From NCBI GenBank assembly GCA_030528555.1, contig JAUMYQ010000003.1:1-44716 (forward strand): a DNA stretch of 44,716 nucleotides, given 5' to 3'. This document shows positions 1 to 44,716 of this stretch, one piece after another. The notes beneath the pieces were generated by a model that was given only the letters and a program-made list of their open reading frames with translations, did not search any database and was not told the DNA's origin. Source of the stretch: Porphyromonadaceae bacterium. Its GTDB lineage: Bacteria > Bacteroidota > Bacteroidia > Bacteroidales > Porphyromonadaceae. A program made the position numbers and the translations under genes. Numbering within the stretch: the first letter of the stretch is position 1; each line of letters begins with the position of its first letter.

Positions 1-57
1 GATCTTTTTTCAAAAAGTTCGGGAAGTTTTTTTTGAAAGTTCCCGAAGATTTTTTTC
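1..57 (+). repeat. Intergenic palindromic repeat, copy 1 (cut by window edge)
   Basis: This is the right part of the element seen complete at 35125 and 42511. It holds the right arm of the first hairpin and the whole second hairpin (TTCGGGAA at 19-26, T-rich loop, TTCCCGAA at 41-48), flanked by an A-tract and a T-tract. The left end lies outside the window. Confidence 0.85.
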
Positions 58-177
58 AAGAACCGATAATGACTCTAATTATCTAGAAAAAAGATGAATA
101 GAGTTTATTCGTTTCAATGGATGTGTTGTTTGAATAAGCTAGTCAAATTTTGACTAACTCTTCTTTAGGAGTGGGGC

Positions 178-207
178 TTGCTCGTCTACAAACTTTGCTT
201 AACTTTG
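178..207 (+). promoter_or_regulatory. Promoter of the candidate RNA at 213-438
   Basis: A -33 element TTG at 178-180 is followed after 19 nt by TAACTTTG at 200-207, a full match to the Bacteroidetes -7 consensus TAnnTTTG. The predicted start is about 6-8 nt downstream, near 213, and no convincing reading frame follows. This is inferred from the consensus only. Confidence 0.6.
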
Positions 208-212
208 CTCTT

Positions 213-438
213 AGAGATAGGGACAGCAAATGGTCACAACGCTGATAGGCAGACTCTACATTTAATATACAAGTCTACGAGAAAAGCTTCTCTTCCGATG
301 GCGTGCCGTCTCGTGGCGGATTACAAAGGTCAGGGAGCTCTCAAATCCTGTCTTATCGGGGTCCTGGACTTTATCACGTTGTGACCGCTTTATAGCTAGG
401 GTTCTTAGTCTGACGCAGGCTTTGAACCCTAGTTTTTT
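213..438 (+). ncRNA. Candidate structured noncoding RNA, 6S-like in layout, unidentified
   Basis: Between a consensus promoter and an intrinsic terminator lies about 225 nt that can fold on itself. GGTCACAACG at 232-241 is an exact reverse complement of CGTTGTGACC at 377-386, and the stem continues with GATA (244-247) against TATC (372-375). Inside it are further short stems: AGACT/AGTCT (251-255/272-276), GAGAA/TTCTC (279-283/288-292), CCGAT/ATCGG (295-299/355-359) and CAGG/CCTG (331-334/347-350). The ends paired over 150 nt and the size of about 200 nt resemble 6S RNA or other Bacteroidales small RNAs, but several side hairpins do not fit a simple rod. I do not recognise RNase P, tmRNA or SRP RNA motifs. 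The 3' end would be the T-tract at 433-438, only 9 nt before the helicase start. Confidence 0.55.
396..438 (+). terminator. Intrinsic terminator
   Basis: CTAGGGTTC (396-404) pairs perfectly with GAACCCTAG (424-432). Inside it a TT/TT internal loop leads to a second stem AGTCT/AGGCT with loop GACGC, and six T residues follow directly (433-438). This is a textbook rho-independent terminator. It ends the upstream RNA rather than a protein gene, and it leaves almost no room for a separate promoter for the helicase, which may depend on readthrough. Confidence 0.8.
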
Positions 439-446
439 GGCAATTA

Positions 447-2780
447 ATGAAGAGGAATCCTATGTATGGTGAGCAATATTTAGAGGAGTTAAACGAGGCA
501 CAGCGAGCAGCGGTTACCTATATCGATGGGCCAAGCCTCGTTATCGCTGGAGCAGGTAGTGGCAAGACAAGGGTACTAGTTTATAAACTTCTTCACCTCA
601 TAGATCAAGGCTACGACCCGAGTAGGTTGATGGCATTAACCTTTACCAATAAGGCCGCTCGAGAGATGCGTGAGCGCATCCTTCAGAAAGATCCATTGGC
701 TGCCTCTCGATTACAGATGGGTACCTTTCATTCTATCTTTTGTCGTATGCTTCGAGACCATGCAGAGCTGCTGGGTTACGCACCCAATTTCTCCATTTAC
801 AATACATCCGATAGCCGCAGCCGCATCAAAGCTATTGTCAAATCCCTACAGCTGGACGACAAATACTACAAACCCAACATTGTTCATAGTCGTATTTCTG
901 CAGCAAAAAATCGGTTAATCTCGGCCTCTGCTTACGGAAATAGTAAAGAACTCGTCAAATTCGATATGCGATCCAATGTACCACGCCTATGGGAGATCTA
1001 CCTGCGCTACGAGCGAGAGCTCCGCGAGAGTAATGCGATGGACTTTGACGATCTGCTCTTTCAAACGAATGTCCTATTTCGTGATCATCCAGATGTTTTG
1101 GCTTATTGGCAGGATCGGATAGACTATCTGCTCATTGATGAGTATCAAGATACCAATCTTGCCCAGTATATGATAGCTCGACAGCTGATGCGCCATAAGG
1201 GCGCGATATGTGTTGTTGGTGATGATGCCCAGAGTATTTATTCGTTTCGAGGGGCAGACTTGCGTAATATCTTAGACTTTCAGAAGACTTTTCCCACGGC
1301 TCGTCTCTTTAAACTAGAGCAAAACTATCGCTCTACGCAGACTATCGTTCAGGCAGCTGGCAAATTGATTGCCCATAATAGAGAGCAATTACCCAAAGAG
1401 GTCTTCTCTCTTGGTGATATCGGTGACCCCATTGAGATACACGAGGCTAGCACGGCCGACTTAGAAGCCATGTGGGTTGGCAAGAGAGTGGAGGAGCTTC
1501 GAACTCAGAAGTCTAGTTCTTATGATTACTTTGCCGTACTCTATCGTACGAATGCCCAGAGCCGAATAGTTGAGCAGGTCTTTCGTCGCATGAATATTCC
1601 TTTTCGGATTTATGGCGGACACTCTTTTTTCGATCACAAGGAGATTATGGATGTGATGGCATACCTGAGGGTTGTGGTCAACATCACGGACGAGGAGGCG
1701 ATGCTTCGTATCATCAATTATCCCCGGAGAGGCATAGGCGATACTACAATTCTTAAGGTTCGGGAATACGCATCGCTAGAGGGAATAGGTTTCTATGCTG
1801 GTCTCTGCCGCTGTGCCGATGGTACAGGTGTCGCACTTAGTCGGGCAACTCAGGCCAAACTCAAGGGCTTTTTACTTTTATTAGAGGACATGAGACGGCA
1901 AGTGGATCAGTCTAATAACTTCTTCGAACTAATGAATAGCCTCATCTCTGCCACAGGTATTCCCGGTGAGTTGGCATTGGATATGACAGAGGAGGGCATT
2001 AGTCGCCAGCAAAATGTCAAAGAGCTCATATCAAGTATCGTGGAGTATGCCGAGATGACTAGCAAAGAGGGTAGAGAGCCTACTGTAAGTGGCTATCTTG
2101 GAGAGATTGCTCTGATGACAGATCAAGACAAAGATGATGATCTGGATGGCCCCAAGGTTACTGTGATGACGGCTCATGCCTCCAAAGGGTTAGAGTTTCC
2201 TCATGTATTTATTATTGGTATGGAGGAGAAGCTCTTCCCTTCTATCCGATTTGGCGATGACGATGACAATATCGAGGAGGAGCGCAGGCTCTTTTATGTA
2301 GCCATGACACGAGCAGAGCGTACCTGTCATATCGGGTATGCGCGGGAGCGTTTTTACAATGGGCGTACCGAGTTTGGTCGTCCCAGTCGCTTCTTGGGTG
2401 AGATACCTGATAGCCTCGTTCGGAGAAATAGGGCTGCTGAGAATACCAACGCTTATACAGCCAAGCGAGGGTATCATGGTTTTTCAGGCGATTCTTTAGA
2501 GCTTCCTCGTAGTTTTTCCCCTGTGTCTTTCTTGCCCAGCCAAAGTTCTTCGGGTAGTCGTAGGGTCTATGTAGGACGAAAGGCCAAGGATGAAGAGGTC
2601 GTGCAGCACGAGCGCATTGGCGATCTAACTATTGGTGCCCGAGTGATGCATCAGAGGTTTGGCCAGGGTGAGATCCTCTCATTGGAGGGGGAGGGGGGCA
2701 ATGTAATGGCTGTTGTCTGTTTTGATGGCGGAGATACTAAGAAGCTTTTGCTCCGCTTTGCTAAACTTGTTGTGCTGTAA
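447..2780 (+). CDS. pcrA: UvrD/PcrA-family ATP-dependent 3'-5' DNA helicase
   Basis: Superfamily 1A helicase acting in nucleotide excision repair and in clearing proteins from DNA in the cytoplasm. The motifs appear in the normal order: Walker A AGAGSGKTR (residues 34-42), motif Ia FTNKAAREMRER, the DExx box LLIDEYQDTN, motif III VVGDDAQSIYSFRGA, motif V MTAHASKGLEFPHV and motif VI RRLFYVAMTRAER. The last 55 residues form the Tudor-like PcrA C-terminal domain (GARVMHQRFGQGEILSLEGE...). The length of 777 residues is normal. The start could be the ATG at 447 or the one at 462 (MYGEQYLEEL), which fits the conserved N terminus equally well. The gene follows a terminator by 9 nt and stands alone. 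Choosing uvrD or pcrA as the name is a convention. Confidence 0.95.
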   Translation: MKRNPMYGEQYLEELNEAQRAAVTYIDGPSLVIAGAGSGKTRVLVYKLLHLIDQGYDPSRLMALTFTNKAAREMRERILQKDPLAASRLQMGTFHSIFCRMLRDHAELLGYAPNFSIYNTSDSRSRIKAIVKSLQLDDKYYKPNIVHSRISAAKNRLISASAYGNSKELVKFDMRSNVPRLWEIYLRYERELRESNAMDFDDLLFQTNVLFRDHPDVLAYWQDRIDYLLIDEYQDTNLAQYMIARQLMRHKGAICVVGDDAQSIYSFRGADLRNILDFQKTFPTARLFKLEQNYRSTQTIVQAAGKLIAHNREQLPKEVFSLGDIGDPIEIHEASTADLEAMWVGKRVEELRTQKSSSYDYFAVLYRTNAQSRIVEQVFRRMNIPFRIYGGHSFFDHKEIMDVMAYLRVVVNITDEEAMLRIINYPRRGIGDTTILKVREYASLEGIGFYAGLCRCADGTGVALSRATQAKLKGFLLLLEDMRRQVDQSNNFFELMNSLISATGIPGELALDMTEEGISRQQNVKELISSIVEYAEMTSKEGREPTVSGYLGEIALMTDQDKDDDLDGPKVTVMTAHASKGLEFPHVFIIGMEEKLFPSIRFGDDDDNIEEERRLFYVAMTRAERTCHIGYARERFYNGRTEFGRPSRFLGEIPDSLVRRNRAAENTNAYTAKRGYHGFSGDSLELPRSFSPVSFLPSQSSSGSRRVYVGRKAKDEEVVQHERIGDLTIGARVMHQRFGQGEILSLEGEGGNVMAVVCFDGGDTKKLLLRFAKLVVL

Positions 2781-2883
2781 GGCTGACGATTGACTTTGAT
2801 GATCCAACATTTGAGAAGAGGTGAGTGTATTGTGTGCAGTAACCTAGATGCGTGCTTTGAAGTGTAACTTGTAGGTGTGTCGA

Positions 2884-2913
2884 TTGGCAGATATCATCAA
2901 TTTTCTATTTTTG
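2884..2913 (+). promoter_or_regulatory. Promoter of DUF4492-cydAB operon
   Basis: TTG at 2884-2886, a spacer of 19 nt, then TATTTTTG at 2906-2913, a full match to TAnnTTTG. Transcription would start near 2919-2921, about 42 nt before the first gene. An imperfect dyad GTGA-N8-TCAC (2913-2928) lies over the expected start site and could be an operator, but its spacing does not fit CRP or FNR. Confidence 0.6.
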
Positions 2914-2962
2914 TGATATGTATGTCACGTATTAGTTCATTCTCAAACTAATATCTATAGAT

Positions 2963-3211
2963 ATGAAGCAAGATATTAAGAGGCCTATCAATCCATTCAA
3001 GAGGGTCTATCGGTTTTATCGAGATGGCTTTAGAGGCCTTACCCCTACTTCACGTATGCTGTGGCTCATTATAGGGCTAAAGTTGTTCGTTATGTTTGCT
3101 ATTCTCAAAGCTTTCTTTTTTCCAAATCATACCAAGCATCGTGCCGCTGAGCAGCAAATTACAGGCTCGGAGTACGTACAGCAAGAGCTAATTAATCGAG
3201 GACAGCAGTAG
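2963..3211 (+). CDS. DUF4492 small membrane protein, cytochrome bd-associated
   Basis: An 82-residue protein with a basic N terminus (KRPINPFKRVYRFYRDGF), one clear transmembrane segment at about residues 35-55 (MLWLIIGLKLFVMFAILKAF) and a polar tail. It matches the DUF4492 family, which in Bacteroidetes usually sits directly in front of cydA. Here it is 79 nt upstream of cydA and appears to be the first gene of the operon. The placement suggests a role in assembly or stability of the oxidase, in the manner of CydX in Proteobacteria, but there is no sequence similarity to CydX and this remains inference. Confidence 0.8.
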   Translation: MKQDIKRPINPFKRVYRFYRDGFRGLTPTSRMLWLIIGLKLFVMFAILKAFFFPNHTKHRAAEQQITGSEYVQQELINRGQQ

Positions 3212-3290
3212 GTAGACCACATCGTCTGCAAGTTTTTATCGAGTTTTATCAAGCTAAACAGTCAATTATTTTGTATCAATACTTATTACT

Positions 3291-4880
3291 ATGCACATCG
3301 AATTAGATTCTTTGATGGCTTGGTCGAGGGCACAGTTTGCCCTGACAGCTATGTATCATTGGTTGTTCGTGCCGCTGACCCTAGGACTGGGGATCATTAT
3401 GTCCCTTGTGGAGACGAAGTACTACCGTACTGGAGAGGAGTTTTGGAAAAAAAGCGCCAAGTTTTGGCAGAAGCTTTTCGGAATCAACTTTGCTATCGGT
3501 GTGGCCACGGGGATTATTCTTGAGTTTCAGTTCGGGACTAACTGGTCCAACTACAGTACATTCGTAGGGGATATCTTCGGTGCACCTTTGGCTATTGAGG
3601 GCATTTTGGCCTTTTTCATGGAGTCTACTTTCATCGCTGTTATGTTCTTCGGCTGGGATAAGGTGAGCAAAAAGTTTCACCTTGCTTCCACTTGGCTGAC
3701 TATCATCGGGGCGACCATCTCAGCTATCTGGATCCTTGTGGCCAACGCCTGGATGCAGCATCCAACGGGTATGGTTTTCAATCCAGAGACAATGCGTAGC
3801 GAGATGAATGACTTTTGGGCTGTGGCTCTGTCGTCTACGGCAATGACTAAGTTCTGGCATACCGTGATCTCTAGCTGGACGCTCGGAGCGCTCTTCGCAG
3901 CAGGCGTTTGTGCTTACTATGCTCTGCGTAGGAAGAATCTAGATTTTGTTCAGCGCAACATGAAGATTATCGCTCCATTTGGCCTCGTTGCAGCCATACT
4001 AACTGGAGCGACGGGGCATACTTCGGCCGTGGATGTGGCTACTCATCAGCCTATGAAGCTCGCAGCTATGGAGGCACTCTATGATGCTGGTTCATGTGAT
4101 GGGAAGGGGGGCTGTGCTAGCGGTGAGGGGATTGGTCTGTCTGCTTTCGGTATCCTGAACCCGAGCAAGCAGAACGCTCACGATGGTGTAGAGCCCTACC
4201 TCTTCAATATCGAGGCTCCTCGGGTTCTATCCTACATGGTCTCTGGCAATGGTAATACTTATATCCCTGGTATCAAGAATATTCTTGATGGAGGCTACTA
4301 TCTGCCTAACGGAGAGAAGGCTTTGTCAGTAGAAGAAAAGATGGCTCGTGGACGTACAGCCATTGGCGCACTTAAGGAGTTTAGTCAAGCCAAGTCAGAT
4401 AAGAACGAAGAGGTTGCTGCGCAAGCTAAGAGTGTCTTCGATGAGAACTTCCCTTACTTTGGCTACGGCTTTTTTGAGGATAAGTACGAAGTAGTACCTC
4501 CAGTGTCGATGGTCTATTATTCATTCCGCATTATGGTTGGTTTAGGGATGCTCTTTATTTTGCTCTTCGCTCTGCTTACTTGGGTTAGCTTTATGGGAGG
4601 AAAGAAGGGACTTTCGGAGCGTAAGCCCTTGATCTATCTGGCCCTTGCTTGTACTCCTTTGGCTTGGGTTGCAAGTCAATCAGGGTGGATTGTGGCGGAG
4701 GTCGGTCGTCAGCCCTGGACGATACAGGATCTGTTGCCTGTACGTGCGGCTCTATCTCATCTAGAGACGTGGTCGGTGATAACTACATTTACTATCTTCC
4801 TCGTACTCTTTACGGCTATGCTCATCGCAGAGCTTAATATCATGCGCAAGGCTATCCAAAATGGTCCTGACGCTCACTAA
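3291..4880 (+). CDS. cydA: Cytochrome bd ubiquinol/menaquinol oxidase subunit I
   Basis: Subunit I of the bd-type terminal oxidase in the inner membrane. It oxidises quinol and reduces oxygen to water, which lets an anaerobe respire or detoxify traces of oxygen. Visible key residues are His23 (MYHWLFVP, equivalent to E. coli His19, haem ligand), the Glu pair in GILAFFMESTF, the His in KFWHTVISSW (second haem ligand), the quinol-binding loop signature KLAAMEALYD, the Met in SFRIMVGLGM, and the conserved GRQPWT. The length of 529 residues is normal. cydB follows after 25 nt. The haem must come from outside or from genes not in this window, since no late haem synthesis gene is present here. Confidence 0.97.
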   Translation: MHIELDSLMAWSRAQFALTAMYHWLFVPLTLGLGIIMSLVETKYYRTGEEFWKKSAKFWQKLFGINFAIGVATGIILEFQFGTNWSNYSTFVGDIFGAPLAIEGILAFFMESTFIAVMFFGWDKVSKKFHLASTWLTIIGATISAIWILVANAWMQHPTGMVFNPETMRSEMNDFWAVALSSTAMTKFWHTVISSWTLGALFAAGVCAYYALRRKNLDFVQRNMKIIAPFGLVAAILTGATGHTSAVDVATHQPMKLAAMEALYDAGSCDGKGGCASGEGIGLSAFGILNPSKQNAHDGVEPYLFNIEAPRVLSYMVSGNGNTYIPGIKNILDGGYYLPNGEKALSVEEKMARGRTAIGALKEFSQAKSDKNEEVAAQAKSVFDENFPYFGYGFFEDKYEVVPPVSMVYYSFRIMVGLGMLFILLFALLTWVSFMGGKKGLSERKPLIYLALACTPLAWVASQSGWIVAEVGRQPWTIQDLLPVRAALSHLETWSVITTFTIFLVLFTAMLIAELNIMRKAIQNGPDAH

Positions 4881-4905
4881 GGTCTAAATAAACAAACGTT
4901 CTATT

Positions 4906-6072
4906 ATGAGCTACGAATTTTTTCAGAACTATTGGTGGTTTCTAGTATCGCTACTAGGGGCACTCTTGGTATTCCTTTTGTTCGTACAGGGTGGGCAGTC
5001 GCTGTTCTTTTCGCTTGGACGAGACCAGATGGACCGCAAACTCTTGGTCAACTCCGTAGGGCGCAAGTGGGAGTTTACTTTCACGATGCTCGTTGTTTTT
5101 GGAGGAGCTTTCTTTGCTTCCTTCCCAATGTTCTATGCTACGAGCTTTGGAGGTGCCTATTGGGTCTGGATGCTTATCCTTGTATGCTTCGTTATCCAAG
5201 CTGTATCGTATGAGTATCAAAATAAGCATGGTAATATTTGGGGAAGTAAGACTTATCAAATCTGCCTTTTTATCAATGGTGTATTGGCTCCAGTACTGCT
5301 TGGAGCAGCGGTATCTACTTTCTTCACGGGAGCAAACTTTTCGATCGATCGATCGGCTATTCTCTCCCTCGATGGAGGTAGCTCAGTAATTTCCAAATGG
5401 TTGCCCTATCACGGTGTGCAGTTATATGGCTTGGAGGCTGTGCTGAACCCCTGGAATGTGGTCTTTGGGCTGGCCATTCTCTTTTTGAGCCGTACTACAG
5501 CATTGCTCTATTTCATCAACAATATCTCCGATGAAGTCATGGAACGCAATGCGCGTCAGAGGTTGGCTTGGAATGCAGCTGCCTTCTTGCTCTTCTTCCT
5601 CCCATATCTTTCGTTCTTGTTCACGAAGCGAGGATTTGCAGTTGACCCAGAGACGGCAGAGATCTTCATGCAACCCTATAAGTACTTCCATAATCTCATT
5701 GAGATGCCTCTAGTACTTGTACTCCTACTTGTGGGTGTGGTGTTGGTACTCATGGGTATCTTAATGACGCTACTCAAGCCTGCCTTTAAGAAAGGCATTT
5801 GGTACGAAGGTGTGGGTGTCGTGTTGACAGCTCTAGCCCTCTTGCTCATTGCGGGTTGGAACAACACTGCTTACTATGCATCGCTGGAACACCTACAGCA
5901 TTCGCTTACGATCCGTAATAGCTCTTCAAGTCCTTTTACTATGGAGGCTATGAGCTATGTGTCTCTACTAGTGCCTTTCGTTCTTGCCTATATGGTGTAT
6001 GCTTGGCGTGCGCTTGATTTACATAAGATTACCAAGAGGGAGATGCAAGACCCTCATGGACACAGTTATTAA
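4906..6072 (+). CDS. cydB: Cytochrome bd oxidase subunit II
   Basis: The partner of CydA in the membrane, a 388-residue polytopic protein with about nine hydrophobic segments (from YWWFLVSLLGALLVFLLFVQG to YVSLLVPFVLAYMVYAWRAL). The early motif GGQSLFFSLGRDQMDRKLLVNSVGRKWEFT corresponds to the usual CydB N-terminal region, and the C-terminal NNTAYYASLEHLQHSLTIRNSSSS region is the typical substrate-side loop of Bacteroidetes CydB. It is the last gene of the operon and is followed by a strong palindrome at 6095-6136. Confidence 0.96.
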   Translation: MSYEFFQNYWWFLVSLLGALLVFLLFVQGGQSLFFSLGRDQMDRKLLVNSVGRKWEFTFTMLVVFGGAFFASFPMFYATSFGGAYWVWMLILVCFVIQAVSYEYQNKHGNIWGSKTYQICLFINGVLAPVLLGAAVSTFFTGANFSIDRSAILSLDGGSSVISKWLPYHGVQLYGLEAVLNPWNVVFGLAILFLSRTTALLYFINNISDEVMERNARQRLAWNAAAFLLFFLPYLSFLFTKRGFAVDPETAEIFMQPYKYFHNLIEMPLVLVLLLVGVVLVLMGILMTLLKPAFKKGIWYEGVGVVLTALALLLIAGWNNTAYYASLEHLQHSLTIRNSSSSPFTMEAMSYVSLLVPFVLAYMVYAWRALDLHKITKREMQDPHGHSY

Positions 6073-6094
6073 AATCATTCTGTCGTATGATCTG

Positions 6095-6136
6095 ACACAC
6101 GAGAGGCTGTGGCAATTGCCACAGCCTCTCGTGTGT
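6095..6136. terminator. Perfect 42-nt palindrome, probable terminator of cydAB
   Basis: A 21-bp perfect inverted repeat with no loop bases between the arms (left arm 6095-6115, right arm 6116-6136; centre GGCAATTGCC). It lies 23 nt after the cydB stop. No long T-tract follows on the plus strand, so it may act by stabilising the 3' end as much as by terminating. Confidence 0.65.
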
Positions 6137-6556
6137 TTAGCCTCCTGAACTAGTATATCCAGCTATTCCGAATAGCTCCTGATAATCAGAATAACATGGG
6201 AGGGATATCAGAGCGTTCTGTTATCTGGATCTTGGTGTTTTAACTATTTGTTTTCTAGGTGATTAGATTGAGTCTCGAGCGCTCCAAAAAATCTTCGGGA
6301 ACTTTCAAAAAAAACTTCCCGAACTTTTTCCAAAAAGTTCGGGAACTCCGAGAAAAATGTTCGGGAACATTTTTTCGAGTGTTCCCGATGTTTTTGTCCT
6401 CAATGGGAGGAGGATGGTTTTATAGCTTTTAAGAGCTTGCCAAGTGAGTTAGAGACATTGAATAAACTACACAGATCTTGAGCTCGTTACTCTACCAGAG
6501 ATGTTCTTTTGATCAGGTAAGCTGAAAGTTTGGTTATCTTCGTGGATTGATTTACA
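6137..6556. other. Spacer between cydB and porQ
   Basis: It contains the repeat element copy 2 at 6285-6396 and otherwise no supported gene. A weak promoter-like sequence (TATCTTCG at 6535-6542, one mismatch to TAnnTTTG) lies just before porQ. Confidence 0.5.
6285..6396 (-). repeat. Intergenic palindromic repeat, copy 2 (long form)
   Basis: Reverse orientation relative to copies 1, 4, 5 and 6. The first hairpin is a perfect 14-bp stem at 6316-6345 (TTCCCGAACTTTTT, CC, then its complement). The TTCGGGAA/TTCCCGAA hairpin lies at 6294-6323 and overlaps it. The element carries an extra third stem, TCGGGAACA (6361-6369) against TGTTCCCGA, separated by a T-rich loop. Confidence 0.85.
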
Positions 6557-7576
6557 ATGGGTCATGTACAGTCTATGATGAGCGTCAAACATATTATAGC
6601 TTTTGCTCTAACTCTGCTCCTTTTCTTTGGAGCTAGGGGACAGAGCGGAGAGGGACGGGCTACTCTGCACTTTCTTTCACTCCCAGCCACTACTAAGTCG
6701 ATGGCTCTTGGAGGAGTTACCACCTCCATTGTGGCTAGTGATGCGGCACTAGCTCTCGAGAGCCCAGCACTTTTTGGTGTTGAGCAGCATGGGCAGCTAT
6801 CGCTCTCATACATGAATTACCTGTCCGATACACATCTTGGATCAGTTTTCTATGCGCGTCAACTTGGTCAGCGAGGAGCATGGGGTATCGGGGGGCGTTA
6901 TCTTGACCACGGTCAGCAGGAGGAACGTGATCTCAGAGGAGAGTTTATTTCGGTATTTGGGGCGAAAGAGATAGCTATACAGGCTTCATATAGCTACGAA
7001 CTAACTGATTATCTGAGGGCTGGTATCACTCTTAAGGCTGCGTATCTGAGACTTGGAGATTATATGGCTTGGGGGGTAGGAACGGACCTTGGCCTCAACT
7101 ACTTTAGCGAAGATAAAGAACGTTCAGTAGGGTTGTCACTTGTCAATCTTGGACGTCTCATTACTCCCCTTGGTGGTGGCCGTGCGGAGCCTTTGCCTTG
7201 GGACATTAGGTTGGGCTATTCTCAGAAGTTTGCTCATGCACCCATACAATTGCATCTTACAGCCTATAGCCTTCGCCCCAAGCATCGAGGGGAGTTTGAG
7301 CCAGAGCTTGGTACGGCTGGTCAGGTCGCACGCCATCTGAGTCTTGGTGTTGAGTATGTGCCGAGCAATAAATTTTGGGTTGGTGTGGGTTACAATCCTC
7401 GCATTGCTCAGGACTACTATGCTATTCGTGGTAGTAAGTTTGCTGGGGTTTCGCTTGGGATAGGTTTCAATGCCGTAGGCTATCGGGTGGCCGTAGCATC
7501 TACATCCTATGGAGGGAGCTTTTGGGCCTTTATGGCAACATTCAGTACTGACTTTGGATTAATCAATAGGCTTTAA
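6557..7576 (+). CDS. porQ: Type IX secretion system protein PorQ
   Basis: Outer-membrane beta-barrel protein of the PorV/PorQ (FadL-like) family needed for type IX secretion. PorQ is thought to work with PorZ at the surface attachment complex that anchors cargo to A-type lipopolysaccharide. The protein has a signal peptide (IIAFALTLLLFFGARGQS), the family opening RATLHFLSLPATTKSMALGGV, and alternating beta-strands to a C-terminal aromatic strand. Its 339 residues fit the family. ATG codons at 6575 or 6578 (MMSVKHII) give a more compact signal peptide than the one at 6557 and may be the true start. It is followed by cmk and ispH, the gene order I recall from P. gingivalis. Confidence 0.88.
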   Translation: MGHVQSMMSVKHIIAFALTLLLFFGARGQSGEGRATLHFLSLPATTKSMALGGVTTSIVASDAALALESPALFGVEQHGQLSLSYMNYLSDTHLGSVFYARQLGQRGAWGIGGRYLDHGQQEERDLRGEFISVFGAKEIAIQASYSYELTDYLRAGITLKAAYLRLGDYMAWGVGTDLGLNYFSEDKERSVGLSLVNLGRLITPLGGGRAEPLPWDIRLGYSQKFAHAPIQLHLTAYSLRPKHRGEFEPELGTAGQVARHLSLGVEYVPSNKFWVGVGYNPRIAQDYYAIRGSKFAGVSLGIGFNAVGYRVAVASTSYGGSFWAFMATFSTDFGLINRL

Positions 7577-7590
7577 TAACTAGATACAAA

Positions 7591-8286
7591 ATGAATAAGA
7601 TAATAGTGGCTATAGATGGCTATAGTTCATGTGGTAAGAGCACGATGGCCAAGGAATTGGCCCGAGAGGTTGGATATATATATGTAGATACGGGAGCAAT
7701 GTATCGTGGCATTACGCTCATGGCTCTCAGACATGGCTTCATTGGAGAGGCTGGGCAGGATAATTCGGCTATTGTAGCGATGCTGTCCAGTGTCGAACTG
7801 TCGTTTCGCCTCAATGCTGAGGGAGTGCCGTGTTTGTATCTCGGGGATGAGTGTGTAGAGCATGAGATACGTACGATGTATGTATCTTCTTATGTAAGTG
7901 CCATAAGTGCCATTCCTGAGGTTCGTAGCAAGGTAACAGACCAGCTCCAGGCTATGGGAGAGGAGAAATGTATAGTGATGGATGGCAGAGATATTGGTAC
8001 GAACGTTTTTCCAGAGGCAGAGCTTAAAGTCTTTGTGACGGCAGATCCCAAAGTACGTGCCGAGCGAAGGCTGCTTGAGTTACGAGGCAAGGGAGATTGT
8101 ACAACGACTTTGCAAGACGTACTAACGAATATTAAAGAGCGTGACCATGCCGATACGACCAGAGAGATAAGTCCCTTAAAGCAGGCCGAAGATGCCATCG
8201 TGCTAGATAACTCTTTTCTCAGTCAAGAGGAGCAGAGCCGACAGTTGCGCGAGCTTTTCGATAAGACAGTTGCGCGAGCAAACTAA
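7591..8286 (+). CDS. cmk: Cytidylate kinase
   Basis: Phosphorylates CMP and dCMP with ATP in the cytoplasm. It shows the P-loop GYSSCGKSTMAKELA (residues 10-24), the substrate region YVDTGAMYRGITLMAL, the central MDGRDIGTNVFPEAELKVFVTA and the lid RRLLELRGKG...IKERDHADTTREISPLKQA. Its 231 residues are usual. It begins 14 nt after porQ and ends 11 nt before ispH, so the three are probably one transcript. Confidence 0.96.
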   Translation: MNKIIVAIDGYSSCGKSTMAKELAREVGYIYVDTGAMYRGITLMALRHGFIGEAGQDNSAIVAMLSSVELSFRLNAEGVPCLYLGDECVEHEIRTMYVSSYVSAISAIPEVRSKVTDQLQAMGEEKCIVMDGRDIGTNVFPEAELKVFVTADPKVRAERRLLELRGKGDCTTTLQDVLTNIKERDHADTTREISPLKQAEDAIVLDNSFLSQEEQSRQLRELFDKTVARAN

Positions 8287-8297
8287 AAGAATAAAAG

Positions 8298-9182
8298 ATG
8301 GTACCGATTATAGAGATCGATCAGCAGAGTGGTTTCTGCTTTGGTGTGATCAATGCTATCAAGCAAGCCGAGAAGGAGCTGGCCACGGACAGCAAAGAGT
8401 TGTATTGCCTTGGTGACATCGTACACAACGATCAGGAGGTAAGTCGCCTTGCCGCCAAAGGGATGCAGACTATAGGCTACGATGGCCTCAAGCAATTGCG
8501 CAGTAAACGTGTGCTATTTCGTGCCCATGGCGAGCCACCGCAGGTTTATGAATGGGCAAAGGAGAGGGAGATAGAGCTCATTGATGCGACTTGTCCTGTG
8601 GTGGTACGTCTTCAGAAACAAATTCGTAAGAAGTATTTGGAGATTAAGCCACTCGGTGGGCAGATTGCCATTTATGGGAAGAAAGGGCATGCCGAGGTCA
8701 ATGGATTGGTTGGACAGACTGATGGCGATGCGATCGTTATACAGAATTCCGAGGATATGGATCTGCTAGATTACAGTCGTCCGATTGCATTGTTCTCCCA
8801 GACAACACAGTCTCTCAGTGGGTACCATCGGCTCATTGATACAATCAAAGGACGTATAGGGAGTGAGGATAATCTTTATGTGCAGGATACCATATGTCGT
8901 CAGGTTTCCAATAGGATGCCTCATATTGCAGAGTTCGCTCGCCAGCACGAGCTAATCTTCTTTGTGGCTGGGCCTAAGAGCTCAAATGGGAAGGTGCTCT
9001 TTGCTCACTGTAAGGAAGCCAATGAGCGAAGCATTTTCGTTTCCTCTAGAGATGAAGTGATAGAAGAGATGCTTAGCCCTATGCCTAAAAGTATTGGTAT
9101 CTGTGGGGCGACCTCTACTCCCATGTGGCAAATGGAGCAGATTGCCGCTCGTATCCGAGAGCTATTGGAGCTTGACTATTAG
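8298..9182 (+). CDS. ispH: 4-hydroxy-3-methylbut-2-enyl diphosphate reductase
   Basis: Last enzyme of the MEP pathway, an iron-sulfur protein making IPP and DMAPP. The three cluster cysteines are at 14 (SGFCFGV), 99 (DATCPVV) and 199 (DTICRQV). Substrate-binding histidines lie in DIVHND (43) and GKKGHAEVNG (130), with the catalytic Glu at 132. The late CGATSTP motif is intact. The length of 294 residues matches the short form without the fused S1 domain. Confidence 0.96.
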   Translation: MVPIIEIDQQSGFCFGVINAIKQAEKELATDSKELYCLGDIVHNDQEVSRLAAKGMQTIGYDGLKQLRSKRVLFRAHGEPPQVYEWAKEREIELIDATCPVVVRLQKQIRKKYLEIKPLGGQIAIYGKKGHAEVNGLVGQTDGDAIVIQNSEDMDLLDYSRPIALFSQTTQSLSGYHRLIDTIKGRIGSEDNLYVQDTICRQVSNRMPHIAEFARQHELIFFVAGPKSSNGKVLFAHCKEANERSIFVSSRDEVIEEMLSPMPKSIGICGATSTPMWQMEQIAARIRELLELDY

Positions 9183-9229
9183 TAATGGATTACATCACTG
9201 TCGACCATTATCAAAACTTAACTAATTAG

Positions 9230-11278
9230 ATGATGAAGTCCCAATCACTGGCTCATCCCGAGGCTTTGGGGGCTTTGGCTTGCCTCTTGGCAACATTCCT
9301 CTTCTCCTCTCTAGGGTGGCTTCTGTTCTTGGCCCTAATGATCTATACGCTGCTCTATGTTATCACTCCTGCAGAGCAAAGAGGACGTATGTTTCGTACT
9401 GCATCTGTCCTTTGGCTCTTCGCCCTTTTGAGTAGTTTGCCTCTTCTGTTTGGTCAAACAGCTGAAGCAGAGGTTGGTTGGGCAATAACGGATGTAGGGA
9501 TAGAGGTAGCATTGCGTGTAATGCTTAGGGCGGTTTGCGCTTTTGGAGCAGTGCGTATGCTGCTTGTATTGTTGCCATTCTACGAGCTGTGTCGCTCTGC
9601 TCATCGTGTGGGTATACCGTCTCTCTTGGTTGAACTGATGGAGTTGAGCTACCGCTATATCCATGAGCTGATGTACTCCGTGAGGCAAATCCGCCTAGCT
9701 CAGCTCAGTCGGCTTGGTTACTCTGGTAGCGTGTGCTCTCGATATCGAGACCTAGGGCTGCTCATCTCTCGAACATTCGTTTTGGCACACAGCAACTCCA
9801 GCAAGCTCTATGATGGTTTACTCTCTCGAGGTTTTGATGACGGAGGCGAGAGTAGAAGCATAGTTAGTTGTACGCAGCCTAGTCTATTGTCTAGCTCTGC
9901 TCTAGAGTGCGAGGAGTTACTGAGGCTAACCAGTTTATCTTTTGCCTACCGAGGTTCGGAGGCTGTGCTTCGTGCTATTAATCTCTCGGCCATTCGAGGT
10001 GAGCGCATCGCTCTTCTTGGGGAGAATGGAGCAGGAAAATCTACACTTATGCGTATCATCTCAGGATTACTTCCTGGCTATACAGGGGAGATTGCCCTCT
10101 ATGGTGAGCTACTTCCTCAGGGTAAGCAGTCTAGGCAGATGCTTAGAGGACAGATCGCTTTGGTTTTCCAAAACTCCAATCATCAGCTCTTTTGTCCCTC
10201 GGTGGAGGATGAGCTGGCTTTTGGTCTGCGTAATCTCGGCTATGACATGGATACAGTGGCACGCTTAGTTACCAATGCTATTATCCGTTATCAGCTAGAG
10301 GATATTCGTCATCGAGCTCCTCACGAACTGAGCGAAGGGCAGAAGAAGTGGGTTTGTCTTGCATCGGTCCTAGTAACTAGTCCAGACATTATTTTATTGG
10401 ATGAACCAACAGCTGCGCTTGATCGCTACTATACGGCAAAAGTGTTGAACCTCCTTGAAGAGTTAAGTCGAGAGGGTAAGACGATCATTCTCTCTACGCA
10501 CGATATGTATTTGGCGGATAGATGGGCTCAACGTGCTTGGGTAATGCACCGTGGCGAGCTAATAGCGGACATGTCGCCTGCTGATCTCTGGGAGGCATCC
10601 GAGGTGCTGAGAGCTGCTAACCTAGAGCGTCCGATAATTTCGAGGAAATCAGCCAGGGCTATCCGAGAGATGAAAGATGAGGGGCATGAGCATCACTATC
10701 GCCTCATGCTCGCGCATTCCTCAACCCATAGAGCTTGCATCGTGGGAGCTGGCGAAGGAGCCATGCGTAAGCTAAAGACACTTCTCTCAGCAGGGCTACA
10801 CTGTATCATCATTGCTCCACAGCCAGTCGCATCTGAGCTGAGTATATGGCAAGAGCGAGGATTACTTGATTGGCAGATGGAGTGCTGGGAAGAGAGCTCT
10901 CGTCTACCTCAGGATATCGACCTCGTAGTAGCTGCTACAGATAGCGCGGAAATTAATCAGCTCATAATCGAGCAAGCGAGTGAGCGTGGCCTTTTATACT
11001 GCTCGCTGAGCAATAACGCTGCAGGTAATATTCAGTTTGTTGCCCAGGGTGGCGAGGGTATTAGGATCGGTGTACATACGGATTATCAGCTCCCTGAGTT
11101 AGCCCAATCCATACGAGATAGGGCAGTGCTGCAGCTAGCGAACCTCCCTAGTGAAAGTCTCTCTCTCCTCTCTCAGCTGCGTAGATCTTGGCTAGAGAGT
11201 AACGATATCGAGGATCATGAGCAGTATGAGAGCCTCAAGAATGATATCATCAACCAGTATCTAACACGGCATCAATGA
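9230..11278 (+). CDS. Fusion protein: ECF cobalt transporter CbiQ + CbiO ATPase + precorrin-2 dehydrogenase
   Basis: Three enzyme or transporter domains are read in one frame. Residues 1-215 are an EcfT/CbiQ-type membrane subunit with several hydrophobic segments and the coupling motif LLSRGFDDGG (197-206). Residues 226-470 are an ABC ATPase of CbiO type: Walker A GENGAGKST (264-272), Q-loop LVFQN (311-315), signature LSEGQ (367-371), Walker B LLDEP (389-393) and switch His424. Residues about 498-665 are a Met8/SirC-like precorrin-2 dehydrogenase with the dinucleotide motif VGAGEGAMRK (505-514) and the Asp of AATD (571) that matches the catalytic Asp of CysG and Met8. There is no substrate-capture subunit CbiM/CbiN in the window. 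The gene overlaps hemA by 4 nt, which ties cobalt entry to the tetrapyrrole pathway. The start is ATG at 9230 or 9233. Confidence 0.9.
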   Translation: MMKSQSLAHPEALGALACLLATFLFSSLGWLLFLALMIYTLLYVITPAEQRGRMFRTASVLWLFALLSSLPLLFGQTAEAEVGWAITDVGIEVALRVMLRAVCAFGAVRMLLVLLPFYELCRSAHRVGIPSLLVELMELSYRYIHELMYSVRQIRLAQLSRLGYSGSVCSRYRDLGLLISRTFVLAHSNSSKLYDGLLSRGFDDGGESRSIVSCTQPSLLSSSALECEELLRLTSLSFAYRGSEAVLRAINLSAIRGERIALLGENGAGKSTLMRIISGLLPGYTGEIALYGELLPQGKQSRQMLRGQIALVFQNSNHQLFCPSVEDELAFGLRNLGYDMDTVARLVTNAIIRYQLEDIRHRAPHELSEGQKKWVCLASVLVTSPDIILLDEPTAALDRYYTAKVLNLLEELSREGKTIILSTHDMYLADRWAQRAWVMHRGELIADMSPADLWEASEVLRAANLERPIISRKSARAIREMKDEGHEHHYRLMLAHSSTHRACIVGAGEGAMRKLKTLLSAGLHCIIIAPQPVASELSIWQERGLLDWQMECWEESSRLPQDIDLVVAATDSAEINQLIIEQASERGLLYCSLSNNAAGNIQFVAQGGEGIRIGVHTDYQLPELAQSIRDRAVLQLANLPSESLSLLSQLRRSWLESNDIEDHEQYESLKNDIINQYLTRHQ

Positions 11279-12522
11279 TTGGGCTAATAGGTATCAGTCA
11301 TCAAACCGCTAGTCAAGATGATAGAGGGCTCTTTGCCCTTACAGAAACTGAAATCATCAGTCTTGTGGATGACTGGATTGCTATGAGGTATTTGGGTGGG
11401 GCAATTGTGTTATCTACTTGTAATAGGGTGGAAATTTACTGTGATCTTGCTATGAATAGCCCCGAGGCTATCCATAGATTGCTCGATTCATGGCTTGTGA
11501 ATCTCGAGCTCAGGGATAAGATGCGTAGCCGAGTCTCGCTATTTAAGGGAGAAGAGGTCTATCGTCATCTCTTTCGCCTTGCTTCAGGTTTGGAGTCTAT
11601 GGTCTTGGGGGAGACACAGATCTTGGGCCAGGTCAAGGATGCCTATCGCCTTGCGGTAGGACAAGAGCAGAGTACACCTATCTTATCTCGTTTGTTTCAT
11701 AAGGCCTTTGAGGTTGCTAAGCGTGTCCGTAGCCGTTATTTGCTCTCAGTAATTCCCATCTCTGCAGCATCGGTTGCTGTCGATATACTATATGATAGAA
11801 TACCTTGGGCAAGGGGGATGGATGTTCTCATCATAGGAGCTGGTCAGATGGCTGAGGCTACTCTGGAGCATCTAGTGAGAAAGTCTGTTTCAGGTCAGAT
11901 AGCTGTTTATAATAGAACAAGGGAGCGTGCCGAACGACTGATAGGAAGTGATTCAGAGATAAATATTTATTCTGGAGATGAACTTAGAGATGCTCTTGCT
12001 TCTGCTAAAGTTATCTTCGTCACTACATCGGCTGCTGCGCCCATTGTTCTTCCTGAATATTTGGCAGATAGGGAGGAGGTCGCCATCTTCGATATGGCTG
12101 TTCCTCGTAATGTTAGTCTCGAGGTCGGCTCTCTTTCAGGGGTTCATCTCTTTGGTATAGATGACCTTTCGGGACAGGTAGTCAGTGAGTTTCAAAGTAG
12201 CTTGCTTACTGAGGTGAAGGCTATTGTTGAGGACGGAGTAAGGGAGTTTAGCTCGTGGCTAAATGCGTCTGAGGTAAGGCAGGTGATAGGGATTATTCAG
12301 CGGGCATCCGAGAGATTGTTAGCTTCAGAGTTGGCTCTCTTGCCCACTGACTTGCCTAAAGAACATCAAGAATTGGTGCTTCGTCATGCTCAGCATCTGC
12401 GCACGACCTACACCACGGCATTAGCTTCTTCGCTTAGAGAGTTAGCCGAAGGGGGAAACCTCAAGCATATCGATACGATAGGTAACCTATTTAGCCATGT
12501 ACTTAAAAAATTAGAGCGATGA
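11275..12522 (+). CDS. hemA: Glutamyl-tRNA reductase
   Basis: First committed step of the C5 pathway: it reduces glutamyl-tRNA to glutamate-1-semialdehyde with NADPH. The nucleophile is Cys49 in STCNRVEIY. The region LASGLESMVLGETQILGQVKDAY is the family signature, and the NADPH-binding motif IIGAGQMAE follows. Its 415 residues are normal. Both ends overlap neighbours by 4 nt (ATGA), indicating translational coupling with the transporter fusion upstream and hemC downstream. hemL, needed for the next step, is not in the window. Confidence 0.96.
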   Translation: MIGLIGISHQTASQDDRGLFALTETEIISLVDDWIAMRYLGGAIVLSTCNRVEIYCDLAMNSPEAIHRLLDSWLVNLELRDKMRSRVSLFKGEEVYRHLFRLASGLESMVLGETQILGQVKDAYRLAVGQEQSTPILSRLFHKAFEVAKRVRSRYLLSVIPISAASVAVDILYDRIPWARGMDVLIIGAGQMAEATLEHLVRKSVSGQIAVYNRTRERAERLIGSDSEINIYSGDELRDALASAKVIFVTTSAAAPIVLPEYLADREEVAIFDMAVPRNVSLEVGSLSGVHLFGIDDLSGQVVSEFQSSLLTEVKAIVEDGVREFSSWLNASEVRQVIGIIQRASERLLASELALLPTDLPKEHQELVLRHAQHLRTTYTTALASSLRELAEGGNLKHIDTIGNLFSHVLKKLER

Positions 12523-13403
12523 ATAGACTTGTTATAGGCACTCGTGGTAGCCGATTGGCGTTGTATCAGGCAGAATTGGTACGCTCTATCCTCAAAAAGT
12601 ATTATTCTCATATTGAGGTTGCGGTGGAAATTATCAGGACTAAAGGAGACAGATTCCTAAGTCTTGCTCTTGACGCTTCTGGCGATAAGGGACTATTTAC
12701 TAAGGAGCTAGAGGAGGCTTTGTTTGCGGGGCAGATAGACATAGCAGTGCATAGCCTTAAAGATCTACCCGTAGACCTGTCTCAAGGGACAGCTCTTGCC
12801 GCTATTCTGGAGCGAGAGGTGGCGGAGGATGTATTACTCGGGAGATATAAACTCTCGGAGCTACCTGAAGGAGCTGTGGTTGGGACTTCGAGCCGTAGGC
12901 GAGTAGCTCAGCTGCGTCGGCTGCGCCCCGATCTTGTATTTCGACCTATTCGAGGTAATGTAGAGACACGCATCGGCAAAATGAAATGTGGTGAGTACGA
13001 TGCTATTGTGATGGCTCTAGCTGGTATTCGGCGGTTGGGGCTAGAGGCAGAGGTTGCAGAGGTACTTCCTATAGATCTGATGGTCTCCGCTCCAGGCCAA
13101 GCAGCTATAGCCGTACAGGCGCTTGAAGAGCGAGAGGAGCTGTATGGTTTGCTCTCTGTGCTGCATTGCGAGCGAACGGAGCGAGCAGTGAATTTGGAGC
13201 GGAGCATTCTACAGAGGCTTGGTGGAGGCTGTGCCATGCCTCTGGGGGTACATTGTCGTGAGATTAATGGAGCTGTTGAACTGTATGGTTTTTATCAAGC
13301 AGATGAGTTTGATGATCCAATTAGCGTCTTCTTCTCTGGTGAGGAGAGCGAAGCTGCTGCTCTAGGGGAGCATATGCTCAGAGCTTTCTCATTAAAAGGG
13401 TAA
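12519..13403 (+). CDS. hemC: Porphobilinogen deaminase (hydroxymethylbilane synthase)
   Basis: Joins four porphobilinogen units to hydroxymethylbilane in the cytoplasm. Conserved parts are GTRGSRLALYQAE (7-19), the catalytic Asp region TKELEEALFAGQIDIAVHSLKDLP, GTSSRRRVAQLRRLRPDL, and Cys238 in GGGCAMPLGVH, which carries the dipyrromethane cofactor. The length of 294 residues is slightly short but within range. It overlaps hemA by 4 nt and precedes the cobA-hemD fusion by 13 nt, matching reaction order. Confidence 0.96.
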   Translation: MNRLVIGTRGSRLALYQAELVRSILKKYYSHIEVAVEIIRTKGDRFLSLALDASGDKGLFTKELEEALFAGQIDIAVHSLKDLPVDLSQGTALAAILEREVAEDVLLGRYKLSELPEGAVVGTSSRRRVAQLRRLRPDLVFRPIRGNVETRIGKMKCGEYDAIVMALAGIRRLGLEAEVAEVLPIDLMVSAPGQAAIAVQALEEREELYGLLSVLHCERTERAVNLERSILQRLGGGCAMPLGVHCREINGAVELYGFYQADEFDDPISVFFSGEESEAAALGEHMLRAFSLKG

Positions 13404-13416
13404 CATATTTGGAGAT

Positions 13417-14955
13417 ATGAAAGAGACCAAGGTTTATTTAGTAGGAGCAGGCCCTGGAGATGTTGGGTTACTAACGATAAGAGCTCAGAACCTTTTGCAG
13501 GAAGCTAATGCCGTCATCTATGATGCACTTGTTGGGAGTGATATATTGTCACAAGTTGCTGAGGGAGCAGAGCTAATTTATGTGGGCAAGCGAGCTGGAA
13601 AGCATGCTATGAAGCAGTCAGATATTAATCGAACAATTATAGATGCAGCTCAACGCTTAGGAGGAACGATCGTGCGTCTCAAGGGAGGAGACCCTTTTGT
13701 TTTTGGCCGAGGTGGCGAGGAAATGCAGGCTCTCCATGAAGCGAACATAGCGTATGATATAGTGCCAGGCGTCACAGCGGGTATTGCAGGGGCCGCCTAC
13801 TGTGGTATTCCAGTTACTCATCGTGCTATCAGTCGCTCCGTGACGCTCATTACTGCATTTAGTGAGGAGGGAGGTGTTCCAGACCAAGACTGGGAAGCTC
13901 TTGCGCGTATGGGTGGTACACTTGTCTTCTATATGAGTATGCGTGTAGTGCCGCTCATAGCTCAGAGACTAGTTACCCATGGGATGGACGTATCTACCCC
14001 TGCTGCAATTATCAGTGAGGCGACACATCCCAACCAGCGGTTGCATCTCTCGACTTTGGGAGTTTATCAAGATGAGACAATATCCTATGAGGGCTATGCT
14101 CCTGGACTTTGGGTCGTAGGTAATGTCGTGGAGTTTGCGTGTACCTATCAGTGGAGGGGAGGTGGAGCTCTACAGGGGAAAAGTATTCTGGTTACTCGAG
14201 CCGAGGCGCAGGCTTCAAGACTAGTTGCATTGTTACAAGCTCGGGGAGCTACTGCTAAGCTTTTACCAATACAAGAGATTAGTTCCATTACGGATTGGAT
14301 AGAGGACGATAGCCTTTGGGGTCGGCCTAGACCTGGAGCATGGATTGCCTTTACCTCGGTCAATGGTGTCCATCAATATATGCAGGGACTAAGTGCACGA
14401 GGAGTGGATAGTCGTTTTTTGAGTGGGTACGGTTTGGCAGCTATAGGCCCAGCGACCTCTGAAGCATTGAGAGCATATTCTTTAATTCCTGATCTTGTTC
14501 CCCAAGACAACTATACAGCTAGGGGGTTGGCAGATGCACTTTTGGGCTATAAAGGTGAGAATAAACCTCAAGAAGTGCTACTCCCTACCTCTAGACTTAG
14601 TTCGGGAGAATTAGCAGCTTGCTTAATGGTAGCTGGAATATCTGTGCGAGAGCTTTTTATCTATGATAATATTCCTATAGAATACACACGAGAACAAGTT
14701 GAGAGATTATTTGAAAGCAAGCTGGATTGGATAACTTTTTGTAGTTCATCTGCGGTACATCACTTCATGAATCTTATTGAGAGATTAGATCTCAGATCTA
14801 AGTTGATGGATATTGATTTAGCTGTCATTGGACCTATAACGGCAGAGACTCTTAGGGGATATGGATTAGCTCCCAAAGCTCAGCCCACAGAAGTAACTCT
14901 CTCTGCTCTAGTTTCTGCGATAGAGGAGGTCAAAGAAGAGGATACCATGAGATAG
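13417..14955 (+). CDS. cobA-hemD: Bifunctional uroporphyrinogen-III C-methyltransferase / uroporphyrinogen-III synthase
   Basis: The N-terminal 240 residues are SAM uroporphyrinogen-III methyltransferase: YLVGAGPGDVGLLT (7-20), GKRAGKHAMKQSDIN, RLKGGDPFVFGRGGEE (87-102), DIVPGVTAG and a late GNVV. Residues 254-505 are HemD, starting GKSILVTRAEAQASRL and ending with the Rossmann-like IGPITAETLRGYGLAP. The fused enzyme closes hydroxymethylbilane to uroporphyrinogen III and methylates it twice to precorrin-2, which the SirC domain encoded at the start of the operon would oxidise to sirohydrochlorin. CobA-HemD fusions are known in several anaerobes. No haem branch genes (hemE, hemN, hemH) are nearby, so the flux points to corrinoid or sirohaem. 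Confidence 0.95.
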   Translation: MKETKVYLVGAGPGDVGLLTIRAQNLLQEANAVIYDALVGSDILSQVAEGAELIYVGKRAGKHAMKQSDINRTIIDAAQRLGGTIVRLKGGDPFVFGRGGEEMQALHEANIAYDIVPGVTAGIAGAAYCGIPVTHRAISRSVTLITAFSEEGGVPDQDWEALARMGGTLVFYMSMRVVPLIAQRLVTHGMDVSTPAAIISEATHPNQRLHLSTLGVYQDETISYEGYAPGLWVVGNVVEFACTYQWRGGGALQGKSILVTRAEAQASRLVALLQARGATAKLLPIQEISSITDWIEDDSLWGRPRPGAWIAFTSVNGVHQYMQGLSARGVDSRFLSGYGLAAIGPATSEALRAYSLIPDLVPQDNYTARGLADALLGYKGENKPQEVLLPTSRLSSGELAACLMVAGISVRELFIYDNIPIEYTREQVERLFESKLDWITFCSSSAVHHFMNLIERLDLRSKLMDIDLAVIGPITAETLRGYGLAPKAQPTEVTLSALVSAIEEVKEEDTMR

Positions 14956-15144
14956 GTGTAGAGGAACTGAAGCGTAGAGAGCATGTAGATAGGGTTGGTC
15001 ATGCACGTTTTTATTGTGGTCTTTTGCCATTTAGTGTAACGTAACCGTGTCAAAAGTCATCCAAGCCATTTGATTGATCTGCAGACTCTAGATATGCTCT
15101 TAATGTCTTTATATTTAGTTGTTTATGTTTTCTCTTGATTAGTT

Positions 15145-15235
15145 CAAAAAATCTTCGGGAACTTTCAAAAAAAACTTCCCGAACTTTTTCCAAAAAGTTC
15201 GGGAACATTTTTTCGAGTGTTCCCGAGCATTTTTT
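15145..15235 (-). repeat. Intergenic palindromic repeat, copy 3 (short form)
   Basis: Same orientation as copy 2. The perfect 14-bp hairpin lies at 15176-15205 and the second hairpin at 15154-15183. Compared with copy 2 it lacks about 23 nt between two GTTCGGGAAC words, as expected from deletion between direct repeats, while the outer TGTTCCCGA arm is kept. Confidence 0.85.
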
Positions 15236-15341
15236 AGAAAAGTCAAAGGGAGTTTTATAGAAGCCTTTGAGCAGGTTTTATCAGCGTATATACAAGAGGT
15301 AAATAGGCTATCCAAATTCTGCTAAGATCTACTTCTCATAC

Positions 15342-15372
15342 TTGTATAGCTGTTTAGAAATATGTAGCTTTG
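15342..15372 (+). promoter_or_regulatory. Possible promoter of the lipoprotein island
   Basis: TTG at 15342-15344, a 20-nt spacer and TAGCTTTG at 15365-15372 (full match to TAnnTTTG). Transcription would start near 15379. It is the only good match in this spacer, but 290 nt from the first gene. Confidence 0.45.
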
Positions 15373-15671
15373 TGACCTAACTCTATGAGTTTTGTGAGCA
15401 AGGTCTCTCAGCCCGAACGAAATAATAATGGATAGAGCTTAGAACAGATTGAAAGCTAAGTCTTCTGCCGTTGTTCTGGTGGTGTATCTTCCTATATGGA
15501 AAGTATTGATTAAAAAGCTTTCAACATGGAGTGAGGGATCAAAGAGAAGCTTACCAAGACCTTTTGAAACTTAATATGCTGCCACAACTAATAGAGGAAT
15601 GTAGATAACGTCCCTAATGAATTGGTTACTTTGTTTATTGAGGTACTGTCGATACAATACTTAGGCTACTT

Positions 15672-16622
15672 ATGATAAGACAACTCAGCTTTCGCACAGC
15701 AATGGCGCAGGCATTATTCTTGATATTCTTAGGGGCTATCTCTTGTAAGAAGGAAATCCCACGGGATACAATACCCTCTGCCCCGTCTAACCCAACTAAA
15801 CCTCAGCGCCCTAAGCTACCGATAGAGTACCTCACAGAGCACAATGTAGCAGCTTCAGGAAAGGCATTTGTAGAAACTGATGTGTGGAGTGAAAGTGGTT
15901 ATTTTTCCTATCAAGAAGCGATGAATATAGATATTCCTGGTTACCATCTACCTACACCACAAGAGATGAATGGAATCCTGCCCATTCCACATAAAGAGCA
16001 ACATAAGACCAATCCCAATGGTTATCCCAAAGTATATGTAGGTGTTCCTAAGAAGTTCAATGCAGCTCCTCCCATATTGATACGGGATGATCAAGAGGAG
16101 ATTCAAGTCGGAGACGAGCGTCTTATATGCACTTCTATTTATGGTATTGTGGGAGCTTATACCAATAGACGAATGTCCTATGCCCTGAGATTTTGGGATG
16201 AGGATGAGTGCAAGTACTACTCTGCTTTTCGTTACGAAGTACAACCGATCAATCTTGGAAGTCGTTTCGATGACCAACTTACGGAATATCGCCTGCAGAT
16301 ACGTGTGCGTTATTTGGGAAAAGACAGTCCAATACGCCCTACGGCAGGGGGTATGGAGCTGATTTGTACAGAGAAATTTTGGGCCCAAAACGCGGAAGAT
16401 GATGTCGTACGTTACCTGACAAATTGTGGCTTTATCTTCGACCCTTCGTCCCCCAAACGTTACCCTAGTCCTCTCGGAAAGGTAGGGAGATATTGGCTTC
16501 GCCAGAGCCAGGATGAATCATTATCTCGATATCGCTATGTAGAAGTGACATCTAATGCTACAGGAATGGATGGACATGACCTATTTTCCAAGCTGCCCGT
16601 GCGCCTATTTTCTGATAAGTAG
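15672..16622 (+). CDS. Lipoprotein of unknown function
   Basis: A 316-residue secreted protein with a lipoprotein signal (FRTAMAQALFLIFLGAISC, Cys25). The mature start CKKEIPRD resembles the lysine/acid export signal described for surface lipoproteins of Bacteroidetes (consensus QKDDE in Capnocytophaga). A proline-rich linker (PSAPSNPTKPQRPKLP) follows. I do not recognise the family. The segment YHLPTPQEMNGILP and the closing YRYVEVTSN...LPVRLFSD resemble the way FISUMP-type paralogous domains begin and end, but the central cysteine/tryptophan pattern is not clear. It is the first of five lipoprotein genes in a row; the next starts 39 nt downstream. Confidence 0.8.
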   Translation: MIRQLSFRTAMAQALFLIFLGAISCKKEIPRDTIPSAPSNPTKPQRPKLPIEYLTEHNVAASGKAFVETDVWSESGYFSYQEAMNIDIPGYHLPTPQEMNGILPIPHKEQHKTNPNGYPKVYVGVPKKFNAAPPILIRDDQEEIQVGDERLICTSIYGIVGAYTNRRMSYALRFWDEDECKYYSAFRYEVQPINLGSRFDDQLTEYRLQIRVRYLGKDSPIRPTAGGMELICTEKFWAQNAEDDVVRYLTNCGFIFDPSSPKRYPSPLGKVGRYWLRQSQDESLSRYRYVEVTSNATGMDGHDLFSKLPVRLFSDK

Positions 16623-16661
16623 ACTTACTATAAACCGCAATATTAAATCGAACACTAGAAA

Positions 16662-17927
16662 ATGACGATATTCAAGAGTAATCCTATTCGATTAAGTTTC
16701 CTGCTATCAATAATCTTGTTGCTCTCAGCCTGTCAAAAGGATAGACCTAGGATATCAGGACAAGAGCAAGATTTCTCCCCCTTGGAGCTTGTAGCTCTTC
16801 CATCTTCTATATCAGACAGAGGGGTAAGCTTACTTAATCCTCAGGGGCTACTCATCCTCTCAGAAGGAAACATGACAAGCGAACCGGGACATTTGAGCTT
16901 TGTTGATCAAGGAGTTGATGGCTACGCTAACGGAATAATTAGAGCTATAAATGGTCGTTCTTTGGGAAGTGTTACTCAAGACTTGGCAGTTTATAAGGAA
17001 CGACTTTACATTCTTAGTCAAAATGGCACAAATTCGGGATATGGAGACATGGCTCATATCAGCGTGTTTGATAAGAACTTTAGGCTTATTGAAGACTATA
17101 CACCCGACATCGTGATAGAGGCTAATGGTAAAGAACATCCTGAATATATAGCAGTGGCGCATGATAATGTCTATTTCTATGCTGGAGGACTTATTTATGA
17201 GTGCAGTACAGAACCAGAGACGAAGGGAGAGTGCCAGTTATTAGTAGAGATGCAAGCTCCTCTCGCAGAGAGGCTCTATAGAGCACATCGCTCCTCTGGA
17301 GAATATCTTTATGCCGTGGGCAAGCGTCATGTCTATCAACTTGATGAGGCTAGCAATATCAAAAAATATCTTTTACCTCGGGGCTATGAGTCTCTGGGGA
17401 TGACAGTTGTACCTAGACTTGCGCAGAGTGAGGATATCTATGCATGGGTACTATGCCGAGAGACAAAGACGAAACAAATTTACATCATCAAGTTACGCAA
17501 CTTAGAGCAAGAGATCATTTATCCTATTCCAATCGAGATAACGAACTCTATCTCTCCCAAAGAATTGTCATTAGACGTAGTCATGTCACGTGGGGGTGCG
17601 ATGCTCTTTTTTAGATACAAAGGGACGGTTTATAAATTCGAGACTGAGGGACAAAAGTTGCATACAATTTACAGGTCTGGTAGGAATGGCTCCAACAGGC
17701 TCTATGGATATATGGGTATAGATCCCATACGCCGATCTATTTACTTATCCGAGTTTGAAGATTATCCCCAATATGCCAAAGGATGGGTAAGTGAGCTAGC
17801 CTTCAATGGTCAAGTGAAACAAACATTTCTCCTAGCATCTCGAGAAGAAATAGGCCTTACCACTACGGGGATATACACTTCTTTTTGTGCTGGGATCTAT
17901 CCATTGACTACGTTACATCGCGATTAA
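16662..17927 (+). CDS. Beta-propeller-like lipoprotein (DUF5074/YncE-like)
   Basis: A 421-residue lipoprotein with signal LSFLLSIILLLSAC (Cys24) and mature start CQKDRP, again a surface-export-like signal. The early segment GLLILSEGNM followed by a description of successive short beta-strand blocks (LAVYKERLYILSQN, IAVAHDNVYFYAGG, EYLYAVGKRHVYQLD, MGIDPIRRSIYLSE) resembles DUF5074 or YncE-type propellers found beside TonB-dependent transporters, including BtuG-like cobalamin binders. No TonB receptor is present here, so the ligand is unknown. The nearby corrinoid operon makes a cobalamin link tempting but unproven. Confidence 0.7.
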   Translation: MTIFKSNPIRLSFLLSIILLLSACQKDRPRISGQEQDFSPLELVALPSSISDRGVSLLNPQGLLILSEGNMTSEPGHLSFVDQGVDGYANGIIRAINGRSLGSVTQDLAVYKERLYILSQNGTNSGYGDMAHISVFDKNFRLIEDYTPDIVIEANGKEHPEYIAVAHDNVYFYAGGLIYECSTEPETKGECQLLVEMQAPLAERLYRAHRSSGEYLYAVGKRHVYQLDEASNIKKYLLPRGYESLGMTVVPRLAQSEDIYAWVLCRETKTKQIYIIKLRNLEQEIIYPIPIEITNSISPKELSLDVVMSRGGAMLFFRYKGTVYKFETEGQKLHTIYRSGRNGSNRLYGYMGIDPIRRSIYLSEFEDYPQYAKGWVSELAFNGQVKQTFLLASREEIGLTTTGIYTSFCAGIYPLTTLHRD

Positions 17928-17979
17928 GCATTTTATAATTAGGAATGTTGCCAACTAAAAGGACTTAACGATATACTAC

Positions 17980-19317
17980 ATGTTAATAATAAACAGAAAA
18001 CTTATGAAACAAACACTAGGGCTAGGGCTTCTGTCTCTAGCAACACTGGTGCCTATCTCTTGCTCACAGAGCAATGAACCCAGGATCGAAAGTGAAGGAG
18101 TAGCTAATTACGTTGACGAGATCTCTGCAATAAGTAAGCAGTTATCGATGCTTGAGGTCTATGATCTCAAGAGCGATAGTCTAGCCCTAGTCTCTATTTA
18201 TGAGGCTATGGGAGGGGACCGTTGGTTTCGCAACGACAATTGGCTTAGTGATAACCCTCTAAGCACTTGGCAGGGGGTACATACAAAAGAGGTCAATGGA
18301 GAGGAACGTGTCTATGCTCTATATGTTGGAGGTAATAACCTACGAGGTAAGATACCTGAGACAATCAAGTATCTCACGGCATTGCGCGTGCTACATCTTA
18401 AACACAACCACTATATAGATGGGATGATACCAGAAGGTATCTATGACCTTACGGCTCTGAAGACGCTAGACCTTAGTTTTACAGGGCTAACGGGAGGGCT
18501 TAGTGCTAAGGTCGGACAGCTTACAGAGTTAGACTCACTTAACTTACGGACTGGTCCATGGGATTTGCGCCAATCAGGAAATTATCTTCCTAATCCACGT
18601 CGTCTTTCGGGAGAGCTCCCCAAGGAACTCGGTAAATTGACTAAAGCTCGCTACATTAGCGTTTACAATCAAAACTTCACTGGACGTATCCCCACTGAAC
18701 TATCAGGATTGTCAACCATTGAGATACTAAGTCTACAAGGTTGCGCCTTTTCTGGAGAAATTCCAGCAAGTCTTGGACAGCTAAAGAGACTAAAAAAACT
18801 GTATCTAGGATACAACCAACTCTCTGGGGCTATTCCCAGAAATCTCTGTCAGGCGACATCTCTCGAAGAGCTGATCCTCAGCCACAACCAACTCTCTGGT
18901 CAATTGCCTAGAGAATTGAAATATTGGCAACGTCTCAATTTGCTTGATCTTGGTAATAATCAACTGTCTGGTGAATTACCAGAGGAGCTGTGTGACATGA
19001 GAGATCTCTTCAAAATTGATTTGAGAAATAACAAATTCACAGGTGAATTACCTACACGCCTAGGAGGAGAGCAGCAGGATTTCCTGCGCTTCGTAGATAT
19101 TCGAGGTAATAACTTCACAGGTAAGCTCCCAGCTAAGGTGCCACATACGTTACGTAACTTGGATCCTCATGGTATTTATCCTTATCCTAAGACCTTCTAT
19201 ACAGAGTATCGCCTAACGGGTAACCGTTTCTCGGGTCAATTGCCTGAGGAATATCAGGATGTGAACCGTAACTATATTCTACCGCAGCAGGAAGGCTTTG
19301 GTTTTAGCAATTACTAA
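17980..19317 (+). CDS. Plant-type leucine-rich repeat lipoprotein
   Basis: A 445-residue lipoprotein (signal GLGLLSLATLVPISC, Cys28). After a short spacer comes the cap SLALVSIYEAMGGDRWFRNDNWL...TWQGV, typical of bacterial proteins with plant-like repeats. About ten 24-residue repeats of the form L..L.L..N.L.G.IP..LG.L then run from about 105 to 430 (examples LYLGYNQLSGAIPRNL and LDLGNNQLSGELPEEL). Such solenoids bind proteins or glycans. A second ATG at 18004 (MKQTLGLG) also gives a good signal peptide. The bases around the upstream start encode INRK, like the MNRK start of the gene at 19487, suggesting a shared N-terminal origin. Related surface LRR proteins in oral Bacteroidetes take part in adhesion. 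Confidence 0.88.
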   Translation: MLIINRKLMKQTLGLGLLSLATLVPISCSQSNEPRIESEGVANYVDEISAISKQLSMLEVYDLKSDSLALVSIYEAMGGDRWFRNDNWLSDNPLSTWQGVHTKEVNGEERVYALYVGGNNLRGKIPETIKYLTALRVLHLKHNHYIDGMIPEGIYDLTALKTLDLSFTGLTGGLSAKVGQLTELDSLNLRTGPWDLRQSGNYLPNPRRLSGELPKELGKLTKARYISVYNQNFTGRIPTELSGLSTIEILSLQGCAFSGEIPASLGQLKRLKKLYLGYNQLSGAIPRNLCQATSLEELILSHNQLSGQLPRELKYWQRLNLLDLGNNQLSGELPEELCDMRDLFKIDLRNNKFTGELPTRLGGEQQDFLRFVDIRGNNFTGKLPAKVPHTLRNLDPHGIYPYPKTFYTEYRLTGNRFSGQLPEEYQDVNRNYILPQQEGFGFSNY

Positions 19318-19355
19318 TTACAAAGCCTTTCAATGTAAATAAGTTATATTAAAGT

Positions 19356-19417
19356 CCACCCTTAGTTTGGAACTTGTGGCACGGCATACCTCTTGTCGCT
19401 CGTCCAAGCTAGGGTGG
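19356..19417 (+). terminator. Long hairpin between LRR gene and BspA-like genes
   Basis: CCACCCT plus TAG plus TTGGA (19356-19371) pair with TCCAA plus CTA plus AGGGTGG (19403-19417) around a 31-nt loop, followed by TTTGTATTTATC. It could terminate the upstream gene or act as a leader structure for the next. No consensus promoter is seen between it and 19487. Confidence 0.5.
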
Positions 19418-19486
19418 TTTGTATTTATCGGGATTTGTCTGTGAGACATAAATAATAGATCGTGTAACTCAACAAAACGTTTAACT

Positions 19487-21043
19487 ATGAACAGAAAAAC
19501 TATGCTCAGTCTTGCACTGACTGTACTTGTATCGGTTACTGCTTGTCAAAAAGACCCCCTAAGGGTTGAGCCGAAACCAGATCCAGCACCAACACAACCT
19601 ACTGAGGACAATACCTCCAAGGAGGATAAAAAGGATAGTGACGGAGAAGGCAAGAAAGACGATGAGAATGAAGACAAGCCTAATAACGACAATAACTCTG
19701 AACATCAAAATGGTGAGGGTCCAGAAGGTGGAAATGGCGATAATCCCAGTGGAAATAGTGACAATCCAGAGGATGACAACAAGGAAGATACAACGCCTGG
19801 GTCTTCTACGCCTACTGACCCAACTCCAAAGGCATTTACAGCAGGAGATTTCATGCCCGACATGCTCTCGAATGGTGTGCTGACGCTCCCAAAACACTTT
19901 GTAAGTATAAGCTCTAGTGCTCTGGATGCTCAAAAGTCTGAAATTACCAAAATTATAGCTCCTGGGGTGACAGAGATTGAGGAACGAGCTTTCTCTGGAT
20001 ATACTTCCCTTAGGGCCATAGAGATGCCACTCCTAACGAAAATAGGCAATAAGGCTTTTGAACAGTGTCATAACCTTAGCAAGGTGGAGCAGCCCACACT
20101 AATCGAAGTTGGTGACGAAGCATTTGCTCACTGCCTCAATCTTGCAGAAGTCGATATGCCAAAGGTTGCCAAGATCGGGCGTAAAGCGTTCGCTTATCTC
20201 TATAGGCTTCGTAAGGTTACTCTTGGTGATCAATTACCTAGCGTGGCTGATGATGCCTTCTATTATTCATCTACTGCCAAAGTATTGGTCGTACCTAACT
20301 CTGCCATCTCTAGCTATAGTAATATGGCAACCAACGCTTACTTCCTTAACATCAATGGTAATACTAACCTAGTATCTGGTCAGTATAGTCAGATTCCCGA
20401 AACTTTGCTCCTTGAAGGAGACACGCTGTCGGACAATGAAGACTCTGATGAGGAAGAAGTTGAGGTAAGCAACTTTGTCCTCAAATCAAGCGTCAAGACA
20501 ATCTCAGAGAATGCTTTCAACTCATTGACAACATCTGACCGTAATATTCTCATGGGTTATTTTCGGGCACCTGGTGTTCAGAAGATAGAATCTGGGGCAT
20601 TTCGTGATCAAGATAAGCTAGAATTTGTGGAGTTCCCCAACGCTACTAGCGTGGCATCAGGGGCATTTGCTGGGTGCAAGAAACTGAGCGTAGTTATTAT
20701 GCCCCAATTAACCCACATTCAGAGCACTACGTTTGAGCACACAGGACTGAAGTACATTGATCTCTCTTCTGCAACTCGAATCGATGAGAATGCATTCCAG
20801 GGTTGCTCTTCTCTAGAGTACATTATCCTAGGAAATGATGTCCCTCAAACCCCTGAGCTTATAGATCCCAATGATCCCCTAAACAGAAGCATATTTGGAC
20901 GTACGAGGGGAGCAAGTCCAGTAAAGACAGGTCAAGTGACGATCGTTGTACCCGATGCTAGTCTGAGTAAATACAATGCTTGGAAAACAAAATTCGAGCA
21001 GATTAAAGCGATTATCCCAGTTAGTAAATTCATACAACCATAA
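19487..21043 (+). CDS. BspA-type leucine-rich repeat lipoprotein
   Basis: A 518-residue lipoprotein with signal MLSLALTVLVSVTAC (Cys20) and mature start CQKDPLRVE, a likely surface-export signal. Residues about 28-118 are a low-complexity linker rich in D, E, N, K, G and P, likely a flexible stalk. Then come two blocks of LRR_5 (BspA/TpLRR) repeats such as VTEIEERAFSGYTSLRAIEM and ATRIDENAFQGCSSLEYIIL. Each block ends with a small non-repeat module (QVTIVVPDASLSKYNAW). BspA-type proteins bind fibronectin, fibrinogen or other bacteria. It is a tandem paralog of the next gene, whose ATG overlaps its stop. Confidence 0.88.
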   Translation: MNRKTMLSLALTVLVSVTACQKDPLRVEPKPDPAPTQPTEDNTSKEDKKDSDGEGKKDDENEDKPNNDNNSEHQNGEGPEGGNGDNPSGNSDNPEDDNKEDTTPGSSTPTDPTPKAFTAGDFMPDMLSNGVLTLPKHFVSISSSALDAQKSEITKIIAPGVTEIEERAFSGYTSLRAIEMPLLTKIGNKAFEQCHNLSKVEQPTLIEVGDEAFAHCLNLAEVDMPKVAKIGRKAFAYLYRLRKVTLGDQLPSVADDAFYYSSTAKVLVVPNSAISSYSNMATNAYFLNINGNTNLVSGQYSQIPETLLLEGDTLSDNEDSDEEEVEVSNFVLKSSVKTISENAFNSLTTSDRNILMGYFRAPGVQKIESGAFRDQDKLEFVEFPNATSVASGAFAGCKKLSVVIMPQLTHIQSTTFEHTGLKYIDLSSATRIDENAFQGCSSLEYIILGNDVPQTPELIDPNDPLNRSIFGRTRGASPVKTGQVTIVVPDASLSKYNAWKTKFEQIKAIIPVSKFIQP

Positions 21044-22335
21044 TGAAGAAGTTGTTATTTATAATAATCCCTGTACTACTCCTATTGGCTACAGTTGGAT
21101 GTCAGAAGGAAGAGAATCCAGTTACTCCTAAGCAGCAGGATACACTAGAGGAACCTAAGCCTTCCGAACCTCAGAAAGGGAAGGATGATAAGCCTGCTGA
21201 GCCCACCCCTCAAGAGCCCACCGATCCAGTTCCACCGCCACCTGCTCCTATAGAGGATAAGATTTTTACTAGAGGTAGCTTTAAGGCTGATATGATTGCA
21301 GAGGGTGTTTTGACAATTCCGAGCGAATTTACTATCGTTGGAAAAGAAGCTCTTGTCGGAAATAATAGCTTCTCCGTTCTCAAAGGAGAAAATCTGAAGC
21401 GCATTGACCAAAGTGCCTTTGATAAGTGTCAAGGTTTGCGATTGGTGGATCTCCCAGCTTTGGAACATATTGGAGCTAATGCTTTTATGGATTGTGATGC
21501 TTTGGAAGAAGTGCTTATTCCAAAAGTGAAAAGCATAGAATCACAGGCTTTCTATGGTCTACTGAAGCTTAAAAAGGTACAAATGGGCGATACACCACCG
21601 ACTGCGGAGCTCAATGCTTTTAAACTTAGTACGGTAGTCAAGACACTGTGTGTAGTTGAGGGGAAGCAAGAAGCTTTCACTTTCTTTGCCAATACACATC
21701 GTTTTTCGGGAATTGAAGGTGGAGCACCTTTGGTAGCTAACTTCTCTCCTTTGCCTTCTGGAACAGAGATAGAGGGGACAACCATTGTCCGCTATGAAGA
21801 CATTGGAGGGAATCAAGCTGACTTAGTCCTTGATCCCAGGTTCAAGAAAATTGCCTCACGAGCTTTTTGGGATGTTTCATCTTTGCATGGACTCTTTGCT
21901 TCTCTTAGTATTGAGGAGATTGACGAATATGGTCTAGCGGACTGTTCCAATATTTTGGCAATTGATTTTCCACAGTTACGTATCCTGGGCCAAAACGCTT
22001 TAGAAGGTTGTTCTCGTTTGATGAAAATTAGCCTCCCACGTGTGGAAGTTATAGGCAGTAATGCGTTGGAACGATGTTATCGCTTCGAACGTTTGAGCAT
22101 ACCAAATATCAAAACATTGGGAAGTCAAGCCTTAGCTGATTGTCAGAGACTACAAATTTTGGAGCTAGGGGATACTCCCCCTAAGACTGGGCAAAATATC
22201 TTCGGCAATCCAGGGGCTCGCTATGGCATTAAGTTCGGTCAGATAACTCTCATTGTTCCTAAAGGGGCTAGTAGCAAATATGATAGTTGGCGATCAGCCT
22301 ACCGACAAATTGGTCGTATTGTAGAGCAAGACTAA
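21043..22335 (+). CDS. BspA-type leucine-rich repeat lipoprotein, tandem paralog
   Basis: A 430-residue lipoprotein (MKKLLFIIIPVLLLLATVGC, Cys20; mature CQKEEN). A proline-rich linker to about residue 75 replaces the acidic stalk of its neighbour. The same plan follows: an entry module (FTRGSFKADMIAEGVLTIPS), LRR_5 repeats (LEHIGANAFMDCDALEEVLI and similar), a break near 215-245, a second repeat block and the closing QITLIVPKGASSKYDSWRSAY. The start codon shares the A of the upstream stop (TAATG), so the two are translated together. Function is probably adhesion, inferred from the fold. Confidence 0.88.
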   Translation: MKKLLFIIIPVLLLLATVGCQKEENPVTPKQQDTLEEPKPSEPQKGKDDKPAEPTPQEPTDPVPPPPAPIEDKIFTRGSFKADMIAEGVLTIPSEFTIVGKEALVGNNSFSVLKGENLKRIDQSAFDKCQGLRLVDLPALEHIGANAFMDCDALEEVLIPKVKSIESQAFYGLLKLKKVQMGDTPPTAELNAFKLSTVVKTLCVVEGKQEAFTFFANTHRFSGIEGGAPLVANFSPLPSGTEIEGTTIVRYEDIGGNQADLVLDPRFKKIASRAFWDVSSLHGLFASLSIEEIDEYGLADCSNILAIDFPQLRILGQNALEGCSRLMKISLPRVEVIGSNALERCYRFERLSIPNIKTLGSQALADCQRLQILELGDTPPKTGQNIFGNPGARYGIKFGQITLIVPKGASSKYDSWRSAYRQIGRIVEQD

Positions 22336-22386
22336 AAATATTTAGAGAGTACAAACTACCTACTCATGTAGTTTATTCTCCATTTT

Positions 22387-22423
22387 GTGGGGCATATCAA
22401 AATTAAATTTTGATATGCCCCAC
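22387..22423. terminator. Terminator hairpin of the lipoprotein island
   Basis: A perfect 18-bp stem (22387-22404 and 22406-22423) with one loop base. The GC-rich base GTGGGGC and AT-rich top resemble a bidirectional terminator. It lies 52 nt after the last lipoprotein stop. Confidence 0.7.
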
Positions 22424-22613
22424 TTACCTTTAGAAAGCGTTAAACACAAAAAGTTTTGTACTCTATATAGGAAACGCTCTAATCAGGGTAGATAACAAAG
22501 TATAGATCTTTAGCAAAGGGCAACAAAAATCACTACCATATGCTTGCCTATACCTATTAATCTTTCCTCCACTTCAGGGTATCTTTAATTCATTTATCTT
22601 GAGTTGATTAGAG

Positions 22614-22720
22614 GTATACCCCATTTTTGTGCAAAATCTTCCCGATCTTTTTTCTCGGAGTTCCCGAACTTTTTGGAAAAAGATCGGGAAGTTTTTTTTG
22701 AAAGTTCCCGAAGATTTTTT
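22614..22720 (+). repeat. Intergenic palindromic repeat, copy 4
   Basis: Forward orientation, beginning GGTATACCCCATTTTTGTGC as in copy 6. The first hairpin (22661-22690) has one A/A mismatch, AAC on the left and GAT on the right. The second hairpin, TTCGGGAA-type arms around a T-rich loop, is as in the other copies apart from the ATCGGGAA start. Confidence 0.85.
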
Positions 22721-22963
22721 CGATCTAATCGGAATCTTGTTAATAGTCTTGTTGTGAGTGTTTTATGTGTTTTAGTTTATTGATAGCTGGATCCGTTATT
22801 CCGGATTTTGAGATGTTTTCCTGAAGTCTCATTGGATTTCCTCGATATTTAAGGTATAGGTAAAGCTGTTGTTCTTCGTTGATTATCCGATCAGTTTCTG
22901 TTTAGTTGAAAACAGTTTGTGAAACGTTTTCTATTTCATTCAGCTCGTCAAAGTAACAAAAGA

Positions 22964-23002
22964 GAAACGCGCTAGCCTATTTTGAATAGACTAGCACGTT
23001 TC
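22964..23002 (-). terminator. Terminator of the E2-E3 operon
   Basis: Two 18-nt arms (22964-22981 and 22985-23002) with a 3-nt loop. On the plus strand two positions are C/A mismatches; in the minus-strand RNA the same positions are G-U pairs, so the stem is complete only for the minus-strand transcript, which then runs into a T-rich stretch. This fits termination of the operon ending at 23037. Confidence 0.75.
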
Positions 23003-23036
23003 GTTACAAATCCAAGGTGGATTTTGCTGAGATTGC

Positions 23037-24758
23037 TTACTTTTTCTTGGGCAAGTGAATGGCTATACCTAGGGCATCAGCGATGGCTTCATAGAGAGCC
23101 TCCGAATAGGTTGGGTGACCATAGATGGTAGCTAGAACTTCCTCTGCCGTGGCTTCTATCTCCATGACGAGAGAAGCTTGGCTAATCATCTCAGCGGCCA
23201 TGGCTCCGATGATGTGGATACCAAGGATTTCGCCATACTTATTGTCTAGGATAACCTTGACGAAGCCAGCATTCTCACCCGAGGCTAGGGCACGGCCATT
23301 AGCTGCGAAGGGGAACTTGCCCACACGGATCTCGCCATAATGCTCGCGAGCTTGCTCTTCTGTCAGACCAACCATTGCGACCTCTGGTCGGGTGTACACT
23401 ACCGATGGGGCAGAAAGGAGCTTGAGCTCCATGTGATTGCCGTGTAGGGCATTCTCAGCGGCCACCTCTGCCATGCGGAAAGCGGTATGGGCGAGCATCT
23501 TGATCCCATTGATGTCGCCAGGGGCATAGACACCCTTGACGCTTGTCTCCATGTACTTGTCCACCTTGACTTTGCCTTTTTCGATCTCTAGGTCAAGTTC
23601 ACCCACTCCCTCGAGGTCGGGCACGCGACCGATAGAGAGGAGTGCTTTGTCGGCCTCGATGACCTCGCCACTTTTGAGAATGGCGGCTAAGCGACCGTTG
23701 CGGTCCTCGAGGCGGTCAATGGCCTTGCTCGTCAGTACGGTGATACCCATCTTCTCCAGGTCGTGGCGAAGGGTTTCCGATACCTCCTTGTCTAGAGCGG
23801 GGATAATGCGGTCGGCCATCTCTACAATAGTCACCTTAGTACCGAGTGCTCCGAGTGCTTGAGCCATCTCTACCCCGATAACGCCACCACCGATGACTAC
23901 CATAGACTGTGGTTGCTCCTGTAGGCTGAGGATATCATCACTAGTCATCACCCCTGGGTGCTCTATGCCTGGGATGGGGATGTGAGCCACCTTGGAGCCG
24001 CCAGCGAGGATGATCTTATCGGCCTTGATAATTTCCTTGCCATTGATCACGATATCTTTGTCTTTGTTGATGGCTGCCGTACCACGGAATACTTCTACAC
24101 CATTGCTCTTAAGCAGAGAATAGACACCGCCAGTGAGCTTCTTGACCACGCTGTCCTTGTAGGCTACGAGTTTCTTCATATCCACCGTGAAGCTAGGGTC
24201 AGCGAAGCTAATACCGCGAGCTGCCGCCTGAGCTACTCCTTCCAGGATTTCCGCATTCCTCAGGAAGGTCTTAGTGGGGATACAGCCCTTGTTGAGACAT
24301 GTGCCACCAAACTCGCTCTTCTCTACGATAGCGACCTTGGCTCCTAGCTGAGCTGCCTTGATAGCTGCTACATAGCCAGCAGGGCCACCACCGATTACGG
24401 CCACGTGGTAGTCTCCTTCCATGCGGATGAGAGGGAGCTTGCCACTCGTGTCGCTAGGGGCTGGAGCAGGGGCATCGGGTAGGATTTCCTCCTTGGTGCG
24501 TACGGTGTCTAGGCTTTCGCCAGCTTCACCGATGAAGCCGATGACCTCGGCAATGGGTACGGTCTTGCCATCACCGTGAATGATCTTCAGGAGTACGCCA
24601 TCGGCCTCGGCCTCTACCTCGGCACTAGTCTTATCCGTCATGATCTCGAGGATGATATCTCCCTTGCTCACGCTCTCTCCTTCTTGCTTAACCCAGCGGA
24701 CGATTTCGCCCTCGGTCATATCGATACCCATCTTGGGCATGATGATCTCTGTTGCCAT
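23037..24758 (-). CDS. lpdA: Dihydrolipoyl dehydrogenase (E3) with N-terminal lipoyl domain
   Basis: Flavoprotein that reoxidises dihydrolipoamide with NAD in 2-oxoacid dehydrogenase complexes. Residues 1-80 are a lipoyl domain with Lys43 in MTDKTSAEVEA as the attachment site. An Ala/Pro linker (about 92-105) leads to the E3 core: FAD motif VIGGGPAGYVAA (121-132), redox disulfide Cys154-Cys159 in GGTCLNKGCIPTK, NAD-binding VIGGGVIGVEMAQALG, and the C-terminal His-Glu active site in GHPTYSE. It has 573 residues, against about 470 for a plain E3. The start lies 40 nt after the E2 gene, so they are co-transcribed. Lipoyl-E3 fusions are known from acetoin and some pyruvate dehydrogenase complexes. 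Confidence 0.94.
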   Translation of the reverse strand: MATEIIMPKMGIDMTEGEIVRWVKQEGESVSKGDIILEIMTDKTSAEVEAEADGVLLKIIHGDGKTVPIAEVIGFIGEAGESLDTVRTKEEILPDAPAPAPSDTSGKLPLIRMEGDYHVAVIGGGPAGYVAAIKAAQLGAKVAIVEKSEFGGTCLNKGCIPTKTFLRNAEILEGVAQAAARGISFADPSFTVDMKKLVAYKDSVVKKLTGGVYSLLKSNGVEVFRGTAAINKDKDIVINGKEIIKADKIILAGGSKVAHIPIPGIEHPGVMTSDDILSLQEQPQSMVVIGGGVIGVEMAQALGALGTKVTIVEMADRIIPALDKEVSETLRHDLEKMGITVLTSKAIDRLEDRNGRLAAILKSGEVIEADKALLSIGRVPDLEGVGELDLEIEKGKVKVDKYMETSVKGVYAPGDINGIKMLAHTAFRMAEVAAENALHGNHMELKLLSAPSVVYTRPEVAMVGLTEEQAREHYGEIRVGKFPFAANGRALASGENAGFVKVILDNKYGEILGIHIIGAMAAEMISQASLVMEIEATAEEVLATIYGHPTYSEALYEAIADALGIAIHLPKKK

Positions 24759-24798
24759 TTTATTTCGATTTATAGTTTTACTTCCTTGTTGATTACCC

Positions 24799-25923
24799 TT
24801 ATACGAGTAGTGGGAGTGGGTTCTCCAGACAAGCCTTCAGCTCTTGCATGAACTTGGCAGCTGCCAATCCGTTGATTACTCGGTGGTCGCTCGTTAGGCT
24901 CATCTTCATGATGGGGCGGATAACGACCTCGCCACCGCGTACCACTGGCATCTCCTTAGTACCAGCTATGGAAAGGATAGCCGAGTTGGGCTGATTGATG
25001 ATCGAGGTAAAGGACTCTACACCATACATGCCGAGGTTGGAGATGGTGAAAGTGCTACCCTCTTGGTCTGCTGGCGTAAGCTTCTTGCCCACGGCACGCT
25101 CGGTAATGTCCTTGAGGCGGAGCATCAGTTCCGTCAGGTTCATCTTCTCCGCGTGGTGCACTACAGGAACGAGCAGCCCTTCGTCCATACCCACAGCCAT
25201 GGCGAGATTTACGTAATTGTGTAGCTCTATTTGTGAGCCATCGGCCGAGAGCGAGGCGTTGATGTAGGGGTGATTCATAAGAGTGCGCACAACAGCCAGC
25301 GAAACGATGTCCGTCACGGTGAGCTTCTTACCTGTCTTCTCGCGGATTGGCTCCATGATTTGAGCCCTTAGCTTGGTGGCTTCGCCCATATCTACCTCAT
25401 AGTTGAGTACGAATGTGGGGGCAGAGAAGTAGCTTTCACTCATGCGCTTGGCGATGACGCGACGCATCATATTCATTGGTACGATCTCCACATCTCCCTT
25501 GGGTGCTGAGCTCTCTGTCGTTGAGGGTTGAGCAGCAGTCTTGATCTCGGGAGCTTCGTTCTTGCCTGGTGTGGCGAAGTTAGTCTTCTTGCGCTCGGGA
25601 CTGGGGCTGGAGATGGTGAAGGTGTCAAGGATCTTTTCTAAGTTGGGGTGATGCGCCTCTCCCACGATGGCAACGATGTCGCTGCGAGTAATCTTTCCTC
25701 TAAGGCCTGTACCCTTGATACTGCTGGTGTCGATACCGTGAGCCTCAGCAATTTTCTTGGCCAGAGGCGTGATGCCACCACGCTCCACATAGGTGAAGTT
25801 CGCCACGTCCTCACGGTGAATGCGTCCTTTGTAGCCAGAGCCTGCCACCTGGCTAAGCTCGACGCCCATGCGGTGGGCTAGAGAGCGAGCTGCTGGTGTG
25901 GCTCTTAGTTTATTTTCTACCAT
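24799..25923 (-). CDS. Dihydrolipoamide acyltransferase (E2) lacking a lipoyl domain, with two subunit-binding domains
   Basis: The C-terminal part is the E2 catalytic core: VEIVPMNMMRRVIAKRM, FTISNLGMYGVESFTSIINQP and the active-site region SLTSDHRVINGLAAAKFM with the catalytic His. Unusually, the protein starts directly with a peripheral subunit-binding domain (RATPAARSLAHRMGVELS...GRIHREDV, about 6-42) followed by a second one (ITPLAKKIAEAHGIDTSSIKG..., about 51-87), and no lipoyl domain is present. The lipoyl arm is on the neighbouring E3 instead. The acyl group handled (acetyl or branched chain) cannot be read from the sequence, and no E1 gene is in the window. Confidence 0.92.
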   Translation of the reverse strand: MVENKLRATPAARSLAHRMGVELSQVAGSGYKGRIHREDVANFTYVERGGITPLAKKIAEAHGIDTSSIKGTGLRGKITRSDIVAIVGEAHHPNLEKILDTFTISSPSPERKKTNFATPGKNEAPEIKTAAQPSTTESSAPKGDVEIVPMNMMRRVIAKRMSESYFSAPTFVLNYEVDMGEATKLRAQIMEPIREKTGKKLTVTDIVSLAVVRTLMNHPYINASLSADGSQIELHNYVNLAMAVGMDEGLLVPVVHHAEKMNLTELMLRLKDITERAVGKKLTPADQEGSTFTISNLGMYGVESFTSIINQPNSAILSIAGTKEMPVVRGGEVVIRPIMKMSLTSDHRVINGLAAAKFMQELKACLENPLPLLV

Positions 25924-26240
25924 AGTCTATAGTTGTTTTTTAATACTTTAATGGTCTATAAGTCGGGTAAATGTACAAAAAGTTATGGGCTTAGTGATAA
26001 CAGATATTGTCAGATATCTCCCCAACTTCCGAAATCTCTGAAGCCTTTTGGTTATCGATCCCATTAGAAATTGAAGAATGATAGAGTAAAGCGATATGAA
26101 TATCTACTTCAAGGATAACAAGCTCTAGTACCTGAGGCTTCGGAGTTATTTGGTGAGGTGTATGAAGAACAATCAGTTTATGAATAAACACAGGACCAGG
26201 TCAGCTTCTCGTGCGTTGCTTCTTGCTATATACTCTGACA

Positions 26241-26306
26241 GATTTTCGCATATAAGGAAATTTATCGGAGTATATGCGAAAATATTTTTTTGTATATGCG
26301 AAAATC
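26241..26306. promoter_or_regulatory. Triple operator-like repeat
   Basis: GATTTTCGCATATA (26241-26254), TATATGCGAAAATA (26271-26284) and TATATGCGAAAATC (26293-26306). The first and third are exact 14-bp reverse complements, and the second differs only in its last base. They sit on and just upstream of the -33 region of the HU-like gene, a good position for a repressor or for autoregulation. Confidence 0.65.
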
Positions 26307-26318
26307 TGGCTATCTTTA
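26289..26318 (+). promoter_or_regulatory. Promoter of the HU-like gene
   Basis: TTTG at 26289-26292, an 18-nt spacer and TATCTTTA at 26311-26318 (one mismatch to TAnnTTTG). The start would be near 26325, about 36 nt before ATG 26361. The third operator-like repeat lies between the two promoter elements. Confidence 0.55.
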
Positions 26319-26360
26319 TACTCAGGCAGAATTTCCTGTCTATTAAAACATTACAACACT

Positions 26361-26847
26361 ATGATTAAGATTAAAGCAATCGAGAGAAAAGCAGGCTTCG
26401 GCAAAACCAGCAAGACGCTTTGGTATCCTGCCATCCACTTGCATTCTGATGTGAAATTTGAAGAGTTTATCGACCTGGTGGCAGATGAGACAACGGTCTC
26501 ATCTGCGGACGTTAAGGCGGTATTTGACCGTGCTTCTAAAGTGCTCATTCGTCTGCTTCAGGACGGCAAAAGCGTTGATTGTGGCGACATGGGGACGTTT
26601 CGCCCTAGCATCACAGCCAGGAGCGGTTCGGGGGTTGACAGTGCTGAGAAAGTGGGTATCGAACACGTGGATAAAGCGAAGGTTATTTATACCTCGCGTG
26701 AAGGTCAAGACGGCTCTCAGAGGCGTTCGCATGGAACGTGCCGAACATGTGCTTGATGTGGCTTACGCCTCTTCGGGCAAGAAGAAAGAAGATAACGGTG
26801 GAGGCCCTTCTTCGCCTATCGACAACAGAGACCACGTAGGGCTGTGA
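26361..26847 (+). pseudogene. HU-like (HU-HIG) DNA-binding protein, frameshifted near the end
   Basis: ATG at 26361 opens a protein of the Bacteroidetes HU-like family (MIKIKAIERKAGFGKTSKTL..., with VLIRLLQDGKSVDCGDMGTFRPSI as the hallmark). In this frame it stops at 26756 after 131 residues. From about 26690 the family-like continuation (PRVKVKTALRGVRMERAEHV) is in the next frame and runs to a stop at 26847. The junction reads TATACCTCGCG; a net +1 or -2 change there, for example loss of two C from a run, explains it. It may be a real mutation or a sequencing error. The truncated product keeps the core, so some function is possible. Upstream in-frame codons from 26274 are probably untranslated. 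Confidence 0.7.
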
Positions 26848-27135
26848 AGTTTCAATAGAAGCTACTATTACATTCATACTTACCGAAGTGAAAACAAGAG
26901 GGATCCCCTGATATTGGGCATGGCGTGTACATCTTTTCCGAAGATTTCAAGAAGCTAATTTTTATCTTGAGGACGAGGAGTACACTACCCTAAACAAAGG
27001 ACTTTAAAACTTGTATAAGGATCTTCTGGAATGAGCAAAATTAGAAGAACAGATACGAAAGGAAGACAAGATGACTGATGCTGAATGGCATCCGATATTA
27101 GAGAAGGTAAGAGGATCTCAATAATGGTATTTCTG
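26848..27135 (+). other. Spacer with possible remnant of a coding sequence
   Basis: In one frame, about 26930-27124 reads like degraded protein: HLFRRFQEANFYLEDEEY, stop, NLYKDLLE, stop, then AKLEEQIRKEDKMTDAEW and a terminal stop. The charged, helix-like composition suggests decay of a gene once linked to the HU-like gene. I do not recognise a family. Confidence 0.3.
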
Positions 27136-27172
27136 ATTAAGTCCCATGAAGTTAAACTTCATGGGACTTAAT
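27136..27172 (-). terminator. Terminator of the mnmE operon
   Basis: A perfect 17-bp stem (27136-27152 and 27156-27172) with loop TAA, ending 2 nt before the mnmE stop codon. It is symmetrical and could also stop plus-strand transcripts from the HU region. Confidence 0.65.
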
Positions 27173-27174
27173 CC

Positions 27175-28590
27175 TTACTTGCCGATGCAGAAGTGAGCGA
27201 AGATGTAGTGTAGGGCTTCGTTGCTGGTAATAGCTTGCCCTGTGATGCTACCGATGGCATTGATCGCAGCTCTTAAGTCGAGCGTTAGGAGGTCTGTTGG
27301 CAAGCCAGCATCGAAGCCCGAACGCATATGCTGTAAGGCTTCGAGTGCTTCGCTGAGCAATTGATAATGGCGGGTATTGCTCACTACTAGGTCAGCTTCG
27401 CTCGCACCTGTTTGTTCCATCGTTCGTACTAGGACTTGACGTAGATCCTCCAAACCCTGCCCCAAGCGTGCCGAGATAAAAAGTGGCTGGGTGGTGGGTA
27501 GGCTTGTGGCGAGAGTCTCAGTAAGATGACAGCGTTCGGTTTCGCTGAGGTTTTCGCTTTTGTTAATCAGCAATTGGGCTGATCGTGTCCCTAATTTGTC
27601 CCAAATCTCTTGTATATATTCTAGTTGATTAGCTTCCGCTAGGCGTGTGCCGTCTAGGACAGCGAGGATGATGTCCGCCTCCTCTATCTTGGCACGGCTA
27701 CGCTCTATGCCGAGGTTCTCTATGGTATCCGAGGTCGTACGTAAGCCAGCCGTATCTACAAAGCGGAAGAGGTAGCCCCCGATGTGGATGGTATCTTCTA
27801 TGGTATCCCTCGTCGTGCCGTGTATGTCGCTCACGATGGCACGCTCCTCACCGAGTAAGGCGTTGAGCAAGGTACTTTTGCCGACATTGGTTGTTCCCAC
27901 AATCGCCACAGGTATGCCACGCTTTACAGCATTGCCTAGGCGGTAGCTCTCTATCAACTTATGCAGCTTGCTCTCGATATTACCACAGAGGGAGAGTAGC
28001 TCCGTACGGTCGGCAAACTCCACATCTTCTTCTGGGAAGTCCAGCTCTAGCTCCATAAGGCTGGTTAGGCGGAGCAGCTTCGCACGCAGGGCATTTAACT
28101 CTTCGCTATAACCGCCACGGAGCTGACGCATAGCCATCTGATGCTGTGCCTTACTCTCGGCGGAGATGATATCTGCGATGGCCTCGGCATGGCTGAGGTC
28201 CATACGCCCATTGAGGTAAGCACGGCGAGAAAACTCCCCAGGTTCTGCTATACGGCAACCCTCGGCAATCAAAGCCTCCAAGAGCCTACGGCGGATGTAC
28301 ACCGAGCCGTGGCAGGCTAGCTCCACGGTATCTTCTCCCGTGAAGGAGCATGGAGCTTGGAAATAGGTCAGTATCAGCTCGTCTATCAGCTCGCCCTCAT
28401 GCCAAACCTCGCCGTAGTAGGCATGGCGTGAACGAATGCTTCCGGGATTAAGGTCTCGCCCTTTGGCTTGGAATAGGCGTAGGGTAATAGCTAGAGCCTC
28501 GCTACCCGATATACGGATAACAGCGATACCCCCTACCCCAGGGGCAGTGGCTACGGCACAGATAGTTGAGGAAGAGGGAAGAAGATTCAT
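27175..28590 (-). CDS. mnmE: tRNA modification GTPase MnmE
   Basis: With MnmG it makes the cmnm5 modification of wobble uridine in several tRNAs. The N-terminal folate-binding domain begins STICAVATAPGVGGIAVIRISGS. The GTPase domain shows GTTNVGKST (G1, 232-240), GTTRDT (G2), DTAG (279-282) and NKSE. The protein ends in the conserved FCIGK whose Cys is needed for modification. I place the start at 28590, giving 471 residues, because that ATG shares its A with the stop of the mrr gene (TAATG). An upstream in-frame start at 28620 would lie inside mrr and adds a non-conserved extension. Confidence 0.95.
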   Translation of the reverse strand: MNLLPSSSTICAVATAPGVGGIAVIRISGSEALAITLRLFQAKGRDLNPGSIRSRHAYYGEVWHEGELIDELILTYFQAPCSFTGEDTVELACHGSVYIRRRLLEALIAEGCRIAEPGEFSRRAYLNGRMDLSHAEAIADIISAESKAQHQMAMRQLRGGYSEELNALRAKLLRLTSLMELELDFPEEDVEFADRTELLSLCGNIESKLHKLIESYRLGNAVKRGIPVAIVGTTNVGKSTLLNALLGEERAIVSDIHGTTRDTIEDTIHIGGYLFRFVDTAGLRTTSDTIENLGIERSRAKIEEADIILAVLDGTRLAEANQLEYIQEIWDKLGTRSAQLLINKSENLSETERCHLTETLATSLPTTQPLFISARLGQGLEDLRQVLVRTMEQTGASEADLVVSNTRHYQLLSEALEALQHMRSGFDAGLPTDLLTLDLRAAINAIGSITGQAITSNEALHYIFAHFCIGK

Positions 28591-29525
28591 TATTTGTCCT
28601 CGTCTAAATAGTTTGCCCAAAAGTCTTGATCTAGTTTCTTAATCTCGTATACGGATTCAGACTGCATACCTAGACCATACTCATAAATATATTCAGCCAA
28701 CTGATCTCCATTGATGAGTGCGATATTTTTGTCTGTTAGCTTGTTAACATATTGGTAGGCTTCTTGAGTAAAATCCGATGTAGTGATAAAAATGCCCTTG
28801 TTAGATTGAGCCGCAGAGATGGCACCAACAAATTGTTGAATAGCGGGTTTACCAACATTGATATCTAAAGCATACCTTTTTGCTTGTATGTATATGTGTC
28901 CAAGCCCTAAGACATCCTCCTTGATGATGCCGTCTATCCCTCCATCATTGGATAGTTTTGTTTGTTTATGAGCCCCCTCGATTGAGCCCCCATAACCCAT
29001 AGCCTTTAGGAGAACAAGTGTTAAGCGCTCAAACTCCCCTGGCTTCTTTTGTAGAATAATACTTAGAACCTCCTGCTTTCGCATATCTTTTATTTCTTGA
29101 TATGCTTGATCAATGATGTCAGCAGGTGTATTATTATCGTCTTTTAGTGCCTTGCTAATGATTATCTTATTTTTTTCCTTGTTCTTATGAGATTTCTGGG
29201 CATCTAGATTGCGAACGGTATCTAGCACATACTGTTCAATTGATCTAGGCAGAGATAGCTTTTCTCTGCCTAAGTCACTAATGCGGTATATGCCTTGTTT
29301 TGGTTTTTCGAGTAATCCAGAGCGAAATAGATCGCTTAGGCACCAACTAACTCTTCCATAAAATATGTTGTTCCCCTTAGAACTTGATTCAGCGTACTCC
29401 TCATCAGAAAGACTGTAGTACTCTTTGAGTAGTAATCTCATATTTTGGGTAGACACATCTTCTCCTCTATCTGCTAAAATCTGTAGAGAAGGGATGTACA
29501 TCTCGTTAAATTTGGGTAAAGCCAT
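28590..29525 (-). CDS. mrr: Mrr-type restriction endonuclease
   Basis: A type IV restriction enzyme of the Mrr family, which cuts modified DNA. The N-terminal about 100 residues are a winged-helix Mrr_N domain (MALPKFNEMYIPSLQILADRG...GIYRISDLGREKL). A charged linker (about 105-130) leads to the nuclease domain: EFERLTLVLLKAMGYGG, then Asp198 in DGGIDGII and Gln214-Ala-Lys216 in YIQAKR, completing the D-QxK-type active site with Glu167. All catalytic residues are present in its 311 residues. No methyltransferase or specificity gene is nearby, as expected for a type IV system. It lies between an ArsC-like gene (15 nt upstream) and mnmE (overlapping stop/start), an unusual operon for a defence gene. 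Confidence 0.92.
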   Translation of the reverse strand: MALPKFNEMYIPSLQILADRGEDVSTQNMRLLLKEYYSLSDEEYAESSSKGNNIFYGRVSWCLSDLFRSGLLEKPKQGIYRISDLGREKLSLPRSIEQYVLDTVRNLDAQKSHKNKEKNKIIISKALKDDNNTPADIIDQAYQEIKDMRKQEVLSIILQKKPGEFERLTLVLLKAMGYGGSIEGAHKQTKLSNDGGIDGIIKEDVLGLGHIYIQAKRYALDINVGKPAIQQFVGAISAAQSNKGIFITTSDFTQEAYQYVNKLTDKNIALINGDQLAEYIYEYGLGMQSESVYEIKKLDQDFWANYLDEDK

Positions 29526-29540
29526 AATTTGTTAGTCTTT

Positions 29541-29894
29541 TTAGTGTTTAAGAGCCTTACTCCACTTCTCGAGCTTAAACCCTATGAGGACGAAATCTTT
29601 ACCTATCAGGAGAGGACGCTTGACGAGCTTACCATTTGTAGCTAGCAGAGTGATCTGTTCCGATTCAGTCATTGTGGGGAGTTTCTCCTTGAGGCTAAGT
29701 TCTTTGTAGAGCACACCGCTAGTATTAAAGAATTTCTTGATGGGAAGACCGCTACGGGTAATCCATTCTGTCAATTCGGTTTCGCTAGGAGCGTCGTCCA
29801 CGATGTGGCGAATGTTTACTGCTATACCTTGCTCAGTGAGCCATTTCTTCGCCTTCTGACAAGTGCTACAGGCGGGATATTGGATGAAAATCAT
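29541..29894 (-). CDS. ArsC/Spx-family protein
   Basis: A 117-residue thioredoxin-fold protein of the arsenate reductase/Spx/YffB family. It begins MIFIQYPACSTCQKAKKWL with a CxxC pair at Cys9 and Cys12, and keeps the LPIKKFFNTSGVLYKEL and NGKLVKRPLLIG regions. The CxxC and lack of an arsenic operon argue for a redox-sensing or thiol role rather than arsenate reduction. It is probably the first gene of the operon with mrr and mnmE. Confidence 0.88.
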   Translation of the reverse strand: MIFIQYPACSTCQKAKKWLTEQGIAVNIRHIVDDAPSETELTEWITRSGLPIKKFFNTSGVLYKELSLKEKLPTMTESEQITLLATNGKLVKRPLLIGKDFVLIGFKLEKWSKALKH

Positions 29895-29920
29895 TGTTTT
29901 ATTTTGAGTTGATTAGTTCC

Positions 29921-29928
29921 CAAAGATA
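29921..29928 (-). promoter_or_regulatory. -7 element of the arsC-like/mrr/mnmE operon
   Basis: On the minus strand TATCTTTG (29928 to 29921) is a full match to TAnnTTTG and lies 27 nt upstream of the ATG. No clear -33 TTG is found at the usual distance, so confidence is limited. Confidence 0.45.
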
Positions 29929-29947
29929 CGGTATCTCGAATTTATAC

Positions 29948-30481
29948 TTAATTTCCGTTAGTTAGTCTTTCATTTACCTTCTTCATTACCAAGAAAGCGA
30001 AAGTGAACGATAAAAGCATGGCTAAAAATCCAATAGATATGTATATGACCCAATCAAGAGCTGATATGCCATGCAAAGTAACGAAAGCTATACCTGCATA
30101 TGCACAGTAGGGTAGAGTGATTAAACTTGTGAAGATCACAGGAATATACCTGCGATAGATTAGCCACTGTAATATATGTACTGTTAGATGCAATGTATGC
30201 CCTATCAAAGCAACAAACCATAGATGGTACGCGCCTAAAGACAAGCTTATAATTGTTACGAGACTGATAAGTAAGAAATTAAGAGCAGTGCCTATGGCAA
30301 AAGTCTCCGTAGAGTATTCAAATACTTTATTTCTCAATAAAAAATGGTAGAGAGATGGGAAACGCTGTTGTAGTACCATTCGATTCTGATCCAACCAACC
30401 TTTGAACCTGATAATCTCTTCATATTCATGGATCATGAATATCACAGGTAACAGCAGCATTAGATTTTCTATGTTAACCAT
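29948..30481 (-). CDS. HXXEE-domain membrane protein
   Basis: Starting at ATG 30481 (MVNIENLMLLLPVIFMIHEYEEIIRF) the protein has 177 residues and about five or six hydrophobic segments. It carries the HEYEE motif (His18 to Glu22) that defines the HXXEE family, a conserved set of membrane proteins of unknown function whose His/Glu residues may bind a metal. An upstream TTG at 30526 would add a short, polar, non-conserved leader. It lies 80 nt downstream of a secreted protein gene in the same direction. Confidence 0.8.
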   Translation of the reverse strand: MVNIENLMLLLPVIFMIHEYEEIIRFKGWLDQNRMVLQQRFPSLYHFLLRNKVFEYSTETFAIGTALNFLLISLVTIISLSLGAYHLWFVALIGHTLHLTVHILQWLIYRRYIPVIFTSLITLPYCAYAGIAFVTLHGISALDWVIYISIGFLAMLLSFTFAFLVMKKVNERLTNGN

Positions 30482-30606
30482 ATCAGAAGTGTTATTTCTT
30501 GGTCCTTTGACAGCTGTCACAGGCAAGGTGTTGAACGGAAAACATCGTCCTTACGTTTGATGTGTTGGATTTCAAAGAACATAAATTACGCGGAGCGTAG
30601 GGCAAT

Positions 30607-31176
30607 TTATAGAAGCAGATTACAGCCCACAGAGAGGCTTATTAGGTCAGGATAGCCAGGCACGAATGTAATGCCTAGATCCCACTTAGGGCTTAGTCGA
30701 TAGCGATAGTCAAATTCCCCACCGTGCCAAAGGAACAAATACTGAAAAGTATCATCTCTATTGCCATGGAAGAGTTGCTGATCTCTGTACCCTTCTATTG
30801 CAAGCCAGTTTTTCCGAAAAATAATCGTTGGCCCAATCCCCCCATAGAGGCGATGCTTTCCTGAAGCAAAGAGACGCCCACGAATACCTAAATGCACGAA
30901 TCCTCCTAGCTGTAGAGCACAGTCTGCATAAAGCCCGATAGTGCCTTTGTAGAGCAAAATGTCTCGATATAGTGGATGTTCGTAGGAGAGAATACCCCCT
31001 AGATTTTGGACAAAGACAGCTTGTTTGTCTAAACGTAAAGGCATAATAGCCGCATTCTCTGGCTCGCCACGTGGATGGATACTCAGACCAAAGAAGCGAC
31101 AACCTAAGGATTCTTGAGCAAAAGTGATGATAACAGAGCAGAGTATGACGAGCAAAAGTGAAGAAAATCTTATCAT
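30607..31176 (-). CDS. Probable outer-membrane or secreted beta protein, unknown function
   Basis: A 189-residue protein with a signal peptide (MIRFSSLLLVILCSVIITFAQ). The rest consists of alternating beta-strands typical of a small outer-membrane barrel (GTIGLYADCALQLGGFVHLGIRGRLF, HRLYGGIGPTIIFRKNWLAI, WDLGITFVPGYPDLISLSVG), ending in hydrophobic residues. I do not recognise the family. A minus-strand CAAACGTA/TACGTTTG promoter-like element lies at 31193-31200. Confidence 0.7.
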   Translation of the reverse strand: MIRFSSLLLVILCSVIITFAQESLGCRFFGLSIHPRGEPENAAIMPLRLDKQAVFVQNLGGILSYEHPLYRDILLYKGTIGLYADCALQLGGFVHLGIRGRLFASGKHRLYGGIGPTIIFRKNWLAIEGYRDQQLFHGNRDDTFQYLFLWHGGEFDYRYRLSPKWDLGITFVPGYPDLISLSVGCNLLL

Positions 31177-31192
31177 ATGTGGAGCTATACCT

Positions 31193-31200
31193 CAAACGTA
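31193..31200 (-). promoter_or_regulatory. -7-like element upstream of the 31176 gene
   Basis: TACGTTTG on the minus strand fits TAnnTTTG and lies 17 nt before the start codon. No clear -33 element is seen at the expected distance. Confidence 0.3.
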
Positions 31201-31237
31201 AGTATTACAAATCGATAGGATATTCTTAGCTAAATAA

Positions 31238-32440
31238 TCATGGTAAGAGCAGCGAGCTATCTCCATAGCTTAGGAAACGATAGTCATGAGCGAGTGCGTA
31301 GTTATAGATACATCGCCAATCTTCACCTACAAAGGCAGCAATAAGTAGGAGAAGTGTGCTATGGGGTTGATGAAAATTGGTTATTAGCCCTGTCACGAGC
31401 CGAAATTTATAGCCAGGAGCAATGAGGATTGAGGTTGGGAATGATATGATTTCCAATTCTTTTTCCGTCATATAGTCCAACACCGCTTCTAAGGCTTCTT
31501 CGGTACTACATGGATCATCTTTTTCGTAAGGCTGCCACTGGGTCACAGAGAGGGCTTTCGTCACAGTCCCTGAGCGTAGGGCTGAACCAAGATGATATAG
31601 GCTCTCGAGCGATCGTACTGAGGTTGTCCCGATGGCAACGATTTGACCAAGCGACTCCTTGACTCGCTGGATGGTCTGCCGATCAAGTAGTACCAGCTCC
31701 TCGTGCATGTCGTGCTCTCCCAGTGAAGCTGTCTTCACGGGGCGAAATGTTCCTGCTCCTACATGTAGGGTAATGTCCAATACATCTAGCCCTCTAGCTT
31801 TTAACTTGTCAAAAACATGAGGCGTAAAGTGCAGCCCCGCTGTAGGTGCAGCCACCGATCCCTCTGTCCGAGCATAGACTGTCTGGTAAGTGCTGGCATC
31901 ACTGGCCTCAGCTGGTCGGTTGAGATAGGGTGGAATGGGTAAGATACCCATGAAGTCTAGCAATTCGCCGAAGGTATGGCTCTCATCTTCCCACGAGAAC
32001 GCCACCTCGGCCTGTCCCACGCGCTCGGCACAGAGGCGAAGTATTTGCCCATTCTCCAGCTCAATCTCTCGAGTCAGCCCATCACCAACGCGCCAACGCC
32101 GGGCATTGCCCAGCATACAATGCCACGAGCAGCCCGATCGGCTACCAAGAGCCTGCTCATAGCTAGCAGGCTCAAGCGGTGAGAGGCAGAAAATCTCGAC
32201 CTGAGCTCCGCTTTCTTTACGAAAGATGAGACGAGCGTGTATGACACGAGAGTTATTACGCACCAGCACAGCCCCAGAGGGCAGTTCACTAGTAAGGTCA
32301 GAGAACTGCCGATCTTCGATTCTTCCAGCACGATAGACTAGAAGTCGGGAGCTATCCCTCTCGTTCAGAGGGTATTTTGCTATCCGATCTTCGGGTAGGT
32401 CGTATAGATAATTTTGGATGGATATATCTTGGACATTCAT
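31238..32440 (-). CDS. queA: S-adenosylmethionine:tRNA ribosyltransferase-isomerase
   Basis: Adds the epoxycyclopentane ring to preQ1 in tRNA, making epoxyqueuosine. Conserved parts are YDLPEDRIAKYPLNERDSSRLLV near the start, LVRNNSRVIHARL, the SAM/active-site region SVAAPTAGLHFT, LHVGAGTFRPVK and GTTSVRSLE. At 400 residues it is longer than the 340-350 of E. coli QueA, as is common in Bacteroidetes. It is the third gene of an operon after guaB and miaA, and both it and miaA modify tRNA anticodon loops. Confidence 0.93.
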   Translation of the reverse strand: MNVQDISIQNYLYDLPEDRIAKYPLNERDSSRLLVYRAGRIEDRQFSDLTSELPSGAVLVRNNSRVIHARLIFRKESGAQVEIFCLSPLEPASYEQALGSRSGCSWHCMLGNARRWRVGDGLTREIELENGQILRLCAERVGQAEVAFSWEDESHTFGELLDFMGILPIPPYLNRPAEASDASTYQTVYARTEGSVAAPTAGLHFTPHVFDKLKARGLDVLDITLHVGAGTFRPVKTASLGEHDMHEELVLLDRQTIQRVKESLGQIVAIGTTSVRSLESLYHLGSALRSGTVTKALSVTQWQPYEKDDPCSTEEALEAVLDYMTEKELEIISFPTSILIAPGYKFRLVTGLITNFHQPHSTLLLLIAAFVGEDWRCIYNYALAHDYRFLSYGDSSLLLP

Positions 32441-32481
32441 TTGGTTTCATCTCTATTCTATGGATGTCTCTCGAGCCTCTC

Positions 32482-33408
32482 TTAGCTTCGTCCTTTGAGG
32501 TGTAGGGTAAGTAGTCGCTCGGTCTCGGCTAATTTATCAGCTATCGGGAGTAGAGCATCGAGATAATGAAGAGTAAAGCCTCGACGCTCCATCCCCCTAA
32601 ACCAGGTCATTTGTCGCTTGGCAAACTGATGGATAGCTATTTCTAAGCTACGATACATCTCATCGTAGGTAATCTTACCGATGATGTATTGGGTAACGAA
32701 CTTGTACTCTAGTCCGTAGTATATGAGGCTCTCGGCAGGTACGCCAGAGGCCAAGAGTTGCTCTATCTCGGCCGTCAGGCCTACATCGAGGCGAGCTCGC
32801 AAGCGGTGGCTAATACGCTCTCTGCGCTCCTCTCGGCTTAAGTCAAGGCAGATAATTAGGCTGTTGATGGGGGAGAACTCCGTCTGAGGGGCATCGCCTT
32901 GAGAGCGGATGAAGTCAGCAATTTCGATGGCACGAATGGCGCGCTGTGCACTATCTACATCTGTTTTATTGTGCAGGGGGCCGTAGGTCTCTAGGAGAGC
33001 TTTTAGGTCGGGGAGGGAATACTCACGGAGACGCTCTCGCAGGAGCTCATTGGCTGGGACATCAGGCAGATGATAGCCTCGAAGCACAGCTTCGACATAC
33101 ATGCCAGTCCCACCACAGAGGATCGGGATGTTGATACCTCGCGCGAGCATATCCTGGTAAACTCTGTGGAAGTCGTGCTGATACTCAAAGAGGTTATACT
33201 TACTCCCAGCCGGCATTATGTCAATCAGGTGGTAGGGCACTTGAGTGCCCCCCACCTGATAATCTTCTAGGTCCTTGCCCGTGCCGAGGTCCATTCCTCG
33301 GTAGACCTGCCTCGAGTCTGCGCTAATTACCTCGCTGCCTAACGAGTGGGCTAGATGGGCAGCAAAGGTTGTTTTACCCGAAGCCGTAGGCCCTATGATG
33401 GTAATCAT
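32482..33408 (-). CDS. miaA: tRNA dimethylallyltransferase
   Basis: Transfers a dimethylallyl group to A37 of tRNAs reading UNN codons. P-loop [17 protein letters not shown] (4-20), [15 protein letters not shown], the substrate region [17 protein letters not shown], and the C-terminal [14 protein letters not shown] are visible. Its 308 residues are usual for Bacteroidetes. Its ATG overlaps the guaB stop (ATGA). The DMAPP donor comes from the MEP pathway whose last step, ispH, is also in this window. Confidence 0.94.
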
Positions 33409-34901
33409 TGCCGATCCTTCAGGATAACGTCATGAGCTCCTCCCTCTACAATAGAGGTGCTGGAGACTAATGTGATTTTCGCTTTGGCTTTTAGCTCATC
33501 TAGGGTAATAGAGCCACAGCTACACATCGTGGCCTTCATCTTGCCCAGAGTCACTGCTAGGTTGTCCTTGAGCTTACCTGCGTAGGGGACATAGCTGTCT
33601 ACTCCCTCTTCAAACTTGAGGTTCTCCGAGCCTCCACTGTCGTATCGCTGCCAATTTTGGGCTCTATTGGAACCCTCGCCCCAATACTCCTTGACGATAT
33701 TGTTGCCAATCTTGAGTTTGCGAGTGGGCGACTCGTCAAAGCGAGCAAAGTAGCGACCGAGCATTAGGAAATCCGCTCCCATAGCTAGAGCCAGAGTCAT
33801 ATGATAGTCATGCACTAGCCCTCCGTCACTACAGATAGGTACATAGATGCCAGTCTCCTTGTAGTAAGCATCACGCGCTGCTGCCACCTCAATCACAGAG
33901 GTTGCCTGCCCACGGCCAATCCCCTTTTGCTCACGGGTAATGCAGATAGATCCACCACCAATACCGACCTTGATGAAGTCCGCACCGGCCTTGGCTAGGT
34001 AACGAAAGCCCTCGGCATCCACAATATTTCCTGCCCCAATCATGATGTTATCACCATAAGTCTCTCGTATCCAGTGAAGCGTATCGAGCTGCCACTCGCT
34101 ATATCCGTCCGAGGAGTCTATGCATAGCACATCCACACCAGCCTCAACGAGGGCAGGCACGCGCTCTTTGTAGTCTCTCGTGTTGATACCTGCCCCAACG
34201 AGTAGCTCCTTAGTCTCCTTGTTGGACAGCTCTATGGGGTTATCCTTGTGGGCATCGTAGTCTTTTCTGAAGACGAGGTAAACTAGATGGTCATTTTCAT
34301 CGATGATGGGGAGCGTGTTGAGCTTGTGTTCCCAGATGATGTTGTTAGCCTCCTTGAGCGTGATACCTAAGCGACCAACCTTGAGCCGATCAAATGGGGT
34401 CATGAACTCTCGGACAGGTTTGTCGAGCGCATCGACATCTAGGCGATAGTCTCGGCTCGTGATGATGCCTAGGAGCCGGCCGTGGCTCGTACCATCCTCA
34501 GTGACCCCGATAGTCGAGTGGCCAGTCTGACGCTTAACCCGGAGCACATCGGCTAGTGTGCAGGAGCCGCTAACGTTAGCGTCGCTTGTGACGAAGCCGG
34601 CTTTGAACTTCTTGACCCGGCGTACCATCTCGGCCTGCTCGGCAATGGGTTGAGAGCCGAAGATGAACGACAGTCCTCCATTGCGAGCTAGCTCGATGGC
34701 GAGAGTATCGTTAGACACAGACTGCATAATGGCCGAGACGAATGGGATATTGAGTTTAATGCGCGAAGCCTCACCCTGCCTATAGCGTACTAGAGGTGTC
34801 TGGAGATTGACGTTTTGAGGTATGCACATCCGTGTGGTTAGCCCAGGGATTAGAAGGTATTCGCCGAAAGTGCGAGAAACTTCATTCACATAAACAGCCA
34901 T
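33405..34901 (-). CDS. guaB: IMP dehydrogenase, Tritrichomonas-like type
   Basis: Oxidises IMP to XMP with NAD, the first step of GMP synthesis. The barrel carries Cys320 in [20 protein letters not shown], the catalytic cysteine, the flap with Arg419-Tyr420 (NWQRYD), and IMP-binding [20 protein letters not shown]. Two CBS domains are inserted at about 105-225. The sequence resembles the well-studied protist enzyme from Tritrichomonas foetus (Cys319, Arg418, Tyr419) over the whole active site, closer than to E. coli GuaB as I recall them. Its 498 residues fit. The promoter at 34948-34978 serves the operon guaB-miaA-queA. Confidence 0.93.
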
Positions 34902-34947
34902 AGTGTTGTCTTATATAATACGTAATTATGTACTTGAAATTTCCAGA

Positions 34948-34978
34948 CAAAGCTAACTTTTTTCTAGTATATAGCCAA
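34948..34978 (-). promoter_or_regulatory. Promoter of guaB-miaA-queA
   Basis: On the minus strand TTG (34978-34976), a 20-nt spacer and TAGCTTTG (34955-34948), a full match to the Bacteroidetes consensus. The start would be near 34941, leaving a leader of about 40 nt. Confidence 0.6.
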
Positions 34979-35124
34979 GTACCTTCAGAGAGTTATCCCT
35001 AGAAGCTGATCCTGAGGTTGTTTAGATGCCATTCATGAGGGACTAGTATACTATCAAAGGTATTTAAGGAGAGGTATGGTTGGTAGAATGCCTCTAATTC
35101 GCTTAATTCAAATAGGTTATAGGA

Positions 35125-35241
35125 GTACCCCATTTTTGTATGAAATGTTCCCGAACTTTTGTCTCGGAGTTCCCGATCTTTTTTCAAAAAGATCGGGAAG
35201 TTTTTTTTGAAAGTTCCCGAAGATTTTTTGTGAAAATCGGG
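35125..35241 (+). repeat. Intergenic palindromic repeat, copy 5
   Basis: Forward orientation and full length, starting GTACCCCATTTTTGTATG and ending near AAATCGGG. The first hairpin (35170-35199) is a perfect 14-bp stem in which both arms carry GATC, the compensated alternative to the GAAC/GTTC arms of copies 2 and 3. Confidence 0.88.
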
Positions 35242-35374
35242 ATATTTCGTAATTGATTATATGTAAGTGTGTTATGGATTCCTTCTAAGAAACTATGAAC
35301 TGTCTGGTTATTGAGCTGAGGTTCTAGGTAATACCTGCCATTTTTGCCCTAACCCTCGTTTCTTACTCTTTTAC

Positions 35375-35382
35375 TATATTTG
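35375..35382 (+). promoter_or_regulatory. -7 element of the CoA-transferase gene
   Basis: TATATTTG fits TAnnTTTG and would start transcription near 35389, about 60 nt before the ATG. The nearest TTG is too far upstream (28 nt), so the -33 element is not identified. Confidence 0.4.
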
Positions 35383-35449
35383 CTTAGCTAGGGATATTGT
35401 GGAAGTCCTAAGGGATAGATGAATTAGATGAAACATATAGCACTGAGAG

Positions 35450-36760
35450 ATGAATACAGACTGGCAATTGATTTATCGCGAGAGATGCACTACCGCTCTT
35501 GAAGCAGTACGCCGAGGTATTGATCGAGGTCAACACCTCGTCTTTGGACATGCAGCCGCGGCGCCCACTACCATAGCAGAAGCAATGTTTGAGTTGCGAG
35601 ACGAGCTGAGCGACCTCAAGATCTTTCATATGATCTATATGGGAGAGCCGTGGCACTTGCGTCCTGAGATGGCTGGCTGCGTGCAGCCTATGCTCAACTT
35701 TCTGGACAAAGGCTCTAGGGTAGCTTATCGGGAGTGTCGAGCGGACTTTATTCCCTGTCACTTTCATGAGCTGCCAGATCTCTTTGTCCTTGGATTGTAT
35801 CCTGTAGATGTTGCTATTGTACAGCTCTCTCTCCCGAATGCCGAGGGTTATTGCTCTTTCGGAGTGTCCAATGACTACACCAAAGCAGCTGCCGAACATG
35901 CTTCGGTCATTATAGCAGAGGTCAATGATAGGATGCCTTTCATCGGTGGGGACAACTTGATACACGTTTCGCAGCTTGACTATATTGTAGAGGTAAGCAA
36001 ACCTCTGCCCGCTGTGCCTGCAGCCCCTATCGGAGATATAGAGAGGCAAATTGCCGCACATTGTGCTCCTCTTATTAGGGATGGAGATACGTTGCAGCTT
36101 GGTATTGGAGCCATCCCTGATGCTGTGCTTCAGAGCCTTCATGGACGAAAAGATCTCGGTATTCATACTGAAATGTTTACTGATGGAGTGATGCATCTTA
36201 TTCGCTCGGGGCAGATCAACGGCAAGCGTAAGACGTTGCATCCAGGGAAGGTGGTGACAACGCTCGTTATGGGCTCCGAAGAGCTATACGAATTTTTAGA
36301 TCATAACGAGATGATCGAGATGTATCCCGTCAGTTACACCAATGATCCTTATATCATCGCTCAGAATGATAGGCTTATCTCGATTAATTCTTGTCTAGAG
36401 ATAGATTTGACGGGGCAGGTAGCATCGGAGGCTATTGGCTTGAATCAGTTTAGCGGTACAGGAGGGCAGGTAGACTTCTTGCGCGGAGCTAAGCGCAGTA
36501 AAGGTGGTCTTTCCATTCTGGCCATGCGATCTACAGCTCAGGGCGACACGATCTCTCGCATTGTGCCTGTGCTCTCGGAGGGTGCGAACGTTACAGCTGG
36601 TCGCAATGAGGTGGACTATATCGTTACAGAGCATGGTTGCGTGCGTCTGCGAGGTCTGTCTTTACGTCATCGGGCCGAGGCCCTAGTGAGTATTGCTCAT
36701 CCTCAATTTCGTCCGATGCTTCAGGATGCTATAGGGAGGCGCTTCTATGCTAAGTCCTAG
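35450..36760 (+). CDS. Acetyl-CoA hydrolase/transferase family protein, 4-hydroxybutyrate or butyrate CoA-transferase type
   Basis: A 436-residue family I CoA-transferase. Visible are the N-terminal HLVFGHAAAAPTTIAEAM, LQLGIGAIPDAVLQSL (216-230), and the catalytic Glu241 in LGIHTEMFTDGVMHLI, followed by GTGGQVDFLRGA and VTEHGCVRLRGLSLRHRAEAL. It moves CoA between acetate and a short acyl group such as butyrate or 4-hydroxybutyrate. In Porphyromonas several paralogs of this kind produce butyrate and propionate from amino acids. The exact substrate cannot be read from the sequence. Confidence 0.9.
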   Translation: MNTDWQLIYRERCTTALEAVRRGIDRGQHLVFGHAAAAPTTIAEAMFELRDELSDLKIFHMIYMGEPWHLRPEMAGCVQPMLNFLDKGSRVAYRECRADFIPCHFHELPDLFVLGLYPVDVAIVQLSLPNAEGYCSFGVSNDYTKAAAEHASVIIAEVNDRMPFIGGDNLIHVSQLDYIVEVSKPLPAVPAAPIGDIERQIAAHCAPLIRDGDTLQLGIGAIPDAVLQSLHGRKDLGIHTEMFTDGVMHLIRSGQINGKRKTLHPGKVVTTLVMGSEELYEFLDHNEMIEMYPVSYTNDPYIIAQNDRLISINSCLEIDLTGQVASEAIGLNQFSGTGGQVDFLRGAKRSKGGLSILAMRSTAQGDTISRIVPVLSEGANVTAGRNEVDYIVTEHGCVRLRGLSLRHRAEALVSIAHPQFRPMLQDAIGRRFYAKS

Positions 36761-36792
36761 TTTTCTGTCTCGAACTTTTGATATGGAGGTAT

Positions 36793-36800
36793 TATCTTTG
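36793..36800 (+). promoter_or_regulatory. -7 element upstream of the M48 protease gene
   Basis: TATCTTTG matches TAnnTTTG and lies 81 nt before the start codon; the TTTG upstream (36777-36780) is too close to serve as -33. Confidence 0.35.
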
Positions 36801-36881
36801 GGCTACAGAGTGAATGATACTACTTCACCTCAAGTGAAGGGATAGGATATAGAACCAGTAAACTAAGTAAGAATAAAAGCT

Positions 36882-37766
36882 ATGCTAGTGAAGCAAATTA
36901 CCTCGTGTGTGATATTCGTCCTTATGTTGGCCTGCTGTGGTACAGTACCAGTAACAGGGCGTCGTACATTGAGCCTCGTGTCCGATACCGAGATTCTCAA
37001 TAGTAGTGTATCTCAATATCGATCATTTATCCAGAAAGCTCCGCTTAGTACGAATGCTACCACCAATAAGCGAGTGTCTGACGTGGGCAATAGGCTCGTT
37101 CAGGCTACGATGCAATACCTCAAGGATAATAACTATGGTAGCCTTGCTGAGCAAATGGCTTGGGAGCTGAATGTTGTGAATAGCAATGCCATCAATGCTT
37201 TTTGTATGCCTGGGGGAAAGATTGTAGTATACACTGGGATACTTGGGCTTATTGGTTCAGGAGTAGAGGCCGATGCTCAGCTTGCAGCAGTAATAGGTCA
37301 TGAGATAGCTCATGCGTTAGCTAAACATGCCAATGAGCGCATTAGCAATCAGATGTTGATGCAGCTCGGTGGTAACATCTTGGGTAGTGTGGTCGGTAAT
37401 CAGTCTGCTACTTTGCAGGCTGTTATCGGTCAGGCATATGGCTTGGGTACAAATGTGTTTGTCGCCTTGCCTTTTGGTAGGAAGCAAGAGCTGGAGGCAG
37501 ACAAGATAGGGCTCGTACTTATGGCTATGGCAGGCTACGATCCTGTCCAAGCAGTTAATCTATGGCGTAAGATGGCGGCTAAGACTGGCAGTAGTGGCCA
37601 GAGTGACTTTTTCTCTACGCATCCATCGGATGAGACTCGCATCGCTGAGATTCAAAAGTTTCTTCCTGAAGCACAGAAGTACTATCGAGCGAGGGCTTCA
37701 GTTGCTACGCCAGGAAAGACAACCAAATCTCAGGGCTTTCGTTATGAGACCGTGAAACGCCCCTAA
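36882..37766 (+). CDS. M48-family zinc metalloprotease, lipoprotein
   Basis: A periplasmic or outer-membrane lipid-anchored protease of the LoiP/BepA-like M48 group. Signal SCVIFVLMLACCG, with Cys18 or Cys19 as lipidation site, and the family start VPVTGRRTLSLVSD. The zinc site is HEIAH (His140, Glu141, His144) with the third ligand in the ExxAD-type motif ELEAD (Glu203). The PGGKIVVYTGIL region before it is typical. It likely degrades misfolded envelope proteins. Its 294 residues fit. ridA follows after 53 nt. Confidence 0.92.
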   Translation: MLVKQITSCVIFVLMLACCGTVPVTGRRTLSLVSDTEILNSSVSQYRSFIQKAPLSTNATTNKRVSDVGNRLVQATMQYLKDNNYGSLAEQMAWELNVVNSNAINAFCMPGGKIVVYTGILGLIGSGVEADAQLAAVIGHEIAHALAKHANERISNQMLMQLGGNILGSVVGNQSATLQAVIGQAYGLGTNVFVALPFGRKQELEADKIGLVLMAMAGYDPVQAVNLWRKMAAKTGSSGQSDFFSTHPSDETRIAEIQKFLPEAQKYYRARASVATPGKTTKSQGFRYETVKRP

Positions 37767-37819
37767 GAGTTATAAGGCATGTGACGAGATAAAGTAAACT
37801 ACTAAACAAATAGATTTTT

Positions 37820-38197
37820 ATGAAGAAGGTTATTTCCACAGTGGAAGCTCCTGCAGCTATTGGCCCATATAGCCAAGCTATTTTGACAAATGGCACACTC
37901 TATGCTTCTGGGCAGTTGGGCATAGATCCCAAGACGGGTGAGTTTGCCGATGGTATCACGGCTCAGACTGAGCAGGCATTTCGTAATATCCATGCCATAC
38001 TCAGGGAGGCAGGTATGAGCATCGATGATGTGGTCAAGACGACCGTATTCTTATCAAGTATGGACGATTTCGCATCGATGAACGCAGTCTATGCTACACA
38101 GTTTACCAAGGTTCTTCCAGCACGTTCGGCTGTGGCTGTGCGTACGCTGCCGAAGAATGGCTTGGTAGAGATTGAGGTTTTGGCTATTAAGGGCTAA
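37820..38197 (+). CDS. ridA: RidA family reactive enamine/imine deaminase
   Basis: Hydrolyses 2-aminoacrylate and related enamines that PLP enzymes release. The 125-residue protein shows APAAIGPYSQAI (11-22), LYASGQLGIDPKTGE, and the late ARSAVAVRTLPKNGLVEIEVLA with the catalytic Arg that binds the carboxylate. A strong terminator follows 9 nt after the stop. Confidence 0.94.
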   Translation: MKKVISTVEAPAAIGPYSQAILTNGTLYASGQLGIDPKTGEFADGITAQTEQAFRNIHAILREAGMSIDDVVKTTVFLSSMDDFASMNAVYATQFTKVLPARSAVAVRTLPKNGLVEIEVLAIKG

Positions 38198-38206
38198 AGA
38201 TCGAGG

Positions 38207-38249
38207 AATAAAAATGGGCGGTGCAATTGTTGCACCGCCCATTTTTATT
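38207..38249. terminator. Bidirectional terminator between ridA and the MFS gene
   Basis: A perfect 20-bp stem (38207-38226 and 38230-38249) with a 3-nt loop, GC-rich core GGGCGGTGC and flanking A and T tracts on both sides. It lies between convergent genes, so it can stop transcription in both directions. Confidence 0.88.
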
Positions 38250-38295
38250 GATCTGTATAGGAGAAGCTTATAATTCTCTCACCAATGTCAACAAA

Positions 38296-39687
38296 TTAGT
38301 TTTCCTTGACGTTGGGTAGTTCTAGCCCATATCGCTTTTTCTTATCGAGCATCTTGAGGGCAGTAGCGATGAAAAAGGCAATTACACCAAAGGAGGCAAA
38401 GATGATCATGGCTGCAGTGTAGTTCTTGCTTGCCCCAGCCTCTGGATTGGTAAGCTGGACCACATAGCCGATAAGCATAGGTACGACCATCAGTCCAACA
38501 TTTTGAATCCAAAAGATAGCCGAGTAGGCTGAGCCTAGTACTTTCTCGTCTATGAGTTTCGGTACGGATGGCCAGAGAGAGGCGGGCACGAGGGAGAAGC
38601 TAATCCCTAGAATGATGATGGTGGAATACATTACTGCAGTAGAGGCTACTTCTCCTGGAGTGAATGGGAAGAAAGCGAAGATGAGGTGACAGACCGAGAG
38701 GAGTATAGAGCCAATCATCAGCATCGTGGCTCCCTTGCCGATGTAGTCGAGGGCAATCCCCAAAATAGGGGTTAGAATCATCGCACCTATGGGGAAGATG
38801 CTAAAGATAGACGCTGCACTCTCGGCTGTAACACCAAGGTTGCTAGCTATCATCTCGGTAGCAAACTTCTGGAAAGGGAAAATAGCCGAATAGAATAGCA
38901 CGCATAAAAGTGCTATGAGCCAGAATATACTACTGCCAAAGATGAGCCTAAGGTCGCTGAACTGGAATGGCTCCTCCCCCTGGCTTGCTTCGCCACCGAT
39001 TTGCTTATCGAGCTTTCTATCCAGCAGATTGTAGATGATATAGAGAATAAGTCCGATACAGAGAAAGAGTGTTGTGACGAAGACAGGACGCAGTACAGAT
39101 GGGTCGCCCATATCTGCCAGGCGTGGCGAAAGTTGAAAGACAGCGAAGACACCAAGGCGCGCAATAGCCATCTCCACGCCCATTGCTAGAGCCAGCTGCT
39201 TACCCGAGAACCATTTAACTAGAATGCGAGACACCGTTACCCCACCCATCTCGCAGCCACAGCCAAAAATGGCAAAGCCAATACAGGCAAGTTTGGCTGA
39301 GGCTGGGAAGCCAGAGCCAAAGGAGCTGAGGATATCGTAGCCAAACCCTCCAGAGGCGAAATAGTCACTCAGAGCATAGAGCTTGATAACTGCCCCGATA
39401 ACCATTAGTCCTCCAGAGAGGAGTGCAGTGAAGCGTATACCCATCTTGTCGAGGATGATCCCTGCAAAGATGAGGAAGAGGGCGAAGACATTTAGAAAAA
39501 ACTCACTACCTGCGTACGTGCCGAAGACATCAGAGGTCCACTGCACCTCCTTCTCCAGCATTGTTTTCAGTGGCGAGAGGACATCAACGAACATATAAGC
39601 GAAAAACATCGTGCTGCTCACTAGGAGCAGCACCACCCAACGTACCCAAGTATCACGTAAAGAGGGCATGGATAATGACTGTGTCAT
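38296..39687 (-). CDS. Major facilitator superfamily transporter, MFSD1-like
   Basis: A 463-residue polytopic protein with about 12 hydrophobic segments, arranged as two blocks of six with a polar loop at about 225-245 (DRKLDKQIGGEASQGEEPF). The first half has the loop ILDKMGIRFTALLSGG, an MFS signature-like region. The segment LWPSVPKLIDEKVLGSAYS and the helix after it resemble the MFSD1 group, whose mammalian member was recently reported to carry dipeptides. In an asaccharolytic peptide user this would be a sensible role, but substrate assignment is inference. It follows folC by 18 nt. Confidence 0.85.
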   Translation of the reverse strand: MTQSLSMPSLRDTWVRWVVLLLVSSTMFFAYMFVDVLSPLKTMLEKEVQWTSDVFGTYAGSEFFLNVFALFLIFAGIILDKMGIRFTALLSGGLMVIGAVIKLYALSDYFASGGFGYDILSSFGSGFPASAKLACIGFAIFGCGCEMGGVTVSRILVKWFSGKQLALAMGVEMAIARLGVFAVFQLSPRLADMGDPSVLRPVFVTTLFLCIGLILYIIYNLLDRKLDKQIGGEASQGEEPFQFSDLRLIFGSSIFWLIALLCVLFYSAIFPFQKFATEMIASNLGVTAESAASIFSIFPIGAMILTPILGIALDYIGKGATMLMIGSILLSVCHLIFAFFPFTPGEVASTAVMYSTIIILGISFSLVPASLWPSVPKLIDEKVLGSAYSAIFWIQNVGLMVVPMLIGYVVQLTNPEAGASKNYTAAMIIFASFGVIAFFIATALKMLDKKKRYGLELPNVKEN

Positions 39688-39705
39688 AGGTTTAAGAATT
39701 GTGAT

Positions 39706-41013
39706 TTAGTTGTTCTTTTCTTCTTGATTTAGGTGAGCCAGCAAGTCGGCCACGATGAAGTTACTTCCTCCAACGAAGATTAGGTCACGAGGGCTAGCCA
39801 CCGTCTTAGCTGTTCTGAGTGCATCGGCTACAGAAGAGAAGTGTTTTCCTTGAAGCCTAGCAGTTGCTGCAAGCTCCGCTAACCTCTCGGCAGGCATTGC
39901 TCGTCCGCTCCGGGCTTGAGTGAAGTAATAGGCAGCACTTGAGGGAAGGAGGTTCAGTACGTTCTCTACATCTTTGTCCTCCGCCATGCCAAATACGATG
40001 TGCGTCTGGGCATAGCAGCAGCTCATACGGCCAATTTGTGCTACTACTTGTGCTATGCCAGCAGGATTGTGAGCGGTGTCACAGATGATGCGCGGACTTT
40101 TGTCCACGGTTTGCCAGCGTCCTTGCAATCCAGTTAGGCTGGTAACCTTGGTGAAGCCCCCACGCACGGCCTCCACTGTGAGGGTAAAGTGTGGGCGAAG
40201 TGCGCAGAGTGCTGCCAAAACGGTGGCGGTATTCTCGGGCTGCACTAGTCCCATCAGTTCACCATGCAGCACGCCCCAGCTTTTAGTGTAGTAGATGTAG
40301 CCTACATCCGTGAGTTTAGCCTCTGTTAGCTCGCCTGTCTCTTGTGCCCAGATGACGGGTGCAGAGGCTTTTTTTATGCTCGCTTCGAAGGTTTTTCGTA
40401 CTTCAGGGGCGGAAGCATTACCTATAATAATAGGTGTATTGGGCTTGATGATGCCAGCTTTTTCGCCTGCTATGGCAGTAAGCGTATCACCGAGGTATTC
40501 TGTATGATCCAGACTGACGTTCGTGATGATGCTTAAGATTGGGCTGATAATATTGGTGCTGTCAAGCCTGCCCCCTAGACCAACCTCTATAATGGCCACG
40601 TCCACCGCTCTCAGACGAAAGTATTCAAACGCCATCATGGTAGTAAGCTCAAAGAACGACGGTGCATGGCACGAGACGATCCCTTGGGCATCCTCGACAA
40701 ATTGTGTAACGAACTCCTCGCTGATCATGTCACCATTGACGCGGATACGCTCCCGAAAGTCGAGAAGGTGTGGCGAGGTAAATAGTCCCACCCGATAGCC
40801 TGCTTGCTGCAAGATAGCGGCTAAGGTGTGCGAGGTAGAGCCTTTGCCGTTCGTTCCCCCCACGTGGATGCAGGGATAGGCTCGGTGTGGATGCCCATAG
40901 TGAGCAGATAGACCTTCCGTGCGCTCCAGACCAGGCTTATATGCCGAACCCCCGTCTTTCTGAAAGACAGGGGTTGCAGCAAACAAATAATCAATAGCCT
41001 CTTGATAAGTCAT
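39706..41013 (-). CDS. folC: Bifunctional dihydrofolate/folylpolyglutamate synthase
   Basis: Adds glutamate to dihydropteroate and to folates with ATP. From the ATG at 41013 (MTYQEAIDYLFAATPVFQ) it has 435 residues. The ATP-binding motif is VGGTNGKGSTSHTLAAIL (51-68), followed by GLFTSPHLLDFRERI, the Mur-ligase-like EVGLGGRLDSTNII, and DHTEYLGDTLTAIAGEKAGII. The longer frame begins with TTG at 41037 inside purA and is not needed. The purA stop lies 4 nt upstream of the chosen start. Confidence 0.94.
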   Translation of the reverse strand: MTYQEAIDYLFAATPVFQKDGGSAYKPGLERTEGLSAHYGHPHRAYPCIHVGGTNGKGSTSHTLAAILQQAGYRVGLFTSPHLLDFRERIRVNGDMISEEFVTQFVEDAQGIVSCHAPSFFELTTMMAFEYFRLRAVDVAIIEVGLGGRLDSTNIISPILSIITNVSLDHTEYLGDTLTAIAGEKAGIIKPNTPIIIGNASAPEVRKTFEASIKKASAPVIWAQETGELTEAKLTDVGYIYYTKSWGVLHGELMGLVQPENTATVLAALCALRPHFTLTVEAVRGGFTKVTSLTGLQGRWQTVDKSPRIICDTAHNPAGIAQVVAQIGRMSCCYAQTHIVFGMAEDKDVENVLNLLPSSAAYYFTQARSGRAMPAERLAELAATARLQGKHFSSVADALRTAKTVASPRDLIFVGGSNFIVADLLAHLNQEEKNN

Positions 41014-41017
41014 CGCT

Positions 41018-42292
41018 CTAGAGCTTGATGCGCTCAATGGTTTGATCTCGGTCTGGTCCTACAGACACTATAGCGATGGGCACTTCTAGGCTTTGCTCTA
41101 TGAAAGTAATGTAGTCCCTAAGCTCTTTGGGAAAGTCCGCCTCGCTCTTGAACTGAGACGAATCCGCCTGCCAGCCCTTAAAAGTCTTGTAGACAGGCTT
41201 GCAAGCCTCTGTCAATTCGTAAGGGAAGTCTGTCGTTACCTTGCCATCAATTTCATAACCAATGCAAACCTTGACCTCTTCGAATGTGTCCATCACATCG
41301 CTTTTCATCATAATGAGCTTCGTTACACCACTTAACATCACAGTATAGCGGAGGGCCACTAGGTCGAGCCAGCCACAGCGACGTTTGCGCCCCGTCACTG
41401 ATCCAAACTCATGCCCGAGTTTGCAGAGCTGCTCGCCCATCTCATCAAATAGCTCCGTTGGAAACGGTCCTGAGCCAACTCGAGTACAATAGGCTTTGAA
41501 TATGCCGTATACCTCACCGATTGTGCGAGGAGCTACGCCTAGCCCCGTGCAGCAGCCCGCACAAACAGTGTTGCTAGAGGTAACGAACGGATAAGAGCCG
41601 AAGTCTATGTCTAGAAGTGAACCTTGTGCACCCTCGGCAAGGATTTTCTTGTTTTCCTTTAGTGCCCTGTTGATGAGCTGCTCGCTGTCTACGAAGGTAT
41701 AAGCCTTAAGTTGTTCGATAGCTTCTAGCCACTGTGCCTCTAGCTCGTCCAGGTTGCCTAGTGGATAACCCATGGCCATGAGGATACCAATGTGCCGGGC
41801 TTTGGCCTCTTGGTACTTGCGCTCGAAGTCTAGCTCAATGTCTCCTACGCGCAGCCCATAGCGACCAACTTTGTCCGTATAGGTTGGTCCAATACCCTTG
41901 CCTGTAGTACCAACCTTGGCCGCACCCTTTGCCGCTTCGTTCGCAGCATCTAGCAGACGATGCGTGGGGAGGATGAGGTGGGCTTTGCGAGAGATTGCCA
42001 GGCGGACTTTGAGGTCGTGTCCGCTACGAGCCAGCCCTTTTGCCTCGTCAATGAATAGTACTGGATCTAGCACCACACCATTGCCAATGACGTTGAGTTT
42101 GTTTCCTTGAAAGATGCCCGATGGGATTGAGCGCAGTACATACTTCTCTCCATCAAACTCCAGCGTATGACCAGCGTTGGGGCCCCCTTGAAATCTTGCG
42201 ATAACATCATACTTGGGAGTCAGCACATCCACAATTTTACCCTTACCCTCGTCACCCCACTGTAGACCCAGCAGGACATCTACTCTTTCCAT
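41018..42292 (-). CDS. purA: Adenylosuccinate synthetase
   Basis: Joins IMP and aspartate with GTP in AMP synthesis. N-terminal P-loop LLGLQWGDEGKGKIVDVL (8-25) with the catalytic Asp and Lys, IMP site GTTGKGIGPTYTDKVGRYGLR, ILAEGAQGSLLDIDFGSYPFVTSSN, and VTGRKRRCGWLDLVALRY. Its 424 residues are normal. A minus-strand TATATTTG lies at 42367-42374, about 75 nt upstream. Confidence 0.96.
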   Translation of the reverse strand: MERVDVLLGLQWGDEGKGKIVDVLTPKYDVIARFQGGPNAGHTLEFDGEKYVLRSIPSGIFQGNKLNVIGNGVVLDPVLFIDEAKGLARSGHDLKVRLAISRKAHLILPTHRLLDAANEAAKGAAKVGTTGKGIGPTYTDKVGRYGLRVGDIELDFERKYQEAKARHIGILMAMGYPLGNLDELEAQWLEAIEQLKAYTFVDSEQLINRALKENKKILAEGAQGSLLDIDFGSYPFVTSSNTVCAGCCTGLGVAPRTIGEVYGIFKAYCTRVGSGPFPTELFDEMGEQLCKLGHEFGSVTGRKRRCGWLDLVALRYTVMLSGVTKLIMMKSDVMDTFEEVKVCIGYEIDGKVTTDFPYELTEACKPVYKTFKGWQADSSQFKSEADFPKELRDYITFIEQSLEVPIAIVSVGPDRDQTIERIKL

Positions 42293-42366
42293 TATTTATA
42301 GTATGTGATTATTGTATTACGTTCTCTTGGCAAGGTATGAGGGAAACCCAGAACCGTTGCGCTGCA

Positions 42367-42374
42367 CAAATATA
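42367..42374 (-). promoter_or_regulatory. -7 element of the purA operon
   Basis: TATATTTG on the minus strand, a full consensus match about 75 nt upstream of the purA ATG. A -33 TTG at the right distance is not evident. Confidence 0.4.
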
Positions 42375-42510
42375 GCAAAAACATAAATCTGTGCCGATGT
42401 ATCTTGATATTACTTGGGGTTGGATACCACTAAAATTGAAAAGTTTTGTGGGGTTAAGCCCTGTATTGTTTGAGAGAGAAGCTAATCTATTCATCCTTAT
42501 GCTTTTAGAT

Positions 42511-42630
42511 GTATACCCCATTTTTGTGCAAAATGTTCCCGATCTTTTTTTCTCGGAGTTCCCGATCTTTTTGGAAAAAGTTCGGGAAGTTTTTTTTGAA
42601 AGTTCCCGAAGATTTTTTGTGTAAATCGGG
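42511..42630 (+). repeat. Intergenic palindromic repeat, copy 6
   Basis: Forward orientation, full length, from GTATACCCCATTTTTGTGC to AAATCGGG. The first hairpin at 42559-42588 has one T/T mismatch (GATC left, GTTC right), so it is an intermediate between copies 2/3 and copy 5. The second hairpin is intact. Confidence 0.88.
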
Positions 42631-42756
42631 TTCTATGTTATTGTATTAACAATCAATCTGTTATGCTTTTTATTATTCACATATTAGATCGTGGACTAAT
42701 CAACTAGAGGTTGGGATATTTTTGATTTATGCGAGACCCTGTTTGGTGGAATATAG

Positions 42757-42822
42757 ATGATAGTAGACATCATTTTGATTGGGTTACTTGGTGTGTTCAT
42801 TGCAGTGGTATACTTTATTTGA
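42757..42822 (+). CDS. Possible small membrane peptide (21 residues)
   Basis: ATG 42757 to TGA 42822 encodes 21 residues that are almost all hydrophobic: MIVDIILIGLLGVFIAVVYF plus Ile. A TAnnTTTG match (TATTTTTG at 42717-42724) lies 33 nt upstream, with no clear -33. It could be a single-pass membrane peptide, comparable in size to KdpF or type I toxins, but short hydrophobic frames also occur by chance. Confidence 0.25.
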   Translation: MIVDIILIGLLGVFIAVVYFI

Positions 42823-42831
42823 CTACCTTTG
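42800..42831 (+). promoter_or_regulatory. Promoter of the sugar isomerase gene
   Basis: TTG at 42800-42802, a 21-nt spacer and TACCTTTG at 42824-42831. The start near 42838 supports translation from ATG 42850, not from the upstream TTG at 42829. Confidence 0.45.
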
Positions 42832-42849
42832 CTCGACAAAAGAACCAAT

Positions 42850-43485
42850 ATGCAAATCAATAAGCAATACCCTCTGATGAGCATCCCAGATATACTGGAC
42901 GCAGAGATACGTGCCATTCAGTCTATCCCTCCCTCCAACAATTATGAGCAGGCTATCCGAATTATCCTAGAGCGAGTGCATGAGGGGCAAGGTCGGCTTA
43001 TTACTTCAGGTATGGGTAAGGCTGGACAGATAGCGCACAATATTGCTACGACTTTCAGCTCTACGGGTACGCCTGCTTATTTTCTTCATCCTAGTGAAGC
43101 GCAGCATGGTGACCTTGGTATGATGCGAGAGGGGGATGTGCTCCTTATCATCAGTAACTCGGGAAAGACCAGAGAGGTGTTGGAGCTGGTTACTCTTGCT
43201 AGGAGGTTAGCTAGGCAGGTGCCCATTATTCTGATCACGGGTAAGACTACGAGCTCGCTTGCAGAGCAAGTAGATGTTTGCCTCTCGACAGGTGATCCTC
43301 AAGAGGTCTGTCCGCTAGGATTGACGCCTACCACTAGTACCACAGTCATGACTGTAATTGGGGATTTGCTTGTTGTTAGTGTTATGCAGCGTATAGGATT
43401 CTCTCATGAGCAGTATGCTCTTAGGCATCATGGTGGCTACTTAGGAGAGAAGAGTAGGGAGGCTTCTGCTATAGAGGGCGTTTAA
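42850..43485 (+). CDS. kdsD: Arabinose-5-phosphate isomerase, SIS domain only
   Basis: Converts ribulose-5-phosphate to arabinose-5-phosphate for Kdo synthesis in lipopolysaccharide. The SIS domain is complete: RLITSGMGKAGQIAHNIATT (49-68), FLHPSEAQHGDLGMMREGD and LLIISNSGKTREVLELV. Standard KdsD/KpsF enzymes of about 320 residues carry two C-terminal CBS domains; this 211-residue protein has none, like the short enzyme known from Bacteroides fragilis. ATG 42877 (MSIPDILDAE) is an alternative start. Confidence 0.85.
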   Translation: MQINKQYPLMSIPDILDAEIRAIQSIPPSNNYEQAIRIILERVHEGQGRLITSGMGKAGQIAHNIATTFSSTGTPAYFLHPSEAQHGDLGMMREGDVLLIISNSGKTREVLELVTLARRLARQVPIILITGKTTSSLAEQVDVCLSTGDPQEVCPLGLTPTTSTTVMTVIGDLLVVSVMQRIGFSHEQYALRHHGGYLGEKSREASAIEGV

Positions 43486-43549
43486 TGCCCTTGGGTGCGC
43501 TTGCTCGGCGGTGGAGTGGCGTACCGATATTGGTAAGTTCTCTAGGGGC

Positions 43550-43617
43550 TTTGTACCTTGCTGCGTAGTCTCTGGAGGAGTAAGGTACAAACCACCTCCG
43601 TTTATAATAGAGAGGTG
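43550..43617 (+). other. Two hairpins in the leader of the DEAD-box helicase gene
   Basis: TTTGTACCTT (43550-43559) pairs with AAGGTACAAA (43582-43591), and CACCTC (43593-43598) with GAGGTG (43612-43617), ending 16 nt before the start codon. The first may end the isomerase transcript; together they may form a regulated 5' leader, as cold-shock RNA helicase genes often have. Confidence 0.45.
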
Positions 43618-43633
43618 CTAAAACGTAATTTCA

Positions 43634-44716
43634 TTGAAGACATTTGAAGAATTGGGCGTGTCTACGCCTATTTGTCAGGCTATCTCGGAGCTTGGCTATG
43701 AACATCCTATGCCTGTACAGGAGGCTGTAATCCCTTATTTATTGGGTAGCCCTATCGACCTGATTGCGCTCGCTCAGACGGGAACGGGCAAGACAGCAGC
43801 CTTTGGCTTGCCCCTCTTGCAGATGCTCTCGGAGTGTAGGGACAGTGGAGGCAAGCCTCAGGCCTTGGTGCTTTGCCCTACAAGGGAGCTTTGCCTGCAA
43901 ATAGCAGATGATCTTGCCGCGTATAGCAAGTATATTCCTAATGTGCGCATTCTGCCAGTTTATGGTGGCTCGTCTATCGAGGCTCAGATACGGGTGCTGC
44001 GCCGTGGAGTAGAGGTCATTGTGGCTACTCCAGGGCGACTTATCGACTTGATGGATCGTGGCGAGGCTTCGCTCTCGGAGATCAAGACAGTGGTACTAGA
44101 TGAGGCGGATGAGATGCTCAATATGGGTTTTGCCGAGAGCTTGCAGACTATCCTAGCGGATGTTCCCGAGGAGCGTCACTTACTACTCTTCTCAGCTACG
44201 ATGCCGAGGGAGATAGCCGTCATCGCCAGCTCCTATATGCGTGACCCTAAGGAGATCGTTGTGGGCAATAGAAACGAGGGGAATGCCAACATTAAGCACG
44301 TCTATTATATGGTGTCGGCTCGGCACAAATACCTTGCCTTGAAGCGTATTGCCGACTATTATCCTAGTATCTATGGTATCGTCTTTTGCCGTACTCGCAA
44401 GGAAACACAGGAGATAGCTGATCACCTGATTAGAGATGGCTACAATGCCGATGCCTTGCATGGTGAGCTAAGCCAAGCCCAGCGTGACTATGTGATGCAG
44501 AAGTTTCGCATTCGCAACCTGCAAATCCTCGTTGCTACCGATGTGGCGGCACGAGGCTTAGATGTGAACGACCTGACGCATGTCATTCACTACGGCTTGC
44601 CCGATGATATAGAGAGCTATACGCACCGCTCGGGGCGTACCGCTCGGGCGGGTAAGACAGGGCTGTCCATTGCCATCTGCCATAGCCGTGAGCGTGGCAA
44701 GCTTAAGGATATTGAG
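43634..44716 (+). CDS. deaD: DEAD-box ATP-dependent RNA helicase (5' part, runs off the window)
   Basis: An open frame of 361 codons from TTG 43634 to the window end. The start is inferred: the frame has a stop at 43619-43621, no ATG before the conserved MKTFEELGVSTPICQAISEL region, and TTG is its first possible initiator. Motifs in order: Q motif (PMPVQEAVIP), AQTGTGKTAAF (motif I), PTRELCLQIADDL (Ia), TPGRLIDLM (Ib), VVLDEADEML (II), FSATMP (III), IVFCRTRKET, VATDVAARGLDV (V) and HRSGRTARAGKTG (VI). The core is complete; the C-terminal RNA-binding part lies outside. DeaD/CsdA-type helicases act in ribosome assembly and cold adaptation. Confidence 0.92.
   Translation, partial: MKTFEELGVSTPICQAISELGYEHPMPVQEAVIPYLLGSPIDLIALAQTGTGKTAAFGLPLLQMLSECRDSGGKPQALVLCPTRELCLQIADDLAAYSKYIPNVRILPVYGGSSIEAQIRVLRRGVEVIVATPGRLIDLMDRGEASLSEIKTVVLDEADEMLNMGFAESLQTILADVPEERHLLLFSATMPREIAVIASSYMRDPKEIVVGNRNEGNANIKHVYYMVSARHKYLALKRIADYYPSIYGIVFCRTRKETQEIADHLIRDGYNADALHGELSQAQRDYVMQKFRIRNLQILVATDVAARGLDVNDLTHVIHYGLPDDIESYTHRSGRTARAGKTGLSIAICHSRERGKLKDIE

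Follow-up and report, generated by a model that had tools for sequence, protein, structure and literature searches.

6S RNAs fold into a rod that resembles an open promoter. The housekeeping RNA polymerase holoenzyme is captured by this rod and is set free again by the synthesis of product RNAs. The 6S RNA of E. coli is the topic of PMC6749105 (as excerpted). For the Bacteroidales, excerpts of two papers report a Bacteroidales-1 RNA, published in 2010 (PMC2864571) and annotated in 2018 in three P. gingivalis strains, each with a single copy (PMC5771137); Rfam holds the family as RF01693, under the name '6S-Bacteroidales RNA suggested'. In the excerpted text of PMC7366714, dRNA-seq of B. thetaiotaomicron is reported to yield a 6S RNA, possibly that of the RF01693 locus, together with product RNAs of two classes, and the consensus of the primary sigma factor, sigma ABfr, is given as TAnnTTTG at -7 and TTTG near -33. 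A Porphyromonas 6S RNA is not described in the excerpts of PMC5581868, PMC7160235 and PMC9723704, and a literature search returned no paper joining the terms 6S RNA, Porphyromonas and pRNA.

Here we analyze a locus near the start of a contig from a Porphyromonadaceae genome; the window is the whole stretch of 44,716 nucleotides, positions 1 to 44,716. The genus is taken as Porphyromonas, since of six named relatives of its pcrA, 59-62% identical, five belong to it (COT-290, COT-239, oral taxon 278, P. pasteri and P. catoniae), the sixth being a Porphyromonadaceae MAG. We conclude that this Porphyromonas species very probably has its single 6S RNA gene here, equipped with a housekeeping promoter of its own, of the sigma ABfr type, and its own terminator (Table 1). 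The RNA would fold as a closed rod in which a closing stem is followed by an inner helix with a bubble and then by a terminal hairpin. If it behaves like 6S RNAs elsewhere, this rod would mimic an open promoter, bind the housekeeping RNA polymerase holoenzyme and keep it inactive in slow growth, and would be released once the polymerase copies the RNA template into short product RNAs. That the RNA is transcribed in this species, binds the polymerase and is copied into product RNAs is inferred. The locus leaves the general picture of 6S RNA unchanged; it supplies the 6S RNA gene for a Porphyromonas genome in which the default Rfam scan gives none.

Table 1. Features of the probable 6S RNA locus and its neighbor (window coordinates)
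Feature	Position	Strand	Remarks
Promoter, Bacteroidetes primary sigma type	178..207	+	TTG 178-180, 19-nt spacer, TAACTTTG 200-207
Primary transcript (predicted)	212..438	+	from promoter, stem and terminator
6S-Bacteroidales (Bacteroidales-1, RF01693) RNA body	226..392	+	RF01693 at 232-392; genus model R1 at 226-392
Closing stem P1, 5' arm	232..241	+	GGTCACAACG; exact pairing with 377-386
Inner helix H2, 5' arm	252..256	+	GACTC; most relatives AAACTC
Terminal hairpin	292..332	+	conserved GGATTACAAAGG on 3' side; covariation
Inner helix H2, 3' arm	359..363	+	GGGTC; most relatives GAGTTT
Closing stem P1, 3' arm	377..386	+	CGTTGTGACC; exact pairing with 232-241
Intrinsic terminator	396..438	+	9-bp outer stem CTAGGGTTC 396-404 / GAACCCTAG 424-432, inner stem, T6 (433-438)
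pcrA-like UvrD helicase	462..2780	+	neighbor, outside the RNA gene; UvrD-helicase Pfam domains

Family identity and distribution

At gathering level, an Rfam scan of the whole window gave no match. At E-value level, positions 150-460 matched RF01693 over its full length (model 1-179 of 179) with 59.9 bits and an E-value of 1.8e-9, 0.1 bit short of the 60 bits at which the gathering cut-off stands; the family is among those that the sequence-only reading had named for an Rfam comparison. This was the only significant Rfam match in that interval, the other row being 6S-Flavo RNA (RF01685), and throughout the 1.78-Mb genome RF01693 matched the window locus alone at E-values up to 10. A covariance model of our own (R1), built with the covariation-supported structure from 24 aligned genus sequences that exclude the window and each score above the RF01693 cut-off, scored the window locus at 80.8 bits (E 1.9e-18); its next match in the genome reached 13.1 bits (E 1.99; 150 of 224 candidates scored). 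R1 also matched every one of the 26 loci fetched from outside the genus, two (L058, cut by a contig end, and L060, at 24.8 bits) only in part; these loci were originally located by RF01693, and the model is thus independent of the window and not of Rfam.

Besides the full-length match and a promoter box common to 48 of 50 sequences (below), the window shares with its RF01693 relatives the conserved blocks ACTC, CGAG, ATGGCG, GGATTACAAAGG, CTCAAATC and CGGAG/CGGGG. It differs from them in H2, where AAACTC/GAGTTT is replaced by AGACTC/GGGGTC, and in a short terminal loop. Judged by sequence and structure, the locus is a diverged but ordinary member of the Bacteroidales-1 / 6S-Bacteroidales family RF01693. 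RF01685 resembles the locus weakly, in the bubble and hairpin, with a score of 20.6 bits (E 1.5) that lies far under that family's cut-off of 85, so that by score the locus is no member. The 6S RNA of proteobacteria and firmicutes (RF00013, ssrS; cut-off 46.4 bits) is alike in presumed function and in the overall rod with a bubble; it had no match at E <= 0.001 in any of the 26 genus genomes, the window's own included, with 5 of 14 controls matched. A search of the same 26 genomes with RF01685 gave no match, but as the control genomes were likewise matchless this result carries no information.

RF01693 is present once per genome in 56 of the 119 genomes searched, the window's own included: 25 of 26 in the genus, 11 of 12 in the sister genus and, under strict filters, 20 of 81 in the rest of the order. 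The single copy and near-universal presence expected of a 6S-class RNA are therefore found in the genus and the sister genus, and the two family genomes lacking a match are 54% and 53% complete. (A DNA-level homologue search of 61 genomes, with nine matched, was too shallow and was abandoned.) Five other family genomes (G026, G028, G030, G033 and G035) have one match each at 57.6-61.8 bits, and G000, G026, G030 and G033, from two genera, have full-length matches at 57.6-59.9 bits, below 60. For this family the RF01693 cut-off thus seems a little too high, and it misses likely members. The sequence-only reading had left the RNA as either the 6S RNA of its lineage or a small RNA not yet described: the first is supported, as Bacteroidales-1, by the Rfam match, the genus model, covariation, promoter conservation and the near-universal single copy in the genus genomes searched, and the second finds no support.

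Fold, terminator and covariation

The same reading had proposed a promoter TTG-N19-TAACTTTG, an exact 10-bp end-to-end stem, a two-part terminator, and the lack of a convincing protein frame. The promoter is present where it was placed; the stem pairs exactly, and further pairs form inside it; the terminator is confirmed by its outer and inner stems, its T6 run and the fold of 394-440 (z -6.41, with 0 of 200 shuffles equally stable). The fold of 212-440, terminator included, has a free energy of -79.7 kcal/mol (z -3.76; again 0 of 200 shuffles equally stable). No protein is supported. The longest frame of at least 20 aa over the locus has 68 aa (178-384) and starts at the promoter's own TTG; it was rejected as coding on account of the many indels in the alignment of homologues. 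A strict terminator pattern lies downstream of the RNA in 24 of 49 sequences (shuffled mean 2.6, maximum 5), a count made without G018, where the contig ends at the RNA, and without G115, where it ends inside.

The window holds eight exact 10-bp inverted repeats with a span of 130-200, so a repeat of this kind is not rare on its own, and it is covariation, not the bare stem, that decides. Five weak matches (G044, G071, G082, G102 and G116) among the 56 of RF01693 were left out, and the other 51 sequences were used or fetched; omission of the truncated G115 from the alignment and from the promoter and terminator counts left 50, aligned with MAFFT, their ends set by the Rfam match and not by pairing. 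RNAalifold recovered the closing stem unaided from this alignment. In the P1 core, double changes occur in all eight pairs and 94.1% of cells are paired over the 50 sequences, which is the conservation by compensatory changes on which the sequence-only reading had staked its RNA. P1 and H2 together (eight and six pairs) have 96.2% of cells paired, compared with 29.5-50.2% in slid versions, and their 69 double-change cells, which count sequences and not independent events, stand against a shuffled mean of 19.2, with 0 of 500 shuffles as high.

H2 is 99.0% paired over the 50 sequences and mostly invariant, and for this reason its covariation is of little weight; one double change (A-U to G-C) is seen in the window, G-U forms occur in two relatives, and the outermost pair (A251, C364) is missing from the window. 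In the terminal hairpin every one of the 11 pairs shows double changes, and 91.5% of cells are paired over the 50 sequences; in the window its three outermost aligned pairs fail to form. Within the genus alone (24 sequences), double changes were seen in five of the eight P1 pairs and none of the six H2 pairs, 95.0% of cells were paired, and one of five covariation measures was matched by 10 of 500 shuffles. A long closing stem, an asymmetric bubble and a terminal hairpin, the structural marks of 6S RNA, are thus present by covariation and fold. The consensus structure printed for RF01693 pairs the terminal hairpin only and does not contain P1; the covariation reported here adds support for the closing stem missing there.

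Two pairing partners are available to the 3' GAGTTT block, the 5' AAACTC, as in H2, and the conserved CTC that opens CTCAAATC (alignment columns 41-46, 176-178 and 200-205); RNAalifold prefers this CTC for three pairs. It is possible, as an inference from these pairings, that the block acts in 6S-Bacteroidales RNA as a two-state switch on product RNA synthesis.

Promoter, predicted transcript and proposed 6S function

The box TAACTTTG is the sole exact TAnnTTTG on the + strand of positions 1-470. In 48 of 50 sequences, the window counted, an exact TAnnTTTG lies no more than 100 nt upstream of the RNA (P1) (shuffled mean 3.3, maximum 8), the two misses being G040 and G065. The transcript would start near 212, as placed from the -7 box, and end in the T run of the terminator; the mature RNA is probably about 232-390. 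A generic promoter and terminator scan of positions 1-1000, with a tool that looks for sigma-70 hexamers and loops of 3-8, detected neither element. As a separate observation, the promoter region contains a tandem ACTTTGCTTAACTTTGCT (190-209): a further -7-like box, the imperfect AAACTTTG, lies at 190-197, 10 nt 5' of TAACTTTG.

The bubble was also examined for mimicry of the promoter. On the expected template strand TAnnTTTG-like sequence is not in excess, with matches of at least 5 of 6 in 22 of 50 sequences vs 18.2 in shuffled ones, so that the promoter-like sequence looked for in a 6S RNA was not found there. Other 6S RNAs likewise show weak sequence mimicry, and for this reason it is not treated as strictly defining. 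For the 3' strand read as its reverse complement, the count was 14 of 50 vs 8.0; these matches are mostly the conserved CAAAT, which does not contain the TA of the box, and were set aside as no evidence.

The negative mimicry result would sit comfortably with a conserved Bacteroidales small RNA that is homologous to RF01693 and has a role other than that of 6S, such as pairing with mRNA or binding another protein, and the function of RF01693 does rest on resemblance (hence 'suggested') and on the Bacteroides transcript data. We nevertheless regard such a role as very unlikely: nearly all genus genomes searched carry exactly one copy, the RNA is a closed rod with a bubble, none of these genomes has an RF00013 match, and product RNAs are reported, in the excerpts cited above, for B. 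thetaiotaomicron.

Gene neighborhood and contig start

Behind the 6S RNA gene lies a helicase gene whose best NCBIfam model is pcrA (TIGR01073), at 698 bits and so under the curated cut-off of 911.2. ATG 462 is preferred to 447 as its start in view of the upstream AGAGGA and the N-termini of relatives, which leaves about 23 nt between the end of the terminator and the start codon, with no exact TAnnTTTG in between. These two facts would fit a folded RNA and terminator that serve as a cis-acting leader or attenuator and regulate transcription into the helicase gene, a reading to which we give a very slim chance in view of the comparison between genomes. Among 60 RNA loci searched (each with about 1.5 or 5 kb of flank as far as the contig reached, the contigs of G018 and G115 ending at the RNA), pcrA was found only in L001 and L002, both the window's own. 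Conversely, 31 pcrA loci were examined, orientation lacking for L069 and L073, and none of the 30 from relatives (with flanks of about 1.5 kb for 24 of them and of 3 kb for the other 6) carries the RNA; in several relatives pcrA appears, from the sequences, to lie directly behind another reading frame.

The neighbors of the RNA vary between lineages. With frames of at least 80 aa called mechanically, the largest shared neighbor cluster comprises four genomes, on which ground conserved synteny was rejected, and the nearest downstream frames mostly form one-genome clusters. Of the downstream frames, 22 share the strand of the RNA and 26 run against it, and in the close relative G001 the neighbors are DJ-1/PfpI and alpha-amylase family proteins. 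Promoter box, terminator pattern, shifting neighbors and mixed downstream strands make the RNA look like a free-standing gene, and the own Bacteroidetes-type promoter and terminator that characterize an independent RF01693 gene are both present in the window.

The adjacency of 6S RNA and pcrA looks particular to this species and could conceivably be a matter of assembly. Given that no exact promoter box lies between terminator and ATG 462, RNA termination may, as the sequence-only reading had raised, control pcrA by way of read-through. Helicases of the UvrD family are known to act on RNA polymerase, and a comparable coupling by read-through exists between E. coli ssrS and the gene behind it. 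One may thus imagine that a rearrangement put a promoterless pcrA behind the 6S terminator and that read-through sets the level of PcrA, coupled to growth phase, although we hold this to be improbable. That there is no RNA gene, and that the promoter-like string, the inverted repeat and the terminator merely line up by chance, as the eight repeats of similar span in the window might suggest, has a negligible probability given the Rfam and genus-model E-values and the covariation.

T-rich, hairpin-forming arrays with a period of 22 nt, composed of TTCGGGAA/TTCCCGAA blocks, occupy window positions 1-77, 6277-6397 and 15137-15257, and further arrays of the same repeat lie at 22622-22742, 35131-35251 and 42519-42618. 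About 60 match rows were obtained in the window's own genome, some of them at contig starts, and the repeat is the probable cause of the break in the contig a short way 5' of the 6S gene. Positions 1-170 had no match among plasmids, and within the genus the repeat is absent from 24 of 26 genomes, the relative G016 having four weaker matches. In kind it resembles the BrickBuilt/MITE repeats of P. gingivalis that are named in the excerpts of PMC5771137.
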